From: Alphaproteobacteria bacterium | Lineage (GTDB): Bacteria > Pseudomonadota > Alphaproteobacteria > Micavibrionales > Micavibrionaceae | Direction: 5' to 3' | DNA: 64,000 nt | Assembly: GCA_021775995.1 (NCBI GenBank) | Contig: JAJFGS010000003.1 | Span: forward strand, 124,001-188,000 | Part shown: piece after piece, positions 1 through 64,000 of the stretch | How the letters are laid out: the number at the start of each line of letters is the position of its first letter | Numbering within the stretch: position 1 is the stretch's first letter | Made by a program: the position numbers and the translations under genes | The notes under the pieces: generated by a model | Told to the model about the DNA's origin: nothing | The model's input: the letters and a program-made list of their open reading frames with translations, nothing else | The model's database searches: none

Positions 1-1
1 G

Positions 2-196
2 GCCTTTTTGGAAGGCATGGATCATGTTAAGCGTGTCCATCTTCATGCCCATTCTATTCGATTTAAACACCCAAAAACGAAGAAAATAATTGAAATTCAA
101 GCACCATTGGCAGACGATTTAAAAGAAAGTTGGAAATCTTTCGGCTTTGATGTTAATTCAAATTACAATGCGTTTGACGATATTAAAAAGGTTTAA
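2..196 (+). CDS. RluA-family 23S rRNA pseudouridine synthase, C-terminal fragment
   Basis: Only the last 64 codons are in the window; the frame is open from base 2, so the gene begins upstream. The piece carries the family's closing segment: a His-Leu-His-Ala-His strand, then a Phe-Lys-His-Pro block and an Ala-Pro-Leu segment, which closes the catalytic domain of RluA/RluC/RluD-type enzymes that isomerise uridines in 23S rRNA. The catalytic Asp region is outside the window, so the subfamily (RluC or RluD) cannot be decided. It ends one base before the next start codon, suggesting a shared transcript. Confidence 0.7.
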   Translation, partial: AFLEGMDHVKRVHLHAHSIRFKHPKTKKIIEIQAPLADDLKESWKSFGFDVNSNYNAFDDIKKV

Positions 197-197
197 A

Positions 198-983
198 ATG
201 TCTGAAGAGAAAAGAGTTTGCCGTCGTAAATTAATGAAATTAATTTTTTTTCGTATTCCTGTAATCCTTATGATTATTAGCGCTATTTTAATTGCAGCTT
301 TAAAATTAGTTGAGCGTTACCCAAATCCGTTAAGACAAGGATTTGAAGAATATCTATCAAAAGCTACCAATCGAAATGCAACAATAGGTACATTAGAAGA
401 AATAAAGTTTTTTCCAAATTTTGTGATTGATGCACGTGACGTTACTATTCATAATTTACACAATGCAGCAGTTATTGATTTAGAAATTGAAAAAATTAAT
501 ATTAACTCTCCATTTTCAAGTATGTTTTTTAATAGTAAAAAAATTAATAGTTTTTTTCTTGAAAATTTACACGCAAATGCGGGTATGATTGGACCAAAGG
601 AAATATTTGTTTCATCATCAGAAATAATTAATAAAAATGGTCCGGATCAGTACGGATCATTTTTAGTTGTAAATGGCACCTACGGCGGCAAAAAAGTGTA
701 TTTTGAAGCTGAATTAGAAGCAGGAAAATATAACTATTCTGTACCTTCAAAGGTCCCGTTTTCCTTACAAATAGGTCAATATCAAGTTAATGCTACTTTG
801 AATAAAAATTTTACGAGTGTAAGGCTTGAAAACACTGTATTTTCAAAAAGCGCAACAAAGTCTAAGGCAAAAGAATATAATTTAGTCCAGAAAAGTAAAT
901 ATCAATTAGATAATCCATTGAGTTGTGTTTGGACTGAAGAAAAATTAGATAGTTGTGATAAATATTTAGAGAATGAGAACTAA
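198..983 (+). CDS. Single-pass inner-membrane protein of unknown function, weakly AsmA-like
   Basis: A 261-residue protein. I take the ATG at 198, one base after the upstream stop, rather than an in-frame start at 147 that would run inside the pseudouridine synthase gene. A basic N-terminus (Lys/Arg-rich, residues 4-14) precedes a hydrophobic helix at about 15-35, so it is likely anchored in the inner membrane with the rest in the periplasm. The remainder resembles the beta-rich repeats of AsmA-type proteins, but no diagnostic motif is visible. Function unknown. Its stop lies 4 bases before the preferred ATP12 start, so the genes are probably cotranscribed. Confidence 0.55.
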   Translation: MSEEKRVCRRKLMKLIFFRIPVILMIISAILIAALKLVERYPNPLRQGFEEYLSKATNRNATIGTLEEIKFFPNFVIDARDVTIHNLHNAAVIDLEIEKININSPFSSMFFNSKKINSFFLENLHANAGMIGPKEIFVSSSEIINKNGPDQYGSFLVVNGTYGGKKVYFEAELEAGKYNYSVPSKVPFSLQIGQYQVNATLNKNFTSVRLENTVFSKSATKSKAKEYNLVQKSKYQLDNPLSCVWTEEKLDSCDKYLENEN

Positions 984-987
984 GATT

Positions 988-1701
988 ATGATGAAGCGTT
1001 TTTACAAATTGGTTTCCCACAAAAAAACAAATGATGGTTATGTTATTCAACTAGACGGTAAGGCGGTTAGTACGTCATTAGGTCAAGATTTATTAGCACC
1101 AACTAAAAGTTTAGCAGATGCTATTGTTTTGGAATGGGCAGAGCAAGAAGAAAAAGTTAAACCTGAAACTATGCCTTTAACACAAATTTTGACAACATCA
1201 ATTGATAAGATTCGTGATCGAGAAGCCATAACCCAAAGTTGTATGCGTTACTTAGATACAGATTTAATATGTTATTGGGCTAAGGAGCCAGAATCCATAG
1301 CAAAGCTGCATAAAGAAGTATGGGGGCAGTGGGTTAAATGGTTTGAAAATCATTTTGAAGTGTCACTTTATACAACAAAAAATATAGATGCCATTAAACA
1401 GGATGAGGGCACCCATAAACGTGTTTGGAATTATATTGAAAGTTTAGACGACGCTTATTTTACAGTGCTTCATATTATGATGTCATTAAGTGGATCGCTT
1501 GTTTTAGCTCTCGCTTTTTCAGAAGGTGAAATAGAGCCACAGGAGATTTTTGAAGCGAGTTATTTAGAAGAACTGTACCGTGGTGAAGTTTATAATGAAG
1601 AATTGCATGGTGCGGCACCTAATGATGAAGCGGAGCGCGAAGCTTTCAAGCGCGATGCTAAAGCATGTAAAAAGTTTCTTGAACTTGCCAATGATTATTA
1701 A
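988..1701 (+). CDS. ATP12-family F1-ATPase assembly chaperone
   Basis: A 237-residue member of the ATP12 family, which in mitochondria and alphaproteobacteria binds the F1 alpha subunit before it joins the beta subunit. Seen in the sequence: an opening Met-Lys-Arg-Phe-Tyr-Lys, a Leu-Asp-Gly-Lys strand near residue 22, the Ala-Glu-Trp-like helix that becomes Glu-Trp-Ala-Glu-Gln, the Thr-Asp-Leu-Ile-Cys-Tyr-Trp block, and the closing Glu-Glu-Leu-Tyr segment. Length fits the family. Starts at 973, 988 and 991 are possible; 988 avoids overlap with the upstream stop and gives the usual N-terminus. Cytoplasmic. Confidence 0.88.
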   Translation: MMKRFYKLVSHKKTNDGYVIQLDGKAVSTSLGQDLLAPTKSLADAIVLEWAEQEEKVKPETMPLTQILTTSIDKIRDREAITQSCMRYLDTDLICYWAKEPESIAKLHKEVWGQWVKWFENHFEVSLYTTKNIDAIKQDEGTHKRVWNYIESLDDAYFTVLHIMMSLSGSLVLALAFSEGEIEPQEIFEASYLEELYRGEVYNEELHGAAPNDEAEREAFKRDAKACKKFLELANDY

Positions 1702-1703
1702 TA

Positions 1704-2342
1704 ATGAACATTCCTGATGATGGTTTAATAATAGGTTCGGATAATAAATCACGTTGTTGGTGGCATGGTGATATTGATGAATATATCAAATATCATGACG
1801 AAGAGTGGGGATGCCCTGTTAATAGCGATAGGCAGTTATTTGAAAAAATAATCTTAGAAGGATTTCAATCGGGCTTAAGTTGGCTGACAATTCTACGAAA
1901 GCGAGAAAATTTTAGAAATGCCTTTGATAATTTTAATTATAAAAAAATTGTAAAATACTCCGATACAGATATTGAACGACTTGTTAAAGATGTTGGAATT
2001 ATTCGACATCGTGGAAAAATTGTATCCACTATTAATAACGCCGCACGTGTTCAGGAAATTATTAAAGAGTATGGATCATTTTCTGCTTATATTTGGCAAT
2101 ATGAACCAAAGAAAAAAGATAGGCCTACAAAAATTAATTACAAAACGCTTTCTCAAATTACTCAATCTGCCAAATCTGTTGCTTTATCGAAAGATTTAAA
2201 AAAACGCGGTTGGTCATTTGTTGGTCCTACGACGTGTTATGCCTTCATGCAATCTATGGGCATTGTGAATGATCATATAGAAGGTTGTTGTTGTCGTGAC
2301 AGAATAGAAGAAGAGCGGAAGAAATTTGAAAGGCCGATTTAA
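1704..2342 (+). CDS. tag: DNA-3-methyladenine glycosylase I
   Basis: Base-excision repair enzyme that removes 3-methyladenine from DNA. All signature residues of E. coli Tag are visible in the 212-residue product: zinc ligands Cys18, His31, His191 and Cys195 (the His-x3-Cys pair near the C-terminus), the base-pocket Glu52 and Trp60 in the Gly-Leu-Ser-Trp motif, and Gly-Trp-Ser-Phe-Val-Gly-Pro-Thr. The N-terminus is about 14 residues longer than in E. coli. It starts 2 bases after the ATP12 stop, so it is the last gene of this plus-strand run. Confidence 0.95.
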   Translation: MNIPDDGLIIGSDNKSRCWWHGDIDEYIKYHDEEWGCPVNSDRQLFEKIILEGFQSGLSWLTILRKRENFRNAFDNFNYKKIVKYSDTDIERLVKDVGIIRHRGKIVSTINNAARVQEIIKEYGSFSAYIWQYEPKKKDRPTKINYKTLSQITQSAKSVALSKDLKKRGWSFVGPTTCYAFMQSMGIVNDHIEGCCCRDRIEEERKKFERPI

Positions 2343-2350
2343 AAGTTATC

Positions 2351-2509
2351 TTAAATGCGGGGAAAATCTTTCGCCTTTTTTCCGTCTTCCCCACCATGCG
2401 CAGGTGTTTTTAGGTTCTGTTTAGCAGAACTTGTTGTGATTTCTAGCTGTTTCAATACATGCTCTAAACGTGCTGAAATATTATGATTTTTGTAGATATC
2501 TATCTTCAT
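2351..2509 (-). CDS. Possible 52-residue protein divergent from the XRE regulator
   Basis: An ATG-to-TAA frame of 52 codons on the minus strand. The product is charged: an N-terminal amphipathic stretch (Met-Lys-Ile-Asp-Ile-Tyr, then Arg-Leu-Glu-His-Val-Leu-Lys) and a Lys/Gly/Asp-rich tail ending Phe-Pro-Arg-Ile. It fills most of the gap between tag and the XRE gene, and its start directly abuts the operator-like repeats. No Shine-Dalgarno is evident and I recognise no family, so it may be fortuitous. Its position suggests a partner controlled by the regulator. Confidence 0.35.
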   Translation of the reverse strand: MKIDIYKNHNISARLEHVLKQLEITTSSAKQNLKTPAHGGEDGKKAKDFPRI

Positions 2510-2510
2510 T

Positions 2511-2569
2511 AACAAGATATTACAAGATTTACTGAGTATTTACAAGATAAATTGTCATGAAAATACAAG
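2511..2569. promoter_or_regulatory. Phased direct repeats, putative operator of the XRE regulator
   Basis: The heptamer ACAAGAT occurs at 2512, 2522 and 2542, with a partial copy TACAAG at 2564: spacings of 10, 20 and 22 bp, close to whole helical turns. An inverted pair TATCTT/AAGATA (2501-2506 and 2514-2519) overlaps the first copy. The cluster lies just upstream of the XRE gene and of the divergent small frame, as expected for autoregulation. Operator function is inferred. Confidence 0.45.
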
Positions 2570-2591
2570 TTTTTTTGTGTATTTTAAAGTC

Positions 2592-2945
2592 ATGGATTAT
2601 AGAAAAATGCCAAAATTGTCAGAACGTCTTAAATATATACGTGCCCATCATAACTTATCTCAAGCCGAGCTTGCGGATAAATCTGGTACAACGCAACAAG
2701 CTATTCAACAGGCTGAAAAAGGTAAGGCGCGCCAACCTCGATATCTTCACAGTTTGGCACAGGTTTTGGATTTACCTATAGATTGGGTTGTTTTTGGTCA
2801 TGAAGTAAAAGAAAATGATAAAAATCCAAAGGAAACAAACGGGTTTAATGATCAATCATCTGATGTACTAGATCAATTTTTTTCTATGCCTAAAGAAGAT
2901 CAAAAATTAATTTATGAGCTTATGAAGTCTCGTCAAAAAAAATAA
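2592..2945 (+). CDS. XRE/Cro-type helix-turn-helix regulator
   Basis: A 117-residue protein with an N-terminal HTH of the XRE class: Leu-Ser-Gln-Ala-Glu-Leu-Ala, then Gln-Gln-Ala-Ile-Gln-Gln-Ala-Glu-Lys-Gly, then a Leu-Ala-x-Val-Leu helix and an Ile-Asp-Trp-Val-Phe-Gly turn. The C-terminal 45 residues are polar with a short hydrophobic helix (Phe-Phe-Ser-Met-Pro to Tyr-Glu-Leu-Met); no peptidase triad of LexA/CI type is present, so it is not self-cleaving. Starts at 2577 (GTG), 2592 and 2607 are possible and none has a strong ribosome site. The upstream phased repeats suggest it represses itself. Target unknown. Confidence 0.75.
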   Translation: MDYRKMPKLSERLKYIRAHHNLSQAELADKSGTTQQAIQQAEKGKARQPRYLHSLAQVLDLPIDWVVFGHEVKENDKNPKETNGFNDQSSDVLDQFFSMPKEDQKLIYELMKSRQKK

Positions 2946-2953
2946 TTTAAAAT

Positions 2954-3547
2954 TTAATCAAGCGTAATATTGCCTTTAAGTATTTTGCGAATGGTTTGTA
3001 TATAAAGATCAGGTTCAGCATTTTTGACATTATTTGCGATGTCATCAACACTGTCTTCTTTTAAAACAGGTATAATTTTTTGTGCCAAAACTTTACCTTC
3101 ATCATATTCTTCATTAACAAGATGTATGGTACAACCTGTTTCGGTATCACCATTATTTTTAACGGCTTCATGAACATGATTTCCATACATACCTTTACCC
3201 CCGTATTTGGGTAGTAGGGCAGGGTGCGTATTTAATATTTTACCATGAACGGATTCTATCGTACGCGGACCAAGTAATTTCATATAGCCTGACAAGCAGA
3301 CCATATTAATATTATTATCTTTTAGTTTTTTAGCAATTTGTTGGTCTAGTTCTTTAGGATCGGGATATTTTATACTATTAATAATAATCGTTTTTAATCC
3401 CTTATTTTCTGCCCACTCTAATGCCTTTGAATTCCCATTATTGGTGATTAATAAGACAGGAGATGCAGTCAAATCACCATTTAAACAAGCATCTGTAATT
3501 GCGTGAGCAGAAGAACCATTATACGAAGCAAAAAACGCCAAATTCAT
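2954..3547 (-). CDS. purN: Phosphoribosylglycinamide formyltransferase (GART)
   Basis: Transfers the formyl group of 10-formyltetrahydrofolate to GAR, step three of purine synthesis. The 197-residue length fits PurN. The catalytic triad is present: Asn106 and His108 in Asn-Thr-His-Pro-Ala-Leu-Leu-Pro and Asp149 in the Glu-Glu-Tyr-Asp-Glu-Gly loop. The phosphate-binding loop is unusual: Ala-Ser-Tyr-Asn-Gly-Ser-Ser instead of the common Gly-x-Gly-Ser-Asn, a variant that should be compared with other PurN sequences. Convergent with the XRE gene, 8 bases apart; the next minus-strand gene upstream ends 3 bases away. Cytoplasmic. Confidence 0.88.
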   Translation of the reverse strand: MNLAFFASYNGSSAHAITDACLNGDLTASPVLLITNNGNSKALEWAENKGLKTIIINSIKYPDPKELDQQIAKKLKDNNINMVCLSGYMKLLGPRTIESVHGKILNTHPALLPKYGGKGMYGNHVHEAVKNNGDTETGCTIHLVNEEYDEGKVLAQKIIPVLKEDSVDDIANNVKNAEPDLYIQTIRKILKGNITLD

Positions 3548-3550
3548 AAT

Positions 3551-4030
3551 TTAAAACCAATTTTTGAGGTTTGTAATAGGTCTATTATTTCTAACTAGAG
3601 AAAAACCATTAAAAATTCTATAGAAAAAATATAAAAAACTTGGACCTATTGTTATAAGAAAAACAAAGAAATTTTGTTTTGTGTATGCCATGAGTATTGT
3701 TTCAAGTTCGCTTTCACTCATTATAATGCCGTTCATAGCTTGATCCATTATATTATTAATTGATGAGTTATCAGCAAATATTCCAGCGGCCATAGTACCC
3801 AGTAAAAGAAAGAAGGAAAATATCCAGATAGTTTTAATTATATATTTTGAATGTGAATATTGAAATTCATCATCCTTATATTTAGAACGATAAATATAAG
3901 CGGTAACTAAAAGAATAAAGAAAAATATAAAAGCAAATATCTGAATATTATAATTAGGGAAAAAATTTAGAATAGTACTTACAAAAAATCCAATATATAA
4001 GGTCAGCATATTTTGTTGTTGTTTTTTCAT
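3551..4030 (-). CDS. Four-helix membrane protein of unknown function
   Basis: A 159-residue hydrophobic protein. Predicted membrane segments lie at about residues 9-25, 28-46, 66-86 and 122-141, separated by a basic loop (Tyr-Arg-Ser-Lys-Tyr-Lys) and an acidic Ser/Glu-rich loop around residue 105. The C-terminal Phe-Tyr-Arg-Ile-Phe-Asn-Gly-Phe-Ser-Leu-x-Arg-Asn-Asn-Arg-Pro-Ile resembles the tail of small DUF4870-like membrane proteins, which I offer only as a lead. It sits between mutL and purN on the same strand with short gaps (13 and 3 bases), so it is likely cotranscribed. No function can be assigned. Confidence 0.6.
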   Translation of the reverse strand: MKKQQQNMLTLYIGFFVSTILNFFPNYNIQIFAFIFFFILLVTAYIYRSKYKDDEFQYSHSKYIIKTIWIFSFFLLLGTMAAGIFADNSSINNIMDQAMNGIIMSESELETILMAYTKQNFFVFLITIGPSFLYFFYRIFNGFSLVRNNRPITNLKNWF

Positions 4031-4043
4031 AGCTTATGATCTT

Positions 4044-5867
4044 TTATCTTCGTCCAAAAAGTTTTTCAATATCTATCAAGTCTAGCTTTATATAAGTGGG
4101 GCGTCCATGATTACAATGGCCAGAACTTTCTGTTTCTTCCATTTGACGCAATAGGGTATTCATTTCTTCTGCATTCATACGCCTTCCAGAACGAATAGAT
4201 CCATGGCAAGCCGCCGTTGATAATATTTCATAAAGAGATTTTTTTAGTTTTTCTGCTGTTTTGTGTTCTGATATTTCATCTACAATATCATAAACGAGTT
4301 TTTTAATATCGACCTTACTCCCCATAACAGCTGGCATAGACTGTACAGCAACAGAATCATTACCAAAGGCTTCAATAAATAAACCAAAATGATTTAACGT
4401 TTCTTGATGTTCTTGAAGTAAAGAAATTTTTGTATCTTCTAAATCTATAATTTCAGGGACGAGCAATCCTTGGGATTGAACAAGTCCTGTTTCCATTTGA
4501 TTTTTAAGTTTCTCATAAACTAACCGTTCATGGGCGGCATGTTGATCAACAATAACCAAACCTTCTTCACTTTGGGCAATAATATAATTTTCATGGATTT
4601 GTGCGCGAGCTGCTCCTAATGGGTAATCTATTTTCTCTTGATAAGAGGGTAAATTTTCTGCGCGAGCAGAAGGTTCGATATTGGCTATATTATTTTGAAT
4701 ATTTTGTTCTAAAGGGACATAAAAATTTTGTGATTTTTCTGCCAGTTGCCTATAGGCGTAAGAGCGAGGTACAGCAGGAGAGTTGCCACGAGTATATGGT
4801 AAATTTGAGTTTTGACTATTATTCATTTTACCAAAAGCTTGTTGAGAAAGCGTTGAGGATGTAGTTTTACCGCCTTCTAACAACCCTGTTTTTAACGCGG
4901 TGATGAGAAGACCACGAATATGCCCTGCATCACGAAAACGGACTTCAGATTTCGCTGGATGAACATTCACATCAACCATTTCTGGAGATAGGTCTATATA
5001 TAAGGCTGTCAAAGGATGGCGACCATAATGAAGAACATCCATATAGGCGGCACGTACGCAACCTAATAACATACGGTCTTTAACGGGACGGCCATTAACA
5101 AACAGATATTGGTATTGGTTGGTTGCACGATTAAGAGTTGGCAAGCTGCTATAACCAGATAATTTGATACCATCACGTTCTGCCAAAATTGAAAAAGAGT
5201 TTTCGCCAAAATCTTTGCCTAAGATGGCAGATAATCTCTCTTGTCTTTGATCCAATAAGTTACCTTGTTCGGGTAGAAGGTTTAATTTTACTGCGCCATC
5301 ATGTGAAAGTTTAAATCCTATACCTGGAAAAGCCATAGCGGTTCTCTGGATTATATCCTTTACAGCTCCATACTCACTTCTAGATGATTTTAAAAATTTT
5401 AAACGAGCAGGTGTTGCATAAAATAAATCACGAACTTCTATTGTTGTTCCATTATCATGTGCGGTAGGCGATGAATTTTGTTCTTTACCACCAAAAATTG
5501 AAATTTCCCATGCGCTGTCATTGTCACGAGATTTTGATTTAATGTTAAGACGGCTGACGGAACCAATGGATGGCAGCGCTTCACCCCTAAATCCTAAATG
5601 ATGTATATTGACCAAATCATCGTCTGGTAATTTAGATGTTGCATGGCGCATTACGGCGGCTTTTAATTCTTCAGCACTCATGCCGCAACCATTATCACGA
5701 ATTAGAATAAGGCTTTTGCCACCATCACGAAGATCCACGTCAATTTGCGTAGCACCCGCATCAATAGCATTTTCAACCAATTCTTTAACAGCCGCAGAGG
5801 GTCTCTCAATAACCTCGCCAGCGGCGATTTGATTGACTAAATAATCTGGTAAGTGACGGATTCTCAT
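4044..5867 (-). CDS. mutL: DNA mismatch repair protein MutL with endonuclease motif
   Basis: A 607-residue MutL. The N-terminal GHKL ATPase carries Asn-Gln-Ile-Ala-Ala-Gly-Glu-Val, Glu-Asn-Ala-Ile-Asp-Ala-Gly, Asp-Asn-Gly-Cys-Gly-Met and Phe-Arg-Gly-Glu-Ala. The C-terminal dimerisation domain has Asp-Gln-His-Ala-x2-Glu-x4-Glu, the metal-binding nicking motif found in species lacking MutH, plus Cys-Asn-His-Gly-Arg-Pro near the end. So this MutL probably incises the strand itself. The ATG at 5867 gives the conserved Met-Arg-Ile-Arg-x-Leu-Pro start; an in-frame TTG at 5906 would add 13 unconserved residues and overlap the upstream gene. Confidence 0.95.
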   Translation of the reverse strand: MRIRHLPDYLVNQIAAGEVIERPSAAVKELVENAIDAGATQIDVDLRDGGKSLILIRDNGCGMSAEELKAAVMRHATSKLPDDDLVNIHHLGFRGEALPSIGSVSRLNIKSKSRDNDSAWEISIFGGKEQNSSPTAHDNGTTIEVRDLFYATPARLKFLKSSRSEYGAVKDIIQRTAMAFPGIGFKLSHDGAVKLNLLPEQGNLLDQRQERLSAILGKDFGENSFSILAERDGIKLSGYSSLPTLNRATNQYQYLFVNGRPVKDRMLLGCVRAAYMDVLHYGRHPLTALYIDLSPEMVDVNVHPAKSEVRFRDAGHIRGLLITALKTGLLEGGKTTSSTLSQQAFGKMNNSQNSNLPYTRGNSPAVPRSYAYRQLAEKSQNFYVPLEQNIQNNIANIEPSARAENLPSYQEKIDYPLGAARAQIHENYIIAQSEEGLVIVDQHAAHERLVYEKLKNQMETGLVQSQGLLVPEIIDLEDTKISLLQEHQETLNHFGLFIEAFGNDSVAVQSMPAVMGSKVDIKKLVYDIVDEISEHKTAEKLKKSLYEILSTAACHGSIRSGRRMNAEEMNTLLRQMEETESSGHCNHGRPTYIKLDLIDIEKLFGRR

Positions 5868-5902
5868 AATATATAGAGAATAGCCATTATTTTGATCTAA
5901 TA

Positions 5903-7198
5903 TCAATCAAGAATTGCACCTTCGGTGTGGGCGTCGGATAAGTCAGTTTTATCAAGGATAGCTCCTGTTAAATCTGCTTTACGTAGGTCACAGCCTTTAA
6001 ATTTAGCGCCTGTAAAATCACATCCCATAAGGATAGAATCCCTTAAATTACAATCTCTTAGATCAGCATAGCGGAATTTAGAACCACTAAGGTTTGCTCT
6101 TTGAATACGAACACCTGCCCCATCAGGGCTATCAAATTTTAAGCCACTTAATTTTGCTTGTGATAAGTCTGCCCGATTAAAAATTGCATTTTGAATGGAG
6201 GAGCCACGTAAATCTGCTCCCATCATCTTACAATCACGGAAAGAAGATTCGTCTAATGTTGCGCTTTGTAGGCTAACTTTACGCAAATCTTGTTCTACAA
6301 AATTAGCGCCAATTGCTTTGATAGCAGTTAAGGGATAGAGCCTTAAATTTTCAATGTCCCGTAAATCAATACCGCTTAAATTCATTTGTGTACCTTTTTT
6401 ACCAGCACTCCCAACCCAATTTTTATGATCTTTTAGAAGTTTTTCAAGATCTTCACCGCGTTGTTCAAGCGTTTCTCCTGCTTTTTCTTCGCCTGACATA
6501 CTATCCATTTTAGCGCCGCGCATTTCAACAGATTTTAAGACAGTGCCTCTCATTACCGTATCTTGTAGGTTAGCGTTTGTAAGGTCAGAACCGGAAAGAT
6601 CGGCATTTGTTAAATTAGCACCTTCGAAGGTTACACCAGTTAGATTGGCTTCATGAAGACTAACGCCTGTCATGTCAGCATCAGAAAAATCAGCAGAAAC
6701 TGCTTTAACGCCCGATAAATTAGTTTCAGATAACTTTGCTCCTGTAAAGATAGCATTAAAAGAGTTATTGCTATCAACCCCACGGCGTACACGATTATTT
6801 AAAGAGCCATCACTGTCTTGATTCATGATCTTGCCTTCGCGAAGATCTGCAGAGTCAAGATCGGCACCTGATAAATTTGCTCCTGCAACATAAGCGCCTC
6901 TAAAATCAGCACGTTTAAAATTAGCATTTTCTAAATTTGCATCACGAAGATCACATGCAAAAAAACAACAAGAAATAAAAATACCATCTGAAAGATCAGT
7001 ATTGGTGAGGTTAGAGCCTGTGAAGTCTGATTGTGATAAGTCTACCCCTCTTAAAGATAAGCCTGAAATATCAACAAATTTCAAAATGGCTCGCTGGCCA
7101 CCATTTTGACTTAAACTAAATTTTTTATGCTTCGCAACGGCTTCGTCAAGCTCACGCTGTGAAAGTTTTTTTAAGCTGTTGGATTGAGAAGAGTTCAT
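5903..7198 (-). CDS. Large pentapeptide-repeat protein
   Basis: A 431-residue protein built mostly of A(D/N)LxX pentapeptides, the unit of a right-handed quadrilateral beta helix. Repeats run from about residue 45 to 240, pause at a charged insert near 240-275 (Glu-Glu-Lys-Ala-Gly-Glu-Thr), and resume to the C-terminus. No signal peptide or added domain is seen, so it is probably cytoplasmic. Some relatives mimic DNA and protect gyrase, but that cannot be assumed here. The N-terminal 40 residues (Ser/Leu/Lys-rich, with Glu-Leu-Asp-Glu-Ala) are not repeats and may be a docking segment. It lies 35 bases upstream of mutL and 22 downstream of pgi. Confidence 0.9.
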   Translation of the reverse strand: MNSSQSNSLKKLSQRELDEAVAKHKKFSLSQNGGQRAILKFVDISGLSLRGVDLSQSDFTGSNLTNTDLSDGIFISCCFFACDLRDANLENANFKRADFRGAYVAGANLSGADLDSADLREGKIMNQDSDGSLNNRVRRGVDSNNSFNAIFTGAKLSETNLSGVKAVSADFSDADMTGVSLHEANLTGVTFEGANLTNADLSGSDLTNANLQDTVMRGTVLKSVEMRGAKMDSMSGEEKAGETLEQRGEDLEKLLKDHKNWVGSAGKKGTQMNLSGIDLRDIENLRLYPLTAIKAIGANFVEQDLRKVSLQSATLDESSFRDCKMMGADLRGSSIQNAIFNRADLSQAKLSGLKFDSPDGAGVRIQRANLSGSKFRYADLRDCNLRDSILMGCDFTGAKFKGCDLRKADLTGAILDKTDLSDAHTEGAILD

Positions 7199-7220
7199 GA
7201 ATAAAATAATACCCTAATTA

Positions 7221-8804
7221 TTATCTTTTATGAATAAGGGAATAAAGTCCTTTTGTCGAGCTATCTGCCTCAGATAAGTCCTGTTTTTCAAGTTTTTCTG
7301 ATAGCTGTTTCCCTAATTCAACCCCGAATTGGTCAAAACTGTTCAAATTCCAAATAACGCCTTGGGTAAATGTTTTGTGCTCATATAGGGCAATAAGCTG
7401 CCCTAAATTGTGAGGAGTCATCTTATCCATTAATAATGTTGAGCTTGGTTTATTGCCTTCAAAATAGTTATAAGGTTGATCGGGTGTGTGTTGTCCTTGC
7501 ATCATTGCTTGGCTTTGCGCCATCATATGGTTCAATAACAAATTATGGTGATGGGGTAATTCTGTTTCAGAATTCAAGACACCTATGAAATCACAAGGAA
7601 TAGTTTCACTACCTTGGTGAAGTAGTTGGTAAAAGCTGTGCTGTCCATTTGTACCAACTTCTCCAAATAAAATGGGTGATGTATTATAGTCAGTTATTTT
7701 TTTACCTTCATAATCGATATTTTTTCCATTTGATTCCATTTCCAATTGTTGTAAATAAGCGGGAAAGTACAGCAAGTTTTGTGCGTAGGGTAAAATAGCT
7801 AGATAAGGTAAGTTTAAAAAGTTACGATTCCAAATACCGATAAGAGCCATGAGGACAGGAATATTTTTATCTAAGGGAGCATTTAAAAAATGTTGGTCCA
7901 TTATATAAGCGCCCTGCAAGAGCTGTTCAAATTTTTTAAATCCATGCTGCAAGCAAATAGATAAACCCACGGCAGACCAAAGACTGAAGCGCCCATTAAC
8001 CCAATCCCACATTGAAAATATATTGTTACGGTCAATACCAAATTTTTCTGCCACCTCAATGTTTGATGACACGGCTATAAAATGTTGATCAATATTTGTC
8101 TTATTAGGAAGATTGTCTTGCAACCATTGGCGCGCTGTTAAAGCATTTGTTAAGGTTTCTTGGGTTTTAAAGCTTTTTGAAATAATAATAAATAAAGTTT
8201 CTTCAGCATTGTGCGTGCTTAAAACTTTTTGAATGTCATCACCATCAATGTTTGAAACAAATTCTGTATGAATAATTTGATCATTTTTATTTGCTGATAA
8301 ACATAGTGCTTTACTTACTAATCGAGGACCAAGATCAGAGCCACCAATACCAATAGAAACAATGTTTTTTATTTCTTTTCCTGTCGCACCTTTATAATGA
8401 CCTGACCTAACAGAGTCAGAGAAGTTTTGTATTTTTTTGAGGGTGTCGTGAATAATAGGTATAATACTTTCCCCGTTCACTTCAATGTTGTCCGTAATGG
8501 GGCGTCGAAGGGCTGTGTGCAAAACAGCGCGTGATTCAGTTTTGTTGATTACCTCGCCTTGAAACATAGCGTTTCGTTTGTTTTCAAAATCACATTCTTT
8601 TAAAAGATCGCAAAGATTTGATACAACTTCTTTAGTGACACGTTGTTTTGAGTAATCAAAAAACAAGCCATCTATTTGAATAGATAGTTCTTTAAACCTA
8701 TTATTATCGTCTTTAAATAAATCATTTAAGTGTTTCTTTTTAACACCAAGAGAGAGATTTTTTAATTTATGCCATGCTTTTTTATCTGTTGGATTATTTG
8801 ACAT
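7221..8804 (-). CDS. pgi: Glucose-6-phosphate isomerase
   Basis: Interconverts glucose 6-phosphate and fructose 6-phosphate. The 527-residue product shows Ile-Gly-Ile-Gly-Gly-Ser-Asp-Leu-Gly-Pro, the sugar-phosphate Ser-Lys-Ser-Phe-Lys-Thr-x-Glu-Thr loop, Glu-Ser-Asn-Gly-Lys and Gly-Thr-Asn-Gly-Gln-His, and the C-terminal signature around Trp-Asn-Leu-Asn-Ser-Phe-Asp-Gln-x-Gly-Val-Glu-Leu-Gly-Lys. The ATG at 8804 is preferred over an in-frame TTG at 8819. It overlaps the end of the upstream M16 gene by 11 bases, suggesting translational coupling. Cytoplasmic. Confidence 0.96.
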   Translation of the reverse strand: MSNNPTDKKAWHKLKNLSLGVKKKHLNDLFKDDNNRFKELSIQIDGLFFDYSKQRVTKEVVSNLCDLLKECDFENKRNAMFQGEVINKTESRAVLHTALRRPITDNIEVNGESIIPIIHDTLKKIQNFSDSVRSGHYKGATGKEIKNIVSIGIGGSDLGPRLVSKALCLSANKNDQIIHTEFVSNIDGDDIQKVLSTHNAEETLFIIISKSFKTQETLTNALTARQWLQDNLPNKTNIDQHFIAVSSNIEVAEKFGIDRNNIFSMWDWVNGRFSLWSAVGLSICLQHGFKKFEQLLQGAYIMDQHFLNAPLDKNIPVLMALIGIWNRNFLNLPYLAILPYAQNLLYFPAYLQQLEMESNGKNIDYEGKKITDYNTSPILFGEVGTNGQHSFYQLLHQGSETIPCDFIGVLNSETELPHHHNLLLNHMMAQSQAMMQGQHTPDQPYNYFEGNKPSSTLLMDKMTPHNLGQLIALYEHKTFTQGVIWNLNSFDQFGVELGKQLSEKLEKQDLSEADSSTKGLYSLIHKR

Positions 8805-10161
8805 TAGGAAGACTTTCAATTAATTCATATTTTTCAATATTTTCTGGTTTTCCGACTAAAACGGTAATCAATTTATTAGGATTTAAAATACGTTTTGAAA
8901 CTTTTTGAATGTCTTCAATTGTAACATCGTTAACACGCTTTGTGTAGCCATCTAGATAATCAATTGACCGTTCATCCAGTTGTAAACTAAGTAAAATACT
9001 TGCAACTTTGTCTGTTGAAGTTAATGATAATGGCATTGACCCTGTAATATAAGATTGAGCATCTTTAAGTTCTTGTTCGCTTACTTTGTGCTCGTTTAAA
9101 TTTTTCATTTCATTTCTAATGATCTTCATTATTTTTGTCGTTGAATTATTTTTTGTAGATGTAGAAATATCGAAAGCACTAAGGTAATCTTGCATAATTA
9201 GATTGGAGTAAATTCCGTATGTAAGGCCACGTTTTTCACGCGCTTCTTCCATTAGCCGTGATCCAAATCCACCGCCACCATAAATAAAATTCATAACACG
9301 TAGGGTGTCGTAATCAGGATCATTCTGATCGAATGAGGGCAGTGCTGCAGAAATAATTGTTTGTGGAATATCTTTATTATAAATGTAAGTTTTTCCTATA
9401 TTTTGAAGTTCAAATTTTTGAACTAAATTTTTCTTTCCAGTATCTGGAAGGTCACCAAAAACATTATTTAAAATGATATTAAGTTCTTCTTGTGTGATAT
9501 CTCCAGTGACGCCAATAACTAGCCTATCTTTGCTCAACCAATTTTTTTTGTGGTTTTTCAAGTCTTCAGCCGTAATATTTTTTAGAGTTGTTAATGTGCC
9601 ACCACTGTTTAGGGCATAAGGATGCCCTTGAAAGGCAACATCATTAAAAATTCTTGCATTAATCCAATCTGGGTTACCCATTGAAGATCGAATGCGGGAT
9701 ATGTTTGCTTGGCGCATACGCTCAATCGGCTCGGCATCAAAGCGTGGAGAGGTGAGGGCAAGTTTTAATAATTCAAATGCCTTTTCTTTGTGGCGAGTAA
9801 GCGTTTTTAATTGCCCCCCAAAGTTATCACGACTTGATTTGAAATAAAGAGTGATGGAATGGTCGCTTAATTGTTTTTGAAAATCTTGTGATTTTAGCTC
9901 GCCCGCCCCTTCATCCATAGTATTGGATAAAAGTTGGGCTAGACCCTGCTTATCTTTCCCATCTTGTATTGCTCCTGCTCCTTTAAAAGAAAATCGTACA
10001 GCAATAATAGGTAGAGAATGGTCTTCTACCAGCCACGCTTTTATTCCGTCAGTGCTGGTAACCTCTTTTATGTTTAGGATTTTGTTTTCCGACATATTTT
10101 TGGCATATGCAGACACAGAGATAACTAGAAAACCGATCAGGAGGTAAGGTAATATCTTCAC
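8794..10161 (-). CDS. M16-family peptidase-like protein, non-catalytic partner
   Basis: A 455-residue M16 (pitrilysin/insulinase superfamily) protein with an N-terminal signal peptide ending near Ala-Tyr-Ala. At the position of the zinc motif His-x2-Glu-His it has Leu-Ala-Gln-Leu-Leu-Ser-Asn, so it cannot bind catalytic zinc. It keeps the substrate-binding Arg/Tyr pair in Gly-Ser-Arg-Leu-Met-Glu-Glu and Gly-Leu-Thr-Tyr. That is the known pattern for the inactive subunit of two-gene M16 heterodimers. Its start overlaps the stop of the catalytic subunit upstream by 4 bases. Probably periplasmic; substrate unknown. Confidence 0.9.
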   Translation of the reverse strand: MKILPYLLIGFLVISVSAYAKNMSENKILNIKEVTSTDGIKAWLVEDHSLPIIAVRFSFKGAGAIQDGKDKQGLAQLLSNTMDEGAGELKSQDFQKQLSDHSITLYFKSSRDNFGGQLKTLTRHKEKAFELLKLALTSPRFDAEPIERMRQANISRIRSSMGNPDWINARIFNDVAFQGHPYALNSGGTLTTLKNITAEDLKNHKKNWLSKDRLVIGVTGDITQEELNIILNNVFGDLPDTGKKNLVQKFELQNIGKTYIYNKDIPQTIISAALPSFDQNDPDYDTLRVMNFIYGGGGFGSRLMEEAREKRGLTYGIYSNLIMQDYLSAFDISTSTKNNSTTKIMKIIRNEMKNLNEHKVSEQELKDAQSYITGSMPLSLTSTDKVASILLSLQLDERSIDYLDGYTKRVNDVTIEDIQKVSKRILNPNKLITVLVGKPENIEKYELIESLPNVK

Positions 10162-11552
10162 TTCACTTCTCCTGCTGGTTTAATTTTTTCTTCAGGATAG
10201 AGATATCCAGTGATGGCAGGTCTGATCCAAGGTTTTTGAGGGTTAAGGTATTTTTTTGAAACGTTTTGTACGTCTTCAGCTGTTACAGCTTGAATTTGCT
10301 CTGGCCAATTTTCAATATTATCCAATGTGCTCCCTGTGGTGATGCCATATCCAATTGTCATGGCAGGTCCACTGAGGCTGTCTCGGGCATAATCCGCACT
10401 ATCTATGAGCTGCTGCTTAGCATCATTTAACTCTTCTTCAGTAACACCATTTTCTTGGACTTTTGAAATTTCATATTCGATGTCATGGATAAGGGTATTT
10501 ATTTCGTTATCAGCCGTAGGCGTTCCAGATAGTGTGATGGTACCATAGTCAAGCGCAGTTCCACTGTAAGAAAAACCTACGGAAATAGCTTTCTTATTTT
10601 CAACGACTAGAGATTTATAAAGCCGCGTTGTCGGTCCACCACTTAGTATTTGTTCTAAAACTTGCAAAGCAAGAGCATCTTTTTTTTCATTCTTAAAACT
10701 AGGTGCTATAAATATTCTACTGAAACTGGGTTGATATATAGAAGGGTCTTTTAAAATCATTGTTGTATTGCCAATGGCTTTTGGTACTGCAGGACGAATA
10801 CGTTTTGGTAATTTTTTAGGTTTTAATTTTCCAAAGCTTTTTTCTATTAAAGGCTTAAGGCTTTCAATTGTAATATCTCCGCTTATGACTATGACGGCAT
10901 TATTGGGGGCGTACCACGTGTTATAAAATGTTTTTACATCATCCCATTCATAGGTTTTAATTTCATCCATCCAGCCAATATTAGGTGTTCCATACGGATG
11001 ATTAACAAATAAAGAGCTACGCATTTGTTCTCCAAATAAGCCTTTAGGATCGTTCTCAGTACGCTGGCGTCGCTCTTCTAAGACAACTTTTTTTTCTGAT
11101 TTAAAATGTTCTTCTGGGACATTTAAATTCATCATTCTATCTGCTTCCATCGATAACATTTTGTCCAAATGTTCAACGGCAATAGTTTCGAAATAGGCGG
11201 TATAATCTTGTCCAGTAAAGGCGTTATCATTACCACCTAATTTTTTTACTGTTTTAGAAAATTCACCAGGGGCTAGTGTTTCTGTGCCTTTAAACATTAG
11301 ATGTTCAAAATAGTGGGCCATGCCTGATAGCCCCTGTGGTTCATCGGCGGCACCAACTTTATACCAAATCATAGAGGTAACAACAGGCGCACGACTATTA
11401 GGGATAATGATAACTTCTAGTCCATTATCAAGTTTAAAACTTTCCGCATTAAAGATTTTTGCGTGTGTAACGGAAGGAAAAAAACTAAATATTATTATAA
11501 AAGCACAGATTTGAAAAATAGATAGGTGTATATTGTTCATAAACTGAATCAT
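10158..11552 (-). CDS. M16-family zinc peptidase, catalytic subunit
   Basis: A 464-residue peptidase with a hydrophobic N-terminus (signal peptide ending near Thr-His-Ala) and the inverted zinc motif His-Tyr-Phe-Glu-His in Met-Ala-His-Tyr-Phe-Glu-His-Leu-Met-Phe-Lys-Gly. The downstream Glu zinc ligand lies in the Glu-Arg-Arg-Gln helix. It should pair with the inactive M16 protein encoded next, forming a clam-shell peptidase in the periplasm that degrades peptides or small proteins. An ATG at 11540 is an alternative start. The ATG at 11552 overlaps the stop of the BamF-like gene by 4 bases (ATGA), so translation is probably coupled. Confidence 0.93.
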   Translation of the reverse strand: MIQFMNNIHLSIFQICAFIIIFSFFPSVTHAKIFNAESFKLDNGLEVIIIPNSRAPVVTSMIWYKVGAADEPQGLSGMAHYFEHLMFKGTETLAPGEFSKTVKKLGGNDNAFTGQDYTAYFETIAVEHLDKMLSMEADRMMNLNVPEEHFKSEKKVVLEERRQRTENDPKGLFGEQMRSSLFVNHPYGTPNIGWMDEIKTYEWDDVKTFYNTWYAPNNAVIVISGDITIESLKPLIEKSFGKLKPKKLPKRIRPAVPKAIGNTTMILKDPSIYQPSFSRIFIAPSFKNEKKDALALQVLEQILSGGPTTRLYKSLVVENKKAISVGFSYSGTALDYGTITLSGTPTADNEINTLIHDIEYEISKVQENGVTEEELNDAKQQLIDSADYARDSLSGPAMTIGYGITTGSTLDNIENWPEQIQAVTAEDVQNVSKKYLNPQKPWIRPAITGYLYPEEKIKPAGEVK

Positions 11553-12082
11553 TGATCAATTGATGGTGTTTCACCATCTGTTACAGGTTTGCCTGCCTTT
11601 TTATTTCCAATAAGGCGTTCATGTTCTTTTATGGGATCAACAACCGTAGCGGGGGTATCGATTTTTTTACCAGCCTTGCCCATAATTCTATCAAATGTTG
11701 ACGTGTTTTCTTTTATGACTTCTTCTGTTTCAGCATCTACAACATCACGGATATTAGGATCCACTTGTTGTGCACCAGTTTTTTGTAAGAGAATAGATTC
11801 ACCTTTTGTTGTGCCGTCTATTTTACTTTCGTTAGCCGTTTGCCCAAAGAGAGCTTGTTTGGCTTGTTCTTCAGGTGCGGATTCTTGCGGACGGTCGGCA
11901 CCAGGGGTTGGTGCACGAAGCTCATAATTTGGCGGCATTTCAAGAGGGGCTCGTGTGATAATGGCAAATTCATCAGGGGCTTTTTTAGAAAAATCAAATT
12001 GTTCTCTGGTTTTTTCACAAGATGTTAATAAAACCATTACGGAACCTAAAATAATAAATAATTTAAAATTTTTCATGCTCAT
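11549..12082 (-). CDS. bamF: DUF3035 lipoprotein, probable BamF
   Basis: A 177-residue lipoprotein: basic start, hydrophobic helix, lipobox Leu-Thr-Ser-Cys with the acylated Cys near residue 22. After it comes the DUF3035 signature (Lys-Lys-Ala-Pro-Asp-Glu-Phe, then Arg-Ala-Pro-Leu-x-x-Pro-Pro and Leu-Arg-x-Pro-x-Pro-Gly). In Caulobacter this family is BamF, an alphaproteobacterial subunit of the outer-membrane beta-barrel assembly machine. The rest is low-complexity and probably disordered. It starts within the end of lspA (4-base overlap), the enzyme that would mature it. The BamF name follows family membership and was not tested here. Confidence 0.82.
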   Translation of the reverse strand: MSMKNFKLFIILGSVMVLLTSCEKTREQFDFSKKAPDEFAIITRAPLEMPPNYELRAPTPGADRPQESAPEEQAKQALFGQTANESKIDGTTKGESILLQKTGAQQVDPNIRDVVDAETEEVIKENTSTFDRIMGKAGKKIDTPATVVDPIKEHERLIGNKKAGKPVTDGETPSIDQ

Positions 12083-12630
12083 TGAACCTTTGTTTTCTTA
12101 CGGTCAAAGAATAAACTATTCACTACTAAAATGACAATCCCTACAGTAATAAAGCTATCCGCTAGATTAAAGGCTGGATAATGCCAATCTTTAATATGAA
12201 AATCCAAAAAATCGGCAACAGCTCTAAAATGTAGCCGATCTATAACATTACCTAGCGCTCCACCAATAACCATAGACAATGGAATTGCTTCTATCCATTT
12301 TTCAGATTTTACCAACCATATAGCAAAAACAACCGAAATTGTTAACGCCATAATAATTAACGGCCAAGGATTGCCATTTTGGAATAGACCAAAGCTTATT
12401 CCTTGATTCCACACCATTGTGAGATTAAAAAATGGCAAGATTTCGGTTGAAACAAGGGGAAGTCTAAAAGGGGAGGTAATCCACTCAAAAAAACCTAAGC
12501 TTTCGCCACCAATTTTTGGGTGAAAAATATATTCCAATACGACCCATTTGGATATTTGATCTAAAATAATAAAATCTATTATAAGGCCGAAGCCAATGAT
12601 ACGTTTCAAAATATGTTTTTTGTTACTCAT
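12079..12630 (-). CDS. lspA: Lipoprotein signal peptidase (SPase II)
   Basis: Inner-membrane aspartyl protease that cleaves the signal peptide of diacylated prolipoproteins. The 183-residue product has four hydrophobic helices and both catalytic Asp motifs: Gly-Asn-Val-Ile-Asp-Arg and Phe-Asn-Leu-Ala-Asp-Ser. The N-terminal Asp-Gln-x-Ser-Lys motif is also present. An insertion of about 15 residues after the first helix (containing Gly-Gly-Glu-Ser-Leu) makes it slightly longer than usual. It lies 9 bases downstream of ileS, the common ileS-lspA pairing, and overlaps the BamF-like gene. Confidence 0.95.
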   Translation of the reverse strand: MSNKKHILKRIIGFGLIIDFIILDQISKWVVLEYIFHPKIGGESLGFFEWITSPFRLPLVSTEILPFFNLTMVWNQGISFGLFQNGNPWPLIIMALTISVVFAIWLVKSEKWIEAIPLSMVIGGALGNVIDRLHFRAVADFLDFHIKDWHYPAFNLADSFITVGIVILVVNSLFFDRKKTKVQ

Positions 12631-12639
12631 ATGTTTGGA

Positions 12640-15600
12640 TTACGCAGCTTGTTTTTTGTTTACGACAGCATCACATCGGTTACAAATATGATCGGCATGG
12701 TTTGAAACTTCGGGAAGAACTTTCCAACAACGTTCGCATTTCTCACCTTCTGCTTCTTTGAAAACCACATATATAGCTTTCCCTTCTGGAGAGAAATAGT
12801 TTTCGCTTGGGTCATCTTCTCCAAATCTAAAATTTATAGAAGATGTAATACAGATATCTGCCATTTCTGTTTCATTCAAATCTTGAACAGGAAATTGATA
12901 CATTGCATCGCTTATATACAAGTCTGGCGCTGCTTCTAAGGAAGAGCCAATTGTTTTATCTGCTCGATGAGGTTCTAAAGCTGATAGAATAGCTTCTCTG
13001 ACTTCACGAATCTTAATCCATTTTTCTGCTAAATCTGCGTTGTTCCAAGCCGTAGGGGTGCTTGGGAATTGACGAAGATGAATGCTATCAGAATCTTCAA
13101 AAATGCCTGCTGGGCGTTGGTTCCAGGCCTCTTCTGCTGTGAAAGATAAAATAGGAGCAAGCCATGTAACAAGACAGTCAAAAATTTCTGCCATAACACT
13201 ACGTGTGGCACGTCGCTCAAAACTTTGTTGATCATCACAATATAAACGGTCTTTGCGGATGTCAAAATAGAAGGCCGAAAGACTATTGTTACAAAATTCA
13301 TGAAGTTCTTTTGCTAATTTACCGTACTCATGATTTTCAATCATACCACGTACTTTTTTATCCATCTCATAAAGTTGATGAAGCATAAGTTGTTCTAGTT
13401 CTGGAAGTTCAGATACTTTATTCAGGTCAACCATTTCAGATTTGTTAAATCCGTCAATTGCCCCCAATAAAAAACGCAATGTGTTACGAATACGACGATA
13501 AAGATCAGAGGCATTCTTTAATGTGTCCTTACCAATGCGGATATCTTCGGCATAGTCAGATGTCATGGTCCAAAGGCGTAAGATATCTGCACCAGATTGT
13601 TCCATGATTTTTAAAGGGTCAACAACATTACCCAAGGATTTAGACATCTTGTAACCCTTGTCATCCAGTACAAAACCGTGGGTTAGAACGTTTTTGTACG
13701 GTGCGTGACCTTTTGTTCCACAAGATTCCAAAAGTGATGAGTGGAACCAACCACGATGTTGATCAGAGCCTTCCATATACATGTCTGCCTGCTGGTTGAG
13801 TTCCTCACGGGCATCAACAACGAAGCTGTGCGTTGAACCAGATTCAAACCAAACATCAACAATGTCAAAAATTTGATCATAATCTTCAACTTTGTACTTA
13901 TTGCCTAAAAATTCTTGTGCATCCATGAACCACCATGCATCAGAACCATGTTCTTCAAATGCATCAGTAATGCGTTTTAAAACATCTGTGTCTTTTAATG
14001 GTTCGTCGGTTTTTTTATCAACGAACAAAGCGATAGGAACCCCCCACGCACGCTGACGAGAAATACACCAATCAGGACGGTTTGCAATCATGGCATTAAT
14101 ACGCGCTTCCCCTTTTTTAGGAATCCAGTTGGTTTCTTTTATAGATTTAAGCGCAAGATTTCTGAGGGTATCATCCTTAGCCCCGCTTGCGGGTGGTAAG
14201 GTAATCATAGAGTCCATCGCGATAAACCATTGTGGTGTCGTGCGGAAAATAACGGGTGCTTTGGAACGCCAACTATGTGGGTATTCATGGCGCAAGCTAC
14301 CTTTGGCCAGCAAGCCACCAGCTTCATCAAGGGCTTTCAGGACAGTAAAATTACCATTTCCCATCTTACCATCTTGATCATAGATTTCATCGCCCGCAAA
14401 TAACGGGACATGCTCACGGAATTTACCGTCATCGGTGACGTTGTCTGTAACTTCGATTTCAAAACCAATATCATATTTTTTAAGGTTATCATCAACATCA
14501 CAGAATGTATTAGCAGCATATATTTGATTATAGGTTTGAGCTAATTCAAAATCATCTTGTCCATGTCCAGGGGCGATATGGACAAACCCTGTTCCAGATT
14601 CTTCGGTTACAAAATCACCGGCCAATAAAGGCACGTCAAAATCGTAACCCCCGTTTTTATCTTGACCGTTAAGCGGATGCTGACAAATTGTGCCTGCAAC
14701 ATCGCTTCCTTTAAAAGTTGCGATTTGTTTTAAACTCTCAATTTTTGCTTTTTCTTTTACATCATCGGCAAGGGAAAGGGCGATAACAATTTTTTCACCT
14801 GCTTTAGCTCGACTATCTTCGGCAACATTTTCAATTTCAAAAACGCCATACTCGATATTTTCACCAAACCCAATCGCGCGGTTGGACGGTATTGTCCAAG
14901 GCGTTGTGGTCCAGATAACAACGGAAGCATTTTTTAGCAAGTCTTCGTTATGTTTAATTTCATGAGGGTCATGAGAAGCTTCTTCTAAATGGCTCCATTT
15001 ATGACCAGCTTTTTTTACTGGAAACTTCACCCAAATTGTTACGGATTTATGTTCTTTATACTCAACTTCGGCTTCGGCCAAAGCCGTTTGTTCTACCGTT
15101 GACCACATCACGGGTTTCACACCACGATAAAGACCACCATTATCTAAAAACTTATGAATTTCGCGCGCAATTTGTGCTTCCGCAGGTTTGGTCATTGTCC
15201 GATATGGATTTTCCCAATCACCAATAACGCCGAAACGTTCAAATTGTTTTGCCTGAATATCAATCCAGCTTTGGGCAAATTCACGGCATTCCTGACGAAA
15301 AACCAACGGGTCAACATTATCCTTATCTTTACCTTCGGCACGGTATTTTTCTTCAATTTTCCATTCGATCGGCAGGCCATGGCAATCCCATCCAGGGACA
15401 TAAGGGGCGTCATAACCCATCATTTGCCAATTTTTATTGATAACATCTTTTAAAATTTTATTCAGGGCATGACCCATATGGATATTACCGTTGGCATAAG
15501 GAGGGCCATCATGCAGAATCCATTTGGGCTTCCCTTTGGAATTTTTACGAATTTTTCCGTAGAGATCCATTTCTTGCCAATTATTCACCATTTCTGGTTC

Positions 15601-15699
15601 TTTTTCTGGCAAATTACCACGCATAGGGAAATTTGTTTTTGGTAAAAACACCGTATCGCGGAACTTGTCTTTGCTTTGGTCTTTATTTTCTTCTGTCAT
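12640..15699 (-). CDS. ileS: Isoleucine-tRNA ligase
   Basis: A 1019-residue class Ia synthetase charging tRNA-Ile. Visible: the HIGH-type motif His-Met-Gly-His after Pro-Tyr-Ala-Asn-Gly-Asn-Ile near residue 75, the editing-domain block with Thr-Thr-Thr-Pro-Trp-Thr-Ile-Pro, Trp-Cys-Ile-Ser-Arg-Gln-Arg, and Lys-Met-Ser-Lys-Ser near residue 687. The C-terminus keeps a zinc knuckle of four cysteines (Cys-Glu-Arg-Cys-Trp and Cys-Asn-Arg-Cys), as in bacterial-type IleS. First gene of the ileS-lspA-bamF-M16 run; a 65-base gap separates it from ribF. Confidence 0.97.
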   Translation of the reverse strand: MTEENKDQSKDKFRDTVFLPKTNFPMRGNLPEKEPEMVNNWQEMDLYGKIRKNSKGKPKWILHDGPPYANGNIHMGHALNKILKDVINKNWQMMGYDAPYVPGWDCHGLPIEWKIEEKYRAEGKDKDNVDPLVFRQECREFAQSWIDIQAKQFERFGVIGDWENPYRTMTKPAEAQIAREIHKFLDNGGLYRGVKPVMWSTVEQTALAEAEVEYKEHKSVTIWVKFPVKKAGHKWSHLEEASHDPHEIKHNEDLLKNASVVIWTTTPWTIPSNRAIGFGENIEYGVFEIENVAEDSRAKAGEKIVIALSLADDVKEKAKIESLKQIATFKGSDVAGTICQHPLNGQDKNGGYDFDVPLLAGDFVTEESGTGFVHIAPGHGQDDFELAQTYNQIYAANTFCDVDDNLKKYDIGFEIEVTDNVTDDGKFREHVPLFAGDEIYDQDGKMGNGNFTVLKALDEAGGLLAKGSLRHEYPHSWRSKAPVIFRTTPQWFIAMDSMITLPPASGAKDDTLRNLALKSIKETNWIPKKGEARINAMIANRPDWCISRQRAWGVPIALFVDKKTDEPLKDTDVLKRITDAFEEHGSDAWWFMDAQEFLGNKYKVEDYDQIFDIVDVWFESGSTHSFVVDAREELNQQADMYMEGSDQHRGWFHSSLLESCGTKGHAPYKNVLTHGFVLDDKGYKMSKSLGNVVDPLKIMEQSGADILRLWTMTSDYAEDIRIGKDTLKNASDLYRRIRNTLRFLLGAIDGFNKSEMVDLNKVSELPELEQLMLHQLYEMDKKVRGMIENHEYGKLAKELHEFCNNSLSAFYFDIRKDRLYCDDQQSFERRATRSVMAEIFDCLVTWLAPILSFTAEEAWNQRPAGIFEDSDSIHLRQFPSTPTAWNNADLAEKWIKIREVREAILSALEPHRADKTIGSSLEAAPDLYISDAMYQFPVQDLNETEMADICITSSINFRFGEDDPSENYFSPEGKAIYVVFKEAEGEKCERCWKVLPEVSNHADHICNRCDAVVNKKQAA

Positions 15700-15764
15700 G
15701 TCCTCTTCCTTAGAGAAGGGAATATGCGGGAAAATAGCCGCTAAATCAAGGGGATCGTGTCTTT

Positions 15765-16685
15765 TTAAGACAGAATCTCTCTTGCTTGAATGCAGTCTTT
15801 TTCCATTTGAGTAATTAAATCATCAACAGAGTTGAATTTGGCTTCTCCTCGTAGACGTTTAATAGGTTTTACGCGTAAATTTTTGCCATAAATATCACGG
15901 TCAGGAAAATCGAGCATATGGGCCTCGACCTGACCAACGGGCACTTCAAACATGGGTCTTATCCCTATATTGGTAGCGGCTTTATGCCATTGTTCCTCGC
16001 CGTCTATTTGAACATAACAGGCATAGATGCCGTAGGCTGGATGAATAGTATCTTTTAATAATATATTGGCGGTGGGATACCCCAGCTCATGTCCTCTGCG
16101 GTCCCCCTTAAAAACTTCGCCGTGAATTTCCCATTCCCATCCCAGTAAATTATTGGCGGTATCAATATTTCCTTTTCGCAAATTTTCTCTTATGCGGCTT
16201 GAAGAAATAATTTCTCCTTTTTTATCATTGAGTGCTCCAACTTGTGTAACAGGAATATTTGCAGTTTTAATCATGTCAGCATTACCTGCCCGCAATTGCC
16301 CAAAATGAAAATCATAACCGACGACAATATGATCGGCTTCTAAATTATTCTTTAGAATATTTTGAATAAAATTTTCTGCTGTTTGACTGGCAAAGTCCCA
16401 ATCAAAAGGAAGAGAGAAAAGAAAGTCTATATTTTGTTCTTTTAATTTTTGAGTTTTTAAAAGTGCTGGCGTTAGTCGCGCTGGCGGTAAGTCGGGTTGA
16501 AATAAACGGCGTGGATGAGGCTCGAATGTTAATATACCTAATTTTTTGTTTTCTGCCTTTGCAATATCTGACGCTTTTTGAATAAGGGCTGCATGACCAC
16601 GATGCACGCCATCAAAATTACCGATGGCAATAATTGCGCCTTTGGCTTCATCGGGAATGGATTGAATGTCATTAAATGTTTTCAT
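15765..16685 (-). CDS. ribF: Bifunctional riboflavin kinase / FAD synthetase
   Basis: Makes FMN from riboflavin and then FAD. The 306-residue protein has the N-terminal FAD synthetase fold with Gly-Asn-Phe-Asp-Gly-Val-His-Arg-Gly-His near residue 25 and Ser-Ser-x-Arg-Ile-Arg near 155, and the C-terminal kinase domain with Gly-x-Arg-Arg-Gly-x-x-Leu-Gly-Tyr-Pro-Thr-Ala-Asn. The Met at 16685 is chosen; a second ATG at 16694 adds three residues and cannot be excluded. Its 5' end overlaps the 3' end of the VanX-like gene by about 14 bases. Proximity to ileS and lspA is common in proteobacteria. Confidence 0.95.
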   Translation of the reverse strand: MKTFNDIQSIPDEAKGAIIAIGNFDGVHRGHAALIQKASDIAKAENKKLGILTFEPHPRRLFQPDLPPARLTPALLKTQKLKEQNIDFLFSLPFDWDFASQTAENFIQNILKNNLEADHIVVGYDFHFGQLRAGNADMIKTANIPVTQVGALNDKKGEIISSSRIRENLRKGNIDTANNLLGWEWEIHGEVFKGDRRGHELGYPTANILLKDTIHPAYGIYACYVQIDGEEQWHKAATNIGIRPMFEVPVGQVEAHMLDFPDRDIYGKNLRVKPIKRLRGEAKFNSVDDLITQMEKDCIQAREILS

Positions 16686-17409
16686 TAACAACATTAAGGA
16701 TATTTTGGGCTAATTTGTCAAAATGTTCTTGGTTGAAATCAGGGATATTATTGTCTATCTCGCTCGTCATCTGCATTTGCGGTGGTATATCCGCATCACG
16801 GAAAGGTTCAAATTGATAAGCATAGTCAGGTGGAAATCTAAAATCCCACCATTCTGAAGACAGGCCAATGAAAGGGAATTCGAGCTTATCAGCCGAGTCC
16901 AGAAATGCGTTTTCTAATGTTTTTCTGTTTTCTAAAATCTCTTTTGAAAACCCTGTGTAATTTCGATGTGATGACTCTTCCATGAAATCAAAAGGGGTTC
17001 CCATATCAACTTCTTTACCATCCTTATCAAGGATACGCACATCGATTGCCATACCACGCGGATGTCCACCTGCACCAGGTGGCGCGAGTAATCTATCAGG
17101 TTCCATACACCATTCAGGATGCGCTTTCACGATATTAGTTTCCTGCATAGCCTCTTGCACATCAACAGTACGCAAGCAATCTTGAATTTCTAATGTATAT
17201 CCAAATTCTTTGTTTAGCTTACGTGCGGTTAGTAATGTGATTGCGGCAATATCTTTATGAGCCCAAAGGCGAGCCTTATTGTGATAAAGCTCTGTTCCAA
17301 AAATATTCCGTGGGTGATTTTTTTGAGCATAAACCAAATCAGTTTTTATTGGTTCACGCCCTGTAAAAATATCCATCGGGATAAGATCGGCGGGTGATAT
17401 GGCTTTCAT
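16672..17409 (-). CDS. VanX/DdpX-like M15D family protein with altered zinc site
   Basis: A 245-residue relative of D-alanyl-D-alanine dipeptidases. The first zinc pair is intact: His116 and Asp123 in Gly-His-Pro-Arg-Gly-Met-Ala-Ile-Asp, the same numbers as in VanX, and Arg80 sits where the transition-state Arg is expected. The usual Glu-x-Trp-His is here Glu186-Trp-Trp-Asp189, so the third zinc ligand is Asp rather than His. The general-base Glu is kept. There is no signal peptide, suggesting a cytoplasmic role in D-Ala-D-Ala or related dipeptide turnover. Activity is uncertain. It lies between ribF and the CDGSH gene, whose stop shares its first start base. Confidence 0.75.
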   Translation of the reverse strand: MKAISPADLIPMDIFTGREPIKTDLVYAQKNHPRNIFGTELYHNKARLWAHKDIAAITLLTARKLNKEFGYTLEIQDCLRTVDVQEAMQETNIVKAHPEWCMEPDRLLAPPGAGGHPRGMAIDVRILDKDGKEVDMGTPFDFMEESSHRNYTGFSKEILENRKTLENAFLDSADKLEFPFIGLSSEWWDFRFPPDYAYQFEPFRDADIPPQMQMTSEIDNNIPDFNQEHFDKLAQNILNVVNENI

Positions 17410-17654
17410 TATAAATCTTTATGTGTGCCATCACAAAAGGGTGAATTTTTAGTGTTTTTGCACTGACACAACCAGGCATCACCATCTTTTTCTGCTTCGA
17501 ATTTGTGGGGTTCCATATCTGGCGCTTTTTCACGATGTGATCCATCACAAAAGGGCTGTTTATCTGAATGACCACAGGTACAAAAAAAGTATGTTTTACC
17601 TTTTTCTAACGCTACTTTTGCTGGCTCTTTTGCTGCAATTTTAGGAGAAGTCAT
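17409..17654 (-). CDS. Dual CDGSH iron-sulfur domain protein
   Basis: An 81-residue protein with two CDGSH motifs, each binding a [2Fe-2S] cluster through three Cys and one His: Cys-x-Cys ... Cys-Asp-Gly-Ser-His at about residues 27-42, and Cys-x-Cys ... Cys-Asp-Gly-Thr-His at about 65-78. This tandem arrangement matches the type 3 (MiNT/CISD3-like) group found in bacteria and mitochondria. No membrane anchor. Partner and function are not known; relatives are redox or cluster-transfer proteins. Its stop overlaps the start of the VanX-like gene by one base. Confidence 0.93.
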   Translation of the reverse strand: MTSPKIAAKEPAKVALEKGKTYFFCTCGHSDKQPFCDGSHREKAPDMEPHKFEAEKDGDAWLCQCKNTKNSPFCDGTHKDL

Positions 17655-17677
17655 ATCTTTATCCTTTTTGAAAAAAT

Positions 17678-17753
17678 TGGTGGCGGTACGAAGATTTGAA
17701 CTTCGGACACATGGATTATGATTCCACTGCTCTAACCACTGAGCTATACCGCC
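17678..17753 (-). tRNA. tRNA-Met (CAT), elongator type
   Basis: Folds as a 76-base tRNA with encoded CCA: acceptor GGCGGTA/TACCGCC, D-arm GCTC/GAGC, anticodon stem GTGGA/TCCAT with loop ATCATAA (anticodon CAT), variable GTGTC, T-arm CGAAG/CTTCG with loop TTCAAAT. The loop and the flanking A/TCC pattern match alphaproteobacterial elongator Met tRNA rather than the lysidine-modified Ile tRNA, whose loop usually starts CT. A perfect 5' acceptor pair excludes initiator tRNA. Confidence 0.93.
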
Positions 17754-17764
17754 GCTTTAAGAAG

Positions 17765-17794
17765 AGCCGTCATGCCCGCAAGCGGGAGGACGCT
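17765..17794. repeat. Covarying 30-bp hairpin, copy 1
   Basis: Outer arms AGC-C-GTC and GAC-GCT enclose an inner stem CCCGC / GCGGG with loop AA. It starts 12 bases upstream of the 5' end of the tRNA. Member of a six-copy family in which the inner five base pairs differ between copies but stay complementary. Confidence 0.8.
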
Positions 17795-17846
17795 GTTAAT
17801 TCTTGCTCAAATTGAATGTGTTTATCGCTTAAAAACCCCTTTTTTG

Positions 17847-19004
17847 TCAAGCCGCTAATGCTATTTGGGAATTTTCAGTTCTCACAATCCAGCCGCCGCC
17901 CAGCACGCGGTCATTATTATAACAAACAGCCGCTTGCCCAGGGGCAATACCGAATTGCGGCGCGCTTAAATGAATTTCAGCATTCTCGCCATTGATAAAT
18001 AATTTTGCGGATGAAGCAGGACTGACGGAGCGGAGCTTGATGGTAATATCCAGACCCTCATCAGGAATATCAGTGGCCAGCCAATTACAATCATTGATGT
18101 GAATAATATCACGCGCCAGCGCCTCTTTTGGACCAACGATAACTTCATTTGATGTTGGATCAACACGCACAACATAAAATGGAGAGTTGTCATCATTGTG
18201 ACCACCACCAATTTTAAGACCTTTACGTTGTCCCACTGTATAATGAATGATGCCTTCATGTTCACCCATGATGCGTCCGTTCATATCAACGATGTTACCT
18301 GTTTTTTCTGCTTCAGGTTTTATTTTCTTCACAACAGAAGCGTAATCTCCGTTAGGAACAAAACAAATATCTTGGCTGTCTGGTTTGTTGCACACCAGCA
18401 AACCAAGCCGTTCCGCGTGTTCACGGGTTTTATCTTTTGTCCATGACCCAAGAGGAAAGCGTAAAAATTCAAGCTGATCTTGTGTTGTCGCAAAAAGAAA
18501 ATAGCTTTGATCTTTCCCATTATCAATCGCGCGATGAAGTTCAGCCTGACCCGTTTCATCATTGATAACACGTTTAATGTAATGACCCGTTGCCATACAA
18601 TCCGCTCCGAGATCTTGCGCCACTTTAAAGAGGTCACGAAATTTTACGGTTTGATTACAACGCACGCAAGGAATAGGGGTCTGCCCATTCATGTAGCTAT
18701 CGACGAAATCCGTCATGACGCTATCTTTAAAATTATCTTCGTAATCAAGAACGTAATGCGGAAAGCCTTTTTCCTCGGCAACACGTTTGGCGTCATAAAT
18801 ATCCTGACCTGCACAGCACGCCCCTTTGCGATCAACTGCCTTACCGTAATCGTAAAGCTGTAGCGTCACGCCGACAACGTCATAACCTTCCTCGTGGAGG
18901 AGCGCCGCCGTCACAGATGAATCGACGCCGCCCGACATGGCCACGACGACGCGTGTGTCCTTGGGGGCTTTGGCGATGCCTAAACTGTTTAATGCAATGC
19001 TCAT
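17847..19004 (-). CDS. mnmA: tRNA-specific 2-thiouridylase
   Basis: Thiolates U34 of tRNA-Glu, -Gln and -Lys using sulfur relayed from a cysteine desulfurase. The 385-residue protein has the PP-loop Met-Ser-Gly-Gly-Val-Asp-Ser-Ser near residue 23, the catalytic Cys in Pro-Cys-Val-Arg-Cys-Asn near residue 112, the second Cys in Asp-Ser-Gln-Asp-Ile-Cys-Phe, and the C-terminal beta-barrel with Pro-Gly-Gln-Ala. All functional residues are present. An N-terminal extension of about 18 residues precedes the core. Monocistronic by position, downstream of a 720-base gene-free region. Confidence 0.96.
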   Translation of the reverse strand: MSIALNSLGIAKAPKDTRVVVAMSGGVDSSVTAALLHEEGYDVVGVTLQLYDYGKAVDRKGACCAGQDIYDAKRVAEEKGFPHYVLDYEDNFKDSVMTDFVDSYMNGQTPIPCVRCNQTVKFRDLFKVAQDLGADCMATGHYIKRVINDETGQAELHRAIDNGKDQSYFLFATTQDQLEFLRFPLGSWTKDKTREHAERLGLLVCNKPDSQDICFVPNGDYASVVKKIKPEAEKTGNIVDMNGRIMGEHEGIIHYTVGQRKGLKIGGGHNDDNSPFYVVRVDPTSNEVIVGPKEALARDIIHINDCNWLATDIPDEGLDITIKLRSVSPASSAKLFINGENAEIHLSAPQFGIAPGQAAVCYNNDRVLGGGWIVRTENSQIALAA

Positions 19005-19039
19005 ATTATTGTCTGTCGTTTATATCTTCTATGCCGCGG

Positions 19040-19069
19040 AATATATAGGGAAATGGGCCTAAATAGCAA
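19040..19069 (-). promoter_or_regulatory. Possible mnmA promoter
   Basis: Minus-strand TTGCTA and TATATT are separated by 18 bases and lie about 36 bases upstream of the mnmA start. Four of six and five of six positions match sigma-70 consensus. Weak evidence only. Confidence 0.35.
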
Positions 19070-19380
19070 GAAAAACCACGTTTTGAGCGTTTTTCTGCTT
19101 TGTAACCCATTGATATTATTGGCGGATTAGAGTTACTCTTTTTGTTCGCTGGGATTTGGGGAGGGGGGGGTATAGCCTTGTCATTGCGAGCGTCAGCGAA
19201 GCAATCTAGATTCTTGGCCAGATTTTTAGCCAGATTTTTAGTTTGATAATGCAGGCATCCCAAACTTGATTTGGGATCCAATTAGGTTTTGCTGGATCCT
19301 GACTTTCGTCAGGATGCTGATGGTCTGTAGGTCAGGATGCTGGTGGTCTGTAGGGATGACGGTGGAGAAGGCGGACAGAC

Positions 19381-19447
19381 GTAACCCCGTACTTGTTACG
19401 GGGTCTGCAAAGGGAGCAAGGAGACCCCGCAATGAATGCGGGGTTAC
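19381..19447 (-). repeat. Double-hairpin palindromic repeat, copy 1 (inverted)
   Basis: Two adjacent hairpins whose stems are ACCCCGTA/TACGGGGT and ACCCCGCA/TGCGGGGT, with GTAAC/GTTAC outer ends, so the whole 67 bp is also an inverted repeat. Loop sequences show this copy is inverted relative to the copies at 30425 and 34368. Confidence 0.85.
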
Positions 19448-19514
19448 GGGAGAAGAGACGTCCCATCTTTCTGCTTTACGATGTCTCCCGTAAAGCGGTG
19501 CTGCTTTTATAAGA

Positions 19515-19541
19515 ACGCCATGTCCGCAAGCGGAAGGGCGT
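19515..19541. repeat. Covarying hairpin, divergent copy 2
   Basis: ACGCC-ATG-TCCGC-AA-GCGGA-AG-GGCGT. Inner stem TCCGC/GCGGA and outer stem GCC/GGC both pair; the outer GTC/GAC of other copies has changed to GCC/GGC on both sides. Confidence 0.65.
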
Positions 19542-19724
19542 ATCACGCAGACAGTGAGATGAGTATAGCAGAAATGCAGGTCATAGAGAAGGAATAATTT
19601 CCTAACAACAGGTGCGCCCTTTTATAGGATAAGAATGGCCTTCATCTTGTTTTTAAGATGTTCACATGCTGTGGTGGTGTTCGAAAATTTAAATATCAGG
19701 CTTTGAAGTCCAGAAAGAAATAAT

Positions 19725-20201
19725 ATGAAAAAAGTATTGGTATTTGTTACAGCAATGTTTTTGATTTTTGGTGCTGTGTGGGCTCATTTGTTTTATCTAC
19801 CTACGGAAGAAAGGAAATTTATATATACTATTGAAAATAACTTTAAAAATAAAAAAGAAGTTATCTATTTAAAGGATTTTTTAAACTTTCCATGGTCTGA
19901 GGTATGTTTTTTTTCACATTACAACGGAGACGATAAAATTAGGTATGTAAACGATAAACCTGTTCTTAAATTTAATTCTTCTAGACAGCACTGGGCTTTA
20001 GTTTTTATCAATAACCAAGAATTAGTGAAAGTTCTCAAGTTTAAAAATACAAGTGTTGCTAAAGTAAAAAATATCAATTTGTTAGTAGGGGATGCCGACT
20101 TGAAAAACAATAGAGCGATAGCGCCACCGTGTTTTAATAAAGACAAAGCATTTTTAAAAACAGATTTCCATTCTGGAAAAATATTATTAGGAGAGAAATA
20201 A
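19725..20201 (+). CDS. Secreted or membrane-anchored protein of unknown function (158 aa)
   Basis: Starts Met-Lys-Lys followed by a hydrophobic segment (about residues 4-22) that is either a signal peptide or an N-terminal anchor; a Trp-Ala-His site near 20 could be the cleavage point. The mature part is basic, with two Cys (Val-Cys-Phe-Phe and Pro-Pro-Cys-Phe) that could form a disulfide. No family recognised. Its stop codon is directly followed by the ATG of the next gene, so the two are probably cotranslated. Both follow the repeat mosaic and are AT-rich like the neighbours. Confidence 0.6.
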   Translation: MKKVLVFVTAMFLIFGAVWAHLFYLPTEERKFIYTIENNFKNKKEVIYLKDFLNFPWSEVCFFSHYNGDDKIRYVNDKPVLKFNSSRQHWALVFINNQELVKVLKFKNTSVAKVKNINLLVGDADLKNNRAIAPPCFNKDKAFLKTDFHSGKILLGEK

Positions 20202-20831
20202 ATGAAAAAAATACCATTAGTTGTTGGGGGAGCTATATGTGTTGCGATTTTGGGAGTTTTATTACTTTCAATTTCAAGCAATGCAAGAACCACTGAACTT
20301 TGTACGCCTATCTATGAAAATGTTGAAAAAATAGTGCTTAGTTATGAGGATAATGTAACTTCTTCACTCTCTGCGAATTGGGATAAAGTTCATACAGATT
20401 ATATTGAGAGATATAAAGATTTTATGTCTCAAGAAAATATTGACTTCGTTTTTAGTAAGACCCCTCCTCGTTTAATGGACAAGCATGAAGAAAATACCGT
20501 CTATTTTAATGTTAACTATACTTATCTTGATCAAAAAGAAATTAAGGAAAAACTGCCTTCAGATATTCTTATGACTTGGATTGAGGTATTAAGATATAAG
20601 AATAAAGAAGAAGAGCCATCAAAGTTAAATTCTGAAATAAGTTATACTTCTATTGAGCCCTATAAATATCCTGCAGGAATGATTGGATCAAAAGCAATGT
20701 TTGCGTTACAAATTCGATTGTGTTCTGTCATGCGTAGTACGGCAGGAAAGCAATGCACTGATAGGAAGGCATTTCATAAGAACAAGCTTGTACCAATAGA
20801 TACACAATGCCTTCGACTAACAAGTGATTAA
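20202..20831 (+). CDS. Secreted protein of unknown function (209 aa)
   Basis: N-terminal Met-Lys-Lys-Ile-Pro and a hydrophobic stretch to about residue 26 (ending Ser-Ser-Asn-Ala) form a likely signal peptide. The mature region begins near Thr-Glu-Leu-Cys-Thr and has four Cys (about residues 34, 169, 179 and 203), so it is probably an oxidised periplasmic protein. No motif I recognise. A GGAGAGAAATAA ribosome site precedes the ATG, which abuts the stop of the upstream gene. The next gene, bamB, converges on it 20 bases away. Confidence 0.6.
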   Translation: MKKIPLVVGGAICVAILGVLLLSISSNARTTELCTPIYENVEKIVLSYEDNVTSSLSANWDKVHTDYIERYKDFMSQENIDFVFSKTPPRLMDKHEENTVYFNVNYTYLDQKEIKEKLPSDILMTWIEVLRYKNKEEEPSKLNSEISYTSIEPYKYPAGMIGSKAMFALQIRLCSVMRSTAGKQCTDRKAFHKNKLVPIDTQCLRLTSD

Positions 20832-20851
20832 AATGAAAACTAGGTTTTTAA

Positions 20852-22195
20852 TTACCTATAAGCGCTCAACGTTCCGTTATCGGTTAACACATAAAGTGTG
20901 CCGCCCGCCACGATGGGAGCGAGAGAGGCTGTATCACCAGCGTTCCAACGATTAATCTCTTTACCCGTTGTGGCATCAAGTTCAACCATGCGACCACCAG
21001 TGCCAGAAATAAGGAGCTTGGTGTTTACCATTAACGGCCCAGCCCAGCTGATAATTCCCTTACGTGAGTCAGGTTTTTCGTATTTGGTGAGTTCAGACAC
21101 CCAAATAATATCACCGCTGGTGATATCCATAGCGACGACTTTAAAATCAGGCGTGAGAACGTAAACAAGATTTCCCGATACCCACGGCGTTTCACTACTG
21201 CTGATTTCACGTTGCCACAAACGCGCACCAGTATTTTTATCCAAGGCCACCATTTTATTGCCGTAGCTGATGGCAATAACACGATCACCTGCAATGACAG
21301 GATTACCACGAATATCAGAAAGCCCCGCCATACCACCAAGACGAAGCGCGTTGGAAAGTGAATCTTCCCATGCGACCGAGCCATTTTCAACACGAAGTGC
21401 GACGATGTCGCCTGTTGAAAAAGCGGCGATAGCAATTTGTTCATTCGCCGCAGGACTGGCAGCACCAAGAAGGGCTGTGGTTTCTCTGATGCCTTCATAT
21501 TCCCAAAGTATTTTACCGTTTGCTGCATCTAGGGCGATAGCATGATTATTCAATGCTGTTACAAAAACGCGACCATTTAAAATTGTTGGTGCGGCGCGGG
21601 AGCCTGCAGTTATTTTTGTACGCCAATAAATTTGACCGTCTTCTGGATTGAGGGCAAGGACTTCATCATAGCCAGATGTTATAAATAAAACGCCGCCAGA
21701 ATAAGCAAGACCACCACCAATAACGGGTTCATCTTCTCTGGGGCTTTCAACATCTTGTTCCCAGATTAATTTTCCTGTTTGGTTGTGGAAGGCGCGCACA
21801 TGAGAGCGTGAATCAAGCGTGAATACTTTACCTGCCGCAGCAACAGGTTTTGCATTTAAGGGAATGCGGTCACTGCTGCCTTTGCCGATAGAGCTGCGCC
21901 AGATTCTTTCAACTGTCCCACCAGTCCCAACAGTCACATTTTGCATCATGTGATTGGGATAGCCGCTGGATTGTGGCCAGTCTGCATTATTAATCGCAGG
22001 TGGAATATCTATATTCAGGTTTTCATTTTCGGTAGCAACGGTGGGGCTTAATTCTTTTTGTAAATCTAAAATAGAAATACGTTCCCCCGTGAGAGGAGCT
22101 TTCTCTGCATCACCATCAAACAAAGAGCAAGCACTCATAGAAAGACAGAAAACAAGAAGCAGAGGAGAAAAAAGAAGAGAAGAAAAATATTTCAT
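20852..22195 (-). CDS. bamB: Outer-membrane assembly lipoprotein BamB
   Basis: A 447-residue PQQ-type beta-propeller lipoprotein of the BAM complex. Lipobox Met-Ser-Ala-Cys lies at about residue 23. Repeats of the Gly-x-Leu-x-Trp form (Gly-Lys-Leu-Ile-Trp, Gly-Gln-Ile-Tyr-Trp, Gly-Lys-Ile-Leu-Trp, Gly-Ala-Arg-Leu-Trp, Gly-Asp-Ile-Ile-Trp) mark the blades. It is about 50 residues longer than E. coli BamB, mainly in the linker after the Cys. Its ATG overlaps the stop of the upstream yfgM-like gene (TAATG), the same gene order as in many proteobacteria. Confidence 0.92.
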   Translation of the reverse strand: MKYFSSLLFSPLLLVFCLSMSACSLFDGDAEKAPLTGERISILDLQKELSPTVATENENLNIDIPPAINNADWPQSSGYPNHMMQNVTVGTGGTVERIWRSSIGKGSSDRIPLNAKPVAAAGKVFTLDSRSHVRAFHNQTGKLIWEQDVESPREDEPVIGGGLAYSGGVLFITSGYDEVLALNPEDGQIYWRTKITAGSRAAPTILNGRVFVTALNNHAIALDAANGKILWEYEGIRETTALLGAASPAANEQIAIAAFSTGDIVALRVENGSVAWEDSLSNALRLGGMAGLSDIRGNPVIAGDRVIAISYGNKMVALDKNTGARLWQREISSSETPWVSGNLVYVLTPDFKVVAMDITSGDIIWVSELTKYEKPDSRKGIISWAGPLMVNTKLLISGTGGRMVELDATTGKEINRWNAGDTASLAPIVAGGTLYVLTDNGTLSAYR

Positions 22196-22875
22196 TATTT
22201 TTTCTCCGTTGCGGTGGCTGGTGTATTGGCTGGATTTTTTGCTTTAGCTTTTTGTAGTTTTAAAGTGTAGACATCAGTCAAAGCCAGCGCACGTTGTTTT
22301 AAAGAAGCGGGCATATATTTTACGTCTTTGAAGGGTTCAAGATACTCAAGAGCTTGCGCGTAATCTTTATCATTATGGGCGGCGAAGACGGCCGCTTCGA
22401 TACGAGCATGCCATACCCAAGGGCTTTTATCATCCCTCAGTAACGGTTTCAGCAGGCTAATGTCAGCTTGTTTGGCATTTTGCACATATAAGACACGCGC
22501 TAAATCACGGATATTACGTGGCGATTTTCTATCTTCGGCAATTTGTTTGAACAAAGCGGCGGCTTCGGTTTTTTTATTATCTTGTAAATATAAATTCGCG
22601 GCACTCATTAAACCAAGGGCTTTATGACCTTTACGGGTATCTTGAATAACTTCTTGGATGGCGGCTTGAGGATCGTCGGCTTGAAGTGCATTGGTAAGAC
22701 GTTCTGTTTCTGTTGCATCACGCCTTGTATCCCAGCTGCGGTAAAAAGAAGTAATAGCTGTGCTTAGAATTAAAATGGCAAGAGCCGCAATAATCGTGGA
22801 ACGATATTCTTTCCAAATTTTAAGAAGTTTATCTTGTTGCAGGGCTTCATCAACTTCGCGAAAGATGTCAGACAT
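22195..22875 (-). CDS. YfgM-like TPR membrane protein
   Basis: A 226-residue protein with one N-terminal helix at about residues 27-46 (Ile-Ile-Ala-Ala-Leu-Ala-Ile-Leu-Ile-Leu) and a periplasmic TPR_21-type domain: Ala-Leu-Gly-Leu-Met-Ser-Ala-Ala-Asn-Leu, Ala-Ala-Leu-Phe-Lys-Gln-Ile-Ala, and Tyr-Ala-Gln-Ala-Leu-Glu-Tyr-Leu. In E. coli YfgM associates with the Sec translocon and periplasmic chaperones and lies just before bamB, as here. The Ala/Thr/Lys-rich tail is probably disordered. The leader carries two hairpins (22882-22896 and 22899-22928). Confidence 0.83.
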   Translation of the reverse strand: MSDIFREVDEALQQDKLLKIWKEYRSTIIAALAILILSTAITSFYRSWDTRRDATETERLTNALQADDPQAAIQEVIQDTRKGHKALGLMSAANLYLQDNKKTEAAALFKQIAEDRKSPRNIRDLARVLYVQNAKQADISLLKPLLRDDKSPWVWHARIEAAVFAAHNDKDYAQALEYLEPFKDVKYMPASLKQRALALTDVYTLKLQKAKAKNPANTPATATEKK

Positions 22876-22881
22876 AATTAT

Positions 22882-22896
22882 TAAACCTTCGGTTTA
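22882..22896 (-). promoter_or_regulatory. Hairpin over the yfgM ribosome site
   Basis: In the minus-strand leader TAAACC and GGTTTA pair around a GAA loop, ending 7 bases before the yfgM ATG. The best Shine-Dalgarno (GAAGG) is split between loop and stem, so folding could limit initiation. Confidence 0.45.
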
Positions 22897-22898
22897 GG

Positions 22899-22928
22899 AG
22901 CCGTCATGGCCATAAATGGCAGGACGCT
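22899..22928. repeat. Covarying 30-bp hairpin, copy 3
   Basis: Same outer arms as copy 1; inner stem GCCAT / ATGGC with AA loop. It lies in the leader of yfgM, 24 bases upstream of the start codon. Confidence 0.8.
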
Positions 22929-22994
22929 ATCCATGTGTTAAAATTATCACCATATACTAATCAAAATTATGGGCGTTTCCAGTGCAAAATAGGG

Positions 22995-23000
22995 TATAAT
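22995..23000 (+). promoter_or_regulatory. Perfect -10 box close to the 23008 start
   Basis: TATAAT ends 7 bases before the ATG at 23008. No good -35 is seen at 16-18 bases. If used, transcription would begin at or next to the start codon, giving a leaderless message. Confidence 0.4.
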
Positions 23001-23007
23001 AGAAACT

Positions 23008-23391
23008 ATGCCAGTAAAACCGCCAGTAAAACCACCCTTTGACGCCAAAATTGGCTATACGCGTAAGGAATTCGGCGATATTTTTCAGCTTTATAGTCAA
23101 AATGTTTATGCGGGCTTGTTTAAGGATTTTTCCTTTAGTGATGTGAATGGCAAATATTTTATCTCTTTTCGGGAAGAGGCAGGCACTGTTCCCTTAATTA
23201 CCATAGAAAAGCGTAAGCTAGGTTCAGATAAGGTGCTGTTTGTGGCGACATCCCCAATGGGCAAGGGTGAATTAAAAGAAATTGCTCGCAGTGAAAAGTT
23301 GGAGAGCTTTATACGCCAGCTGAAAGGCAAGATTGAAATTTTAAGATCTGCCAAGGGTGGTAAGAGTGGGAGCGCTTCTTCCAAGAAATAA
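23008..23391 (+). CDS. Probable DUF2794-family protein
   Basis: A 127-residue soluble protein. The pattern Phe-x-Arg-Lys-Glu-Phe-Gly-Asp-Ile-Phe-x-Leu-Tyr-Ser, then Gly-Leu-Phe-Lys-Asp-Phe, then Phe-Ile-Ser-Phe-Arg-Glu, then Pro-Leu-Ile-Thr-Ile-Glu-Lys resembles DUF2794, a small alphaproteobacterial family without known function. It starts with a duplicated Pro-Val-Lys-Pro-Pro and ends in a Lys/Ser/Gly tail. It is closed by a strong intrinsic terminator, so it is probably a single-gene unit. Confidence 0.65.
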   Translation: MPVKPPVKPPFDAKIGYTRKEFGDIFQLYSQNVYAGLFKDFSFSDVNGKYFISFREEAGTVPLITIEKRKLGSDKVLFVATSPMGKGELKEIARSEKLESFIRQLKGKIEILRSAKGGKSGSASSKK

Positions 23392-23396
23392 AAAAA

Positions 23397-23428
23397 GCCA
23401 CTCTCCATAAAGAAGAGTGGCCTTTTTA
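23397..23428 (+). terminator. Intrinsic terminator
   Basis: GCCACTCT pairs with AGAGTGGC around a 9-base loop, followed by CTTTTTATT. An A-run upstream lets it work on both strands. It follows the 23008 gene by 5 bases. Confidence 0.88.
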
Positions 23429-23478
23429 TTGCCTTCAAATAAACAGAAACTTCTATATGATGAAGAGGCTTATTAAAG

Positions 23479-23519
23479 AGCCGTCATACCCGCTTATTCT
23501 TTTTTGGCGGGAGGACGCT
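23479..23519. repeat. Covarying hairpin, copy 4 (long loop)
   Basis: Inner stem CCCGC / GCGGG as in copy 1 but with a 13-base T-rich loop instead of AA, total 41 bp. Seven bases before copy 5. Confidence 0.75.
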
Positions 23520-23526
23520 TATTTAA

Positions 23527-23556
23527 AGCCGTCATGCGGGTAAACCCGAGGACGCT
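23527..23556. repeat. Covarying 30-bp hairpin, copy 5
   Basis: Inner stem CGGGT / ACCCG with AA loop. It ends 28 bases upstream of the icd start codon, just before the icd ribosome site. Confidence 0.8.
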
Positions 23557-23584
23557 TTTACATTTATTTGGAAAGGTTGACGTA

Positions 23585-24799
23585 ATGGCAAAAATTAAAG
23601 TCGATAACCCTGTGGTAGAAATTGATGGCGATGAAATGACGCGCATCATCTGGGCGATGATTAAGGAAAAATATATTCATCCTTATCTAGATATTGATTT
23701 AAAATATTATGATCTTTCTATTCAAAACCGTGACGCAAGTGACGATCAAATTACAATTGATGCCGCCAATGCCATTAAAGAACATGGCGTGGGCATTAAA
23801 TGTGCGACGATTACACCCGATGAAGGACGGGTTGAAGAATTTGGTCTCAAGAAAATGTGGAAGTCCCCAAACGGTACGATCCGTAACATATTAGGCGGCA
23901 CTGTTTTTAGAGAACCTATTGTCACCAAGAATGTACCGAAATATGTGCCTGGCTGGGAAGAGCCGATGGTGATTGGCCGTCATGCCTTTGGCGATCAATA
24001 TAAAGCAACCGATGTGAAGATTGAGAAGGCGGGAACGCTGAAAATGGTGTTTGAACCTGCCGATGGTGGCGCGCCTGAAAGCTGGGATGTGTTTGAGTTT
24101 ACGGAGCCTGGTGTGGCGATGGGGATGTATAATGTAGATGAGAGCATACGTGGTTTTGCACGTGCCTGTTTTAATTATGGCCTGCAAAGAAATTATCCTG
24201 TTTATCTATCGACCAAGAATACAATTTTGAAACAATATGATGGAAAATTCATGGAGATTTTTCAGGGTGTTTATGATGCGGAATTTAAAGCTGAATTTGA
24301 GTCCAAGAAAATTTGGTACGAGCATCGCCTGATTGATGACATGGTCGCCTATGCCATTAAGTCCAAAGGCGGATTTGTCTGGGCCTGTAAAAATTATGAT
24401 GGTGATGTGCAGTCCGATGTTGTTGCGCAAGGATTTGGATCACTCGGGTTGATGACATCTGTGTTGTTAACACCAGATGGTAAAACAGTGGAAGCGGAAG
24501 CCGCGCATGGTACGGTGACGCGCCATTATCGTGAACATCAAAAAGGAAACGCTACGTCCACTAATCCGATTGCTTCGATCTTTGCCTGGACACGGGGGCT
24601 GCAATATCGGGGGAAATTTGACGATAATGCAGAATTGATTGGTTTTGCTAAAGCGCTGGAAGGGGCTTGTGTTGAGACTGTGGAACAAGGTGATATGACG
24701 AAGGATTTAGCTCTATTAGTCGGTGAAGACCAAGAATTCTTGACAACCGCAGGTTTTATGGACAAAGTCGAGGCGAATTTAAATAAAAAGATGTCTTAA
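23585..24799 (+). CDS. icd: NADP-dependent isocitrate dehydrogenase, eukaryotic-like type
   Basis: Oxidative decarboxylation of isocitrate to 2-oxoglutarate in the TCA cycle. The 404-residue protein is of the homodimeric class shared by alphaproteobacteria and mitochondria: Glu-Met-Thr-Arg-Ile-Ile-Trp, Lys-Cys-Ala-Thr-Ile-Thr-Pro-Asp-Glu, [10 protein letters not shown], Lys-Asp/Asn-Thr-Ile-Leu-Lys and [10 protein letters not shown]. The ATG at 23585 is preceded by GGAAAGG and gives the conserved Met-Ala-Lys-Ile-Lys-Val; longer in-frame starts would translate the palindromic repeat. Confidence 0.96.
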
Positions 24800-24801
24800 G
24801 A

Positions 24802-25911
24802 ATGAAGAATTTATCGCTTTTAATTATTTTGCTGGTCACAGCTGGTTTAAGCAGCACTGCATCAGCAAAAAACAAATATAATAAAGATTATTTTGGTGAA
24901 ACCATTATTCATAAGGCTATCTTTGAGGATACGCTGATTCATTTGGCACGCAATAATGGTATAGGCTTTGTTGAGCTTCGGGCGGCCAATCCAACGCTTG
25001 ATGCTTGGATACCAGGGGCAGGGGCAAAAATTATTTTACCTAAACAGCATATACTCCCAGAGGCATCGCGTAATGGCTTGGTTATTAATTTAGCTGAGAT
25101 GCGTGTTTATTATTTTAAGGATGAGGGGCAACCGCCGCAAACTTATCCTCTTTCTATTGGCCGTGAAGGTCTACAAACCCCGACGGGATCTACAAAAATT
25201 GTTCGTAAAAAGGATGGTCCAACATGGCGTCCGACCGCTAGAATGCGTGAAGAAGATCCAGAACTTCCCGCAAGTGTTGGTCCAGGTCCTGAGAATCCAT
25301 TGGGGACGCACGCTTTATATTTGGGTTGGCCGCAATATTTGATACACGGCACAAATAAACCTTATGGGGTTGGTCGTCGTGTGAGTAGTGGTTGTATGCG
25401 TATGTATCCTGAAGATATTAAAACATTATGGCCACAAGTGCCTGTTGGCACAAAAGTTACTGTTGTTGACCAACCCGTTAAAGTTGGTTGGATTGAAGAT
25501 AGTTTGTATGTTGAAGTGAGTCCCACGCAAGATCAGTCTTTAAAAATTGAAGAAGACGGTGTTTTAAAAACATACGAAATTACGGTAGCCGATATGAAGC
25601 TAATTAATAAAAAAGCTGGCGTCTATGCGGATAAAATAGATTGGGAAGTTGTTAGAAATGCTGTTCATGAGCACCGTGGTTATCCAGTTGAAGTCTTGAA
25701 CGTAACGGGCAGAGTGCTTAAAAAGCAAGCGCGGTCAGAGGAGGCACAAAAAGTTAAGGTTGTCGTATCTGAAACGCCTGTAAAAGAAGAAGATGCTAAA
25801 CCTGATATTTACCCCGCAACGGAAGCAACGCAGGACGTAACACAAGACGTAACACAGGCCGAGGTTACTGTTAATTCAAAAACAAAAACCAATTTTAACT
25901 TAAATAATTAA
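24802..25911 (+). CDS. L,D-transpeptidase (YkuD domain)
   Basis: A 369-residue periplasmic peptidoglycan enzyme. A signal peptide (residues 1-22, ending Ala-Ser-Ala) is followed by a LysM-like segment (about 33-75: Asp-Thr-Leu-Ile-His-Leu-Ala ... Ala-Asn-Pro-Thr-Leu-Asp), then the YkuD domain with His-Gly-Thr-Asn near 187 and the catalytic Ser-Ser-Gly-Cys-Met-Arg-Met near 200. This layout matches ErfK/YbiS-type enzymes that make 3-3 crosslinks or attach lipoproteins. The tail has a short tandem Thr-Gln-Asp-Val repeat. Starts 2 bases after icd; stop overlaps the convergent gene. Confidence 0.93.
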   Translation: MKNLSLLIILLVTAGLSSTASAKNKYNKDYFGETIIHKAIFEDTLIHLARNNGIGFVELRAANPTLDAWIPGAGAKIILPKQHILPEASRNGLVINLAEMRVYYFKDEGQPPQTYPLSIGREGLQTPTGSTKIVRKKDGPTWRPTARMREEDPELPASVGPGPENPLGTHALYLGWPQYLIHGTNKPYGVGRRVSSGCMRMYPEDIKTLWPQVPVGTKVTVVDQPVKVGWIEDSLYVEVSPTQDQSLKIEEDGVLKTYEITVADMKLINKKAGVYADKIDWEVVRNAVHEHRGYPVEVLNVTGRVLKKQARSEEAQKVKVVVSETPVKEEDAKPDIYPATEATQDVTQDVTQAEVTVNSKTKTNFNLNN

Positions 25912-26207
25912 GCCTGTGCAAACGTATATATGATTGTAAAGAGGGCCGGTAATATAAGAGGGCAAAGAAGTAAGTAAAGCCGCCAGCCTTGATTGATAAA
26001 CAAAGATACAATGCCGGCAATAACGGCGCCTATCCATACATATGTTGATTTGGTTATCATTTCTGTAAGAAAACCTTGAGGGGCGGTTTCACTGTCTAGT
26101 AAACCAGATAAGATTAATAGATGAACAGTGATGGGCACCATAATAAATCCTGCCGCCGCAAGAACAATAAGAAGTAAAATTCTAAATATGTGATCTTTCA
26201 TAGTCAT
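25908..26207 (-). CDS. Small three-helix membrane protein, unknown
   Basis: A 99-residue protein with hydrophobic segments at about residues 9-34, 54-70 and 74-96. Short loops carry Ser-Glu-Thr-Ala-Pro-Gln and Asn-Gln-Gly-Trp-Arg. No family recognised. Its stop overlaps that of the L,D-transpeptidase gene tail to tail. A second ATG lies two codons downstream. The bidirectional terminator at 26235-26268 separates it from the upstream lipoprotein gene, so it needs its own promoter in the 27 bases between, or read-through. Confidence 0.5.
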   Translation of the reverse strand: MTMKDHIFRILLLIVLAAAGFIMVPITVHLLILSGLLDSETAPQGFLTEMITKSTYVWIGAVIAGIVSLFINQGWRLYLLLCPLILPALFTIIYTFAQA

Positions 26208-26234
26208 TATATTGCCCTGAAAAGAGAAAAAGAA

Positions 26235-26268
26235 AAAGGCTGTTTAGAAAATTCTAAACAGCCTTTTA
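26235..26268. terminator. Bidirectional intrinsic terminator
   Basis: AAAAGGCTGTTTAGAA pairs with TTCTAAACAGCCTTTT with only two loop bases, giving a long stem flanked by A and T runs. It ends the small lipoprotein transcript on the minus strand. Confidence 0.85.
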
Positions 26269-26292
26269 AATTCTTAATGAATTAAGACAAGA

Positions 26293-26499
26293 TTATTTAA
26301 CTTGTCTGCTTTCGAATACTGGCTCAGCTGAACGAACAACAGGAGCAGGATCTTGAGTAGCACCAACTGTACGCTCTTCAGCGTAAGGAGCTTGATTTAA
26401 AGAACCGTCAAGGTCGTTTGCAGAGTTGTTGTTTGAAGTACAAGCTGCAACAGCAACTGTAGAACCAAGTACTAATAGTGTAGATAGTAGTTTTTTCAT
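26293..26499 (-). CDS. Small lipoprotein (68 aa)
   Basis: Met-Lys-Lys, a hydrophobic helix and lipobox Val-Ala-Ala-Cys with the acylated Cys at residue 20. The mature 49 residues are Asn/Ser/Ala-rich and polar (Thr-Ser-Asn-Asn-Asn, then Pro-Val-Val-Arg-Ser-Ala-Glu), with no fold evident. Size and composition recall entericidin-like or other small abundant lipoproteins, but no family can be named. A good promoter (26582-26610), a leader of about 75 bases and a strong terminator suggest a single-gene, well-expressed unit. Confidence 0.75.
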   Translation of the reverse strand: MKKLLSTLLVLGSTVAVAACTSNNNSANDLDGSLNQAPYAEERTVGATQDPAPVVRSAEPVFESRQVK

Positions 26500-26581
26500 T
26501 TTAGTATATCCTTCATTTGTGTGTGACAGGGATGCTGTCTATTTCATAAACATTAGCCTCCCTATCGGGGAAACTTCACCT

Positions 26582-26610
26582 CTTATACAACACAGTTGAG
26601 CATTTGATAA
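26582..26610 (-). promoter_or_regulatory. Sigma-70-like promoter of the small lipoprotein
   Basis: Minus strand TTATCA, 17-base spacer, TATAAG; five of six -10 positions match. The leader that follows holds a small CCC/GGG hairpin near 26566. Confidence 0.55.
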
Positions 26611-26696
26611 TAGTTTTTTATGATTTTTTGGTAATTTTTTGGTAATTTTTCATGGGGTTAGACATTTTTGCCATGAAAATGGTGTTTTTAGTGGCC

Positions 26697-28004
26697 TTAG
26701 CGGCTGTTTTGCGCGAGTTTTTGGAAGTAGCTATCAATACTGTCTGCCAAGGCAGAAGCTATTTTTTGTTGATGAGAATATTTACTTAATAATCTAGCTT
26801 CGTTTTTGTTTGACATAAATCCCATCTCAACCAAAACAGATGGAATGTCGGGAGCCTTTAAAACAGCAAAGCCAGCATAACGATGAGGTCGGGGTAAAAT
26901 TCTTAATCCATGTCTTCGCATATGAGTGACAACATTATTGGCAAAAAATTTGGATTGGTTCATGGTGTCGCGCATGGCGAGGTCGATTAAGATATTGGCA
27001 ACCTCTTTGTCCTCATGGCTTAAATCAATACCAGCAATAAGATCGGCTTGGTTTTCGCGCTGTGCTAATTTTGCTGTCTGCGCATCTGATGCTTTGTTGG
27101 ACAGGGTGTAAATTGACGCGCCACTCACATCAGATTTGCCAATTGAATCGGCATGAAGTGAAATGAATAAATCCGCATTTTGATGGCGGGCAATACCCAC
27201 GCGACGTGATAGTTTTAAATATTTATCATTACTGCGTGTTAGGGAGGCACGATAACGACCTGTGCTTTCTAATTTTGTCTTCAGTATTTTTGCGGCAGCT
27301 AACGTTACATTCTTTTCGCGTTGTTTTTCAAAACCTACCGCGCCAGGGTCTTGTCCACCGTGACCTGCATCAATGACGATGAGAGGCTTACGTAAGGGGC
27401 TTCTCGTTGTTGTAGGGGGCACGACACTATTATTAATCTTATTGGGTTTGCGTGACGGTACAATGATGGGGGTCGTTGTTTGAGGCGGATTAATTTCATT
27501 GGCGGTTTGGCTGGCAATGAGAAGATTTAGATCACCGCTGGTATTGGGTAAGGTACCAATTGGTTTTGCTTTTAGGTTCGCAAATTGTGCTTTTGTTATG
27601 GTGGTATAATCAATGACAAGGCGTGTTGAATAATTACGGCTTGCTGGCAAAATAAAAGCTTTTAAAATTTTAGCTGGTTGTTTGAGGTCAATAACAAGGC
27701 GTTTCGTACTGGCGTTTAAAGTGCCTGAACGAACATCAAGAATAGTCGATTTAGCTGGAGGTTGGATGTTTCCTGCTTGCCAATTAAATTTTGGAAGGTC
27801 AACAACCAAGCGATAGGGTTTGTTTTCAATTTCAGGCAGCATAAAAGTGCGGAATTGGGTTTGATTGTTCAATTCAATGACGACTCGGGTTTTATCACTG
27901 TGAAGACCAAAGCGGATTTTATTTATGTCTAGGGCAAAAGAGCTCGTGCTTTGGAATGTCAAAGCGAAAAATAGCGCAATAAAAAAGAGTCGGAAAGGAA
28001 TCAT
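26697..28004 (-). CDS. N-acetylmuramoyl-L-alanine amidase with AMIN domain
   Basis: A 435-residue AmiC-type amidase that splits septal peptidoglycan during cell separation. Signal peptide to about residue 24; AMIN domain at about 28-135 (beta strands around Arg-Val-Val-Ile-Glu-Leu and Tyr-Arg-Leu-Val-Val-Asp-Leu); a Pro/Thr linker; then Amidase_3 with Asp-Ala-Gly-His-Gly-Gly-x-Asp-Pro-Gly-Ala near 213, Glu-Lys-Asn-Val-Thr (zinc Glu), Ser-Leu-His-Ala-Asp, and catalytic Glu in Val-Leu-Val-Glu-Met-Gly-Phe. All zinc ligands present. Exported to the periplasm; the AMIN domain targets it to the wall or division site. Confidence 0.95.
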   Translation of the reverse strand: MIPFRLFFIALFFALTFQSTSSFALDINKIRFGLHSDKTRVVIELNNQTQFRTFMLPEIENKPYRLVVDLPKFNWQAGNIQPPAKSTILDVRSGTLNASTKRLVIDLKQPAKILKAFILPASRNYSTRLVIDYTTITKAQFANLKAKPIGTLPNTSGDLNLLIASQTANEINPPQTTTPIIVPSRKPNKINNSVVPPTTTRSPLRKPLIVIDAGHGGQDPGAVGFEKQREKNVTLAAAKILKTKLESTGRYRASLTRSNDKYLKLSRRVGIARHQNADLFISLHADSIGKSDVSGASIYTLSNKASDAQTAKLAQRENQADLIAGIDLSHEDKEVANILIDLAMRDTMNQSKFFANNVVTHMRRHGLRILPRPHRYAGFAVLKAPDIPSVLVEMGFMSNKNEARLLSKYSHQQKIASALADSIDSYFQKLAQNSR

Positions 28005-28080
28005 AAATCAGGCTTTTGAAAAAGTTATGATTTCAATTTAGCATGAGGATTATGGCTGTGGTAAGGCTTTTTTAGGAAAA

Positions 28081-28419
28081 CTACCAATCTATATCTGTGC
28101 CAGGCATGGCAACGATGAGACCTTCCATTTTTTCCGTTACGATAATTTGGCAGCATAAACGTGAGGTATCACGAACATCAAAGGCAAGATCAAGCATGTC
28201 TTCTTCATCTTCACTGATTTCATCACCTTCGGGTATGGTTTTTGATTTAAAATCAGGGTGAACATATAAATGGCAGGTGGCGCAAGCTAAACCCCCACCA
28301 CAGGCCCCTTCGATGGCTTCGATATTTTCTTTAACGGCGACTTCCATTAATGATAAGCCGAGAGGCGCATCTATGTTTTTTTGAGTTCCGTCTTTAAGAA
28401 TAAATGTAATATTTGGCAT
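28081..28419 (-). CDS. fdx: [2Fe-2S] ferredoxin, adrenodoxin type
   Basis: A 112-residue ferredoxin. Four cluster ligands are visible: Cys-x5-Cys-x2-Cys in Ala-Cys-Gly-Gly-Gly-Leu-Ala-Cys-Ala-Thr-Cys-His (about residues 40-49) and the fourth in Arg-Leu-Cys-Cys-Gln near 87. This is the Isc-type ferredoxin that supplies electrons for Fe-S cluster assembly. It lies next to a cysteine desulfurase on the same strand (gap 46 bases) with hairpin copy 6 in the gap. The remaining isc genes are not in the window. Confidence 0.92.
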   Translation of the reverse strand: MPNITFILKDGTQKNIDAPLGLSLMEVAVKENIEAIEGACGGGLACATCHLYVHPDFKSKTIPEGDEISEDEEDMLDLAFDVRDTSRLCCQIIVTEKMEGLIVAMPGTDIDW

Positions 28420-28427
28420 TTTTAAAT

Positions 28428-28457
28428 GGCCGTCATGCGCATAAATGCGAGGACGCT
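28428..28457. repeat. Covarying 30-bp hairpin, copy 6
   Basis: First base of the outer arm is G instead of A; inner stem CGCAT / ATGCG with AA loop. It lies between the desulfurase and ferredoxin genes, ending 9 bases before the ferredoxin start. Confidence 0.8.
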
Positions 28458-28465
28458 CTCTTTAA

Positions 28466-29566
28466 CTATTGTTTATTTCTTTTTATTATTTTTGACCAAC
28501 TTTCAAGAAAGTGTTCAATGTCGGACGAATTCGTAGCCCAACCCAAAGAAATGCGCAAGGCACTTTTTGCTTGTTTTTTATCTGCTCCCATAGCGGTCAG
28601 AACATGAGAGGCTTTGAACGAGCCGCTGGAGCAGGCGGAACCGCTTGAAATGGCAATACCGTCTAGGTCAAGAGCCATGACTTGTGTTTGGGCAGATATG
28701 TGAGGGAAGCCAACATTGCAGGTATTGCCAACCCGTGGGGCATTGGCGCCATAGATAACAGCTTCGTTTGTAATTTTATGAATTTTAGATTCAAGATAAT
28801 CACGCATTTTTTCAAGATCTTTATAATGTTTTATGTCGGTCATGGCGTGTTTGGCCGCTAGCCCCATGCCTGCTATACCTGCTGTGTTATATGTACCAGC
28901 ACGGCAATTTTTTTCTTGTCCACCACCCAACATAAATTTTGGGAGGTCTAACCCTTCTTTAAAAATAATAGCGCCAACGCCTTGGGGGCCTGCCATTTTA
29001 TGCGCAGAGAGGCTCATAAAATCAACACCGAGTGTATCAAGAGATATATCAATGCGCCCAGCGCCTTGGACGGCATCTGTATGAAAAAGCGCACCGCAGT
29101 CATGGGCAAGTTTTGCCATTTCAGCAACAGGCTGTATCACGCCTGTTTCATTGTTGACCAGCATGACGGAAACAAGGGCAGGTGGTTCACCATCATTTAA
29201 TATTTGTTTGTAAGCCTCCATGTTGACAATACCATCAGGTGTAACGGGAATGAGATCAGCATGTGGCGCAGCACCGAGAACAGCGGGATGTTCAATAGAA
29301 GAAATTAAAACGCGTTTGTCACGATAACCACAAAGCATAGTGTTAATACTTTCTGTGGCGCCGCTGGTGAAGATGACTTGGTCGGTTTTAACATGGCAAA
29401 GTTTGGCAACTTGTTGGCGCGCATCTTCGACATATTTATGGGCGTGCCTGCCATAGTCATGTACGCTGGATGCGTTACCAACTTCGCCCATAATTTGTGT
29501 TACCAAAGAAAGAACTTCGGGTCGAATAGGGGCGGTGGCATTATAGTCGAGATAAGTTTTCTTCAT
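28466..29566 (-). CDS. Cysteine desulfurase (NifS/IscS family)
   Basis: PLP enzyme releasing sulfur from cysteine for Fe-S clusters and tRNA thiolation. The 366-residue protein shows Tyr-Asn-Ala-Thr-Ala-Pro at the N-terminus, Thr-Ser-Gly-Ala-Thr-Glu-Ser, His-Thr-Asp-Ala-Val-Gln-Gly, the PLP lysine in Ser-Ala-His-Lys-Met, and the catalytic Cys in Gly-Ser-Ala-Cys-Ser-Ser-Gly. The short active loop around the Cys and the length fit the NifS/IscS class more than SufS. It precedes the ferredoxin on the same strand. Which pathway it serves cannot be told from this window, though MnmA also needs such a donor. Confidence 0.92.
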   Translation of the reverse strand: MKKTYLDYNATAPIRPEVLSLVTQIMGEVGNASSVHDYGRHAHKYVEDARQQVAKLCHVKTDQVIFTSGATESINTMLCGYRDKRVLISSIEHPAVLGAAPHADLIPVTPDGIVNMEAYKQILNDGEPPALVSVMLVNNETGVIQPVAEMAKLAHDCGALFHTDAVQGAGRIDISLDTLGVDFMSLSAHKMAGPQGVGAIIFKEGLDLPKFMLGGGQEKNCRAGTYNTAGIAGMGLAAKHAMTDIKHYKDLEKMRDYLESKIHKITNEAVIYGANAPRVGNTCNVGFPHISAQTQVMALDLDGIAISSGSACSSGSFKASHVLTAMGADKKQAKSALRISLGWATNSSDIEHFLESWSKIIKRNKQ

Positions 29567-29622
29567 TGTTTCCTATACTAAACCATTATCCACAATAAAA
29601 TCAATGACTTATAAGAATTATT

Positions 29623-29651
29623 TGGACATTTACAGATCAACTCTATATAAA
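29623..29651 (+). promoter_or_regulatory. Sigma-70-like promoter for the 29717 hydrolase
   Basis: TGGACA and TATAAA with a 17-base spacer, each five of six matches; the start codon lies 65 bases downstream. Confidence 0.55.
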
Positions 29652-29716
29652 ACAGTAAAGCGTTTAAAATGAGTTACGAAAAGTGACGTCAATTATTACT
29701 ATAGGATTTAAAGAAT

Positions 29717-30400
29717 ATGCCAGAGATTTTTTTTAGTGGACCTGAAGGTCGCCTTGAAGGTCGTTACTACCATTCAAACACACCGAATGCCCCACTGGCA
29801 CTTTTATTACACCCGAGCCCCGAACATGGCGGCACAATGAACAATAAAATTACCTACACGATGTTTCAGTTAATGAAGCAGCGTGGTTTTTCTGTGATGC
29901 GGTTTAATTTCCGCGGCGTTGGAAAATCACAAGGTGTATTTGACCGTGGTGAAGGTGAGTTAAGCGATGCAGCCTCTGCGTTAGATTGGATGCAAGACCT
30001 AAACCCGAACGCGCCGTATGTTTGGGTCGGGGGATTTTCTTTTGGCGCATGGATCGGGATGCAATTATTGATGCGCCGTCCAGAAATTGAAGGATTTATT
30101 TCTGTTGCCCCGCCTGCAAACTTATATGATTTTAGTTTCTTGGCACCTTGCCCTTCATCAGGATTAATCATTCATGGTGAAAAAGATGATGTTGTGTCGC
30201 ATGAACCTGTTGGTAAATTGGTTGAAAAACTGCATGCCCAAAAAGGTATTGAGATTGATCATCGTACGGTTGGTGGTGCAAACCACTTCTTCCACGATAA
30301 GATTGATGACTTGATGGCGCATATTCATGATCACATGAATCAAGCGGGTAGCTCAGGACGTGAAATTCCAGTTATCATTAAAAAGAAAAAAGTGGCCTGA
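29717..30400 (+). CDS. Alpha/beta hydrolase
   Basis: A 227-residue alpha/beta hydrolase of the small dienelactone/prolyl-oligopeptidase-like group widespread in alphaproteobacteria. Oxyanion strand Leu-Leu-His-Pro-Ser-Pro near residue 30; nucleophile elbow Gly-Phe-Ser-Phe-Gly near 107; acid in Gly-Glu-Lys-Asp-Asp; catalytic His in Ala-Asn-His-Phe-Phe. No signal peptide, so cytoplasmic. The C-terminus adds a basic tail (Ile-Lys-Lys-Lys-Lys). Substrate unknown. It is a single gene between divergent cysteine desulfurase and convergent bcp. Confidence 0.85.
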   Translation: MPEIFFSGPEGRLEGRYYHSNTPNAPLALLLHPSPEHGGTMNNKITYTMFQLMKQRGFSVMRFNFRGVGKSQGVFDRGEGELSDAASALDWMQDLNPNAPYVWVGGFSFGAWIGMQLLMRRPEIEGFISVAPPANLYDFSFLAPCPSSGLIIHGEKDDVVSHEPVGKLVEKLHAQKGIEIDHRTVGGANHFFHDKIDDLMAHIHDHMNQAGSSGREIPVIIKKKKVA

Positions 30401-30424
30401 TCCAAGCTTTTATATTTATATATT

Positions 30425-30489
30425 GTAACCCCGTATTTATTACGGGGTCTTTTGATTTTTAGCAGACCCCGCAACAAGTGCGGGGTTAC
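30425..30489 (+). repeat. Double-hairpin palindromic repeat, copy 2
   Basis: GTAACCCCGTA ... TACGGGGTC and GACCCCGCA ... TGCGGGGTTAC with a 15-base T-rich spacer. It fills the gap between two convergent genes and could end transcription from both sides. Confidence 0.85.
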
Positions 30490-30517
30490 AGTGAGTTTTT
30501 ATTGAATTTTTATATTA

Positions 30518-30997
30518 TTATGCCGCTTTCGAGTTTTCTTCTGCGGCTTGCATGACTTCTTCAACATGACCAGGAACTTTAACTTTGCGCCAGATTTGCG
30601 CAATCTTACCATTTTCATCAATAAGAAAAGTTGAGCGGTCAATACCCATATATTTTTTACCGTACATAGATTTTTCAATCCATGTGCCGTAGGTTTCGCA
30701 AACTGTATTATTTTCGTCGGAGGCCAATGGGAAGGTTAAGTTATATTTGTTTTTAAATTTGTCATGTTTTTTTACAGAACATTTAGACAGTCCGATGATG
30801 GCCGTGTCCATTTTATTAAAGAGGCTAAGATTTTCATTGAAGGAACAAGATTCTGTGGTGCATCCGGGCGTATCATCTTTTGGATAAAAATATAAAACGA
30901 CTTTTTGCCCTTTCAATTGCGATAAGGTAATTTCGCCATTTCCGTCTGTTGGTAATGTAAAATCAGGGGCGGCGTCGCCAATTTGTAATTCAGCCAT
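30518..30997 (-). CDS. bcp: Peroxiredoxin, Bcp/PrxQ type
   Basis: Thiol peroxidase that reduces hydrogen and organic peroxides. In the 159-residue product the peroxidatic Cys lies in Thr-Pro-Gly-Cys-Thr and the resolving Cys five residues later in Thr-Glu-Ser-Cys, the Bcp/PrxQ two-Cys pattern. The ATG at 30997 follows GGAAAA and gives Met-Ala-Glu-Leu; a longer frame to 31126 adds 43 residues with no homology and would overlap the divergent AsmA gene. Cytoplasmic. Confidence 0.95.
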   Translation of the reverse strand: MAELQIGDAAPDFTLPTDGNGEITLSQLKGQKVVLYFYPKDDTPGCTTESCSFNENLSLFNKMDTAIIGLSKCSVKKHDKFKNKYNLTFPLASDENNTVCETYGTWIEKSMYGKKYMGIDRSTFLIDENGKIAQIWRKVKVPGHVEEVMQAAEENSKAA

Positions 30998-31046
30998 AAT
31001 ATTTTCCAATTCTTTGTTTATAGTGTCAAAGATTGACGGAATGTTC

Positions 31047-31074
31047 TTTAAAGTCAAGGGATAGAGGTTATAAT
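31047..31074 (+). promoter_or_regulatory. Promoter candidate for the AsmA-like gene
   Basis: A perfect TATAAT at 31069-31074 with TTTAAA 16 bases upstream; the GTG start is 46 bases downstream, preceded by AAGGAAA. Confidence 0.5.
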
Positions 31075-31120
31075 CGCCTGTAGAATTTATCGAAGTAAGA
31101 CTAGTTAAGGAAATACCTCT

Positions 31121-34100
31121 GTGCATAAACGAATATTAAAAGCCACGCTGCCGCATTTAAATTGGATGACCAAATTATTATTGGTTATAGCCATTATCGT
31201 CATGAGTGCGACGGGAGCTTTTATGATTCGCCTTAAGAAAGGCCCGTTGGATTTAGATTTTGCAAAAGAACGTATCGAGCAGGCCCTAAGTGATAAAGAA
31301 AAGGGCTATGCCGTCAAAATTGGTAAGGCCAATCTTGTTTGGCCAGAAGTAGCGGCACCATTATTGGTTAGTTTAGAAAAGTTTGAAATAACACATGGTG
31401 AAAATCTTGCTCTTGTTATTAATGACTTTTCTTTTAGCTTGTCGGGTTTAGGTATTCTAAAAGGTAAAATTATTCCTTCACAAATTATTATTAATAGCCC
31501 CTCATTTAAAATTTTTAAAAAAGATGGAAGCTTCAATAATTTTTGGCAAGCTGATAATGAGACATCGGTTGAAATGCATGGGCCGATAAAGCCCAAGGAC
31601 ATCCGTGAAAATATGCGTGGTCTTTTGGAGAAAGTTACTGACCCTAAAAATAGAGAGATAAAAACGTTAGCGGCGTTGAAGAAAATAAAAATTAAAGATG
31701 CGGCTATTTATGGAGCGAATGTTGAAAAATTGGCTGTTTTAAATTTTGTTTTAGAAAAGCATAATTTGGGGTTGGCAGGAGATTTGGAGATTGTTTACCC
31801 TGAAAAACAGGGAAAAGTTGCCCATTTTAAATCTGATGTTCTTTATCGCCATGAACAAAAAGATTTAACATTTACGGCCAACCTGAAAGACCTTCATACA
31901 TCGCATATCACGCCATTTTTGAAGGATGCTGATATTATTACAAAGCAAGATTTATTTTTTAATGGTGATCTTAAAACTGCGTTTGATAAGAATTTAAACT
32001 TACAACTGGCAACAATAGATATATTTATGCCAGAGGGCGAGTTTGTCGTGCCGGATGTTTATGAGGCACCTATTCCATTAAAAGACGTTATATTTAATGC
32101 GCAATTAAATAGAGCCGAAAAAGTTTTAGATATTAAGAAATTCCAAGCCAATGTTGGAAATATTCCCATAGAAGCAAAAGCGTTGGGACATTTTAAAGAA
32201 GGTAAATTAATAGCACCCCTCGAATTAAAAATAGCCGACCTACCACTTGATAATATTCCACCGGTTTTTCCTAAGTCACATTTGGATAGCCCTGCAGGAG
32301 AGTGGTTGATGCAGAAATTAAGCAAAGGGAAGCTTTACGATATTGTTTTGAATACAGATTTTAAGGTATTGCGTGATGCAGAAACAAAATCACGTGATAT
32401 AGAAATGACAAATACGAAAGTGACATTTAAAGGCGAGGGTCTAACGGTTAAATATCATGAAACGTTGAAACCTGTGACGAATGTGACGGCTGAAGGGGTT
32501 TATGAGGATGACTCGCTGACTATTAAGAGCAGCAGTAGCAAGGTTGGTGCCCTGACGGGTAAGGATGTGACGGTTAAAATCACAAATTTAAGCGTTAGTG
32601 GTGGCGGTTTAGCCGACATAAATGTGAATGCTAATGGGCCACTGAAAAGTGCTTTAGATTATGTTTCAGATGAACCTATCGGATTGAGTGATGAGCTAGG
32701 TTTTGATATTAAAACGGTAGAGGGAAATGTCGATTTTAATGTTCAATTAAATTTTCCAACTTTAAAAAACTTACCGAAAGAGCAAGTGAAGGTGAATCTG
32801 CAAGGCAAGGCTAATGATATTTTATTACCTGGTGTTGTGCAGGGGTTGCCATTGACGGGCGGCCCTTATGATTTGGCCTTTAAGGATGGGGCGATTACTT
32901 TAAAGGGGAAAGGTAAATTAGCGGGGCGTGATATTGATTTGAACTGGCTTCAATATTTAGATTCTACAGGCCGTGATTTTGAATCTAAAATTAAAGCTAA
33001 AATTACAGCGGATGAAGGTTTGCGGCAATCATTTGGGATAGGCCTGACAGATTATATAAGTGGCCCGTTGCCTGTTGATGTGACGTATGTTGATCATGGT
33101 GTGAAGGCAACCTTGGATGTCGTCGGAGATTTAGCACCGGCTACGCTTCATATTGATCCGTTTGGTTATAAAAAGCAGGCGGGCGTCACGGGGATATTGT
33201 CGTTAAAGGGGTATTTAGAAGGCGAGTCAATAAAAGAGGTTGATAATTTAAAGATTGATACAACTAATTTTTCAATATCGGGCGGAAGGTTAATTTTTAG
33301 AAAATTGAAAGATGGCAGTAGTGATATTGCACAAGGGAAAATTAAAAATGTTAAGTTAGGTCAGACACAAGGCGCCGTTGATTTTGAAATATCAAATAAC
33401 AATTTATTGAAAGTTATATTAAACGCGCCCGTTGTTGATATTTCTCCATTTATCAGTTCCGATAAAAAGAGAAAGAAGTCTGCCCCTGCTGAAGATGATA
33501 GACCAATGCAGATTTCTGTTAAGGCAAATAAAATGCTGGGTAAAAACGGTGAGTCTTTTAATATGGCAAAACTTTATTTAGAGCTTAATAAAGCGGGAGA
33601 CCCGACACGGATTGAGATGGATGCGAGCGTTGGTGTAGGTAACATGAGTGTTAGATTTAAACCAGATGCAAATGGTGTACGTAATTTTCGTATGGAGTCC
33701 GACAATGCTGGATACACATTAAAGGTATTTGGGCTGTATGACAAAATGCGTGGTGGGGATATGTTTATTGTTGGTCAACCTAAAACAGGAGCAAATGTTG
33801 ATGACTTATTTGGTCGAGCGCAAATAAATAATTTTACAATTGTTAAAGCACCTGCTTTGGCAAAATTAATTAGCGCGATGAGCCTTCAAGGTGTAGGAAA
33901 ATTAATTAATAACGAGGGGGTTAGTTTTAAAAAACTACAATCTGATTTCGAATGGAAGTTTAGAGATGATGGAAACTTGCTGGTTATGAAAGAAGGGCGG
34001 ACATCAGGAAACCAGTTAGGTTTAACATTTGAAGGTTTGGTCAATATGGGTACAGATTCTACAGATATATCAGGAACAATTATTCCTTTATCTGATGTGA

Positions 34101-34309
34101 ATAAAGTGATTGGCAGTATTCCAATTATTGGGGATATTTTAACAGGTGGTGATGCGTTATTTGCAGCGACGTATTCAATGAAAGGCCCCTCAGGTGACCC
34201 GAGAGTAGCGATTAACCCACTTTCTGTGCTTGCACCGGGGTTTATCAGAAAGATTCTTTTTGAAGGTGATGTTGATGCGAAGGTGAAGCGTGAAGAAAAT
34301 AAAAAATAG
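31121..34309 (+). CDS. Giant AsmA/YhdP-like envelope protein
   Basis: A 1062-residue protein starting at GTG. One N-terminal membrane helix at about residues 17-36 is followed by a very long beta-rich region. A DUF3971-like middle (strands around Val-Thr-Phe-Lys-Gly-Glu-Gly-Leu and Val-Thr-Ala-Glu-Gly-Val-Tyr) and a C-terminal AsmA_2-like region (Gly-Arg-Ala-Gln-Ile-Asn-Asn-Phe, then Ile-Pro-Ile-Ile-Gly-Asp-Ile-Leu-Thr-Gly) fit the YhdP/TamB-type proteins now thought to bridge the periplasm and move phospholipid to the outer membrane. The assignment rests on pattern and length; transport in this organism is inference. Confidence 0.8.
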   Translation: MHKRILKATLPHLNWMTKLLLVIAIIVMSATGAFMIRLKKGPLDLDFAKERIEQALSDKEKGYAVKIGKANLVWPEVAAPLLVSLEKFEITHGENLALVINDFSFSLSGLGILKGKIIPSQIIINSPSFKIFKKDGSFNNFWQADNETSVEMHGPIKPKDIRENMRGLLEKVTDPKNREIKTLAALKKIKIKDAAIYGANVEKLAVLNFVLEKHNLGLAGDLEIVYPEKQGKVAHFKSDVLYRHEQKDLTFTANLKDLHTSHITPFLKDADIITKQDLFFNGDLKTAFDKNLNLQLATIDIFMPEGEFVVPDVYEAPIPLKDVIFNAQLNRAEKVLDIKKFQANVGNIPIEAKALGHFKEGKLIAPLELKIADLPLDNIPPVFPKSHLDSPAGEWLMQKLSKGKLYDIVLNTDFKVLRDAETKSRDIEMTNTKVTFKGEGLTVKYHETLKPVTNVTAEGVYEDDSLTIKSSSSKVGALTGKDVTVKITNLSVSGGGLADINVNANGPLKSALDYVSDEPIGLSDELGFDIKTVEGNVDFNVQLNFPTLKNLPKEQVKVNLQGKANDILLPGVVQGLPLTGGPYDLAFKDGAITLKGKGKLAGRDIDLNWLQYLDSTGRDFESKIKAKITADEGLRQSFGIGLTDYISGPLPVDVTYVDHGVKATLDVVGDLAPATLHIDPFGYKKQAGVTGILSLKGYLEGESIKEVDNLKIDTTNFSISGGRLIFRKLKDGSSDIAQGKIKNVKLGQTQGAVDFEISNNNLLKVILNAPVVDISPFISSDKKRKKSAPAEDDRPMQISVKANKMLGKNGESFNMAKLYLELNKAGDPTRIEMDASVGVGNMSVRFKPDANGVRNFRMESDNAGYTLKVFGLYDKMRGGDMFIVGQPKTGANVDDLFGRAQINNFTIVKAPALAKLISAMSLQGVGKLINNEGVSFKKLQSDFEWKFRDDGNLLVMKEGRTSGNQLGLTFEGLVNMGTDSTDISGTIIPLSDVNKVIGSIPIIGDILTGGDALFAATYSMKGPSGDPRVAINPLSVLAPGFIRKILFEGDVDAKVKREENKK

Positions 34310-34313
34310 CGTT

Positions 34314-34485
34314 GTCATTGCGAGGAATGCTTATTTGATAATTTAGGACGAAGCAATCCAAAAAGGCGTAACCCCGTATTCATTACGGGGTCTCTTCACT
34401 TCTTGCAAAAGACCCCGCAACAAGTGCGGGGTTACAGTAGAAAATATAGATTGCTTCTCCCAAATAAATTTACGCTCGCAATGAC
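34314..34485. repeat. Composite nested palindrome
   Basis: Outer ends GTCATTGCGAG (34314) and CTCGCAATGAC (to 34485) are perfect 11-bp inverted repeats; inside lie TTATTTG/CAAATAA and GAAGCAATC/GATTGCTTC pairs; the double hairpin copy 3 (34368-34435) sits at the centre. It occupies the gap between two convergent genes. Confidence 0.85.
34368..34435 (+). repeat. Double-hairpin palindromic repeat, copy 3
   Basis: Same arms and orientation as copy 2 with a longer spacer (68 bp in all). It appears inserted in the middle of the GTCATTGCGAG-type palindrome. Confidence 0.85.
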
Positions 34486-34493
34486 GAGTTCTA

Positions 34494-35795
34494 TTATTTC
34501 ACTTTCACCAGTGCGTGACGCTTTTTACCGGATGAGAGTTTGATATAGCCTTTATCGGTGAGGTTGCTAGCGTTTAAGGTTAAGTCGATATCCTGAACGC
34601 TGTTGTCATTACATTTAGCACCACCACCTTTAATAAGGCGTTTGACTTCGCCTTTACTTTCAGCCAAACCGCATTGAATAAACAAATCAGCAAAGCCCAT
34701 ACCTTTTTCAAGATCGGATTTTGACACTTCGATGGACGGCAAATCATCTCCCACGCTACCTTGTTCAAAAACTTTTTGTGCGGTGGCTTGCGCATCATTT
34801 GCGGCGGCTTCACCATGACACATTTTGGTCGCTTCGAAGGCCAGGACTTTCTTGGCTTCATTAATTTCCTGCCCTTGCAAGGCGGCAAGCTTGTCTATCT
34901 CATCCATTGGCATCATCGTGAAACGCTTCAGGAGTGTTTCTACAAGCGCATCATCACAATTACGCCAATACTGGTAGTAATCATAAGGGCTGAGCATGTC
35001 TGCAGACAGCCAAACCGCACCATTGAGTGTTTTACCCATCTTCTTACCATCCGGTGTGGTGAGAAGGGGTGCGGTGAGGGCGAAAACAGGTTCATTGAAG
35101 CAAGGGTCTCCTGTAGTTAATAGTGTTTTTTCGTTATTTATTTTTCTCCAGAGATCGACGCCATTAATAATGTTGCCCCATTGGTCAGAGCCGCCCATTT
35201 GTAAAATGACATTATGTTCTTCTCTGAGTTTAACAAAATCATATGCTTGCATCACCATGTAATTAAATTCTAATAATGAAAGTGGGCTTTCACGTTCAAG
35301 CCGCGTTTTGACGGAGTCAAAAGATAGCATACGGTTGACTGTAAAATGACGACCATAGTCACGTAAAAATTCTAGGTAACCAAGTCCATCAAGCCAGTCA
35401 TTGTTATTGACCATTTGAGCATCAGTCTTGCCGTTGCCGTAATTTAAAAATTGTTTGAAGCAAGTGTTTTGAATTTTATCAATATTGGTTTGAATGACGT
35501 CATCGGTGAGTAAAACACGTTGTTCGTCCTTAAAAGAAGGATCACCAATTTTAGAAGTGCCGCCGCCCATCAGCGTAATGGGTTTATGACCACATTCTTG
35601 AAACCATTTGAGCATCATGATTCCTGTTAAATTACCTATATGAAGGCTTTCTGCTGTGGCATCAAAACCAATATAGGCACTTTGTGGCCCTTCCATGAGC
35701 TTGGCGTCAAGGGCTTCAAAATCACTGCATTGATGTATAAACCCGCGCTGTGCTAGGATATTAAGGAAATCTGATTTATAATTGTCTTTCGTCAT
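34494..35795 (-). CDS. tyrS: Tyrosine-tRNA ligase
   Basis: A 433-residue class Ic synthetase. Seen: Phe-Asp-Ala-Thr-Ala-Glu-Ser-Leu-His-Ile-Gly-Asn (HIGH motif), Tyr-Met-Val-Met-Gln-Ala-Tyr-Asp and Gly-Gly-Ser-Asp-Gln-Trp-Gly-Asn (tyrosine site), and Lys-Met-Gly-Lys-Thr as the KMSKS motif. A C-terminal S4 domain carries Ser-Lys-Gly-Glu-Val-Lys-Arg-Leu-Ile. Its start codon is only 15 bases from that of the divergent anmK. Confidence 0.97.
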   Translation of the reverse strand: MTKDNYKSDFLNILAQRGFIHQCSDFEALDAKLMEGPQSAYIGFDATAESLHIGNLTGIMMLKWFQECGHKPITLMGGGTSKIGDPSFKDEQRVLLTDDVIQTNIDKIQNTCFKQFLNYGNGKTDAQMVNNNDWLDGLGYLEFLRDYGRHFTVNRMLSFDSVKTRLERESPLSLLEFNYMVMQAYDFVKLREEHNVILQMGGSDQWGNIINGVDLWRKINNEKTLLTTGDPCFNEPVFALTAPLLTTPDGKKMGKTLNGAVWLSADMLSPYDYYQYWRNCDDALVETLLKRFTMMPMDEIDKLAALQGQEINEAKKVLAFEATKMCHGEAAANDAQATAQKVFEQGSVGDDLPSIEVSKSDLEKGMGFADLFIQCGLAESKGEVKRLIKGGGAKCNDNSVQDIDLTLNASNLTDKGYIKLSSGKKRHALVKVK

Positions 35796-35810
35796 AATAG
35801 GAATTTACAC

Positions 35811-36923
35811 ATGAGTGAAAATAAAGTCTATACCGCAATTGGAATGATGTCTGGTACATCGCTGGATGGGATTGATATGGCGCTGATACGGACGGATGGA
35901 AAGGACTTTACGGAGTTAAAGGACTTTAACTCCGTTCCTTATGAAGATGAGCTTCGCCAGAAAATACGAGATGTTTTTGGGGTGCGCCACGCCAATGAAG
36001 CGACAAAAGAGGCTGAAAACTTGGTCACTGAGGCACATATTCAAGCTATTCAGAACTTTGGCCATAAGGCGGATGTGATTGGTTTTCATGGGCAAACGAT
36101 CTTACATGATCCCTCGCAAAAATTTACATGGCAAATTGGGTGTGCCCAGACATTGGCCAAGGCAACGGGAATAGATGTTATTGGCGATATGCGGATGGCA
36201 GACATAAAAGCAGGCGGGCAAGGCGCACCGCTTTTGCCACTATGCCATCGTGCTTTTGCCAGTGATGCGGAGCGTCCGATTGCAATTTTAAATTTAGGCG
36301 GTGTTGCGAATGTGACATGGCTGGGGGAAGATCGCAGTGATATTTTAGCCTTTGATACAGGTCCAGCGAATGCGCTGATTGATGATTTGGTTAAAGAAAA
36401 AACAGGACATCGTTATGACAGTGATGGGAGGTTAGCCAAAGCAGGGAAGGTGCATCAAGAAATGGTAGATGACTGGTTACAGCACCCATATTTTGATCGT
36501 CCTATTCCAAAATCTTTAGACCGTGATGAATGGCAGGTTAAGCGTGCTTATGATTTATCTTTAGAAGATGCCGTGGCGACTTTGGCGGCGTTCACAATAC
36601 AAAGCGTTGCAAAATCATTCACATTATTACCCGGCAAACCTGAATTTGTTTATGTTGCGGGTGGTGGGCGTCTTAATAAGTATATTATGGATGAATTAAA
36701 TAAAGCATTATCATGTTCTGTTGAACCAGTGGAAAAATTAGATTGGAATGGGGATGCGGTGGAAGCCAAGGGTTTTGCTTATTTAGCAATACGTTCCATG
36801 TTAGGGCTACCTCTAACATTACCAACAACAACAGGCGTGCCAGAACCGATGACGGGTGGCGTGCTTTATAAGGCGTCCAACATATCATCAGATAAGGGTT
36901 TGCTGGACGCAATGACTAAATAA
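35811..36923 (+). CDS. anmK: Anhydro-N-acetylmuramic acid kinase
   Basis: Phosphorylates and opens 1,6-anhydro-MurNAc from wall recycling. The 370-residue protein has Gly-Met-Met-Ser-Gly-Thr-Ser-Leu-Asp-Gly-Ile-Asp at the N-terminus, the Gly-Phe-His-Gly-Gln-Thr block, Leu-Asn-Leu-Gly-Gly-Val-Ala-Asn and Phe-Asp-Thr-Gly-Pro-Ala-Asn, all typical of AnmK in the ASKHA superfamily. AGGA lies 8 bases before the ATG. It is the first of three plus-strand genes. The lytic transglycosylase encoded at 38776 could provide anhydro-muropeptides, a functional link by inference. Confidence 0.96.
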   Translation: MSENKVYTAIGMMSGTSLDGIDMALIRTDGKDFTELKDFNSVPYEDELRQKIRDVFGVRHANEATKEAENLVTEAHIQAIQNFGHKADVIGFHGQTILHDPSQKFTWQIGCAQTLAKATGIDVIGDMRMADIKAGGQGAPLLPLCHRAFASDAERPIAILNLGGVANVTWLGEDRSDILAFDTGPANALIDDLVKEKTGHRYDSDGRLAKAGKVHQEMVDDWLQHPYFDRPIPKSLDRDEWQVKRAYDLSLEDAVATLAAFTIQSVAKSFTLLPGKPEFVYVAGGGRLNKYIMDELNKALSCSVEPVEKLDWNGDAVEAKGFAYLAIRSMLGLPLTLPTTTGVPEPMTGGVLYKASNISSDKGLLDAMTK

Positions 36924-36924
36924 A

Positions 36925-37941
36925 ATGCCCCGTATTGTTGTTGCTAATGATCAATCAATTTCTGAAGCTGCTGCATTATTGCAGGCGGGTGAGATTGTTG
37001 TTTTGCCAACAGAGACGGTTTATGGCCTTGGGGCTAATGCGCTGGATAGCGACGCGGTTTCTAAAATATTTAAAGCAAAGAAACGACCAAGTTTTAATCC
37101 GCTTATTGTTCATGTGATTGATAAGCAGGCGGCTAGTAAACTGGTGGAGATGGATGAGCGGGCACAAAAAGTTGCAGATGCTTTTTGGCCAGGACCTTTA
37201 ACATTAATATTACCCCGTAAAGAAAATTCAGGCATAAGTGATCTTGTTACAGCAGGGTTAGAGACGCTGGCGGTTCGGGTTCCAAGCCATAAAATTATGC
37301 GGAAAGTTATGAAAGAAGCAGGGGTTCCCATTGCGGCACCGAGTGCAAATAGCTCAGGTGAGCCAAGTGCAACGACCCCCCAACACGTGGCCCAAAGTTT
37401 AGGAGACGCCGCCCCCTTTATTTTAGCTGCGGGCGCTTGCGATGTGGGATTAGAGTCCACCGTGCTTGATTTAAGTGGTGAGGTGCCGATAATTTTAAGA
37501 CCTGGTGCGGTGACATCAGAAGATTTAGAGCCTTATTTAGGTCAGGTTGAGATTGACATGGGTGCCCATGAAAAACCCCAATCGGAAATTAAGTCGCCCG
37601 GTCAGTTGTTAAAACATTATGCGCCGAAAATACCTGTAAGGTTACATGCAGTCGATGTTCAACAAGATGAAGCCTTATTGGCCTTTGGTTCTATAAAATT
37701 TATGGGGATGAAGGCAGGCGGTCATGTGAAAGACATGCCTGATACAGCATTTAGAAATTTAAGCGAAAGCGGTGATTTAAATGAAGCCGCCAAGAATTTA
37801 TTTATGATGTTGCGTGATTTGGACAAGCCAGAGCATAAGGCAATTGCGGTGATGGATATTCCAAACCAAGGCATAGGCGTTGCCATGAATGAGCGTCTTC
37901 AACGTGCAGCAAAGAAATATTCCCCTAAAGATATAAAATAG
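36925..37941 (+). CDS. L-threonylcarbamoyladenylate synthase, Sua5 type
   Basis: Makes threonylcarbamoyl-AMP for the t6A37 modification of ANN-decoding tRNAs. The 338-residue protein joins an N-terminal YrdC domain (Pro-Thr-Glu-Thr-Val-Tyr-Gly-Leu-Gly near residue 26, Lys-Lys-Arg-Pro-Ser-Phe-Asn-Pro-Leu, Ala-Pro-Ser-Ala-Asn-x-Ser-Gly) to a C-terminal SUA5 domain (linker Ser-Pro-Gln/Gly-Gln-Leu-Leu-Lys-His-Tyr-Ala-Pro at about 226-236). It is thus the longer Sua5/YwlC form, not the single-domain TsaC. Its start follows the anmK stop by one base, implying one transcript. Confidence 0.93.
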   Translation: MPRIVVANDQSISEAAALLQAGEIVVLPTETVYGLGANALDSDAVSKIFKAKKRPSFNPLIVHVIDKQAASKLVEMDERAQKVADAFWPGPLTLILPRKENSGISDLVTAGLETLAVRVPSHKIMRKVMKEAGVPIAAPSANSSGEPSATTPQHVAQSLGDAAPFILAAGACDVGLESTVLDLSGEVPIILRPGAVTSEDLEPYLGQVEIDMGAHEKPQSEIKSPGQLLKHYAPKIPVRLHAVDVQQDEALLAFGSIKFMGMKAGGHVKDMPDTAFRNLSESGDLNEAAKNLFMMLRDLDKPEHKAIAVMDIPNQGIGVAMNERLQRAAKKYSPKDIK

Positions 37942-38003
37942 TTGCATTTACCTTAAAACTGCATTATGAAAACATTATCTATGTGTAAAGTGAGTAAAAT
38001 AAA

Positions 38004-38774
38004 ATGCCAGAGAAGAAAATTCTAGACTTTCCAGTAACGGATGTTGTTAAGCGGCCTGTTGAAGAGCGGATAAACGGTGATTCTAAAAGATATAATTTTA
38101 AGTCCGTTGCTGTTTTTATAGGATCAAGTAAGGGGACTTATCCAGGAACTCAGAAGCAAGACCCTATCTATGAAGAGGATGCTAAACTATTAGGAGCTTC
38201 AATTGCAAAAGCTGGATGGCGTCTCGTTTATGGTGGCGGTAATGCGGCTTTAATGGGAATTCTTTCTCAAGCAGTATTAGAAAATGGTGGGTCAATATTA
38301 GGGGTTTTATCAGAAGCTTTTGTTCAGGCAGATTCTAATTATATTCAAAGAACTCACCCTAATGCGCAAGAAGTGATTGTTAAAAAGATTGAGGATCGTA
38401 AGTGGAAAATGATAACGTCAGTAGATGCTTTCTTGGTTGGCCCTGGTGGTTTAGGCACATTAGATGAGTTGGCTGATGCAGGTGTTGAACAATACCAAAG
38501 GCCATATAAAGGGAAACCGACTGTCTCTAAACCTATTGTTGTTTTAAACACAAAAGGAATTTATGATCATACACGCGCACAATTTGCAGAAATGGTTGAT
38601 AGAGGTTTTGCGAGTCCTATCATTCACAAACTGTATCGCTTTGTGGATACAGTTGAAGAAGGTTTAAAATATTTAGAAAACTTGCAAGGTCAACCACGCT
38701 TAGGATTAGAAGAAATTGGAAATGTTGAGAAAATTACGAAGTTTGCTAATAATCAACATGTTCTTAAAAAATAA
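38004..38774 (+). CDS. LOG-family nucleotide phosphoribohydrolase
   Basis: A 256-residue member of the Lonely-Guy family, which hydrolyses cytokinin riboside or other nucleoside monophosphates to base and ribose phosphate. The signature Pro-Gly-Gly-Leu-Gly-Thr-Leu-Asp-Glu is at about residues 150-158, preceded by Tyr-Gly-Gly-Gly-Asn and followed by Asp-Glu-Leu-Ala-Asp. About 30 N-terminal residues (Lys/Asp/Val-rich) precede the core. The physiological substrate in bacteria is usually AMP-like; not determined here. It ends one base before the convergent transglycosylase stop. Confidence 0.9.
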   Translation: MPEKKILDFPVTDVVKRPVEERINGDSKRYNFKSVAVFIGSSKGTYPGTQKQDPIYEEDAKLLGASIAKAGWRLVYGGGNAALMGILSQAVLENGGSILGVLSEAFVQADSNYIQRTHPNAQEVIVKKIEDRKWKMITSVDAFLVGPGGLGTLDELADAGVEQYQRPYKGKPTVSKPIVVLNTKGIYDHTRAQFAEMVDRGFASPIIHKLYRFVDTVEEGLKYLENLQGQPRLGLEEIGNVEKITKFANNQHVLKK

Positions 38775-38775
38775 G

Positions 38776-39651
38776 CTATTTCAATATATCTAAAAGGATA
38801 GAAGAGGGGGCGCGTAAGCTACCATAGAGAGAGCTTGTGTTGCTGTTTAAACCAAAACCGTCGTTGACGGGCTGACTAAAGAAGGCATGAAGGCGGTTTT
38901 CTAGTTGGTAAAGAGAATTTTGTGATGGGTTATTGGAAGCACTAATAATTTCTATCTGTTTCTTTAAAGAAAATGGAATATGTTGGTAACCCCCATTACT
39001 TCTTAAGCCGTTGGTTCTGTTGGTTTGTTTGTGTGCCATTGTTGCAGGAGCTTCTTCACCAGAAAATTTATTATCAAAGAATTCATAAATTTGTCCAAGG
39101 CTTCGTGCACTACCATTTTTATTATAAAACACACCACGATTGGCATTGGCTTCTTTGGGAAATAAATCTGCTCCTGTTGCCATTGGGTTTTTCTTCAACT
39201 GACTTAAGAAAGCACTCGCACCACCTGCGCCCATAAAGTGAGCAAAATACATTTCGGTATTGCCTATATCCCCGCCGACTGTTTTTTGTAAATGTGCTTT
39301 GTTGCTTTGCGCAAATTCAGCCGCCATGACGGACGCAACTTCTGGATTCTTACGAAGGTTTAAAAGGTTTTGTTTGGATTGGTCTGTGTTGATTCCATGC
39401 TTTGACCCATGTTTTTTGATGGTATCCATCCATGTGCTTTCAATGAATTGAAAGAGGCCTGTGGCAGAGCTCGTCTTGGCTTTGACAGTGGGATTGAAAT
39501 TGCTCTCTGCAGCGGCTTTTTCCATCAAATAGGAAAAACTTACCCCTGTTTTGGCACTAGCGGTCTTGATAGCGTTGACCACGCCTTGGGGCGCACGCTG
39601 GGTTAAAGCAGCTAAGGCGTTGTTTTCTAATGATTTTAAGGCACTATTCAT
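38776..39651 (-). CDS. SLT-domain lytic transglycosylase-like protein
   Basis: A 291-residue protein. The SLT fold is visible: catalytic Glu in Ala-Ala-Ala-Glu-Ser-Asn-Phe-Asn-Pro near residue 46, then Ala-Thr-Gly-Leu-Phe-Gln-Phe-Ile-x-x-Thr-Trp, and a later Ala-His-Phe-Met-Gly-Ala-Gly-Gly-Ala. Such enzymes cleave the glycan chain to 1,6-anhydro-MurNAc ends. No signal peptide is seen, as in flagellar or secretion-linked transglycosylases. The C-terminal 100 residues are polar and unassigned. A longer frame to 39726 adds 25 unconserved residues. Start at 39651 lacks a strong ribosome site. Confidence 0.83.
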   Translation of the reverse strand: MNSALKSLENNALAALTQRAPQGVVNAIKTASAKTGVSFSYLMEKAAAESNFNPTVKAKTSSATGLFQFIESTWMDTIKKHGSKHGINTDQSKQNLLNLRKNPEVASVMAAEFAQSNKAHLQKTVGGDIGNTEMYFAHFMGAGGASAFLSQLKKNPMATGADLFPKEANANRGVFYNKNGSARSLGQIYEFFDNKFSGEEAPATMAHKQTNRTNGLRSNGGYQHIPFSLKKQIEIISASNNPSQNSLYQLENRLHAFFSQPVNDGFGLNSNTSSLYGSLRAPSSILLDILK

Positions 39652-39721
39652 AATAAAATTACTAGGCTTTCCAATTGTTCTAAGTAATACATTACAAGAT
39701 ACGTGCCATCTAATACGTATT

Positions 39722-39819
39722 GTCATTCCGAAGGAGGCTCATATATTATTGGAGCGACTGCGGCAATCCCTTCTCTTAATCTCTCTGGATTGCTTCGTCA
39801 TTTCATTCCTCGCAATGAC
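39722..39819. repeat. GTCATT-type palindromic repeat
   Basis: Begins GTCATTCCGAAGGAG and ends CTCGCAATGAC, so the ends are imperfect inverted repeats, with GCAATCC and GGATTGC facing each other inside. It lies upstream of the acyl-CoA dehydrogenase gene. Same broad class as 34314-34485. Confidence 0.7.
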
Positions 39820-39865
39820 GGTATATAATTTCAAATAATTATTTTTCCATTTTCTAGAGGTTTTT

Positions 39866-41620
39866 ATGTCTGATTATCATCCACCGCTTGCCGATATGCG
39901 CTTTATTCTAAACCATGTCATTGGGTTGGATCAGTTGCCAGAGCATCCTGATCTAGGTGTATTGGATGGTGAAATGGTTGAGAGTGTTTTAACGCCTGCT
40001 GCAAAATTAGCGAGTGAAGTGTTAGCACCAATTAATCATAGTGGTGACCAAGAAGGAACAGTTTTAAAAGATGGGGTTGTCACAACGGCGAAAGGTTTTA
40101 AAGAAGCTTATGCAGAATATCGTGATGGCGGATGGAATGCCGTGCCGTTTGATACCGAATATGGGGGACAAGCTTTACCGTGGTTGGTGGCGTTTCCTTT
40201 GCAAGAGATGTGGCAGTCAGCAAATATGTCGTTTGGTCTTTGTCCTCTCTTAAATCAAGGGGCGATTGAAGCGATTTCCGCACATGGATCAGCTGAGCAA
40301 AAAACTCAATATTTAGAGAAGCTAATTTCTGGCGAGTGGACAGGGACAATGAATTTAACGGAGTCACAAGCGGGCTCAGACTTATCAGTTATTCGTAGTA
40401 AAGCAGAACCACAAGATGACGGAACATATAAGGTTTCAGGCCAGAAAATATTCATTACTTATGGTGAACATGATATGGCAGAAAACATTATCCACCTTGT
40501 ATTGGCGCGTACCCCCAATGCGCCAGAAGGGGTGAAGGGGATATCATTATTTATTGTGCCAAAGTTTTTGGAAGATGGCGCGTGTAATGATGTTGTCTGT
40601 ACGAGTATTGAGCATAAATTAGGGATTCATGCATCACCGACATGCACGATGCAATTTGGTGATAAAGGTGGAGCAATAGGTTTTCTGATTGGGCAAGAAA
40701 ATGAAGGCTTGAAATATATGTTTACGATGATGAATAACGCGCGCCTTTCCGTTGGTTTGCAAGGCATCGCTATTGCGGAGGCGTCTTATCAACATGCACT
40801 AGCCTATGCACAAGAAAGAGAACAAGGAACGGACGTACTTGATAAATCAAAAGGGGTAGCGATTATTGAACATGCGGATGTAAAACGGATGTTGTTGTCG
40901 ATGAAGGCTAATATTGAAGCCATGCGTGCGCTGTCATATGAGGCCGCCTTAAATTTAGATTTAGCTGCGCAGGGCAACAGTGAGGCGCAAGTGAAGGTTG
41001 ATTTGCTTACCCCTATTGTTAAGGCTTGCGGTACGGATATGGCCGTTGAAGTGACCTCAATCGGTGTTCAAATTCATGGGGGGATGGGCTTTGTTGAAGA
41101 AGCTGGTGCGGCGCAATATTATCGTGATGCGCGCATCTTACCCATTTATGAAGGCACAAATGGCATTCAAGCGATGGACTTGGTGTTTAGAAAAACATTG
41201 CGAGACAATGGTGCGGCGGTAAAAAATTATTTATCAGAGATCGATGTATTGCTTCGTGATTTAGATCAGGTGTCTGATAAAAAAATGCTATCTCTGCGCC
41301 ATAGTTTAGACGAGGCGTTACAGAGTTGTAGTGTTGCAACAAGTTGGGTGTTGAGTAAAGGCGTAGCAGAAGCGGAAAGTGTTTCAGCATCAAGCGTTCC
41401 ATATTTAAAATGTTTTGGATTGGTTGCAGGTGGTGCCATGATGGCGCGGAGTGTTCTGGCAGCAAAACAGCAATTGGAACATGGTGAAGGTGACGAAGGT
41501 TTTTTAATAGAAAAAATTAATACGGCGCAGTTTTATGCCACCCATATTTTGCCAAAGGCTATGGCCTATGCAAAAGCAGTAACAGAAGGTGCAGAAACTG
41601 TATTAGAGGGGAATTTTTAA
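39866..41620 (+). CDS. Acyl-CoA dehydrogenase with C-terminal extension
   Basis: FAD enzyme for alpha,beta-oxidation of acyl-CoA. The 584-residue length marks the group with an extra C-terminal domain. Motifs: Gly-Thr-Met-Asn-Leu-Thr-Glu-Ser-Gln-Ala-Gly-Ser-Asp near residue 160, Ile-Thr-Tyr-Gly-Glu-His, and the catalytic Glu in Pro-Ile-Tyr-Glu-Gly-Thr-Asn-Gly-Ile-Gln. A Gly-Val-Gln-Ile-His-Gly-Gly-Met-Gly-Phe block precedes it. The acyl chain range cannot be told. A single plus-strand gene; no other beta-oxidation genes nearby. Cytoplasmic. Confidence 0.92.
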   Translation: MSDYHPPLADMRFILNHVIGLDQLPEHPDLGVLDGEMVESVLTPAAKLASEVLAPINHSGDQEGTVLKDGVVTTAKGFKEAYAEYRDGGWNAVPFDTEYGGQALPWLVAFPLQEMWQSANMSFGLCPLLNQGAIEAISAHGSAEQKTQYLEKLISGEWTGTMNLTESQAGSDLSVIRSKAEPQDDGTYKVSGQKIFITYGEHDMAENIIHLVLARTPNAPEGVKGISLFIVPKFLEDGACNDVVCTSIEHKLGIHASPTCTMQFGDKGGAIGFLIGQENEGLKYMFTMMNNARLSVGLQGIAIAEASYQHALAYAQEREQGTDVLDKSKGVAIIEHADVKRMLLSMKANIEAMRALSYEAALNLDLAAQGNSEAQVKVDLLTPIVKACGTDMAVEVTSIGVQIHGGMGFVEEAGAAQYYRDARILPIYEGTNGIQAMDLVFRKTLRDNGAAVKNYLSEIDVLLRDLDQVSDKKMLSLRHSLDEALQSCSVATSWVLSKGVAEAESVSASSVPYLKCFGLVAGGAMMARSVLAAKQQLEHGEGDEGFLIEKINTAQFYATHILPKAMAYAKAVTEGAETVLEGNF

Positions 41621-41622
41621 GG

Positions 41623-42147
41623 TTATTTGTTAGTTTTTGCGTGACATGTTCCCATTATTCGGACTTTCATGTTTTTGATATAACGCCTCTTTAAACGGGG
41701 CTTGCTACTAAATTCTTCAGAAAAACTATTGGCAAGACATTTGCAAAATTTTTCATTATTTTCTCTTCGTGGCCGAAGAATCTTCGAAGATTCCATGCAA
41801 TCTGCATAAGTTTTTCCTGCAATTTTTGACGGATCAACGCACTCTGATTTTTCATCGTTTAAAAGTTTGTACATGATAGTACCTTGTGGCGTAACTTTTT
41901 CTTCGTCACGTTTGAGACGAAAAGCACCGGCAAGGCAGGAGCAATTATAATATTGTCGCTCTAACACGCTTCTGTCACATTGTTGTTTAACTAGAAAAGA
42001 TTCTTCATCTTTTTCCTCATCAGAAAAAATTCCATCATCTTTTAAATAATCAAAACTATCTTTTGATGTATATTGTGCAAAAGCAGGCATAGAAAATATG
42101 CCTAGAAAGAATGTAACAATAAATATTTTGAGCAAATTGCAAACCAT
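41623..42147 (-). CDS. Cys-rich secreted protein, unknown
   Basis: A 174-residue protein with a signal peptide (residues 1-25, ending Pro-Ala-Phe-Ala). The mature part has eight Cys, including two Cys-x-Cys pairs (Asn-Cys-Ser-Cys and Phe-Cys-Lys-Cys) in similar settings: each is followed by Leu-Ala, suggesting an internal duplication of a disulfide-bonded module. Highly charged otherwise. No family recognised. It converges with the acyl-CoA dehydrogenase and follows the HTH/coiled-coil gene by 64 bases on the same strand. Confidence 0.55.
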   Translation of the reverse strand: MVCNLLKIFIVTFFLGIFSMPAFAQYTSKDSFDYLKDDGIFSDEEKDEESFLVKQQCDRSVLERQYYNCSCLAGAFRLKRDEEKVTPQGTIMYKLLNDEKSECVDPSKIAGKTYADCMESSKILRPRRENNEKFCKCLANSFSEEFSSKPRLKRRYIKNMKVRIMGTCHAKTNK

Positions 42148-42211
42148 AGGGAATTATACCATATTAAGGGTATAAAATAAAAAAGGAGTTTTATTAATAG
42201 AAGAGGGTTAT

Positions 42212-42898
42212 TTAGGCCGCTTTTTCGCCTTTAATTTTTTTCCAAAGACCTTGAAAATCAAGCAATTCCTTAAGATCATGCTTTTTGGCGTTTTCTTCAG
42301 TTAATACACGTTCGCGATCTTGTTTGTTTGATCTTTCAGTGTTTGTTGATGTGTTGGGTCGTTTTAAACCAGCTTCACTTGTGTTGCGGTTTTCATTTTG
42401 CCCTTGCATCTTATTCATGCGATTGCCCATGATTTTTTCGCGTTCTTCACGACGTTTACGAGCTGCTTCTTCGCGAGATTTAAGTTCTGCTTTATATTCT
42501 TCAGCCTGTTTTTGGCTATACTGGCTTGTAATAAGTACTTGTTGGGCTTGTTTCTGCCACTGATCACGTTGTGCGCGAAGGTCTTCCATGCTGGTATTGC
42601 TTGTTTCAAGCTGATCTTCAAGCATTTTGATTTTCATCTTCATGCGTTCCATCTCAATCATGTCGGTTGCTTTTTTCAATTCAGCTTCCACGGTAGTTTG
42701 TGAATTCATGCCACCTGAAGAAGAAGAGGATGATGATCCGCTCAAACCATAAACACGTTCTAATTCGGACACATCAATAATACGACGATTATTACTATCC
42801 ATTTCATACGACAATTTTCCTGTATTCATGGCACGTTGAATGGTTGATTTTGATTTGCCTGTTAATTCGGCGGCGCGTTGCGCTCCTACTTTAGCCAT
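42212..42898 (-). CDS. HTH plus coiled-coil protein
   Basis: A 228-residue protein. Residues 1-50 form an excisionase/MerR-like winged HTH (Ala-Ala-Glu-Leu-Thr-Gly-Lys-Ser-Lys-Ser-Thr-Ile-Gln-Arg-Ala and Arg-Ile-Ile-Asp-Val-Ser-Glu-Leu). A Ser-rich linker (eight Ser in a row broken once) leads to a long coiled coil at about 70-160, then a Lys/Arg/Asn-rich tail. Such proteins occur in plasmid- or phage-linked DNA-binding families, so it may organise or segregate DNA; nothing here proves that. AAGGAAAACAGGT precedes the ATG. It follows the SapC gene by 64 bases. Confidence 0.65.
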   Translation of the reverse strand: MAKVGAQRAAELTGKSKSTIQRAMNTGKLSYEMDSNNRRIIDVSELERVYGLSGSSSSSSSGGMNSQTTVEAELKKATDMIEMERMKMKIKMLEDQLETSNTSMEDLRAQRDQWQKQAQQVLITSQYSQKQAEEYKAELKSREEAARKRREEREKIMGNRMNKMQGQNENRNTSEAGLKRPNTSTNTERSNKQDRERVLTEENAKKHDLKELLDFQGLWKKIKGEKAA

Positions 42899-42962
42899 AC
42901 CTGTTTTCCTTATAAAATAGTCCCAAAAATACTAAGATTTTTGTTGTTCATGGTTTTGTATT

Positions 42963-43781
42963 TTACTTATTACCAGATTCTATACGCTTATTTAAAAGCC
43001 GCGTCAACTTTTGCCATTGTGCACCAGAGAATAAATGTGCGTATAAGAAAGGTAAATAACCTTTTTGACGCCAATCTAAAAAGATTTTATCATCGAGCTC
43101 AGCGAGCTTTTTCTCATCAATGATACGGAAACCCGCAAAATTGATACGTTTGCCGCCACCAATGTTAATTTCTGCCTGCCTTTCTACCAAAATGCCAGAT
43201 TCTGCGATGGCTTGACCAAAGGCAATGGTTTGTTGAGCCGCTGCATGGTAAGATTTACAGAACTCTAGCGCATTTTGTGATAATTGACTTGGTTTACTGT
43301 CTTCATCAAAGAAGGGTTGCTCACCTTTAGATTCAACAATGTCTTGATCAAGGTCAATACATAGTGAGAGTTGGTCATTAGCGGGCATTTCAGAGAAAAT
43401 AAATGGATAACGACGAATATAAGCAGGAATGTAAGTATCTTCTTCCCATTTGTTTTTATCATTTAGATAAAGGTTTTCGTTATCACGCAGACCTAAAATT
43501 GCCACGGGAGTTGCAGCGGCATCAGGTGAGAAGCCAATAGGATAGAAATGGCAGATTTGCGGCATTTCAATCATATTGATCGGAACAGCATTCACATCTT
43601 TGGTGAATTTAAGGCCAAAGTCTTTTTTCAGACCTAAATCCTTATGGGCTTTACCATCCAAAGGAATAGGAGCCTTGTAAAAAAGTGGCATAGGAGTATC
43701 CGCCTTACCGTTTGTTTGGGGGTCAGATGCGGGTGCTTTTGATTTCTTGGTTTCTTGTTTCTTTTCCTGTTTTTTAGCCAT
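42963..43781 (-). CDS. SapC-family protein
   Basis: A 272-residue protein of the PF07277 SapC family, named after a Caulobacter/Campylobacter S-layer-linked gene but of uncertain function. Core features: Pro-Leu-Phe-Tyr near residue 32, His-Phe-Tyr-Pro-Ile-Gly, Tyr-Ile-Pro-Ala-Tyr-Ile-Arg-Arg-Tyr-Pro-Phe, and the Asp-Asp-Lys-Ile/Leu-Tyr-Ala-His-Leu-x-Ser C-terminal pattern. The first 25 residues are Lys/Gln-rich and probably disordered. No signal peptide. AAGGAAAC precedes the start. It heads a three-gene minus-strand run with the HTH and Cys-rich genes and diverges from ugd. Confidence 0.85.
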   Translation of the reverse strand: MAKKQEKKQETKKSKAPASDPQTNGKADTPMPLFYKAPIPLDGKAHKDLGLKKDFGLKFTKDVNAVPINMIEMPQICHFYPIGFSPDAAATPVAILGLRDNENLYLNDKNKWEEDTYIPAYIRRYPFIFSEMPANDQLSLCIDLDQDIVESKGEQPFFDEDSKPSQLSQNALEFCKSYHAAAQQTIAFGQAIAESGILVERQAEINIGGGKRINFAGFRIIDEKKLAELDDKIFLDWRQKGYLPFLYAHLFSGAQWQKLTRLLNKRIESGNK

Positions 43782-43975
43782 TTGAGTTTCCTTATTTTAC
43801 CAAAATTAAAATTATCCACTACTTAAAGCAAAAATTGAAGGTTTTAGCAATCTTTCTTGTACATATAGTTGTCAGAATGTTTTTTGCTTTAAGTCTTAAA
43901 AAGCTTGTATTTTAATGCGTTGGCGGCATTATGGAGCAAATATTAAGGATTATTTAGTTAATTTAAGGAAAATCT

Positions 43976-45325
43976 ATGAATCTTACAATGGTTGGCACTG
44001 GGTATGTCGGGTTGGTATCAGGGACCTGTTTTGCCGAATTCGGAATTAATGTGACCTGTGTCGATAAGGATACGGGTAAAATTGAAAGCTTGAATAAAGG
44101 TCAAATCCCTATTTTTGAACCAGGATTGGAAGATTTGGTTGAAAAACAGGTTAAGGCAGGCCGTCTTCGTTTTACGACAGATATAGCGGATAGTATTAAA
44201 GAGGCGGACGCGGTTTTTATTGCGGTTGGCACCCCACCTAGAGAAAGTGATGGGCATGCAGATCTAAAATATGTTCATGCCGCTGCGAAAGAAATTGCAG
44301 AGTTAGCCGAGGGCTATACCGTTGTTGTTACAAAATCGACAGTACCAGTTGGTACGGCGCGTGAAGTTGAAAAAATTGTCGCACAATATAAGAAGCCTGA
44401 TTCAGTCATTGATGTTTGTTCCAATCCTGAATTTTTACGGGAAGGCGCAGCCGTGAATGATTTCATGCATCCCGACCGTGTTGTTATTGGAACTGATTCA
44501 ATGCGTGCGGTTGAAGTTCTAAAAGAAGTTTATCGCCCGCTTTATTTGAATGAAACACCGATGGTGATTACAACAGCTGAAACATCAGAAATTATTAAGT
44601 ATGCCGCAAATGCATTTTTGGCAACAAAGATTACCTTCATTAATGAGATTGCTAATCTTTGTGAAGCATCTGGCGCTAATGTCCAACATGTTGCTAAAGC
44701 GATTGGGTTGGATGGTCGTATTGGATCAAAATTTCTTCATGCGGGTCCAGGTTATGGTGGGTCATGCTTTCCTAAAGATACGCTGGCCTTAACCCAGACA
44801 GGAAAATCATTGAGTGTTCCGCAAACTATTGTAGAAGCTGTGGTAGAGGCTAATAAGAACCGCCAAGTTCAAATGGCAGAGCGTGTTATTACGGCTTGTG
44901 GTGGCTCAGTAAAGGGTATGAAAATTGGTGTCCTTGGTGTTGCATTCAAACCAAATACAGATGATGTGCGTGATGCACCTGCTTTGGTTGTTATTCCGAC
45001 CTTGCAACAAGCAGGCGCAGAAGTTTTTGCACATGATCCTGCAGCACAAGAAGCAGCCGAGAAACATCTTAAAAATGTAAATTGGGTGAAAGACCCTTAT
45101 GATGTTTCTAAAGAGGCAGATGCGTTGGTGATTATTACAGAATGGAATGAATATCGCGCCTTGGACATGAGCCAAATTGCAGATCAAATGAAGGTAAGAC
45201 GCCTTGTTGATATGCGGAATATTTATAAACCACAAGATATGCGAGGACTTGGTTTTCATTATGTATCAATTGGTCGCCCAGAGGTTTCGCCAAAGGGTTC
45301 AGCAAAACTGAAGCAGGTTTCTTAA
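43976..45325 (+). CDS. ugd: UDP-glucose 6-dehydrogenase
   Basis: Oxidises UDP-glucose to UDP-glucuronate for capsule or exopolysaccharide. The 449-residue protein has the NAD motif Gly-Thr-Gly-Tyr-Val-Gly-Leu at residue 8, Ser-Thr-Val-Pro-Val-Gly-Thr, Asn-Pro-Glu-Phe-Leu-Arg-Glu-Gly, the lysine block Glu-Ile-Ile-Lys-Tyr-Ala-Ala-Asn-Ala-Phe-Leu-Ala and the nucleophile Cys in Gly-Gly-Ser-Cys-Phe-Pro-Lys-Asp. Its stop overlaps the cysD start (TAATG), so sugar-nucleotide and sulfate activation are linked in one operon. Confidence 0.96.
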   Translation: MNLTMVGTGYVGLVSGTCFAEFGINVTCVDKDTGKIESLNKGQIPIFEPGLEDLVEKQVKAGRLRFTTDIADSIKEADAVFIAVGTPPRESDGHADLKYVHAAAKEIAELAEGYTVVVTKSTVPVGTAREVEKIVAQYKKPDSVIDVCSNPEFLREGAAVNDFMHPDRVVIGTDSMRAVEVLKEVYRPLYLNETPMVITTAETSEIIKYAANAFLATKITFINEIANLCEASGANVQHVAKAIGLDGRIGSKFLHAGPGYGGSCFPKDTLALTQTGKSLSVPQTIVEAVVEANKNRQVQMAERVITACGGSVKGMKIGVLGVAFKPNTDDVRDAPALVVIPTLQQAGAEVFAHDPAAQEAAEKHLKNVNWVKDPYDVSKEADALVIITEWNEYRALDMSQIADQMKVRRLVDMRNIYKPQDMRGLGFHYVSIGRPEVSPKGSAKLKQVS

Positions 45326-46122
45326 TGTCAGATAATTTAGCAGAATTAGAAGCACGTTCTATTTACATTATTCGGGAAGCTTATGCCCGTGTGAATCCGA
45401 TGGCGATGTTATGGTCTATCGGAAAAGATTCAACGGCGATGTTGTGGTTGGTGCGTAAGGCATTTTTTGGTCGCGTGCCATTTCCGCTTGTCCTGCTTGA
45501 TACAGAGCAAGAGATGGACGAGGTCTATGCGTTTCGGGATATGTTGACGAAAGAATGGGATTTACCGGTGATTAATCATATGTGCCCGCCCGAAGAAGAG
45601 ATGGATCAGACTTTACCGCCTGCCACGCGCGCGGCGATGCGTAAAACGGAAGGTTTAAAATCTTTATTACTTGAGTATAAATTTAAAGGTGTGGTTTGTG
45701 GTATTCGCCGTGACGAACAGGGCTTACGCGCGAAGGAACGTGTGTTTAGTCCACGCTCACTGGATGGCGCTTGGGATTTTAAAGATCAACCGGCGGAATT
45801 TTGGGATCAATATAAAACCGAAGTGCCTGATGATTGTCATGTGCGTATTCATCCTATCTTGCATTGGACGGAGCTGGATATCTGGCGTTATATGAAGCAA
45901 GAAAATATTCCACTTTGTGATTTATATTTTGCGAAAGATGGTATGCGTTATCGCTCGTTAGGAGAAAAGAATATTACCAAGCCTGTGCCAAGCAATGCGA
46001 GTACGATTGATGAAATTATTACAGAGCTTGAAACAACAAATACATCAGAGCGTGATGGACGTGCCATGGATAAAGAAACTGAAGATAGTTTTGAGAAACT
46101 CCGCAGTCAGGGGTATATGTAG
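45325..46122 (+). CDS. cysD: Sulfate adenylyltransferase small subunit
   Basis: With CysN makes adenylylsulfate from sulfate and ATP. The 265-residue length is shorter than E. coli CysD (302). The PP-loop reads Ser-Ile-Gly-Lys-Asp-Ser-Thr-Ala-Met near residue 32, followed by Pro-Phe-Pro-Leu-Val-Leu-Leu-Asp-Thr-Glu-Gln-Glu; Gly-Ile-Arg-Arg-Asp-Glu-Gln and Val-Arg-Ile-His-Pro-Ile-Leu-His-Trp-Thr-Glu-Leu-Asp-Ile-Trp follow. Translationally coupled to ugd (overlapping stop and start). Confidence 0.95.
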   Translation: MSDNLAELEARSIYIIREAYARVNPMAMLWSIGKDSTAMLWLVRKAFFGRVPFPLVLLDTEQEMDEVYAFRDMLTKEWDLPVINHMCPPEEEMDQTLPPATRAAMRKTEGLKSLLLEYKFKGVVCGIRRDEQGLRAKERVFSPRSLDGAWDFKDQPAEFWDQYKTEVPDDCHVRIHPILHWTELDIWRYMKQENIPLCDLYFAKDGMRYRSLGEKNITKPVPSNASTIDEIITELETTNTSERDGRAMDKETEDSFEKLRSQGYM

Positions 46123-46124
46123 TT

Positions 46125-46613
46125 TTGGAATATAGGCAGCTAACGAAAGAAGACGCAAAAGAGTATAGAGATATTCGTTTGGAGATGCTTCAAGCAGAAC
46201 CAACGGCATTTGGCGAGTCTTATGGAGAAAATCTGAAATATGATATTGGATTTTTTGAAGATAGGATTAAAAATTCCAATATTTTTGTTGCTTGTGTAGA
46301 AGGAAAATTAATTGGAACAGCAGGTTCTTTTATTCAAGATAAAATAAAGGTGGCTCATAAAGCTTATTTGTGGGGAGTATATACTAACCCTACGGCTCGT
46401 GGAGCTGGCGTGAGTTATAGACTGGTGTCAAATGTTCTTGATGCGTTGCCTGAAAGTGTAGAGTTAATTCAAACAACCGTTGTTTCTGGTAATGCGCCTG
46501 CAATAAAAACCTATGAAAAAGCAGGGTTTCAGGAGTGGGGTATTGAAGAAAAAGCATTAAAAGTTAATAATCAATATTATGATGAAATTCACATGGTGAA
46601 GTTTTTAAAATGA
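46125..46613 (+). CDS. GNAT-family N-acetyltransferase
   Basis: A 162-residue acetyltransferase using acetyl-CoA. The CoA-binding motif A is Tyr-Thr-Asn-Pro-Thr-Ala-Arg-Gly-Ala-Gly-Val-Ser-Tyr-Arg-Leu (about residues 86-100); the C-terminal motif B is Asn-Ala-Pro-Ala-Ile-Lys-Thr-Tyr-Glu-Lys-Ala-Gly-Phe. The first strand reads Tyr-Arg-Gln-Leu-Thr. The start is a TTG two bases after cysD's stop, with GGGG 12 bases upstream. Its TGA stop overlaps the ATG of a duplicated cysNC start, showing that GNAT and cysNC were once directly coupled. Substrate unknown; placement suggests a role with an activated sugar or sulfated product. Confidence 0.82.
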   Translation: MEYRQLTKEDAKEYRDIRLEMLQAEPTAFGESYGENLKYDIGFFEDRIKNSNIFVACVEGKLIGTAGSFIQDKIKVAHKAYLWGVYTNPTARGAGVSYRLVSNVLDALPESVELIQTTVVSGNAPAIKTYEKAGFQEWGIEEKALKVNNQYYDEIHMVKFLK

Positions 46614-46638
46614 AGCAAAGAAATAAAAAATCAAATCA
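46607..46638 (+). repeat. Left 32-bp direct repeat (duplicated cysNC start)
   Basis: Matches 47085-47116 at 31 of 32 positions (G versus A at position 9). It covers the end of the GNAT gene and a full copy of the first ten codons of cysNC. Confidence 0.95.
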
Positions 46639-46684
46639 ATTTATTAACGTCATTTCGAACATTCGAAGAATGGAGAAATCTTAA
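46610..46684 (+). pseudogene. Ghost cysNC start running into the element
   Basis: From the ATG overlapping the GNAT stop, the first ten codons match cysNC ([10 protein letters not shown]), then the frame enters the element and stops at TAA 46682-46684 after 24 codons. The next base begins the GIY-YIG TTG start, so it now acts as an upstream leader frame. Confidence 0.8.
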
Positions 46685-47010
46685 TTGTTTCAAAACAAAC
46701 AAAGCAGTTTTGTCTATATTGTTGCCAATTGGACAGGAAAAGTTATTTATATAGGTGTTCCCTCAAATTTAGAAAAGCGTATCTATGAACATAAAAATAA
46801 AATCTATAAGGGTTTTAGTCAAAAATATAATGTAGATAAATTGGTTTATTTTGAACAGTTTGAAGATATAGAATTAGCGATTATGAGAGAAAAAGAAGTT
46901 AAAAAATGGCGCAGGGAGAAAAAGGATAAATTGATAAACAGCCTTAATCCTGAATGGGATGATTTATCTATAATCTGGTATGAAGATTCCTCACATGCGT
47001 TCGGAATGAC
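46649..47010 (+). mobile_element. Small element carrying a GIY-YIG nuclease gene
   Basis: Left end GTCATTTCGAAC ... GAGAAATCTT (46649-46682) and right end AAGATTCCTC ... GTTCGGAATGAC (46983-47010) are imperfect inverted repeats. Between them lies one gene. A 32-bp direct duplication of host sequence flanks the whole insert. Similar palindrome-associated single-domain GIY-YIG genes are known in other bacteria; the mobility mechanism is not established. Confidence 0.75.
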
Positions 47011-47032
47011 GAAGGTGGAATGTTCAGAATGA
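46685..47032 (+). CDS. Single-domain GIY-YIG nuclease
   Basis: A 115-residue protein of the UvrC/SLX1-like GIY-YIG fold, similar to UPF0213-type proteins. Motifs: Val-Tyr-Ile-Val (GIY strand) at about residues 10-13, Tyr-Ile-Gly near 23-25, catalytic Arg in Leu-Glu-Lys-Arg-Ile-Tyr-Glu-His-Lys, metal-binding Glu in Met-Arg-Glu-Lys-Glu-Val-Lys-Lys-Trp, and Asn-Pro-Glu-Trp. Start is TTG with GGAG 9 bases upstream inside the left inverted repeat; no ATG is available. The last 15 residues are translated from the right repeat and are probably not part of the fold. Sits between the two 32-bp direct repeats. Confidence 0.88.
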   Translation: MFQNKQSSFVYIVANWTGKVIYIGVPSNLEKRIYEHKNKIYKGFSQKYNVDKLVYFEQFEDIELAIMREKEVKKWRREKKDKLINSLNPEWDDLSIIWYEDSSHAFGMTKVECSE

Positions 47033-47080
47033 CAAAGGTGGAATGTTCAGAATGACGAAGGTGGAATGTTAGGAATGACG
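47004..47080 (+). repeat. 23-bp tandem repeat, 3.3 copies
   Basis: Unit begins GAATGACGAAGGTGG and recurs at 47004, 47027 and 47050, with a partial copy at 47073. Copies differ by one to three bases. It starts inside the right inverted repeat of the element, so it appears to have grown by copying the repeat end. Confidence 0.92.
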
Positions 47081-47084
47081 GGTG

Positions 47085-47116
47085 AAAATGAAACAAAGAA
47101 ATAAAAAATCAAATCA
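47085..47116 (+). repeat. Right 32-bp direct repeat
   Basis: Copy attached to the functional cysNC gene; 31 of 32 positions match 46607-46638. The ATG at 47088 lies inside it. Confidence 0.95.
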
Positions 47117-49022
47117 GCAATTGGGTGTGGTCATCGTTGGCCATGTCGATCATGGGAAGTCAAGCCTGATAGGGCGGTTGCTGCATGATACGGATAGTTT
47201 GCCAGCAGGTAAAAAAGAAGAATTAGAAGCCATTTGTGAAAAACGGGGTGTGCCATTTGAATGGTCTTTCTTATTGGATGCTTTTCAAGCCGAACGCGAC
47301 CAAGCTGTTACGATTGATACAACACAAATTTTCTTTTCAACGGCGGCAAGAAATTACGTGATTATTGATGCGCCAGGGCATCGCGAGTTTTTAAAGAATA
47401 TGATTTCAGGGGCGGCGCAGGCCGATGCGGCTGTCTTGGTTGTTGATGCGACTGAAGGGGTGCAGGAACAAACACGTCGCCATGCCTATATGTTGCATTT
47501 ATTGGGATTACAACAAATTTGTGTCGTGATAAATAAAATGGACAAGGTTGATTATTCTGCAGAAGTTTTTTCTAAAGTATCAAAAGAATCTGTCGATTAT
47601 TTAAAATCTATTGGCTTGAATGCGGGGCATATTATTCCAATTTCTGCGCGTGAAGGCGACATGTTGGTTGAGCGTAATACAAACATGCCTTGGTATAAGG
47701 GAAAAATGCTAACCGAAGCGTTGGATGCCTTAGAGTTATCCAGCCCAGCTGTGGCTTTACCATTACGTTTTCCTGTGCAGGACGTTTACCGTTTTGAGGA
47801 AGAGCGCGTTTTAGTTGGTCGTATTGAAACAGGAACATTAAATAAAGGTGATACAATTTTCTTTTCACCGACCAATGAGAAGGCGGTGGTCACAGCGATT
47901 AAAAGTTGGCCTGAAGAAAAGGATAGTCTTAAAGCGTCAGCTGGAGAATCTGTTGGTATAACCTTGGATGATCGTATTTTTGTTGAACGTGGGCATTTAG
48001 GCAGTAGTGAAAAAAACCTTCCTATTTTATCAAATGTTTTCCGAGCCAATATCTTTTGGTTGTCGCATACACCATTAAAAGTAGGGAACTCTTACAAAAT
48101 TCGTTATGGCACAAGAGAAGCGCGTGTAACGGTACAGTCGATTGATAATTTGATTGATACGCAAGATTTAGAACGTCAAGAAGATGCAAGTGAAGTTGCT
48201 CGCAATGCTGTTGCTGAAGTGACTTTGCGTGCAAGAGACATGCTACCCATTGATGCCCATGATATGAATGCCAAAATGGGACGCATTGTTATTTATGAAG
48301 GATATGATGTAGCGGGTGGCGGTTTGATTAACATGGAAGGGTATCCTGACCAACGTCAAAGCGCAGAGCCAAAATCTGAAAATATTTATAAAGTGATGCA
48401 TTCCGTTACACCGGATATGCGGGCGCAACGTTTTGGGCATTATGGTGGTATCTTTTGGTTTACAGGTCTTTCAGGATCAGGAAAATCAACTTTGGCAGTT
48501 GCTGCAGAAAAAGAAATTTTTGAACGTAGTATGAATGCCTATGTTTTAGATGGCGATAACGTTCGTTATGGATTGAATTCGGACTTAGGATTTTCTCCTG
48601 AAGATCGTGCAGAAAATATTCGACGTGTGGGAGAAGTGTCTGCGCTTCAGGCGAGTTCAGGTGTGATTGTTCTGTCAGCTTTTATTTCGCCTTATCAGGC
48701 CGATAGGAGAAAGGCCCGCGCGGCGGCTCCTAGTTATTTTCATGAAGTTTATATTAAAGCAGATTTAGAAACATGTGAAAGCCGTGACCCTAAAGGGCTT
48801 TATAAAAAAGCACGTAGTGGTGACATTAAACAATTTACAGGAATTGATTCTCCTTACGAAGCACCGTCAAATCCAGACTTAGTGGTTGATACGGAAAAGA
48901 ATGATATTGAAACATGTGTAAAGCAGATTGTTGATTACATTGTTGAAAATGTTGGTCTTGGTGAAATTGGTGAAAAAGAAGTAGCGATAGAGAATCGTGT
49001 GGTTTCAATTAAACAAAGATGA
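47088..49022 (+). CDS. cysNC: Bifunctional sulfate adenylyltransferase subunit 1 / adenylylsulfate kinase
   Basis: A 644-residue fusion making PAPS from sulfate with CysD. The N-terminal EF-Tu-like GTPase (1 to about 430) has Gly-His-Val-Asp-His-Gly-Lys-Ser, Asp-Ala-Pro-Gly-His-Arg-Glu-Phe and Asn-Lys-Met-Asp; its switch region reads [12 protein letters not shown] rather than the usual Asp-Gly-Leu-Gln-Ala-Glu-Arg-Glu-Gln-Gly-Ile. The C-terminal APS kinase (from about 455) has Gly-Leu-Ser-Gly-Ser-Gly-Lys-Ser-Thr and Asp-Gly-Asp-Asn-Val-Arg. The ATG at 47088 is the duplicated start; the in-frame GTG at 47082 lies in element sequence. Confidence 0.95.
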
Positions 49023-49837
49023 GTAAAATCCTCCAACATTTACCCGCTCTTTGTAATCAAGTTCGTCGTATAGCGATTGAGGCTGGTAATATCACTCTCG
49101 ATTATTTTGATGAAAGTGGTTATCAGGGGGCTGATGCGAAGGCGGATGGTTCTCCTGTTACGTTGGCTGATACAGAAGCACAAAAACTTATTAATCAAAA
49201 ATTGCAGGACATTGATGATTCAATACTGATTGTTGGAGAAGAAAATAAAAACCCCGATGTTTCTGCGGCTGAATATTTCTGGTTGGTTGATCCGCTGGAC
49301 GGCACAAAAGAATTTATCTCTGGCAGTGGCGATTACACAGTTAATATTGCCTTGATACGAAATCATGAACCAGTGCTAGGTGTTGTTTATGCCCCTGTTC
49401 ATGGTGAGCTTTATGCGGCGTGCGGCGAGGGGACGGCTATAAAGTGGATGGAAGATAGTGATGTTGAAAAAGCGATTACTGTGCGTGATGCGCCTTATAA
49501 GGGGTTAGCTGTAGTTTCCAGCAAATCTTTCGGGAAGGGTGCACGTCTTGATGAGTTTTTGTCGCATTATAAAATTCAAAAACAAGTACAGCGCGGTAGT
49601 TCTTTGAAAATGTGTACGATTGCAGCAGGTAAAGCTGATTTATATCCGCGCCTTGGCCCGACATGCGAGTGGGATACAGCAGCAGCGCATGCGGTTTTAA
49701 ATGCGGCTGGCGGGTTTATTACTGATATTCATGGTAATGAATTAAAATATGGTTTAGGAACAAATGATAAGTTTTTAAACCCTGAATTTATTGCACGCAG
49801 TGCATCTGTTTCTTTGCCAGAAATAGACGAGTTGTAA
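49019..49837 (+). CDS. cysQ: 3'(2'),5'-bisphosphate nucleotidase
   Basis: Hydrolyses PAP, the by-product of PAPS use, to AMP. The 272-residue protein of the inositol-monophosphatase fold has Asp-Gly-Ser-Pro-Val-Thr-Leu-Ala-Asp, Gly-Glu-Glu (metal), [12 protein letters not shown], and the C-terminal metal motif Cys-Glu-Trp-Asp-Thr-Ala-Ala-Ala-His. Its start overlaps the cysNC stop by 4 bases. A PAP-clearing enzyme next to a PAPS maker fits sulfotransferase use of PAPS. Cytoplasmic or membrane-associated. Confidence 0.95.
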
Positions 49838-49858
49838 AATATATAGAACGAATAGTGT

Positions 49859-50929
49859 TTAACGTTTTAGGTCAATTACTATTCTATGGCGCGGAATTTC
49901 TTTATCGGGCGATATACGAAATCCTTTAAGCTTTTCTGATTTTTGGGTTAGTTCAAAAGCTATAGTTGTGCCACCATTTTCTTTGTCTTGCTCAATGGAC
50001 TTCACTAAATCTGAAACATAGGCGAGAACATTGGGGTTAGATCCCATGTTACCTTTTGGAAATGTTATTGTCGCAATTTTTTCATCATTATCGATGGTCA
50101 ATGTGTAATCAAGTTTTTCTGTCGTTTCAAAAACGATTCTGGTTTTACCAGAATGATCACCAAGGCGCATGGTGTGAATTAAATCACCAGGTCTGATTTT
50201 AGAACCAGATGTTTTTGTCTTTGTGGGCTTTGGCTCTAGTTTTAGTTCTAGCTTCGTATCTGACTTAGACTCTGGTTTTGACTTTGACTGTGGCATCGGC
50301 CCTATCATGCTCTTTGTCTTTGGCTTGGTTTCCGTTTTGGGTTCTAACTTTGATCCTTTTTTAAGTGTTTTTTCTGTTGTTTGTGTTTCTTCAACAAAGG
50401 CTATTTTTCTATCTTCCGTTTCGTCATAAACACCCTTGTTAATTAATTCCTCTAATTGAAATGTAAGGGCATCAAGTTCATTTTCAATTCCCATTAACTT
50501 TGTGATGGACGGCGACATTCTACTGATTGTATCAGATATTTTTTGTACACTATTTTCAATACGTTGAAATCTATCTTCGGGTGTTCCAACGGGTTGTGAA
50601 AAGAGTTGCGCTGTATTTGTCCCTTTTGGTTTCCCCATTTGATTGTTGAGAGCAACAGGGTTCACTGTAAAACTATTATCATCAGGAATAGATGATTCAG
50701 CAATGTCGCGGACTTTTTCTATAGAGATATTGGGGGCTGAATTTTGTCGAGCAAAGGGTGGTTTATCAACAACGGCTTTTTCTTTGTTTTGTCTAAAGGT
50801 AGGGTAAAGTTTATCGTTGATATAATCGCACCCTGTTACGTTTAGCATGACTAAACATAGCGGTAATATTATCCATATCTTTTTATACCCCCCTCCTTGA
50901 AAAACGGAGGAGCGCGCGTTTTCGATCAT
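49859..50929 (-). CDS. AMIN-domain lipoprotein, unknown
   Basis: A 356-residue protein. N-terminal positive stretch, hydrophobic helix and lipobox Asn-Val-Thr-Gly-Cys (Cys near residue 34) predict an outer- or inner-membrane lipoprotein. A low-complexity Lys/Pro/Ser/Glu linker fills about 185-240. The C-terminus (about 245-356) is an AMIN domain (Ser-Gly-Lys-Thr-Arg-Ile-Val-Phe-Glu and His-Arg-Ile-Val-Ile-Asp-Leu), the wall-binding module of septal amidases and secretins. A coiled stretch near 120-150 (Arg-Ile-Glu-Asn-Ser-Val-Gln-Lys-Ile) may self-associate. Probably wall-linked; role unknown. Confidence 0.75.
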   Translation of the reverse strand: MIENARSSVFQGGGYKKIWIILPLCLVMLNVTGCDYINDKLYPTFRQNKEKAVVDKPPFARQNSAPNISIEKVRDIAESSIPDDNSFTVNPVALNNQMGKPKGTNTAQLFSQPVGTPEDRFQRIENSVQKISDTISRMSPSITKLMGIENELDALTFQLEELINKGVYDETEDRKIAFVEETQTTEKTLKKGSKLEPKTETKPKTKSMIGPMPQSKSKPESKSDTKLELKLEPKPTKTKTSGSKIRPGDLIHTMRLGDHSGKTRIVFETTEKLDYTLTIDNDEKIATITFPKGNMGSNPNVLAYVSDLVKSIEQDKENGGTTIAFELTQKSEKLKGFRISPDKEIPRHRIVIDLKR

Positions 50930-51040
50930 AGAAATCGCCCTTTAGAATTTTAGCCTGCCAGAAAAGCAAGACTAACCCATTACGATTATTGGGTGATTTG
51001 CCGAATCTGTCAAATTTTTATGAGAATTTAGAAAAAATTA

Positions 51041-51514
51041 TTAAGGAGCCACCATTACGGTAAACATGTTGTTATATCCACAATCCGTATGGGTTACACC
51101 ACCACCGTCGCTACTGAGGACAGCTCCGACGTCAAAAGTAACAGAACCACCACCATCTGTAACAATAACGCCAGGGTCAGTAAATGTAGCACTGGTTACA
51201 AAATTGGCTGTACCGGCGCAAATAGGGTTTAAAGTGGTTGTACCGACTGTAACGGTGAGTGGTGTGGCAGGAGGATATCCATTAACAGTCACATTACCCA
51301 TTTGGGGGTTAACGAAGAAGATATATTGCGGATCGGCGGAAAATCCTCCTCCAGCCATTAAGGTAATAATGCGTGGTGCCGCATTATCGACTATAACAAA
51401 ACGACCAAAATCCATTGGCGTATTTATGGTAATTGTTTGTGCTTGTGCCGAATCAATTGATAAAATAGCAAGAAATACTAGAAATAATGATTTAGCGCTT
51501 AATAGTAACTTCAT
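51041..51514 (-). CDS. DUF4402 subunit, putative minor or tip pilin
   Basis: A 157-residue exported protein (signal peptide to about residue 25, Ala-Gln-Ala) with a DUF4402-like pattern: Met-Asp-Phe-Gly-Arg-Phe-Val, then Val-Thr-Val-Asn-Gly-Tyr and the closing Tyr-Asn-Asn-Met-Phe-Thr-Val-Met-Val. Two Cys (Ile-Cys-Ala-Gly and Asp-Cys-Gly) probably pair. It is shorter than the other DUF4402 gene at 52402 and lies last in the run, which suits a minor subunit. Its start overlaps the chaperone stop by 23 bases. Function by family and context only. Confidence 0.75.
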   Translation of the reverse strand: MKLLLSAKSLFLVFLAILSIDSAQAQTITINTPMDFGRFVIVDNAAPRIITLMAGGGFSADPQYIFFVNPQMGNVTVNGYPPATPLTVTVGTTTLNPICAGTANFVTSATFTDPGVIVTDGGGSVTFDVGAVLSSDGGGVTHTDCGYNNMFTVMVAP

Positions 51515-52292
51515 CTATTATTTTTCCTTTATTAACTTCATCACTATAACGAATAAGTATATTGCCATTACCTGTTGGCATTTCACCAAGAGGAATTTTA
51601 AAATGACGTGTGTTTATTTCAGTAAACACATTTGCGTTTGAGACGAGTCCAATTTTTTTATTTTTTTCTCCTTGGGCTTGCCAAAAAACTTCTAATCTAC
51701 CAATTGCGCTCGCATTGCCTTCGCGTAAAATATCCAGTTGCAGTTCTGGTTGTTTATTTTCTTTTTGTGAAGCAGGGACAAATTGGGGGCTACTGATTTT
51801 TGCTTTGCTAATAACTTGACCGTGTCTAATAACGACAGGAATAGCAACGCCTATATTCGCAACGACACTGACGGTTCCATCTGTATTTTTACGTTCATCA
51901 TCTTGGACGAGGCGTATAGCTTTGGCATGAAACCTGTACTCACCCTCTGGTAGGTCGGCAGGTTTTCTTAAAGACATTCTAACTTTTTGTCGTCCACCAG
52001 GTTCAAGAGAAAATTGACGAGGAGAAAAGCGAACAATTTTTTGAGGATCAAAATCAGGACTTAACGGCTCTGCAAGCTCTTTATAAACACCGTTTTCATC
52101 TTGCTCAAAATGTATGAGTTCAATACGAAAAGTTCCTTTGATGTCATGTAGGTTTAATATTGTAAATTCACCGCTACGTCCACGGGGTTCTATAACAATT
52201 TTCTGTGGCGTGATATCAATACGCGCTTGCGAAATAGAAGGGACGATAAAGCATAAAGCTAAGATGATAAGGGAAAAAAATATTTTTTTCAT
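51492..52292 (-). CDS. Periplasmic pilus-assembly chaperone
   Basis: A 266-residue chaperone-usher chaperone. Signal peptide to about residue 23; first domain with Ile-Asp-Ile-Thr-Pro-Gln-Lys-Ile-Val-Ile-Glu-Pro-Arg-Gly-Arg, a Glu-Pro-Gly-Gly-Arg-Gln-Lys-Val-Arg-Met block at the G1-like strand, and Glu-Gly-Glu-Tyr-Arg-Phe-His; second Ig-like domain with Ile-Gly-Val-Ala-Ile-Pro-Val. This fits the alternate (DUF4402-associated) chaperone class. The ATG at 52292 has GGAAAC upstream; the ORF could start at 52304. Pairs with the usher and both DUF4402 subunits. Confidence 0.85.
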   Translation of the reverse strand: MKKIFFSLIILALCFIVPSISQARIDITPQKIVIEPRGRSGEFTILNLHDIKGTFRIELIHFEQDENGVYKELAEPLSPDFDPQKIVRFSPRQFSLEPGGRQKVRMSLRKPADLPEGEYRFHAKAIRLVQDDERKNTDGTVSVVANIGVAIPVVIRHGQVISKAKISSPQFVPASQKENKQPELQLDILREGNASAIGRLEVFWQAQGEKNKKIGLVSNANVFTEINTRHFKIPLGEMPTGNGNILIRYSDEVNKGKIIDEVTIKR

Positions 52293-52352
52293 AGCTGTTT
52301 CCATTTATTTTTAATGTTTTTAATGATGCAATATACCTTATATTGAGGCAAT

Positions 52353-52383
52353 AAAAAACCCCGCATATTTGCAGGGTTTTTTG
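52353..52383 (-). terminator. Intrinsic terminator after the major pilin
   Basis: AAAAAACCC(C)GC ... GC(A)GGGTTTTTT around an ATATTT loop. It lies between the DUF4402 gene at 52402 and the chaperone, so most transcripts should stop here and some read through. Confidence 0.8.
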
Positions 52384-52401
52384 TAAATTAGTTTTTATGT
52401 A

Positions 52402-52995
52402 TTAGTAGCTGAATACAACGTCATAAGAGCCGTTATATGTCGCGTCTGTATATGGTCCAGCAGCAACTGTTGTTGTTGTAATCGTTGCCCCAATATCAAG
52501 GGTGTTAGTTCCCCCGCCAAAAGCAGCAAGATATGTTTCTGCAAATGGTACACCGGCAGCTTGTGCAATGGCACCACCACCATTATAGCTTGTAAAAAAT
52601 TGAGCAAGAACAAAGCTCTCTAAACCCGCAACTGGATCGACAACGTTGTTAATGACAATATTTATTGTGGCACCGTCTGCAGCACCACTGACTTCAACTG
52701 TTCCTTGTGAAACAGCCGCCGCATTAACAATCGCTGTTTGTGCAGGCGCACCACTTGTCGCTGTAGTTGGCGCTCCGAGTACGTCAACGGCAACGGTCGC
52801 TGTTTGTACAAGATCTGCCACCGCAACAATTGTACCAAAGTCCAATTGATTAGGCGTAGCCAGCGTAATTGTATTTTGCACGATAGCGGTTGCTGTCATG
52901 TTTGCCGTTTGAGCGTTAGCCGTTGCTGCATAAGCACCAACAGTTAAAGCGCAAGCCGCCATTAAAACTTTTTTTGATTTGATAAGACCCTTCAT
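52402..52995 (-). CDS. DUF4402 protein, putative major pilin
   Basis: A 197-residue exported protein (signal peptide to about residue 28, Ala-Asn-Ala) rich in Ala, Thr, Val and Asn. DUF4402 features: Asn-Gln-Leu-Asp-Phe-Gly-Thr-Ile-Val, an Ala/Thr beta region, and the closing Thr-Tyr-Asn-Gly-Ser-Tyr-Asp-Val-Val-Phe-Ser-Tyr. No Cys in the mature part. AAGGAAGGAAG precedes the start. With the downstream terminator and its strong composition bias it is the best major-subunit candidate. Next to a chaperone and a divergent usher. Confidence 0.8.
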   Translation of the reverse strand: MKGLIKSKKVLMAACALTVGAYAATANAQTANMTATAIVQNTITLATPNQLDFGTIVAVADLVQTATVAVDVLGAPTTATSGAPAQTAIVNAAAVSQGTVEVSGAADGATINIVINNVVDPVAGLESFVLAQFFTSYNGGGAIAQAAGVPFAETYLAAFGGGTNTLDIGATITTTTVAAGPYTDATYNGSYDVVFSY

Positions 52996-53179
52996 AACTT
53001 GGACTTCCTTCCTTGTTAATTAAAATATGTAAAGCATTACTATGCTCTTAAAAAGACATTACAAGATGTAATTTCTCTACTACATTATCACATAAAATAT
53101 ATTAAGACATTATTAACTTCTCTAAAATTCTATATTTCCTTAGAAATTTATTTCTCATAACAAAGTTGGTACGAAATTA

Positions 53180-53246
53180 ATTGTTCCAAATAGAACAATA
53201 GTGTAAGTTTGAAACTTAGGAAATCTCTAGCTTCTAGACGATTTCC
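53180..53246. promoter_or_regulatory. Inverted repeats in the fimbrial divergent region
   Basis: Three elements side by side: ATTGTTC/GAACAAT with a 6-base gap (53180-53199), the 15-base palindrome TAAGTTTGAAACTTA (53204-53218), and a 28-base hairpin GGAAATC-TCTAG / CTAGA-GATTTCC (53219-53246) with loop CTT. Good candidates for operator sites and a leader structure of the usher gene. Confidence 0.55.
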
Positions 53247-53284
53247 GCCCATTATTTACATTAATTTTAAAATAAACACCCTTT

Positions 53285-56200
53285 ATGAAAAACCATAACA
53301 AGAAAAATTTTATTTTATTTTTTTTAGCTATATGGCTGGTTGCACCTGCATTCTCTTGTCATATTGCAATGGCTTCTGAATCAAGTGAAGTACAAGGAAA
53401 TCAATTACCTGAGGGAGAAAATCTCCTGTTGCGTCCAAAAGTAGGCAGGGTTGTTTATGAGTATAATATTTATGCGTTGAGCCAAGATAATACTCTTTAT
53501 TATTCTCTTGCCGATATGATTGATATTTTAGAATTTGCAATTAATTTTGATGAGGCATCAGGGCGAGGCCAAGGATGGTTTTTACGGGAAGATTGGAAAA
53601 TTTTTATTGATTTAAAAAACAATCAGATTGTTTCCAGAGATCAAGTTTATACTTTAACGGCAGATAGCACTGTCATTCAAAAGGGTGTTTTATTTATCGA
53701 GCAAAATGTATTGGCGCAGATTTTTAATATGCAATTTAAAGCGGATATCGCGCAACAATATTTAGAGATTGATAGTCCTTATCCTTTACCAGGTGTTGCA
53801 CGTTATTATCGTCAGAATAAAACGAACAGAACAAATGGTTTTACTGGTATTGCCCAATTGCCGCGTAAAGAGATTCAATATGATTGGTTTGATATTAATA
53901 CAGCCGACGTTAGATTAGGCGCGCGATATAGACGCAAGAAAGGTATAGATTCTGATACATTTAGTACAGGAAGTTTGGCTATAGAGGGACAGCTCTTGAA
54001 GCATGAGGCTTATGTTCTAACGAGTGCGGATAGTCTTTATCAATTGAACACTGTTGTTGCTCGTCTATCAAAAAGTAATGAAGATGCTGTTTTATTAGGA
54101 CCGTTAAAGGCACGAAAATATACGCTGGGTGACACCGATTTAACAGATTTGCCGTTAACGGGGGATTCAACTCAGGAATTAGGTTTTCATGTTAGTAATA
54201 GCAGGCTTGATAATGTTCAGTTTCAATCAACAGACATTAGTGGCGACGCTTTGCCTGGTTGGGATGTAGAGCTTTATCGAAATGGCATTTTAGTGTCGTC
54301 TCTTATCATAGGCAATGATGGTTTTTATGAATTTGCAGACGTTCAACTTTTTGGTGGCGATAATGAGTTCGAGTTATTTTTCTATGGTCCGCAAGGTGAA
54401 ATTCGTAACCGACAATTGAATGTTCCTGTAACGGCAGAATTGTTGGCAGCGCAGGATAGTACATATGATGTGTCTGTTTCTTTATCTGAAACAAGAACAT
54501 TTCAAAAAAATCAGGTTGATGATGATGATCGTGATACACCACATGTTGTAGCGCGATATAATAAGTCCTTTGGTGATACGTTGGGTTATCTTGGCCTGCG
54601 CAATCGTGACATAGAGGGTGATAACAAAACATTTTTAGGGACAGGCTTTACCAGTTTAGTTAAGAATACAATCATTGATGGAAATTTTGGGATTGATGAC
54701 GAAGCGAATACGGCAGCGAGGTTAACGGCCAGAAAGAATATTAATGATTGGAATCTTTCTTTAAGTGGATTGGTGCAAGATGAAGATTATTTGGTTGGTG
54801 AGTCACTGACACCGAAGACATTGATTGTTACAGGAAATGTACAAAAGTCACACAGATTTAAAAGTGGTTCTCGCGGTACTGTTTTTACAAACGCAGAGTA
54901 TTCAGAAACATCAGACAATAGAGAACAAAAAAGTGGCCGTTTAGGAGCAAGTTTTCAAAAGGGACCTTTGAATTTTAGCGATGTTCTCTTCTATGAAAGT
55001 GCAGATCAACTACTTGGTGGGAGTCAGGAACGCATAGATAATAATTTTTCAGTACGGGGTAGTTTTGGTAAGTATTTTGTTCGTGCTGGTGTTGATTACG
55101 ACATTCACCCCGTTTCGCAAGTTGATCGTTATTACTCGCAAATGAATTATTACCCAACATCACGGTTATCTGGTGATTTAAGGGTAGATCATGAACCAAA
55201 TCGTGATTTTACTGAAATGCGTTTGGGCTTAAATTATGTAAGTGATTATTATCGTACTTCTCCTTATGTCGAAATTGATAATCAGAATGAAGTTATCGTT
55301 GGGCTTAATTTAAATTTTGATATTGTTGATACACCGCATGAAACAAGACCACTTATTACAAGTGATCGTGTTATTGGGCGCGGTTTGGTTTCATCATTTG
55401 TGTTTCATGATAAGAACGGTAATAACACTTATGATGAGGGTGACGAACCGCTACCAGACGTTATTGTTGAAAGTGTTAATGTAAGGCGGCGTATAGAAAC
55501 AAATGAAAAGGGCTATTCCCTTATTAACAATTTACCAACAAGTCGTGCCACGGACATTAGAATAGATCATTTAACGCTGCCTGATCCTTACATGATTTCG
55601 GGAACAGAGGGCGTGTCTATTTTTCCAAGTGCAGGAGAAATTGTCGAGCTTAATTTTCCTGTTCATATGTCAGGCGAAATTGATGGAACAATTTCTGTAA
55701 AGAATAAAAAGGGCGCAGTAAATCCACTTAAACAAGCAGACGTTCTTCTTTATCCTGTGGATACAGGCAAAACAGAAGAGATAAAAACGCGGGCAGCATT
55801 TGATGGATTTTTTGTTGCTTCACAGGTTCCGCCTGGTCAATATTTAATGGTCGTCAGCAATGAAACAGCAAAACGCGCCAGAGCTAGTTTGCCTCCTCCA
55901 CGTTTTGTAAATTTTGGATATGATGGCGACACAATCTATAGTAGTAATTTTGAATTAGATAAAAAACACGCTAATGTACCAATTGATGTCGTTTATAATG
56001 AAAATTCATCTTCTGAACTTATCTATGGTCTTAAAACTAAGTTGCAACCACAGACGAAATTATTAAGTCTTTTTCGCAAGCTTAAACGTCGCAATAGTCA
56101 GGCAGATATTTATGCAGGTTTAGAAGAGCTTACAAGTGATGAAGCAGGAACAAAGATTTATAAGCTGCCTTCCAATGATTTAAGTACGAGCCATGAAAAA

Positions 56201-56299
56201 TGTCGTGAATTGGCAAAAAATGCTGTTTCTTGTGTTTTGCAAATCTATATTCCCTCCAAAATAGAGGCTATTCAAACAGCTCAAACATCATTGCTTTAA
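53285..56299 (+). CDS. Chaperone-usher outer-membrane usher, atypical with SdrD-B-like domain
   Basis: A 1004-residue exported protein. Signal peptide to about residue 30. Residues 45-180 form the N-terminal subunit-binding region (Ala-Asp-Met-Ile-Asp-Ile-Leu-Glu-Phe and Ile-Glu-Gln-Asn-Val-Leu), then beta strands of a 24-strand barrel to about 690. An SdrD_B/Cna_B-like Ig domain follows (about 705-770: Ser-Phe-Val-Phe-His-Asp-Lys-Asn-Gly-Asn-Asn-Thr-Tyr-Asp-Glu-Gly-Asp-Glu-Pro), then a carboxypeptidase-like beta fold. Matches the DUF4402 pilus locus on the other strand. Class by context and pattern. Confidence 0.8.
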   Translation: MKNHNKKNFILFFLAIWLVAPAFSCHIAMASESSEVQGNQLPEGENLLLRPKVGRVVYEYNIYALSQDNTLYYSLADMIDILEFAINFDEASGRGQGWFLREDWKIFIDLKNNQIVSRDQVYTLTADSTVIQKGVLFIEQNVLAQIFNMQFKADIAQQYLEIDSPYPLPGVARYYRQNKTNRTNGFTGIAQLPRKEIQYDWFDINTADVRLGARYRRKKGIDSDTFSTGSLAIEGQLLKHEAYVLTSADSLYQLNTVVARLSKSNEDAVLLGPLKARKYTLGDTDLTDLPLTGDSTQELGFHVSNSRLDNVQFQSTDISGDALPGWDVELYRNGILVSSLIIGNDGFYEFADVQLFGGDNEFELFFYGPQGEIRNRQLNVPVTAELLAAQDSTYDVSVSLSETRTFQKNQVDDDDRDTPHVVARYNKSFGDTLGYLGLRNRDIEGDNKTFLGTGFTSLVKNTIIDGNFGIDDEANTAARLTARKNINDWNLSLSGLVQDEDYLVGESLTPKTLIVTGNVQKSHRFKSGSRGTVFTNAEYSETSDNREQKSGRLGASFQKGPLNFSDVLFYESADQLLGGSQERIDNNFSVRGSFGKYFVRAGVDYDIHPVSQVDRYYSQMNYYPTSRLSGDLRVDHEPNRDFTEMRLGLNYVSDYYRTSPYVEIDNQNEVIVGLNLNFDIVDTPHETRPLITSDRVIGRGLVSSFVFHDKNGNNTYDEGDEPLPDVIVESVNVRRRIETNEKGYSLINNLPTSRATDIRIDHLTLPDPYMISGTEGVSIFPSAGEIVELNFPVHMSGEIDGTISVKNKKGAVNPLKQADVLLYPVDTGKTEEIKTRAAFDGFFVASQVPPGQYLMVVSNETAKRARASLPPPRFVNFGYDGDTIYSSNFELDKKHANVPIDVVYNENSSSELIYGLKTKLQPQTKLLSLFRKLKRRNSQADIYAGLEELTSDEAGTKIYKLPSNDLSTSHEKCRELAKNAVSCVLQIYIPSKIEAIQTAQTSLL

Positions 56300-56354
56300 C
56301 GCCTTCATAGGCTTAAGCTATATTGAATAAAAATTTTCAGAAAATTAATAGAAT

Positions 56355-58301
56355 ATGTGCGGAATAGCAGGATTTTATAGCTTTAAAGCAGATCAAAATA
56401 GGCAGGACAGTCTTGAGGTGGCCTACCGCATGGAGGCGGCTGTCGCTCATCGTGGACCAGACGGTAGTGATATTTGGCAAGACGAAGTTAATGGGCTGAC
56501 ACTTATTCATAGACGTTTGTCAGTCATTGATTTAAGCGAAGATGGTGCACAACCAATGCATTCACCATCCGGGCGTTATATCATTACCTTTAATGGTGAG
56601 ATTTATAACTATCTTGAGTTAAGACGTGATTTGGAAGCGCAAGGGATTAAATTTCGTGGTGCTTCGGATACCGAAGTTATGCTGGCGGGCTTTGATCATT
56701 GGGGTGTTGAAAAAGCACTTTCTAAAATAAATGGTATGTTTGCCTTTGCTCTGTGGGACCAAGTCGAACAATATCTTCATTTGTCCCGCGATAGATTTGG
56801 TAAAAAACCACTTTATGTTGGGTGGATTGATAATGCTTTGGTTTTTGCATCAGAATTAAAAGCATTTCATGCTTATCCAAATTTTAGTCGTGAAATAAAT
56901 CAGGATGCGCTGGCAATTTATATGAAATATGGTTATGTGCATGCGCCATATTCAATTTTTCAAAATATATGGCAGCTTCTTCCTGCTTCGGTTTTGTCGC
57001 TTGATTTATCGAGTATAAGAGTTGGAGAAAACCTAGCTGACAAAATGAAAATTTTTTGGTCCTTAAAAGATGTAGTTGAAGAAGGACAAAGAAATCCTAT
57101 TAAAAAATCTGATGCGATTATTATAGAAGAGTTTGAAGAAAAACTATCAAAATGCGTATCGCAAAGAATGATATCTGACGTGCCTTTAGGGGCATTTTTG
57201 TCAGGTGGTATTGATTCATCTGTTGTTGTGGCATTGATGAACCAACATTCTGATGAAGCCGTGAAAACATTTACTGTGGGATTCGATCAGGTAGAGTTTA
57301 ATGAAGCTGAGTATGCAAAAAAGATTGCAACACATTTGGGTACAGATCATCATGAGTTTTATTGTTCTGATCAAGATGCTTTAAATGTTATCCCAAATTT
57401 ACCGATTATCTATGATGAGCCTTTTGCAGATGAATCACAAATTCCGACCTATTTAATTTCTGCTTTGGCACGTGAGCACGTTACTGTTGTTTTAACAGGT
57501 GATGGTGGTGATGAAATTTTAGCGGGATATGATCGTCATACAAAACTTCCTAATTTATGGAATAAAATTGGATGGGCACCGCATGTGTTAAGGCAGATGG
57601 TTTGTGATGCGCTTGGTTTAGTCCCTCAAGAATTCTATCAAAAACTAAGATCTAATAATCCCAGATTTGGATCTCAGGTTAAGCGCGTTTTATATTTGAT
57701 GGGATTAAAAGATACAGATTCTATTTATGATTCATTTATAAGCGCATGGTTGGGGGGAGATGATGTTGTCTTAAACGGACATCTTCCTAATATTCCAGTA
57801 AGAAATAAGTCAGAGTACCCGTCAAATTTAAGTTTTTTTGATGAGATGGTTTATTTAGATACGCTTTCTTATCGTTCTGATGATTTAATGGTAAAAATGG
57901 ATCGCGCGAGTATGGCTGTAGCTTTAGAGGGGCGGGCGCCATTAATGGATTATGAACTGGCTGAATATTCTTGGCGCATGCCGCAACATTTAAAAGTTAA
58001 AAACGGTAAGGGAAAATGGGTGTTACGCGAAATTTTAAAACATCACATCCCTGAAGAATTGTATGATCGCCCTAAAATGGGATTTTGTGTACCGCTTAAT
58101 GAATGGTTGCAAGGTCCTTTGAAAGAATGGGCGAATGATTTGCTTGATCCTACTTTTTTAAAAAATCAAGGGTTGTTAAATGAGGGTATGGTCACGGATC
58201 AGTGGAAAAATTTTCAAAATGAGAAAATAGAGTACAAAAACCGTAGAGATATATGGGCTGTTTTAATGTTTCAGGCTTGGTACAATCAATGGATGAGATA
58301 G
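56355..58301 (+). CDS. asnB: Asparagine synthetase-type glutamine amidotransferase
   Basis: A 648-residue enzyme with an N-terminal Ntn glutaminase (Met-Cys-Gly-Ile-Ala-Gly; Cys2 nucleophile after Met removal) and a C-terminal synthetase with Ser-Gly-Gly-Ile-Asp-Ser-Ser near residue 283. Active-site blocks His-Arg-Gly-Pro-Asp-Gly and Thr-Gly-Asp-Gly-Gly-Asp-Glu are present. In polysaccharide clusters such AsnB homologues often amidate sugars or uronic acids rather than make asparagine, and the neighbours here are SDR and glycosyltransferase genes. Free asparagine synthesis remains possible. Confidence 0.88.
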   Translation: MCGIAGFYSFKADQNRQDSLEVAYRMEAAVAHRGPDGSDIWQDEVNGLTLIHRRLSVIDLSEDGAQPMHSPSGRYIITFNGEIYNYLELRRDLEAQGIKFRGASDTEVMLAGFDHWGVEKALSKINGMFAFALWDQVEQYLHLSRDRFGKKPLYVGWIDNALVFASELKAFHAYPNFSREINQDALAIYMKYGYVHAPYSIFQNIWQLLPASVLSLDLSSIRVGENLADKMKIFWSLKDVVEEGQRNPIKKSDAIIIEEFEEKLSKCVSQRMISDVPLGAFLSGGIDSSVVVALMNQHSDEAVKTFTVGFDQVEFNEAEYAKKIATHLGTDHHEFYCSDQDALNVIPNLPIIYDEPFADESQIPTYLISALAREHVTVVLTGDGGDEILAGYDRHTKLPNLWNKIGWAPHVLRQMVCDALGLVPQEFYQKLRSNNPRFGSQVKRVLYLMGLKDTDSIYDSFISAWLGGDDVVLNGHLPNIPVRNKSEYPSNLSFFDEMVYLDTLSYRSDDLMVKMDRASMAVALEGRAPLMDYELAEYSWRMPQHLKVKNGKGKWVLREILKHHIPEELYDRPKMGFCVPLNEWLQGPLKEWANDLLDPTFLKNQGLLNEGMVTDQWKNFQNEKIEYKNRRDIWAVLMFQAWYNQWMR

Positions 58302-58317
58302 TAGGAAAGAAGTAGAC

Positions 58318-59259
58318 ATGAAAATTGCAATTACAGGTGGCTCAGGATTTATTGGTACGCGACTTATTCAAGAATTAGAGGCAGATGGTCATGAGGTGTG
58401 TATTATTGATATTGTACATTATGAGCCGATAGATATTCTGCATCAGGATAAATTAAATGCGGCCTGTGCGGGATGTGATGTCATTTATCATTTGGCCGCC
58501 GCACATCGTGATAATATTTTTCCTCGTAGTGAATATTATGAGGTAAATGGTCAGGGGACAGAAAATGTAACCAAAGCAGCGGAAGTTAATGGCATTAAAA
58601 AAATTATTTTTACGAGTACCGTTGCCGTTTATGCGATGAATAGTTCTTATGCCGATGAAACCAGTGAAGCTAAACCGTTTAATGATTACGGTAAGAGTAA
58701 ATTAGAAGCCGAAGGTCATGTTAAATCATGGGTAGAAAAATCGTCCGAACATTTAGCTATTATCGTTCGCCCTGTTGTGGTCTTTGGAGAAAATAACCGT
58801 GGTAATGTTTATAATTTAATTAGCCAAATTGTCAGTGGGAAGTTTTTTATGATTGGGACAGGTCATAATAAAAAATCTATGGCCTATGTTGGTAATGTTG
58901 CGGCATTTTTAAAATCACGCTTAAATATAAATGAAAATTTATCAATTTATAATTATTCTGATAAACCAGATTTAATGACACAAGAACTCGTTGATATTAT
59001 TTATCATGGGTTGAAAAAAAGACGCTCAAGCCTGAATGTTCCTTATTTTATAGGCGTGATCGCAGGGTATAGTTTTGATGTTCTGGCATTTGTAACACGC
59101 AAAACTTTTCCGATTAGCTCAATTCGTATCAAGAAATTCTGTGCAAGCACAACAGTGAATGCTGATAAGGCGCATAAGGATTTTCAAGCTGAATATACAA
59201 TTGGTGAAGGTATAAGCCGAATGATTAACCATGATTTTAAAGAAGATATTGCAAAATAA
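58318..59259 (+). CDS. NAD-dependent epimerase/dehydratase (SDR)
   Basis: A 313-residue extended SDR. The Rossmann motif is Gly-Gly-Ser-Gly-Phe-Ile-Gly-Thr near residue 7; the catalytic Ser is in Phe-Thr-Ser-Thr-Val-Ala-Val-Tyr and the Tyr-x3-Lys in Tyr-Gly-Lys-Ser-Lys near 124. Acts on a nucleotide sugar, either as 4-epimerase or as reductase; substrate not recognisable. It follows asnB by 16 bases and overlaps the next glycosyltransferase start (TAATG), making an asnB-SDR-GT operon. Confidence 0.88.
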   Translation: MKIAITGGSGFIGTRLIQELEADGHEVCIIDIVHYEPIDILHQDKLNAACAGCDVIYHLAAAHRDNIFPRSEYYEVNGQGTENVTKAAEVNGIKKIIFTSTVAVYAMNSSYADETSEAKPFNDYGKSKLEAEGHVKSWVEKSSEHLAIIVRPVVVFGENNRGNVYNLISQIVSGKFFMIGTGHNKKSMAYVGNVAAFLKSRLNINENLSIYNYSDKPDLMTQELVDIIYHGLKKRRSSLNVPYFIGVIAGYSFDVLAFVTRKTFPISSIRIKKFCASTTVNADKAHKDFQAEYTIGEGISRMINHDFKEDIAK

Positions 59260-60401
59260 TGGCAAATAAATCTTTAAAGTTTTTAATGGTTCTTAATGAT
59301 ATGGCGTGGTTTTGGTCACATCGCTTACCTTTGGCTCACGCTATTGAGAAACGCGGATGGACATTAAATGTAGTAGCGCATCGTGCCCATAAAGATGAAA
59401 AATTAAAAGATTCTAATTTTAAGGGAATAGGTTTGCCGCCTTTGGGAAGGTCACTTAATCCAATACCGCAAATACAACTTATGTTGGCGATATATGACAT
59501 TATTCATCGAGAGAAGCCCGACATAATACATGTAATCACTATTCGTTATGCTTTTTATACTGGTTTGGTAACGCGCTTGATGGGGTATAAGCCTGTGACC
59601 TTTACTGTGGCGGGGCTGGGCAGTCTTTATACAGACCCTGGTGTAAAAATGAAAGTAATGAGGAAGATTGTTCTGCCATTGATGCGCTTTGCTTTTGGTG
59701 GAAAAGGCAAGCGGATTATTTTTCAAAATCCCGATGACCGACAAAAGATGATTGATACGCAGATTGTTAAGTTTGAAAACACGGCGTTGATAAGGGGGTC
59801 CGGTGTTGATTTAACTGAATTTCCTTTTTCTGTTTATGAGGAAACAAAGGAAGAGCCAATTATATTATTTACATCGCGCTTATTGCTCGAAAAAGGCATT
59901 ACAGATTTTATTGAAGCGGCACGCCTTTTAAAAAATAAGGGTGTGAAGGCACGATTTGTCGTGGCAGGAAATATCTATCCAGATAATGCGCGGTCATTAA
60001 CAAAAAAACAAATAGTGACTCCCCATGATGAAGGTATTATTGAATGGATGGGGCAGGTTGAAGATATGCCTGCACTGCTTAAATCATCTATGATGGTGGT
60101 GCTGCCATCTTATTATGGGGAAGGTGTGCCGAAAGTTTTATTAGAGGCCGCCGCTGTTGGTCGTCCAATTATTACCTGCGATGTGCCTGGATGTCGTGAA
60201 GCGGTAGAACACGAAGCCAATGGGTTGTTGGTATTACCACAATGTCCAACGGATTTGGCGCAGGCTATAGAAAAATTGATAAGTGACCCTCAAAAACGTG
60301 ATGCTTACGGCAAAGTGGGTCGAAAGCGCGTGGAAGAGGATTTTCATGTAGATCACGTGGTTGAGCAAACTATGGCTGTTTATGATGATTTATTAAGTTA
60401 G
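59259..60401 (+). CDS. GT4-like glycosyltransferase
   Basis: A 380-residue GT-B glycosyltransferase. N-terminal acceptor domain with Trp-Phe-Trp-Ser-His-Arg; C-terminal nucleotide-sugar domain with Glu-Lys-Gly-Ile-Thr-Asp, Trp-Met-Gly-Gln, and the Glu-x7-Glu motif in Gly-Glu-Gly-Val-Pro-Lys-Val-Leu-Leu-Glu-Ala (about residues 284-296). Similar to WbpH/PglA-like undecaprenyl-linked transferases. No membrane helix; likely peripheral on the inner membrane. Its stop is followed by a GTCATT-type repeat. Confidence 0.9.
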   Translation: MANKSLKFLMVLNDMAWFWSHRLPLAHAIEKRGWTLNVVAHRAHKDEKLKDSNFKGIGLPPLGRSLNPIPQIQLMLAIYDIIHREKPDIIHVITIRYAFYTGLVTRLMGYKPVTFTVAGLGSLYTDPGVKMKVMRKIVLPLMRFAFGGKGKRIIFQNPDDRQKMIDTQIVKFENTALIRGSGVDLTEFPFSVYEETKEEPIILFTSRLLLEKGITDFIEAARLLKNKGVKARFVVAGNIYPDNARSLTKKQIVTPHDEGIIEWMGQVEDMPALLKSSMMVVLPSYYGEGVPKVLLEAAAVGRPIITCDVPGCREAVEHEANGLLVLPQCPTDLAQAIEKLISDPQKRDAYGKVGRKRVEEDFHVDHVVEQTMAVYDDLLS

Positions 60402-60508
60402 TGTCATTCCCTGAATTGCTCAAAGCATTTGGACAATTCTAGGGGAATCTGGTGGCTTATGGATCGCCCTAGAATTTTGAAAAATAATTCAAAATTCAGG
60501 CGATGACA
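60402..60508. repeat. GTCATT-type palindromic repeat
   Basis: Ends TGTCATTCCC and CGATGACA with TGAATT/AATTCA pairs inside; a second hairpin CTAG.../CCCTAG lies in the middle. It abuts the stop of the glycosyltransferase and forms the region before prfC. Confidence 0.65.
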
Positions 60509-60538
60509 AAGGTGTTTTTTTTCTTTATAACCCCCTCT

Positions 60539-62137
60539 ATGACTAATTCGAACGATTATACCTCACGCCGTACATTTGCGATTATCTCTCACCCTGATGC
60601 GGGTAAGACGACATTAACTGAAAAGCTCTTACTTTTTGGTGGTGCTATTCATTTGGCCGGTGACGTGAAGGCCAAGGGCAATCGTCGTCGTGCCCATTCT
60701 GACTGGATGAAGATTGAACAAGCGCGTGGAATTTCTGTGACGACATCTGTGATGACGTTTGAATATGAAGATGTAACATTTAATCTTCTTGATACACCGG
60801 GGCATGAAGATTTCTCTGATGATACTTATAGAACGCTAACTGCCGTCGATAGTGCTGTTATGGTGATTGATGCTGCGAAAGGGATTGAGGCGCAGACTAG
60901 AAAATTGTTTGAAGTTTGTCGTCTGCGTGATGTGCCTATCACAACGTTCGTGAATAAGATGGATCGTGAAACACGTGATCCATTTGAGTTGCTTGATGAA
61001 ATTACTGAAATGCTTGCTCTTGATACAACGCCGATGACATGGCCAGTGGGGCAGGGGCGTGACTTTAAAGGGTGTTACGATATTGTTCGTGACCAAATGA
61101 TTTTGTTTGAAGGCCAGAAAAAAAATGAGGGTAAGAAGGGTGGTATTCCTGATATTTTTCCATGCCAAGGCGTTGATGACCCTAAGTTAGCGGAAGTAAT
61201 AGGTGCAGAGCTACACACTAAATTAAAGGAAGATGTTGAAATGGTGAAGGGGCTCTGTCCTGAATTTGATCTTGAGGCTTATAGAGAGGGTCATTTAAGC
61301 CCTGTTTATTTTGGCTCGGCCTTAAAAGATTTTGGTGTTAAAGATTTGTTGGATGGTTTGAAAGAATTTGCGCCTGTCCCACGTTCCCAAACTGCGGAGA
61401 CTCGTGAAATAAAACCAGATGAAAATAAAGTGTCTGGTTTTGTATTTAAAGTACAAGCAAACATGGACCCAAAACATCGAGACCGTGTGGCTTTCATGCG
61501 TATTTGTTCAGGGACGTTTAAACGTGGCATGAAGTTGTTAAATACGGCCTCTAATAAAACCATTGGTATAACAAACCCGATATTCTTTTTCTCTCAAGGG
61601 CGTGAATTAGCAGACGATGCCGTGGCGGGTGATATTATTGGCATCCCTAATCATGGAACAATTCGTGTGGGTGATACGCTCAGTGAGGGTGAAAATATCA
61701 TGTTCACAGGTATTCCTGATTTTGCCCCGGAAATTTTACGTCGTGTTCGCCTTGGTGATCCGTTGAAAGCTAAGCATTTACAGCGGGCATTGGAGAGTTT
61801 AGCCGAAGAAGGCGTAACGCAGGTCTTTCGTCCGATGCTGGGTAGTGATTGGATTGTTGGTGTTGTTGGAACGTTGCAATTAGATGTGTTGAAAGACCGT
61901 CTGTTGCATGAATATACTTTAGAAGTGACCTTTGAAGACACGCAATATATTACCGCCCGTTGGGTTAGTGGCAGTAACGATAATCTCAAAAAATTCATTG
62001 ATGGTAATCGTGCTTCATTGGGTGAAGATCGTGATAAAACGCCTGTGTACCTTGCCCGTAATGCATGGGATTTAGATCGCGCGCAGTCTGACTGGAAAGA
62101 TATTAAATTTTCTGAGGTTAGAGAACGCGGACGTTAA
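60539..62137 (+). CDS. prfC: Peptide chain release factor 3
   Basis: GTPase that removes RF1 and RF2 from the ribosome after termination. The 532-residue product shows Ser-His-Pro-Asp-Ala-Gly-Lys-Thr-Thr, the switch-1 block Arg-Gly-Ile-Ser-Val-Thr-Thr-Ser, Asp-Thr-Pro-Gly-His-Glu-Asp-Phe and Asn-Lys-Met-Asp-Arg-Glu. The ATG at 60539 gives a family-like N-terminus; a frame from 60503 would use repeat sequence and adds 12 hydrophobic residues. Its stop overlaps the convergent slyX stop by 4 bases. Confidence 0.96.
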   Translation: MTNSNDYTSRRTFAIISHPDAGKTTLTEKLLLFGGAIHLAGDVKAKGNRRRAHSDWMKIEQARGISVTTSVMTFEYEDVTFNLLDTPGHEDFSDDTYRTLTAVDSAVMVIDAAKGIEAQTRKLFEVCRLRDVPITTFVNKMDRETRDPFELLDEITEMLALDTTPMTWPVGQGRDFKGCYDIVRDQMILFEGQKKNEGKKGGIPDIFPCQGVDDPKLAEVIGAELHTKLKEDVEMVKGLCPEFDLEAYREGHLSPVYFGSALKDFGVKDLLDGLKEFAPVPRSQTAETREIKPDENKVSGFVFKVQANMDPKHRDRVAFMRICSGTFKRGMKLLNTASNKTIGITNPIFFFSQGRELADDAVAGDIIGIPNHGTIRVGDTLSEGENIMFTGIPDFAPEILRRVRLGDPLKAKHLQRALESLAEEGVTQVFRPMLGSDWIVGVVGTLQLDVLKDRLLHEYTLEVTFEDTQYITARWVSGSNDNLKKFIDGNRASLGEDRDKTPVYLARNAWDLDRAQSDWKDIKFSEVRERGR

Positions 62138-62370
62138 TAATGTGGCGGTTTGTTGGCGCTGGCTTCATCGGAGACGTTAGTATGATCTTCTTGCCCCAAA
62201 TCCTGTAGATTGTTTTCAATCTTATCCAATTTGATTTTCACGTATTGCTTAAGCGTATCAATTTCATTGCCTTGCTGGGTGACGATTTCATTTAATTCCT
62301 GAATTTGTTTATCTTGATGAGCTATAAACTCCTGCATGTCTGCCAATTTTTCATCCATATCCGTTGTCAT
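62134..62370 (-). CDS. slyX: SlyX-family protein
   Basis: A 78-residue coiled-coil protein. Almost the whole length is a heptad helix (Met-Gln-Glu-Phe-Ile-Ala-His-Gln-Asp-Lys-Gln-Ile-Gln-Glu-Leu). The tail Lys-Pro-Pro-His-Tyr is the SlyX signature. Function is not known; E. coli slyX lies near peptidyl-prolyl isomerase slyD. Two starts (62370 and 62358) are possible. It overlaps prfC tail to tail and lies 34 bases from the next minus-strand gene, the SDR at 62404. Confidence 0.82.
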   Translation of the reverse strand: MTTDMDEKLADMQEFIAHQDKQIQELNEIVTQQGNEIDTLKQYVKIKLDKIENNLQDLGQEDHTNVSDEASANKPPHY

Positions 62371-62403
62371 TATCTAATTCTCGTCCTTTTAGTGAAATCT
62401 ATT

Positions 62404-63411
62404 TTAAGAAACAGCAGAGATGGGTTTGTTATGGGGAGGGTGATTTATAATTTTATCTTCTTCAATGTAACGGTCTGCATAAGATAAATACCATTGTGCA
62501 ATTTCTGGCAGCGTTTCTTTTAAATCAATAGTTGGTTTCCATCCTAATTGAGTGATTTTATTCCAATTCACAGCATAACGCCCATCATTAAAAGGTCTGT
62601 CTTTAACAAAGGTAATATATTTTTCTCTGCTTAGGCCAAAGAGATCACATAGAACTTCGGCAATTTCAATGTTTTGAAATTCTTGTGTTGTTCCAATGTT
62701 ATAACATTCACCAATTTCACCTTTTTCATTTAATATTTTTAAAGCATTGGTGAAGTCACGCACGGCCAAAAAATGACGTTTGTGTTTACCAGTTCCATGC
62801 ATTGTTAGCTTCTGATCTTGCATGAGCATGAGCATGAATTTTGGAATAATTTTTTCGGGGAATTGTCGTGTACCAAACATATTATTGGCACGAATCATGA
62901 CAACAGGTAGTTTGAATGATTGCACAAAGCCATTAATGATCATTTCTGCCGCTGCTTTTGAAGCAGAGTAGGGGTTGGTGGGTTTTAAAATTGAACTTTC
63001 ATCAGCAGCGCCTTCGAGAATTTCACCATAAACTTCATCCGTACTAACATGAATAATGCGCGGTGTTTCTAAACGGCGGCATACTTCCATTAGGCAATGT
63101 GTGCCAACAACATTGGTTTGAGAAAATTCAAGAGAGTTGCTAAAAGAATGATCAACATGGCTTTCTGCTGCAGCATGGATAAGGAGGTCTGCTCCTTCCA
63201 AGGCACGTTCGCAGGTTTCAATGCTGCAAATGTCACCAACAATAAGATCAAAATTCTTTTTTTCAATATGATGCCTAATGTTGCGGATATCAGCCGCATA
63301 GGTCATTTTATCAAGGACAAGAATATTGGCGTCTGGATAACTCTCCATAAACTCATCAACGATATGAGAGCCAATAAATCCTGCGCCGCCTGTAATTACT
63401 ATTTTTTTCAT
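62404..63411 (-). CDS. RmlB-like nucleotide-sugar dehydratase
   Basis: A 335-residue extended SDR resembling dTDP-glucose 4,6-dehydratase. Gly-Gly-Ala-Gly-Phe-Ile-Gly-Ser-His near residue 7, then Ala-Ala-Ala-Glu-Ser-His-Val-Asp, catalytic Val-Ser-Thr-Asp-Glu-Val-Tyr-Gly-Glu near 126, Tyr-Ser-Ala-Ser-Lys near 152, and Arg-Ala-Asn-Asn-Met-Phe-Gly. RmlA/C/D partners are not in the window, so a UDP- or CDP-sugar is possible. The ATG follows the stop of the upstream frame by one base (TAA-A-ATG), suggesting coupled translation. Confidence 0.88.
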   Translation of the reverse strand: MKKIVITGGAGFIGSHIVDEFMESYPDANILVLDKMTYAADIRNIRHHIEKKNFDLIVGDICSIETCERALEGADLLIHAAAESHVDHSFSNSLEFSQTNVVGTHCLMEVCRRLETPRIIHVSTDEVYGEILEGAADESSILKPTNPYSASKAAAEMIINGFVQSFKLPVVMIRANNMFGTRQFPEKIIPKFMLMLMQDQKLTMHGTGKHKRHFLAVRDFTNALKILNEKGEIGECYNIGTTQEFQNIEIAEVLCDLFGLSREKYITFVKDRPFNDGRYAVNWNKITQLGWKPTIDLKETLPEIAQWYLSYADRYIEEDKIINHPPHNKPISAVS

Positions 63412-63412
63412 T

Positions 63413-63742
63413 TTATTGTTCTGACTTTACAATAAGGGCTAAGCTTGTCAAATTTGTCCCTTGTTTTGTTGGCCAAGGTAAATTTCCTAGAGGAAGAACC
63501 TTGATGGCTGAATTTTCACGGTTTATCCGTTGAAGTGCTTTGAATGGACCGTTTATAATGTTTTTATCAGGGTATAAAGCTTTATCATTAGGAAAAGAAT
63601 CACGCAATAAAATTATGCTTTGTTGAGCTTGTTGAAAGGGTCTAAAGAGGTCTTTACTGTAATTGTCTTTGTTAAAGTTGTCAGGAGGGATAAGGATATT
63701 ATTGTTTTTCTTTGATTTTTGTCTCAATCTATTACTTGTCAA
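63413..63742 (-). CDS. Uncertain 109-residue protein
   Basis: Frame opened by TTG with no internal Met. The product is basic at the start (Arg-Leu-Arg-Gln-Lys-Ser-Lys-Lys), then polar, with Leu-Gly-Asn-Leu-Pro-Trp-Pro-Thr near the end. No family recognised. Tight coupling to the next gene supports translation; the promoter for the divergent gene lies over its start, which argues against it. It may be the end of a decayed gene. Confidence 0.4.
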   Translation of the reverse strand: MTSNRLRQKSKKNNNILIPPDNFNKDNYSKDLFRPFQQAQQSIILLRDSFPNDKALYPDKNIINGPFKALQRINRENSAIKVLPLGNLPWPTKQGTNLTSLALIVKSEQ

Positions 63743-63763
63743 AGTTTAGTATTTAGCTATAAT
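63736..63763 (+). promoter_or_regulatory. Strong promoter for the nucleotide-sugar dehydrogenase
   Basis: TTGTCA and TATAAT separated by 16 bases (five of six and six of six matches); the ATG is 30 bases downstream of the -10. Confidence 0.65.
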
Positions 63764-63792
63764 CTGCCAAAATCTATGTGAAAGAATAATGT

Positions 63793-64000
63793 ATGTCTCA
63801 GAGCGCAAAAGCAATTAATACAAATCTACATAGCCCATTTAGTATTGAATCTCTTGAAGCAAAATTTTTAAATTCTGAGGCAAAAATAGCCGTTGTAGGG
63901 CTTGGTTACGTAGGCCTTCCATTAGTGTCTGCCTTACATGTTAAAGGGTTTGATATTACAGGGTTTGATATTGATCAAGATAGGGTAGACAATCTTAATA
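63793..64000 (+). CDS. UDP-sugar 6-dehydrogenase (WbpA/TviB type), N-terminal part
   Basis: The first 69 codons of a gene leaving the window. A 30-residue N-terminal segment precedes the Rossmann motif Val-Val-Gly-Leu-Gly-Tyr-Val-Gly-Leu-Pro-Leu (about residues 35-45) and Gly-Phe-Asp-Ile-Asp at the strand end, as in UDP-N-acetyl-hexosamine dehydrogenases of O-antigen and capsule pathways. That differs from the UDP-glucose dehydrogenase at 43976. It should join the SDR and asnB genes in making a surface polysaccharide. Confidence 0.85.
   Translation, partial: MSQSAKAINTNLHSPFSIESLEAKFLNSEAKIAVVGLGYVGLPLVSALHVKGFDITGFDIDQDRVDNLN

Follow-up and report, generated by a model that had tools for sequence, protein, structure and literature searches.

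A GIY-YIG nuclease gene between inverted GTCAT-tagged palindromes: a probable mobile element and a candidate enzyme for CGTC-REPs

Why does a small nuclease gene lie between two copies of the start of cysNC? In the window, by which we mean the whole stretch of 64,000 nucleotides analyzed here, a direct repeat at 46607-46638 and 47085-47116 (31 of 32 bases identical) flanks a gene for a GIY-YIG nuclease. The two copies of the cysNC start had been pointed out in an earlier note on this DNA, and they are indeed there. The note had read them as the product of one insertion with target duplication and had hinted that the nuclease might move the family of GTCATT-type repeats found elsewhere in the window. 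We consider it probable that the insert is a mobile element of about 360 bp, in which a solo GIY-YIG gene lies between inverted GTCAT-tagged palindromes, and that its nuclease drives the copying of REPs.

The insertion at the start of cysNC

From left to right, the locus contains the following features.

46607-46638, plus strand: left copy of the duplicated cysNC start, containing the GNAT stop and former cysNC start (ATGA); single copy in genome G005
46639-46648, plus strand: 10 bases separating the left copy from the element, read from the sequence
46649-46684, plus strand: left arm, a GTCAT-tagged F-type REP, with GGAG upstream of the TTG start
46685-47032, plus strand: GIY-YIG nuclease gene, 115 amino acids, TTG start (open reading frame; PF01541, E 7e-15; domain at 46706-46969)
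46982-47010, minus strand: right arm, an inverted REP ending GTTCGGAATGAC, and right end of the element by its match to a gene-less pair
47011-47079, plus strand: three additional 23-bp tandem units, each closing with GAATGAC, from the sequence
47085-47116, plus strand: right copy, the present cysNC start with ATG at 47088, by sequence comparison

The duplication exceeds chance: its local-alignment score is 59, and scores of at least 40 were reached by 0.04% of mismatched left and right flanks. The left copy contains the ATGA in which the GNAT stop and the former start of cysNC overlap, as the earlier note had it, and five bases (47080-47084) separate the tandem units from the right copy. The empty site expected in close relatives was found in G005, the nearest relative (cysNC 84% identical), where GNAT and cysNC overlap by ATGA and the stretch occurs once, and this single copy supports one insertion with target duplication. 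Moreover, the element was not found in the 240 bp upstream of cysNC at any of nine same-genus loci, G005 included. Since the nearest relative has a single copy and none of the nine loci has the element there, an insertion that duplicated the cysNC start most likely occurred in the lineage of this genome. At another locus, L263, 10 bases likewise occupy the position equivalent to 46639-46648.

The element itself spans 46649-47010 (362 bp) and consists of the nuclease gene within head-to-head GTCAT-tagged palindromes, which are CGTC-type REPs. The imperfect inverted ends noticed earlier, GTCATTTCGAAC (46649) and GTTCGGAATGAC (to 47010), are present, and the window tag CGTCATTTCGAAC with its hairpin has the arrangement of a CGTC-REP tag, with CGTC or TGTC outermost and then AT and a palindrome. 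The right end was placed at 47010 because a gene-less 72-bp pair at another place in the genome (G000:C3:41957-42028) terminates there: its right end is identical to that of the window at 27 of 28 bases, up to GTTCGGAATGAC, and its left end starts GTCATTTCGAAC and has GGAGAAAT.TTAAT further on, like the window. Beyond the right arm, the nuclease frame continues into the tandem units. In the window (47028-47032) and at L002, L021, L030, and L187, the frame crosses the right arm, and its stop codon is the TGA within a TGAC tag. At the inner end of the left REP, shortly 5' of the nuclease start, stands GGAG (window) or GGAGAAATCTC (L002), a possible ribosome site.

Whether target duplication is the rule bears on an earlier model, in which a nuclease drives a transposon and its staggered nicks always duplicate about 32 bp of target. 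An apparent start of the downstream gene is duplicated at 3 of 181 loci (32 bp in the window, 34 bp at L263, and 54 bp at L085), the copy beginning 0 to 3 bases before an ATG in each; the three were selected by eye, and several high scores among the 181 loci were REP against REP. These cases and the single copy in G005 favor the model. None of 68 loci with clear tagged arms, however, has an adjacent exact direct repeat of at least 6 bp (the 68 exclude the three long-duplication loci), only 2 of 30 gene-less pairs in the genome of the window (nested pairs counted separately) score as high as the 99th percentile of mismatched flanks (one of the two lies beside a tandem pair), and the long duplications vary in length. 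Old duplications in noncoding DNA may have decayed, so absence is no proof against duplication; nevertheless, we regard a fixed duplication as very unlikely. GIY-YIG genes elsewhere without flanking duplications, which the earlier note had set against its own reading, thus exist, and they count against the duplication claim and not against the link between repeat and nuclease. An insertion sequence with fixed target duplication was also considered and rejected, as the direct repeats lack a constant length.

Because the gene-start duplications recur, they are real, yet they are variable and uncommon. They may be insertions into first codons that persist only because a copy was made, and the copy of the gene start would arise by staggered breaks or template switching. 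The 32-bp duplication in the window would then be an incidental and variable product of insertion where a coding sequence begins, retained because cysNC was left intact. A longer repeat, of another kind, is present at L122.

The nuclease family and its flanking arms

The catalytic residues of GIY-YIG nucleases are Tyr, Arg, Glu, and Asn. In an alignment of 25 sequences, R25, E62, and N81 are invariant and Y4 and Y15 almost invariant, so the residues that mark the superfamily are conserved. The predicted fold has a mean pLDDT of 95.9, and a fold search found the closest solved structures to be UPF0213 BH0048 (1zg2), the UvrC GIY-YIG domain, and SLX1, with BH0048 alone near significance (E 0.002) and I-TevI among the weak matches. 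The UvrC- and SLX1-like folds, the entries for which concern branched DNA, would support cutting of hairpins or cruciforms by the modeled protein.

The same three nearest folds could belong to a host factor that resolves REP hairpins (compare SLX1 and UvrC) and is sited among REPs without moving them. A host factor fits poorly, however, with the patchy presence of the family (19 of 38 genomes, that of the window included, and 95 of 289 of the class), with up to 11 family matches in one genome of the class survey, with a gene placed between inverted arms, and with nearest protein neighbors on the tree that in some cases belong to different phyla. We find this reading highly improbable.

The genome of the window has six GIY-YIG genes of the family (E 0.001). 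Each of the six has REP-like repeats next to it. Five repeat types are represented, one of them common to L001 and L002, and at L003 the repeats are on the 3' side only. From a wide scan of genome contigs the best 80 of 574 matches were retained, and these came from alpha-, beta-, gamma-, and deltaproteobacteria, Campylobacterota, Planctomycetota, Ignavibacteriota, Bacteroidota, Omnitrophota, Atribacterota, several Patescibacteria, Melainabacteria, one archaeal MAG, and others, though some taxon names among the 80 loci may be owed to MAG contamination. A common plan recurs in the wider set: a GTCAT-tagged palindrome, the gene, and a palindrome of the same kind inverted. Seven loci on viral contigs were pooled with the others.

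How often do inverted arms flank the gene? When the upstream 200 bp were compared with the reverse complement of the downstream 200 bp, 79 of 145 loci scored at least 34 (150 loci less 4 duplicates and L123, which is without a 3' flank), against 338 of 5,800 mismatched pairs and 6 of 725 random positions. Among the six genes of the window's own genome only L006 reaches 34; the window locus scores 24 because its two arms have diverged. Tagged inverted hairpins (threshold 13, set once and with no tuning) gave a fuller picture. After 40 additional loci from multicopy genomes, 33 of them new, brought the set to 179 unique loci, L123 included, hairpins were found on both sides, one side, or neither at 115, 55, and 9 loci, respectively, the window being among the 115, versus 13, 156, and 269 of 438 random positions. 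Thus, 64 of the 179 loci miss the tagged hairpin on one side (55) or on both (9). For the 77 of the best 80 loci in the unique set the counts were 50, 26, and 1. Loci L260 to L264 were fetched later and lie outside the 179; the 181 loci of the duplication test include L261, L263, and L264.

REPs are abundant in these genomes, and the 156 random places with a one-sided hairpin indicate how readily a small accessory gene landing in REP-rich intergenic DNA could acquire a REP neighbor by chance. Against such hitchhiking, arms on both sides are rare at random positions and also at YhbQ-type GIY-YIG genes of the same class, and the type of repeat follows the type of protein, as described below; we find it hardly credible. 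For the YhbQ-type genes the figures are 1 of 21 on the arm-match score and 1 of 21 on hairpins at both sides, and E. coli YhbQ has an arm score of 16. The sole exception on the score measure, L278, has inverted flanks that score 73 and are without tags. Since YhbQ-type genes are rarely flanked, the REP link is a property of one GIY-YIG clade and not of the domain. We conclude that the nuclease family is associated with REP pairs.

At the 68 loci tagged at both ends, the left tag is CGTCAT in 31, TGTCAT in 19, CGTCAC in 7, and another in 11, and the tag-to-tag length is 343 to 609 bp (median 388). If these units indeed move themselves, they would be, to our knowledge, among the smallest self-encoding mobile elements. 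Tagged tandem units occur at 10 of 182 loci (the window and 9 others) but at 0 of 146 control places; arrays of tagged units of about 20 to 23 bp were seen at one element end at L004, L014, L125, L225, and 47011-47079 of the window. Such arrays may record repeated copying begun at the tag.

Repeat type, gene-less pairs, and copying

Repeat type and protein type go together. Proteins with the motif K-x-G-[SNT]-R immediately after the helix bearing the catalytic Glu have GTCA[TC][TCA][GA]CGA repeats adjoining at 18 of 18 loci (at 16, on both sides), whereas 2 of 161 other proteins have such repeats alongside, and one of the two, L146, has the near variant KGCSR. The KxGSR genes found later, L260 and L261, have the same repeats and raise the count to 20 of 20 with GTCATTGCGAG-like repeats; under a stricter inverted-only class rule, the KxGSR loci L188 and L191 are not N-type. 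Protein similarity also tracked arm similarity in a Mantel test of 170 loci (the 9 loci without a tagged hairpin on either side excluded), with a rho of 0.33 against a permutation standard deviation of 0.045 and a maximum of 0.126 among 300. A tree was also built from proteins in which the motif had been masked; it shows 36 changes of arm class among 154 loci, versus a shuffled mean of 54.8, while classes S and P, like all classes assigned by coarse rules, do not cluster on it. The tree kept 80 columns, too few to establish several origins, and is weakly supported, with 7 of 176 inner branches starred, and independent motif/repeat pairs number one on starred branches and seven on all branches. 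The link may go back to few origins.

Repeat abundance points the same way. Among 38 genomes, that of the window included, the 10 with a detected KxGSR gene have 2 to 77 copies of GTCATTGCGAG, versus 0 to 31 in the 28 without one, 12 of which have zero (one-sided p 2e-4). The repeat is nonetheless present without a detected KxGSR gene in G008 (31 copies; 77% complete), G019 (24), and G004 (14). Together, the KxGSR proteins with GTCATTGCGAG-like repeats and the others form a natural series of enzyme/repeat pairs on which recognition might be mapped.

Gene-less pairs of the same repeats are common. The genome of the window has 49 GTCATTGCGAG sites (reversed control, 0), many in plus/minus head-to-head pairs, and 54 GTAACCCCGYA sites (control, 5), many head to head, so N- and C-type repeats are multicopy and mostly head-to-head dimers, as CGTC-REPs are. 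The C-type repeat GTAACCCC of this genome departs from the CGTC tag. The F-type repeat, that of the window arms, is rare: four exact copies of GTCATTTCGAA were found, and one mismatch gave 56 sites versus 65 in the reversed control. By number it thus falls short of a multicopy repeat, though four F-type pairs were read. In addition to its element, the window contains the following gene-less pairs, none assigned a strand.

19381-19447: gene-less C-type pair (GTAACCCCGTA...GCGGGGTTAC), by pattern search
30425-30489: gene-less C-type pair, by pattern search
34314-34485: gene-less N-type pair (GTCATTGCGAG ends) with a nested C-type pair at 34368-34435, by pattern search and alignment
39722-39819: gene-less pair GTCATTCCGAAG...CCTCGCAATGAC, from the sequence

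The pairs read are places with paired pattern matches, a nonrandom sample. Sixteen C-type gene-less pairs, 63 to 69 bp long, share their two unlike arms with the gene-bearing element at L005 (371 bp). A C-type pair lies within an N-type pair at five of the places read (L247, L252, L253, L255, and 34314-34485 of the window), and L253 and the window place are copies of one composite, identical at 148 of 172 columns in unrelated flanks and with no target duplication around this composite pair. Judged from that alignment, a gene-less pair has been copied as a unit whose ends are at the tags. Elements alike from tag to tag also occur in unrelated places, for example, L010/L131, L116/L141, and L103/L113. 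Among 190 element pairs from different contexts, however, only 10 have alignments that stop no more than 12 nt from each of the two tags, and most alignments are shorter. The flanking arms and the ends shared with gene-less pairs support the earlier hint insofar as it ties the nuclease to the GTCATT repeats.

Might the gene instead be a homing-type parasite of REP pairs? Its nuclease would cut pairs without the gene, and break repair would copy the gene into them; the REPs themselves would spread by other means. The gene occupies the inner loop of pairs that also exist gene-less, and GIY-YIG is a homing-endonuclease fold, with I-TevI a weak match. Sister Sphingobium plasmids, moreover, differ at one place: four aligned records have REP-gene-REP there, two have a solo doubly tagged palindrome, and two have neither. 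The solo palindrome is also explained, however, by deletion between the short ACCCCGGG repeats of the two arms, from which it would have arisen unless the order was the opposite. Homing should also fill the gene-less pairs, yet these outnumber gene-bearing ones (16 C-type pairs read versus one). Enzyme type, moreover, tracks repeat abundance among relatives, although homing could predict the same. We think homing rather unlikely and return to a nuclease that drives the copying of its own REPs.

In Shinella plasmids, both flanks were matched in at least 15 records, 3 of them with the gene, two of these near-identical. An exact empty site was sought in 6 of the other 12 and rejected, the spacers being too diverged to place the junction; the Sphingobium plasmids allowed a cleaner comparison. 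In Sphingobium sp. TomTYG73 (L238), the aligned nuclease gene is one base short relative to its sisters and has no annotated gene; it is probably a decaying copy.

A candidate enzyme for CGTC-REPs

What moves CGTC-REPs is a question left by their description. These repeats have a terminal CGTC (often TGTC or CCTC), a complementary AT starting the stem, and short tails, mostly CCA, and they occur mostly as head-to-head dimers, mainly in alphaproteobacteria, Micavibrio included (Di Nocera, De Gregorio, and Rocco 2013, PMC3733652). They are found in five phyla and include dRS3 of Neisseria and RPE-4 and RPE-6 of Rickettsia, and how they spread was left open in the parts of the paper drawn on here (PMC3733652). 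In those same parts, a search for transposase genes flanked by CGTC-REPs gave fortuitous cases only and the repeats "apparently lack a dedicated transposase," and the term GIY is absent from the text (PMC3733652). The window arms resemble CGTC-REPs in the CGTC/TGTC tag, the AT, the palindrome, and the head-to-head pairing, but whereas that survey found no dedicated enzyme, a GIY-YIG gene here lies between the two REPs of the dimer. Two later REP papers, in the portions covered, have CGTC once each, in the reference list only, and mention neither GIY nor a REP nuclease of this kind (PMC6006769 and PMC12306157). Among the papers listed in literature searches (open licence, mainly at the level of title and abstract), none linked GIY-YIG with REPs, though such a link may have been reported elsewhere. 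The nuclease family is, from its sequence context, the best candidate for the missing enzyme.

Other systems resemble the element in part. A REPtron has an enzyme gene flanked by inverted tagged palindromes, and REPtrons and REPINs feature many gene-less dimers and enzyme-specific REPs. The window element is alike in plan (enzyme gene, inverted tagged palindromes, and gene-less dimers), but the enzyme of the REPtron, the RAYT or TnpA_REP, is an HUH (Y1) tyrosine transposase and its REPs are tagged GTAG, whereas the window has a GIY-YIG gene (PF01541) with GTCA(T) tags at the gene borders. With both the HUH enzyme and the GTAG tag missing, identity with a REPtron was rejected, and we rate the element as a REPtron-like unit with an unrelated enzyme. 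For RAYTs, single-strand REP cleavage and a role of the GTAG tetranucleotide are established in the sections of PMC8266576 used here. UPF0213/YhbQ proteins, among which BH0048 is the closest solved structure, share fold and size with the window nuclease, but their genes as a rule are without REP arms. GIY-YIG homing endonucleases such as I-TevI and I-BmoI are nucleases encoded by a mobile unit. The window element likewise has a GIY-YIG nuclease on a probable mobile unit, but its type of protein, about 100 amino acids, is without a separate DNA-binding domain, no intron was seen, and the ends are tagged palindromes.

How the nuclease might copy REPs can be outlined from the observed architecture and ends of the elements, the ends common with gene-less pairs, the match of repeat to protein, the one copied pair, and the presence and absence of the element in relatives. 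From these we infer that the nuclease cuts REPs, that cutting drives copying, and how the new copy would be joined. Each subfamily would recognize the REP hairpin particular to it. The nick would fall at the tag or close by, on DNA that is extruded or single-stranded, most likely as a hairpin or cruciform. Host replication or repair would then place a copy elsewhere, normally without target duplication; what is copied would be either the unit with its gene or, in the far commoner form, a REP pair without one. A GIY-YIG nuclease hydrolyzes DNA, and we know of no strand joining by such enzymes, so joining would have to be supplied by the host. Extended to bacteria at large, the proposal is that CGTC-REPs are moved by a hydrolytic GIY-YIG nuclease and no transposase, with the host copying the pair with or without the gene, and here we incline only slightly toward acceptance.

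If that is true, partnership between REP and enzyme arose with two unrelated enzyme folds, and the nuclease would be a second solution to the task of the RAYT. A nuclease encoded between matching REPs moreover offers a direct test of how CGTC-REPs spread.

Some insertion places appear to recur. The cysD-cysNC spacer of G010, from another genus, has an independent GIY-YIG element with different arms (L053/L007), and the G010 cysNC match contains six stops. The same spacer in G023, also of another genus, has an apparent gene-less pair (L050), and the spacer thus looks like a recurrent target. At L011, L032, L264, and L223, elements with different arms either lie directly after sufB-like ends, as judged by eye (three genomes), or, on a plasmid of Azospirillum lipoferum, occupy the spacer annotated as sufB-sufC, and the 3' side of sufB may be another recurrent site.
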